Assembly: GCA_003447785.1 (NCBI GenBank)
Contig: DLYJ01000243.1
Span: 1 to 8,201, forward strand
DNA from: Treponema sp.
GTDB lineage: Bacteria > Spirochaetota > Spirochaetia > Treponematales > Treponemataceae
Reading direction: 5' to 3'
DNA: 8,201 bases
Positions 1 through 8,201 of the stretch are shown here, piece after piece. Both the position numbers and the translations under genes were made by a program. The notes under the pieces are model-generated. The model was not told the origin of the DNA and searched no databases. It saw only the letters and a list, made by a program, of their open reading frames with translations. Position 1 is the stretch's first letter. Each line of letters opens with the position of its first letter.

Positions 1-1652
1 GCATCCTGCCAGCAGCTGATTCCACCCAGACCTACGACAGGAATTCTTTCCTTTTCAGGAAGTTTGCTCATTGCAAGACACAAATCGTAAACCATGCGCA
101 GTGCAATCGGCTTTACTGCAGGACCGCTGAATCCCGCACGAATATTTTCAAATACAGGGCGACCTGTTTCGATATTAATGGAAGTTGCCTGGAATGTGTT
201 TACAAGGCTGATTGCGTCAGCACCGGCCTGTCGGACAGCCATTGCAACGCCGATTAAGTCCGGCGCGTTAGGACTGAGTTTTACCATCAGAGGCTTTTTT
301 GTAACGGCACGAACAGCGCCTGTTACCCGGGCTGCCTGTGCACAGTCCATGCCAAATGCCATACCGCCGGCCTTAACGTTAGGACAGCTGATGTTAAGTT
401 CAATCATCGGAACATCTGTCTTATCAAGAAGTTTTGCACCTTCAACATATGTTTCCAGCGAAGAACCGCTCAGGTTTGCAACTGTAGTGGCACCAAATTC
501 CAGCATCTGAGGAAGTTCGTTGTCGATAAAGTGCTGAATTCCTGGGTTTTCCAGGCCGATGGAATTGATAAGCCCTGAAGGAGTTTCCACAAGACGCTCG
601 CCCGGATTACCAGGACGGCCTTCAAGTGTCAGCCCCTTTGAACAGATACCGCCAAGAATATTTACGTCAAAAATGCTGTTGTATTCGCTGCCGTATCCAA
701 AGGTACCGCTTGCTGCAATTACCGGATTTTTAAATTCAACTCCGGCGATATTAACTGACAAATCAACTTCGTCTTCCTGAGAAAGCGGCTCCCGGCGTGC
801 CATTTTTGGACTTGTTACATCCGACTGGATGCGTGTAAAATCGATGATTCTTGAATCAAAAACCGGACCGTCTTTACAGCAGCGCTTGTTGCCTTCGGCT
901 GTTTTGATTGTACATCCGAGACAGGCTCCAAGACCACATGCCATCCGCTTTTCGAGACTCAGCCAGCATTTTACGCCTGCTTTTTCTGCAATCTCTTTGA
1001 TATAGGCAAGCATGGGAGTTGGTCCGCATGCGTACACTTCATCGTATTTTTTGATTGAATTTTCATCGATGGCAGCGGTTATCATTCCCTTAATGCCAAC
1101 CGAACCATCATCCGTCGTGATAACAAGTTCGTGGGGGTGAATATAATCAAGTCCATAGGAGCCCGACTTGAATGCTGCATAAAAATCGTAAGTATTTTTT
1201 GGAAGGGTCGAAGCAAAACCGGCAACAGGAGCAACACCAACGCCACCGCCAAACAATGCGACTTTTGCATCTTTTTCCGGCTGGGGCCATGTGTTTCCCA
1301 CAGGTCCGATGAGTTCAACTTCGTCACCGCTTTCAAGTGAACAAAGCTGTTCTGTTCCCTTTCCTTTTTCGAGAATTAAGAATTCAATTGTGATATCGTC
1401 TTCGCTCAAACGACGGAAGCCGTAAACAGAAATCGGGCGTCCCAGAAGAAGGTCTGACTTTACAGGACGAAGCATGTAAAACTGCCCCGGAACAGGTTCA
1501 GGATTAACTTCTCCGCCAAGAGACTTGAGATTAAGTTTTAAGTACCAGACACTGTTAACAGGCACGCAGCCTGCAACAGGTGAACATCCTGCAACCTTTG
1601 CTACTGCAAATGTAGGAAGAGTTTCTCCGCCACAATCTTTTAATTCTTTCAT
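1..1652 (-). CDS. pyrKD: PyrK-PyrD fusion: dihydroorotate dehydrogenase B, electron-transfer plus catalytic subunit (C-terminus cut by window edge)
   Basis: This frame oxidises dihydroorotate to orotate (pyrimidine synthesis step four) and passes electrons through FMN, an iron-sulfur cluster and FAD to NAD+. It runs without a stop from ATG at 1652 to base 1, giving 550 residues. Residues 1-270 are PyrK: FAD-binding RPIS at 72-75, nucleotide-binding FGGGVGVAP from 134, CGPTPML from 209, and [2Fe-2S] ligands C239, C244, C247 and C259, the last just before DGPVF. A linker of about 25 residues leads to PyrD from about 297: SGTFG at 315, NSIGLENPG at 363, the class 1B catalytic cysteine C423 in NISCPN, and K458 in KLSP. 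About 50 C-terminal residues are missing, judged from a usual PyrD length near 305. The start overlaps the pyrF stop (ATGA), with AAGGA 9 nt upstream. The subunits are normally separate proteins; M284 in the linker could be an internal start but has no ribosome binding site. Function is certain, and the fusion is seen directly. Confidence 0.93.
   Translation of the reverse strand, partial: MKELKDCGGETLPTFAVAKVAGCSPVAGCVPVNSVWYLKLNLKSLGGEVNPEPVPGQFYMLRPVKSDLLLGRPISVYGFRRLSEDDITIEFLILEKGKGTEQLCSLESGDEVELIGPVGNTWPQPEKDAKVALFGGGVGVAPVAGFASTLPKNTYDFYAAFKSGSYGLDYIHPHELVITTDDGSVGIKGMITAAIDENSIKKYDEVYACGPTPMLAYIKEIAEKAGVKCWLSLEKRMACGLGACLGCTIKTAEGNKRCCKDGPVFDSRIIDFTRIQSDVTSPKMARREPLSQEDEVDLSVNIAGVEFKNPVIAASGTFGYGSEYNSIFDVNILGGICSKGLTLEGRPGNPGERLVETPSGLINSIGLENPGIQHFIDNELPQMLEFGATTVANLSGSSLETYVEGAKLLDKTDVPMIELNISCPNVKAGGMAFGMDCAQAARVTGAVRAVTKKPLMVKLSPNAPDLIGVAMAVRQAGADAISLVNTFQATSINIETGRPVFENIRAGFSGPAVKPIALRMVYDLCLAMSKLPEKERIPVVGLGGISCWQD
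1649..1652 (-). promoter_or_regulatory. ATGA stop-start overlap coupling pyrF to pyrKD
   Basis: The pyrF stop TGA (1651-1649) shares two bases with the PyrK-PyrD start ATG (1652-1650). This four-base overlap is typical of translational coupling and indicates a single message for both genes. Confidence 0.85.
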
Positions 1653-2605
1653 AGACCGAGTTCCTTTTTAGCTCTAAGCAAGTCTTCCTTAGCTGCAACA
1701 CAGGCTCGTGCTGCGCTGTCCGAAATATCTTTAAGGCAGATGTTGCCTGCTTCCCGTTCAGCTGAAAGAGAATCGTCTTTTTTCCATGCGCACAAAATGC
1801 CGCGGCTTGAATTTACTGTACCGCCGGCTTTATCAAGCAATGTTGCCGCAATGCGTGCAGCTCCACCCTGTGCACCGTATCCCGGAATCAAAAAGAAAAT
1901 GTCCGGATATGCGTCTCTCAGGGCACGGGCATCGCTTTCTTCTGTACAGCCGACTACGGCGCCAACAGGAGAACATGTCTGTCCCTTATAGATTTTGTCA
2001 AATTCTTTTGCAATATTTGCCAGCTCACTTCCGGTCTTATCCAGAACGCGGCCGCCGGCTTTGAGTTCCTGCTGTTCAATATCTATCATTCCCGGGTTTG
2101 AAGTTCTGAGCAGAACAAAAATGCCCTTACCGCCTTCTTCAACTCCTTCGCTGTTTGTCCTGATGTTGCAGTATTCGGTAAACGGTTTGAGGGTGTCAAA
2201 ACCCATGTACGGATTGATTGTGATGATGTCAGTTTCAAAATCTGCGCCCGGGGCAAAGTGTGCCCGGGCGTATGCTTTGGCCGTATCTGCAATGTCTCCG
2301 CGCTTAATATCGCTGATTGCTACAAAACCTGCTTCCTGAACGGCTTTGATTGTTTCTGCATACACTTTGAGTCCTTCAAGACCCATTGCTTCATAATATG
2401 CTATCTGAATTTTAAAACAGCAGGCACTTTTATCTCTGGCTACTTTTTTGATGATTTCTTTGTTGTAGGCAAGAACTGCCTGAGCAGGGCTGTCAAATAC
2501 TTTTAAAACAGAATCCGGAAGATAAGAAGGATCTGTGTCCAGTCCAACGCAAAGCGGCCCGTTCTGAAGGGCGGCTTCCTGTAAAATTTGCATAATATGT
2601 TTCAT
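1649..2605 (-). CDS. pyrF: Orotidine 5'-phosphate decarboxylase, type 2 family
   Basis: This cytosolic enzyme converts OMP to UMP, the last step of de novo pyrimidine synthesis. Numbered from ATG at 2605 (318 residues), it shows the substrate-binding VGLDTDP near the N-terminus (D23), FKIQIAYYE with catalytic K65, and the signature SDIKRGDIADTA with D99, K101 and D104. Together these give the K and D-x-K-x-x-D catalytic array. GYGAQGG further on fits the phosphate-binding loop. The length of about 318 and the DIKRGDI form point to the longer type 2 family (as in mycobacteria and Bacteroides), not the roughly 230-residue E. coli type. The start is uncertain: an in-frame GTG lies at 2611 and another ATG at 2593, and none has a convincing Shine-Dalgarno. 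ATG 2605 is preferred because the N-terminal length suits the family. The stop TGA overlaps the ATG of the downstream PyrK-PyrD gene, so the two are very likely translationally coupled. Confidence 0.95.
   Translation of the reverse strand: MKHIMQILQEAALQNGPLCVGLDTDPSYLPDSVLKVFDSPAQAVLAYNKEIIKKVARDKSACCFKIQIAYYEAMGLEGLKVYAETIKAVQEAGFVAISDIKRGDIADTAKAYARAHFAPGADFETDIITINPYMGFDTLKPFTEYCNIRTNSEGVEEGGKGIFVLLRTSNPGMIDIEQQELKAGGRVLDKTGSELANIAKEFDKIYKGQTCSPVGAVVGCTEESDARALRDAYPDIFFLIPGYGAQGGAARIAATLLDKAGGTVNSSRGILCAWKKDDSLSAEREAGNICLKDISDSAARACVAAKEDLLRAKKELGL
1662..1666 (-). promoter_or_regulatory. Ribosome binding site of pyrKD inside the pyrF 3' end
   Basis: AAGGA on the minus strand lies 9 nt before the ATG at 1652, within the last codons of pyrF. 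It supports that ATG as the start of the fusion gene. Confidence 0.6.
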
Positions 2606-2610
2606 AGGCA

Positions 2611-2616
2611 CTTATA
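2611..2616 (-). promoter_or_regulatory. Possible -10 element (TATAAG) for pyrF
   Basis: TATAAG matches five of six bases of the sigma-70 -10 consensus and ends 5 nt before the preferred pyrF ATG. The -35 at 17-nt spacing (TCCATA) matches only three of six. If used, transcription would begin at or next to the ATG and give a nearly leaderless message, which would fit the absence of a Shine-Dalgarno. It overlaps the alternative GTG start, so both cannot be right. The support is weak. Confidence 0.25.
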
Positions 2617-2617
2617 T

Positions 2618-2646
2618 TAGCACTTTTTACGCGTATGGACTAGCAC
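2618..2646. repeat. Direct repeat TAGCAC x2, 23-bp period, flanking an 8-bp palindrome
   Basis: On the plus strand, TAGCAC occurs at 2618-2623 and again at 2641-2646. The perfect palindrome TACGCGTA (2628-2635) sits almost exactly between them. The 23-bp period is close to two helical turns. The position just upstream of pyrF would suit a regulator site, but six-base repeats in a 63-nt gap can arise by chance. Confidence 0.3.
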
Positions 2647-2665
2647 AGCGTTATTAAAACAAGAC

Positions 2666-2688
2666 CAAAAAGACTTAGAGTCCTCTTG
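2666..2688 (-). terminator. Hairpin spanning the urtA stop codon; weak candidate terminator
   Basis: The minus-strand RNA can fold a 10-bp stem (two G-U pairs) with a CUA loop: CAAGAGGACU pairs with AGUCUUUUUG, and the stop codon begins in the loop. The U run is inside the stem and only a U-rich GUCUUGUUUU follows, so it is not a classic intrinsic terminator. It could still attenuate between urtA and the pyr genes or protect the urtA 3' end. Confidence 0.3.
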
Positions 2689-3877
2689 CCCATGGATATG
2701 TACTGAGGAACGGATCCGGCTTGATTGCAGTCGGTGTTGCCCAGACTTCGTCAATCATACCGGTGCTGTTGATTTTACCGATTCTGACCTGCTTGTAGAG
2801 GTGCTGGTTACCGCCGTCGATTGTAACAGTTCCTTCCGGTGCGGTAAAACTGAGTCCCTTTGCAGCAACACGTACCGATTCAACATCAAAGGTTCCGGCC
2901 TTTTCGCAGGCAGCAGCCCACATGTAAACGGCAATATATGCAGCTTCAATCGGGTCACCTGTCATACGGGTCTGACCATAAGCGTTTTTGTAGTCTTCAA
3001 CAAATTTTTTGTTGCGCGGAGTTTCTGTTGTTTCGTAGTAGTTCCAGCTTACGAGCTGACCGTTCAAAACATTAAGATCCATCTTGCTTACTTCTTCTTC
3101 TGTGATTGAAAAACTCATTACAGGAAGTTTGTCTGAAGTAAGTCCTGCCTTTCCGAGGGCATCAAAGAAGGCAATGTTTGAGTCGCCGTTCAGTGTGTTC
3201 AATACAATGCTAGGTTTAGCGGCAATGATTTTCTGTACGATTGAATCAAAATCCTTGTGTCCCAGCGGAACATACTCTTCGCCGGCTGTATAGCCGCCAA
3301 TCTGTGAAAGCTGTGCATTGATAATCTTGCTGGCAGTACGCGGGAATACATAATCGCTTCCTACGATAAATACTTTCTTTCCAAAGCGCTCAACACAGTA
3401 ATCTACTGCCGGAACAATCTGCTGGTTTGGAGAAGCGCCCATGTACATAATGTTTGGACTTGCTTCCATACCTTCGTACTGAACCGGGTACCACAAAAGA
3501 TTATAGTTTTCTTCAAAAATAGGTTTTACAGCCTTGCGCGAAGCAGAAGTCCAGCAGCCAAATACTGTGGCTACTTTTTCTGTCTGCAGGAGGCGAATTG
3601 CTTCTTTTGCAAAAACATCAGGTTCGCTGGCACCATCTGCCATAACAGGAACAATTTCTTTTCCCAGAACACCGCCGTCAGCGTTGATTTCCTTAATTGC
3701 AAGAAGTTCTGCGTCACGGACAGATGTTTCACTGATTGCCATCGGGCCTGTAAGTGAATGAAGCAAACCGACCTTTACAGTCTTTGAACCGCTTTTATCA
3801 CAACCTGCAAAAAATGCAGAGCAAAGCATAGTCAGGGCGAGAAGTTTTGCAAAAGATTTAGTAGTAATTGAATTCAT
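2675..3877 (-). CDS. urtA: UrtA-type urea/short-amide ABC transporter substrate-binding lipoprotein
   Basis: This is a periplasmic solute-binding protein of the branched-chain amino acid/urea/amide group (type I periplasmic-binding fold). At 400 residues it has the full family length. A type II signal peptide carries K7 and K11, a hydrophobic core and the lipobox FAGC with lipidated C26; phenylalanine at -3 fits the looser spirochete lipobox. UrtA-type blocks follow in order: GLLHSLTGPMAISE from 37, FGCWTSASRK from 106, LLWYPVQYEG from 127, GASPNQQ and AVDYC after that, then NTLNGDSN, GDPIEAAYIAVYMWAAA and GNQHLYKQVRIG. The close FGCWTS and YPVQYEG matches favour UrtA over LivJ; the amide-binding FmdD is the main alternative. 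The start has an excellent GGAGGG. The gene begins 17 nt after the receptor cyclase stop, and no permease or ATPase gene (urtB-E) is in the window. It may serve a distant transporter or act as a sensing partner of the cyclase. Confidence 0.88.
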   Translation of the reverse strand: MNSITTKSFAKLLALTMLCSAFFAGCDKSGSKTVKVGLLHSLTGPMAISETSVRDAELLAIKEINADGGVLGKEIVPVMADGASEPDVFAKEAIRLLQTEKVATVFGCWTSASRKAVKPIFEENYNLLWYPVQYEGMEASPNIMYMGASPNQQIVPAVDYCVERFGKKVFIVGSDYVFPRTASKIINAQLSQIGGYTAGEEYVPLGHKDFDSIVQKIIAAKPSIVLNTLNGDSNIAFFDALGKAGLTSDKLPVMSFSITEEEVSKMDLNVLNGQLVSWNYYETTETPRNKKFVEDYKNAYGQTRMTGDPIEAAYIAVYMWAAACEKAGTFDVESVRVAAKGLSFTAPEGTVTIDGGNQHLYKQVRIGKINSTGMIDEVWATPTAIKPDPFLSTYPWARGL

Positions 3878-3881
3878 TTTT

Positions 3882-3887
3882 CCCTCC
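3882..3887 (-). promoter_or_regulatory. Strong Shine-Dalgarno of urtA
   Basis: GGAGGG lies 4 nt upstream of the urtA ATG, inside the 17-nt gap after the cyclase stop. It fixes the urtA start. The gap is too short for a separate promoter, which implies that urtA is read from the cyclase message or from a promoter inside the cyclase gene. Confidence 0.8.
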
Positions 3888-3894
3888 AGAACTC

Positions 3895-6800
3895 TTAGTA
3901 TTCAATATCGTATGTAGTCATTAAACCCTTGCCTTTGATATTACATTCAATCGGGTCAGAAAATTTAATGTCTGTATTTTGTAAATGCTGTTTAATCTCT
4001 TCCGTAACTCGAATTTTGCTCGGGCTGCAGGCAGTTTCCATTCGGCTGGCAACGTTTACGGTGTCTCCCCAAACATCGTAAATAAACTTGGTCTTACCGA
4101 TTACACCCGCGTTGACAGGTCCGCAGTTTACACCGATTCGAATTACAAACTTAATATTGGCAGTTTTATTGTATTCTTCCAAGTCCTGATACATACCTTT
4201 TGCAAAATCTATCATAATTTTAGCGTGGTTTTCGCACGGGCTTGGAATACCGCAGGCAGCCATGTAGGCGTCTCCGATAGTTTTAATTTTTTCTACGCCC
4301 ATTTGTTTTGCCCTCTCGTCAAAGCGGCTGAACAAATCATTGAGGGCATTTACAATTTCGTCAGCGGTATGTCCGCTGGAAGTCTTTGTAAATTCAACAA
4401 TGTCCGAAAAAAGGATGGATGCGTCAGAAAAGTTATCCGCAATTACGTGAATATCATCGCGCAATTCATCGGCAATTTTATCTGGCAAAATTGAACGCAA
4501 AAGAGAATCCGACTTGTCCTTTTCGTGAGCAAGTTCCTTTGTACGCTCATTAACCATTTTTTCAAGGCGAGCGTTTTCTCTCTTAATCTGTCTCTGCTTC
4601 AAGTAAAAGACCAATATAAGCAGGGCAAAAATCAAAATTACCAGAATAATCCAGAAAGCTGGAATCTGATAATAATACGGCTTTTGAACAAAAAGCATCT
4701 GCTCAGCCTGAACCGACTTTAATCCGTCACCGTTAATTGCGTTAACAAGGAAGGTGTGCTTTCCCGGGCTAAGGTTTGTGTACGAAACAACACGTCCCAG
4801 GTTTGGTTCGCTGTAGTCATCTTCAAAGTTTGTAAGGCGGTGAGTGAATTGAATTCGTTCCGGTGCGTCAAAACTGATACCTGTGTATTTGATATCAACG
4901 CGCTTTGTGCCCGGTTTTAATTTGATTTCATTTTCAGTAGGTTCAATTTCAACGTTATCAACCTTTACTGATTCAATATGAACAAGAGGAAGAACAGGAT
5001 TTTCCCTGTACTTGCTCGGGTCGTAAATCGCAAAACCGTCTACCATTGTAAACCAGAGCCGACCGTGTCTGTCCCTGATGCTCAAAGCGGTAGAAGTTGT
5101 ACCGTCACTGTCCAGACCGTCATCGCGGCTGTAGAACTGGACTGTTGTAACAGGTCGTCCGGTCTGGGCGGATTCAATAAGGTCATTTGATTTAACAACG
5201 GCAATTCCGTAGTTGCTTGTGTACCAGATATTGTCCTGATCGTCCGGAATCAGCTGGAATACTGAATTAGTTCCAATTCCGTTATCCATGTTAATGGTTT
5301 CAAATGAATTAGGCTTTACATGCGCTGAATCAAATGAATAGCAGCGGCTGACACCACCGCCAGTACAAATCCAGTAAACCTTTTCCTTGTCCTGTGTGAT
5401 TTTAAAGATTACGTTTCCGGAAAGCCCGTCTTCCGAAGAGATGTTTGCAATGATTACCTCATTTCTCATAAGGTAAATACCGCCGCCGTCCGTACCAATC
5501 CATACAACATCATTATTATCTTTGTGAATACACATAATGTATTCATTTTCAAGGCCGTCAAGCTGCTTTAAGTTTTTGATTGTTCCGTCCGAGTGAATAA
5601 TACTCAAACCGGTTGTTGTACCGACATAATACTCTCCCGGCGCATTTTCCATGGCAACACGGACCTTGTTTCCGGCAAGACCTTTATCAACTGTCCATGA
5701 CTTGATTTTGCCCGTTTTTTTGTTGAATAAAACCTGGCCTCGTTTTGAATAACAGCTGACAAGAATCTGATCGTCTTGTGTTACGGCAATATGGCGGATT
5801 CTGATGCCCTTTGTATAAGTGCTGAGCGGGCTGGAAATTTCCTTATCGCCCTGGTAGCAGTAAACGCCTTCGTTGGTTCCGATCCAGACAATGCCTTCGT
5901 GGTCTTCTGCAATCGCATTTGAGGCAATCGGTGTCTGTTTTTCAGTCAAAAGCTTGGTCATCTTGAATTTGCCGTGCTTGAACTTACCGATTCCGCTGTG
6001 CTCGGTTGCAATCCATACATTGCCTTCGCGGTCGCTGATTATTTTGTTGATTTTTACTTCGCCGATTCCGCTTTTTGCGTAATGAGTGTAGGCACCGTTG
6101 TTGTAGGCAACCAGTCCTTTATCCGTTCCAAACAAAAGAGAACCGTCTTTTAATACATAAATTGAACAGGTACTTACCGAATCAAGAATTGTTCCTGTTT
6201 TTTGAATTTCTACCGAGTCTCCGCGGATTTTCAGAATACCGTCTTCGCCAAGTCCAACCCAGAAGTCGCCTTTTAAGTCCTGGGCAATTGCAGAAACAAA
6301 GTAATTTCCGTATTTTTCAAGTTCAGGGCGGTTTCTGAAAAGCCCGCCTGAATACATAAAGAGACCGCGGTCATTTGCGGTAACAAGCCAGACGCGTCCG
6401 GCAGTATCACAGTATAGTGTTGTAGCAATAATTCCCTTGGAAACAGTGCCGGCCTCAAACTGCGGGGTAATCATGTGGCCGGAAGGTGTCAGGTAAACAA
6501 CTCCTGCGGCCGTTCCAATCCAGATATTGCCGATTTTGTCTTCCACAATCGCGCGCACCGAATTGTTTGGAAGACCGTTGTCCATTGTGTAGGTTTTATT
6601 TCCGTTCTGTGATATTCTCTGGAGGCCTTCATCGTTTGAGCCGACCCAGATATTTCCCTTTGAGTCTTCAAGAACAACACGAACGGATGAAAATGTATAG
6701 TTTTTATTGTGCTGCTTGTTAATCGTCTTGAATTCAACACCGTCAAAGCGGACAAGACCTTCATAAGTACCTATGTTTATATAACCGTCCGAGGTCTGAT

Positions 6801-6939
6801 AAATATCGGTCGTAGTCGTACCGGTCAGACCTCCGAATGAGTTCCAGTTCTGATAAACATAGTTGTCAAAAAAGGATTGCTGGGCAGATAAGACTGCCGT
6901 CACCATCAAAAGTAATGCTATAACAATTTTTTTCTTCAT
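3895..6939 (-). CDS. Receptor-type class III adenylate cyclase with two periplasmic seven-bladed propellers and a Y_Y_Y domain
   Basis: This transmembrane receptor probably makes cAMP in the cytoplasm in response to a periplasmic signal. Domains of the 1014 residues: signal peptide 1-19 (VLSA before QQ); fourteen blades of the Reg_prop type between about 43 and 640; Y_Y_Y domain about 680-757; one membrane helix 759-780 (IPAFWIILVILIF onward); charged coiled coil about 781-810; the LLRSILPDKIADEL linker at 813-826; class III cyclase domain from about 836 to the end. Catalytic residues are complete: metal-binding D846 and D890, adenine-specifying K886 and D955, transition-state N962 and R966. 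K and D, rather than E and C/S, predict ATP rather than GTP as substrate. The periplasmic half is that of Bacteroides hybrid two-component sensors, where it binds oligosaccharides, but the output is a cyclase. The start ATG gives a good signal peptide, but the ribosome binding site (AAAAG) is weak. The ligand is unknown. It is followed 17 nt later by urtA. Confidence 0.93.
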   Translation of the reverse strand: MKKKIVIALLLMVTAVLSAQQSFFDNYVYQNWNSFGGLTGTTTTDIYQTSDGYINIGTYEGLVRFDGVEFKTINKQHNKNYTFSSVRVVLEDSKGNIWVGSNDEGLQRISQNGNKTYTMDNGLPNNSVRAIVEDKIGNIWIGTAAGVVYLTPSGHMITPQFEAGTVSKGIIATTLYCDTAGRVWLVTANDRGLFMYSGGLFRNRPELEKYGNYFVSAIAQDLKGDFWVGLGEDGILKIRGDSVEIQKTGTILDSVSTCSIYVLKDGSLLFGTDKGLVAYNNGAYTHYAKSGIGEVKINKIISDREGNVWIATEHSGIGKFKHGKFKMTKLLTEKQTPIASNAIAEDHEGIVWIGTNEGVYCYQGDKEISSPLSTYTKGIRIRHIAVTQDDQILVSCYSKRGQVLFNKKTGKIKSWTVDKGLAGNKVRVAMENAPGEYYVGTTTGLSIIHSDGTIKNLKQLDGLENEYIMCIHKDNNDVVWIGTDGGGIYLMRNEVIIANISSEDGLSGNVIFKITQDKEKVYWICTGGGVSRCYSFDSAHVKPNSFETINMDNGIGTNSVFQLIPDDQDNIWYTSNYGIAVVKSNDLIESAQTGRPVTTVQFYSRDDGLDSDGTTSTALSIRDRHGRLWFTMVDGFAIYDPSKYRENPVLPLVHIESVKVDNVEIEPTENEIKLKPGTKRVDIKYTGISFDAPERIQFTHRLTNFEDDYSEPNLGRVVSYTNLSPGKHTFLVNAINGDGLKSVQAEQMLFVQKPYYYQIPAFWIILVILIFALLILVFYLKQRQIKRENARLEKMVNERTKELAHEKDKSDSLLRSILPDKIADELRDDIHVIADNFSDASILFSDIVEFTKTSSGHTADEIVNALNDLFSRFDERAKQMGVEKIKTIGDAYMAACGIPSPCENHAKIMIDFAKGMYQDLEEYNKTANIKFVIRIGVNCGPVNAGVIGKTKFIYDVWGDTVNVASRMETACSPSKIRVTEEIKQHLQNTDIKFSDPIECNIKGKGLMTTYDIEY

Positions 6940-6946
6940 ACTTTTA

Positions 6947-6970
6947 TTTTAAGTCATAAATGACAAAAAA
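6947..6970. promoter_or_regulatory. AT-rich palindrome upstream of the cyclase gene; candidate operator
   Basis: The plus strand reads TTTT-AA-GTCAT-AA-ATGAC-AA-AAAA. The inner five-base arms GTCAT/ATGAC are perfect, and nine of eleven positions per arm match overall. A two-base centre is too short for a good RNA hairpin, so a protein-binding site is the likelier reading. It lies 8 nt upstream of the cyclase ATG, where bound protein would block initiation. The outer A/T runs carry little weight. Confidence 0.3.
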
Positions 6971-6983
6971 TACAGAAAAATTG

Positions 6984-8201
6984 TTACTTTTTGTAGTTAC
7001 GCTTTACCTTCTGAGTCGTTGTCATTTCCAGCGGTTTTTCCAGCAGGGTAATCTTTGTAATGCGGGCATATGGCTGCAAATCCTTGTTTACCTGGGCAAC
7101 AATCTGCCTGATTTCGACCCTTACTGCCTCATTGTTTGCATTTTCATCGCGGTTGAGGCCGAGTCTTGCATACAAATCATCAGACGGATAAATCAAAGCT
7201 TCGATTTCTTCGTTTTTAGCTTCTTTGTCCTCAGTATATCCCTGAACAGTAATCTGGCTTATATCCGTGCAAAGCTGGAAGGCGTTTTCAATTTCTTCAG
7301 GATAAACGTTTTTGCCGCCGGCAGTAACAATCATGTTCTTTGCCCGTCCTGCGAGCATCAGATAGCCTTCTTTATCGAGCCATCCCAGGTCGCCTGTCTT
7401 AAAGAAGCCGTCAGCCGTAAATACTTTTGCAGTTTCTTCCGGCATCTGGTAGTAGCCTTTAAATACCATCGGTCCGCGAACTGCGATTTCTCCGATGCCG
7501 TCTTCGCCCGCATCAAGAACTTTCATTTCCATCCACGGGAAGAAGTACTGGCCGACACTCTGAATCTTAAAGTGGTCAATCGGATTGAGCGTGATAATCG
7601 GACTTGTTTCTGTCAGACCATATCCCTGAACAAAGTCGATACCCATTTCGTTGTAGATTTTGAATACGCTTTCTGCCAGTGGTCCGCCACCGCAAATTGC
7701 AATTCGCAATGAATAGATATTTGCCTGTTTGAGAACGGCCTTGAAAAGTTTTTTACCGATGTTGATTCCAAATAATTTTTTAAAAAGGTATGAAATATTC
7801 AGCATGAGGTGAATTACACCATTTACAACCGGGCCCTTAGCCTTAATTCCCTTGAGAATTCCTGCCAGAAGCTTGTTGAACAGGAGCGGAACTCCCAGAA
7901 GCATTGTAATCTGACCTTCCTTGAGTTCCTTCATGAGTCTGCTGACAGCCATGCTCTTACCGTAGACAATTTCGGCACCGCATGATAAGGATTCAATAAA
8001 TACGGCCTGCATTGTATATGCGTGATGAATCGGAAGAAGTGCGTAGAAAACATCACTTGGATAAAGCCTCATTCTCGACTGGGCGATATAAGTGTCAGAA
8101 ACAAGGTTCTGATGTGTGAGCATTACGCCCTTTGGGGTTCCCGTTGTTCCGGAAGTAAACAAAATGGCTGCAAGGTCATTTTCTTCCGGTGCATCCAGGG
8201 C
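6984..8201 (-). CDS. AMP-forming acyl-CoA/acyl-ACP synthetase (N-terminus cut by window edge)
   Basis: This ANL-superfamily adenylating enzyme activates a carboxylic acid, probably a fatty acid, with ATP and loads it onto CoA or ACP. The visible 405 residues carry the P-loop LFTSGTTGTPKGVMLTH at 14-30, YGLTETSP at 194-201, GEIAVRGP, the ATP-ribose-binding aspartate in GDLGWLDKEGY (GDLG at 270-273), the hinge GRAKNMIVTAGGKNVYPEEIEN from 285, and a C-terminal TTTQKVKR whose K398 is the expected adenylation lysine. The frame continues past the P-loop to the window edge (ALDAPEENDLAAIL), and codon 8162-8160 is an internal TTG leucine, not a start. About 150-200 N-terminal residues should lie beyond the window. 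Long-chain acyl-CoA synthetase (FadD-like) is the best guess, but chain length and carrier cannot be read. The receptor cyclase starts 44 nt downstream, so co-transcription is possible. Confidence 0.9.
   Translation of the reverse strand, partial: ALDAPEENDLAAILFTSGTTGTPKGVMLTHQNLVSDTYIAQSRMRLYPSDVFYALLPIHHAYTMQAVFIESLSCGAEIVYGKSMAVSRLMKELKEGQITMLLGVPLLFNKLLAGILKGIKAKGPVVNGVIHLMLNISYLFKKLFGINIGKKLFKAVLKQANIYSLRIAICGGGPLAESVFKIYNEMGIDFVQGYGLTETSPIITLNPIDHFKIQSVGQYFFPWMEMKVLDAGEDGIGEIAVRGPMVFKGYYQMPEETAKVFTADGFFKTGDLGWLDKEGYLMLAGRAKNMIVTAGGKNVYPEEIENAFQLCTDISQITVQGYTEDKEAKNEEIEALIYPSDDLYARLGLNRDENANNEAVRVEIRQIVAQVNKDLQPYARITKITLLEKPLEMTTTQKVKRNYKK

Follow-up and report, generated by a model that had tools for sequence, protein, structure and literature searches.

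The 8,201-nucleotide stretch of Treponema DNA analyzed here (the window) encodes a 1014-amino-acid receptor cyclase (positions 3895..6939, minus strand) and, behind it, a 400-amino-acid UrtA-type binding lipoprotein (2675..3877, minus strand). Since the two genes are adjacent and the binding protein tracks the propellers of the cyclase in sequence, the two proteins probably act as one sensor, which would report periplasmic urea or a small amide as cAMP. In the mechanism that we envision, the binding protein would close on a periplasmic ligand, urea or a similar small amide, and dock on the predicted double propeller. The Y_Y_Y domain, membrane helix and coiled coil would then pass the change to a cyclase dimer, altering cAMP synthesis inside the cell; we infer ATP as substrate, urea as ligand and the sign of the response.

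If this is correct, glycan-sensor propellers, a urea-transporter binding protein and a class III cyclase would form one receptor type, providing a specific example in which a class III cyclase receives its input through a separate binding protein, and naming a ligand that is testable at once. It would also suggest that these spirochaetes take urea as an indication of where they are or of how much nitrogen is available. Every part of the system is already known; what appears new is the pairing of this input and this output in a receptor with a separate binding protein. Searches of openly licensed literature for the architecture, the gene pair or a urea-responsive cyclase did not find this combination, and the named proteins among the 120 relatives listed are called only cyclase domain-containing or hypothetical proteins.

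The genome that contains the window is fragmentary (2.03 Mb in 267 contigs, 75.1% complete). The named relatives with 92 and 97% identity are Treponema MAGs. According to their sequence records, several named relatives originate from goat stomachs.

Architecture and predicted output of the receptor cyclase

The open reading frame, Pfam, an AlphaFold2 model and fold matches together define a chain with a leader, two predicted propellers, a Y_Y_Y domain, one membrane helix, a coiled coil and a class III cyclase domain. Reg_prop, Y_Y_Y and Guanylate_cyc all score over their Pfam cut-offs. In the AlphaFold2 model, which was built from 73 sequences and has a mean pLDDT of 86.0, strands grouped by hand form seven blades within residues 43–329, closed by a strand at 27–32, and seven more within 340–639. 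From this grouping we place the predicted first seven-bladed propeller at residues about 25–330 (5950..6867, minus strand) and the second at about 331–650 (4990..5949, minus strand). With VIA-align, the first range (25–327) matches seven-bladed lyases and the second (323–650) matches WD40-type propellers. After the blades, the model has a Y_Y_Y sandwich, then a single long helix that crosses the membrane and finally the cyclase domain. On the minus strand of the window, these correspond to the Y_Y_Y domain (residues 690–743, 4711..4872; PF07495, 30.9 bits, cut-off 26.6), the membrane helix (residues about 759–780, 4600..4665; a hydropathy peak within model helix 760–817), the coiled coil (residues 781–830, 4450..4599, part of the same long helix) and the class III catalytic domain (residues 835–1012, 3904..4437; PF00211, 187.3 bits). 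Residues 781–830 may also include a cyclase transducer element; an HNOBA match lies at 787–826, but at 21.9 bits it falls below its cut-off of 23.4.

The first-pass annotation had read this chain as a Bacteroides-type double-propeller input module joined to a class III cyclase, and Pfam and the model agree with that reading, the model predicting both seven-bladed propellers. By Foldseek and VIA-align 2, the ectodomain is nearest to those of BT4663 and BT3049, with 686–687 residues aligned. These Bacteroides hybrid two-component sensors (PDB 4a2l/4a2m and 3v9f) resemble the window receptor in the fold of the two-propeller and Y_Y_Y ectodomain, which for the window is predicted, but their output is a histidine kinase and response regulator, whereas that of the window receptor is a class III cyclase; the window receptor also differs in having a binding protein encoded alongside. 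A Pfam scan of the receptor cyclase detected no histidine kinase or response-regulator/receiver family. Near-full-length matches occur throughout Treponema and extend to further genera in its phylum, and the architecture, as judged from these sequences, is not confined to the window genome.

The same propeller and Y_Y_Y module is joined to other outputs in Treponema (loci L085–L104, for example L085:7465-10401, L095:7924-10929 and L101:6889-10410). Among the 20 loci scanned, 16 contain HD-GYP motifs (Pfam HD_5 was checked in two), L101 contains a chemotaxis signalling domain, L088 and L092 contain a cyclase, and the output of L102 could not be assigned. Given the HD-GYP and chemotaxis outputs, one sensor design may serve several signalling systems.

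The cyclase domain is predicted to make cAMP. All six catalytic residues were located in the window cyclase and are invariant in 91 of 91 aligned rows: D846 and D890, which we take to be the metal-binding Asp pair; N962 and R966, presumably the transition-state residues; and K886 and D955, which we assume to be the Lys/Asp pair that marks ATP users, the adenylyl cyclases. The rows comprise 57 close, 12 intermediate and 22 class C members (G036 and G017 are among the class C rows); the incomplete cyclases of G035 and G096 were left out. It is highly improbable that the output is something other than cAMP, with the domain producing cGMP or serving as an inactive scaffold. Guanylyl cyclases are found among the sequence matches, but the invariance of the metal, transition-state and adenine-specifying positions argues against this explanation, as does the structural comparison, in which the C terminus is nearest to a bacterial adenylyl cyclase (40% identity across 212 residues) and other class III cyclases. 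The anchor of the membrane class III adenylyl cyclase Rv1625c consists of six helices; the window cyclase differs in having one membrane helix and a large ectodomain. Its catalytic domain is like that of Rv1625c (7yz9, 4p2f), at 39–40% identity. Six cNMP-binding domain matches are present in the window genome, and the proteins that contain them could read cAMP.

A UrtA-type gene behind the cyclase

The 400-amino-acid lipoprotein is classed as UrtA-type by its TIGR03407 match (521.8 bits, cut-off 492.75), its pocket residues and its pairing with the cyclase; Pfam assigns it to the AmiC/UrtA family (Peripla_BP_5). By ORF coordinates, 17 bp separate the cyclase stop from the binding-protein start (3878..3894, minus strand), and a scan of this gap for promoter-like or terminator-like sites found none inside. 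A terminator-like hairpin lies at the end of the binding-protein gene (2688-2666, minus strand), a weak observation given that 11 such sites were found against 6.9 expected.

To quantify the pairing, a table of cyclase matches was compared with a table of binding-protein matches in a genus sample of 98 Treponema genomes. Among the matches listed at at least 56% identity are 53 cyclases, four of them contig fragments, and in 51 of the 53 the binding protein lies 20–131 bp downstream on the same strand. A 52nd pair, in G096, has a broken cyclase frame, and G035 adds a further pair from outside the 53, its cyclase fragment being cut by the contig start. The cyclase ortholog of G017 has no partner, and no binding-protein match was found in the whole of this 91% complete genome. 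Viewed from the binding protein, 62 copies reach at least 56% identity, of which 53 lie behind a cyclase and 9 ahead of UrtB. The pair is also present at eight of nine named-record loci, the contig of the ninth ending 89 bp past the cyclase, and at all seven such cyclases in a phylum sample of 247 genomes (the genus sample also contains three of these seven; coordinates were compared by eye).

Since the partner gene lies downstream in nearly every closest relative, the input is probably not read by the propellers alone. The proposal in the first-pass annotation that a periplasmic ligand would be reported as cAMP is partly supported, by sequence and predicted fold, as to propeller and Y_Y_Y input and cyclase output; what it overlooked is the adjacent binding protein, the likely ligand-binding partner. 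A small molecule, urea or an amide, would likely be presented by this protein.

An alternative that we consider unlikely is that the cyclase senses its own ligand through the propellers, like the Bacteroides hybrids, and that the binding protein does no more than share its transcript while serving a permease whose gene lies elsewhere in the genome. The fold match of the ectodomain to glycan sensors is in its favor, as is the finding that UrtB/LivH-like permeases, at matches better than 1e-20, occur in 34 of the 53 pair genomes, including the window genome; such permeases might use the binding protein. However, no such match is present in the other 19 of the 53, nine of which are 92–99% complete. 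It also argues against this alternative that all neighbors except the partner vary freely. In a survey of 59 loci, readable upstream in 49 and downstream in 38, the positions outside the pair were occupied by 38 families upstream and 22 downstream.

Relatives of the cyclase that work without a partner would favor the same alternative. By identity, these paralogs form class B (about 47–49%) and class C (about 39–45%). Apart from L062 and L063, no UrtA-like gene adjoined any listed class B cyclase or appeared among the retrieved loci of either class, and the neighbors scanned are unrelated; thus, a propeller-cyclase can exist without a binding protein. At L062:12317-15493 and L063:7369-10408 (two overlapping frames in L063), a class C paralog adjoins a class A pair, so two different receptor cyclases can be neighbors.

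Transporter genes are a feature of other UrtA copies. UrtB- or UrtC-like frames were absent from the cyclase-linked loci fetched, some of which have only 1.5 kb of flank, and four of these loci contain ATPase frames that resemble UrtD weakly (23–31%). The nine permease-linked UrtA genes ahead of UrtB are accompanied by UrtD in all nine cases and by UrtE in eight; judged by this gene content, they lead urea-transporter operons. UrtB over its cut-off was detected in 14 of the 98 genus genomes and in 10 of the 53 pair genomes, and was not detected in the window genome, at 75% completeness.

Elsewhere in the window, a single reading frame adjoining pyrF (3-1652) combines a PyrK-like (Fe-S binding) domain with a PyrD-like dihydroorotate dehydrogenase domain. 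Upstream of the cyclase, an AMP-binding (acyl-CoA synthetase-like) gene (window 6984-8201 plus L132:8123-8764) is split into two overlapping frames in this contig, reflecting either a broken gene or an assembly error; in L006, the gene is a single 592-amino-acid frame.

Co-variation of the binding protein with the propellers

Among 56 distinct pairs (one duplicate having been dropped), binding-protein distances correlate with those of the ectodomain at r 0.715; for the catalytic domain, which belongs to the same chain, r is 0.325. The partial correlations are 0.686 for the ectodomain and −0.172 for the catalytic domain, and the ectodomain value was reached in 0 of 1000 permutations. In a scan of 184-residue windows along the cyclase, each was compared with the binding protein by a partial correlation that holds the remainder of the chain constant. 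Those starting at residues 20–140 gave 0.34–0.48, those straddling the propeller junction 0.13–0.18 and those starting at 340–500 gave 0.30–0.39; values were about zero over the Y_Y_Y domain and membrane helix and negative over the cyclase.

Slow ectodomain columns, which diverge less than the catalytic domain, still give 0.69–0.71 (the slowest 300 only 0.43), so rate by itself does not explain the co-variation with the propellers. Linkage would favor the cyclase end of the chain over the propellers, because the cyclase end is nearer to the binding-protein gene in the DNA. That the binding protein tracks the propellers more closely than this nearer end, and more closely than transporter UrtA does, is a further argument against a cyclase that senses its own ligand: in seven genomes with both proteins, the correlation is 0.869 for the cyclase-linked copy (10 of 5040 permutations as high) and 0.519 for transporter UrtA (381 of 5040). 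The co-variation, a statistical relation and not itself contact, is consistent with docking of the binding protein on the propellers.

With gyrB held constant in 31 genomes, the ectodomain partial correlation is 0.748 (0 of 1000 permutations), and those elsewhere in the chain are 0.472 for Y_Y_Y, 0.525 for helix plus coil and 0.418 for the cyclase. This set excludes G055 and G057, which have two gyrB copies each, G032, G035 and genomes without a full gyrB. Cyclase and binding-protein distances in these 31 Treponema genomes barely correlate with gyrB (r −0.11 to 0.13); gyrB may represent the species poorly, or both genes may travel together from one lineage to another.

A weak correlation with the binding protein (0.33–0.40) is seen for the catalytic domain too. 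Paralogs in one genome might exchange cyclase-domain sequence, and such gene conversion was tested as a possible source of this weak correlation. In 16 class C pairs, mean identity is 0.488 within and 0.491 between genomes, giving no signal; in class B, where three pairs are too few for a verdict, the values are 0.631 and 0.619, with own-genome ranks of 2, 4 and 9 of 57.

Pocket, origin and related receptors

The AmiC/UrtA family binds several small amides. The pocket of the window protein fits urea but could also suit a related amide. Nine residues are near the ligand when Prochlorococcus UrtA is bound to urea: Trp120, Ser122, Tyr141, Gln144, Glu146, Tyr190, Phe192, Asn246 and Ser274 (PMC10392092). 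Aligned to 8hic, with the numbering offset derived by hand, their equivalents in the window protein are W109, S111, Y130, Q133, E135, Y176, F178, N230 and S257. These nine contacts are retained in all 59 cyclase-linked and all nine permease-linked copies. The 59, of which L013 and L155 are identical, do not include G047, which is cut by a contig end, or G016, G026, G037 and G087. Among eight distant permease-linked relatives, none has the pocket Trp or Asn, and in seven the Gln and Ser differ; AmiC departs from this pocket as well, the Trp, Gln and Asn positions being examples. Retention in the pair copies, set against these changes, indicates that the pocket is under constraint and of the urea type. 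A lipobox pattern fits 49 of the 59 cyclase-linked copies and nine of nine permease-linked copies. A structure model of the binding protein, built from eight sequences, was set aside, as its pLDDT was 67.1 and parts of the pocket fell below 50.

It is conceivable, though we think it doubtful, that the pair is a receptor for a ligand other than urea, such as another small amide or an amino-acid-like compound. A urease alpha match better than 1e-50 is present in eight of the 53 pair genomes and absent from the other 45, and 43 of the 53 lack UrtB over its cut-off, both of which favor such a ligand. Against it stand the nine urea contacts kept in every cyclase-linked copy and the changes at the same positions in the distant permease-linked relatives. 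Since urease and UrtB are rare in pair genomes, urea would be a cue rather than food. We tentatively entertain, at somewhat less than an even chance, a fuller account of a urea receptor that reports as cAMP, in which the binding protein of a Treponema urea transporter left the transporter, joined a receptor cyclase and co-evolved with its propellers, so that urea is read and not eaten.

Like UrtA of UrtABCDE systems, the window binding protein exceeds the family cut-off and has the nine pocket residues listed for Prochlorococcus; unlike it, the window copy has no adjacent UrtB or UrtC, lies behind a receptor cyclase and belongs to its own clade. In the binding-protein tree, a branch (100/97) separates the cyclase-linked copies from the rest, and eight of the nine Treponema permease-linked UrtA proteins are their neighbors. 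The permease-linked group needs two changes in this tree, the outgroup does not fall on one side of a branch, and long branches meet there. With class C as root, a FastTree of the cyclases places the partner-less cyclase of G036 as sister to the partner-bearing group and nests that of G017 inside it. One gain of the partner and one later loss would fit this topology, with the direction of change provisional.

The simplest reading, by analogy, is a two-part receptor like NspS-MbaA of Vibrio cholerae, in which a c-di-GMP enzyme is under the control of a periplasmic binding protein (PMC8967002). The window pair would likewise match a separate periplasmic binding protein with a membrane-bound second-messenger enzyme. 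The two systems differ in ligand type and in enzyme (a class III cyclase here, GGDEF-EAL there), and docking has been tested for NspS-MbaA, whereas the window pair is known from sequence and predicted fold. MbaA is not known to have propellers.

In a protein of another spirochaete (L139:5216-7396), PAS and GGDEF domains are joined in one chain to a UrtA-type domain that retains the urea pocket; no leader is visible. It is a possible urea-sensing diguanylate cyclase. As in the window pair, a UrtA-type pocket is tied to a second-messenger cyclase; unlike in the window pair, the connection is covalent, the output is a diguanylate cyclase, and the Pfam scan detected no propeller. Read from its domains, the fusion shows a urea-type pocket coupled to a second-messenger enzyme elsewhere.
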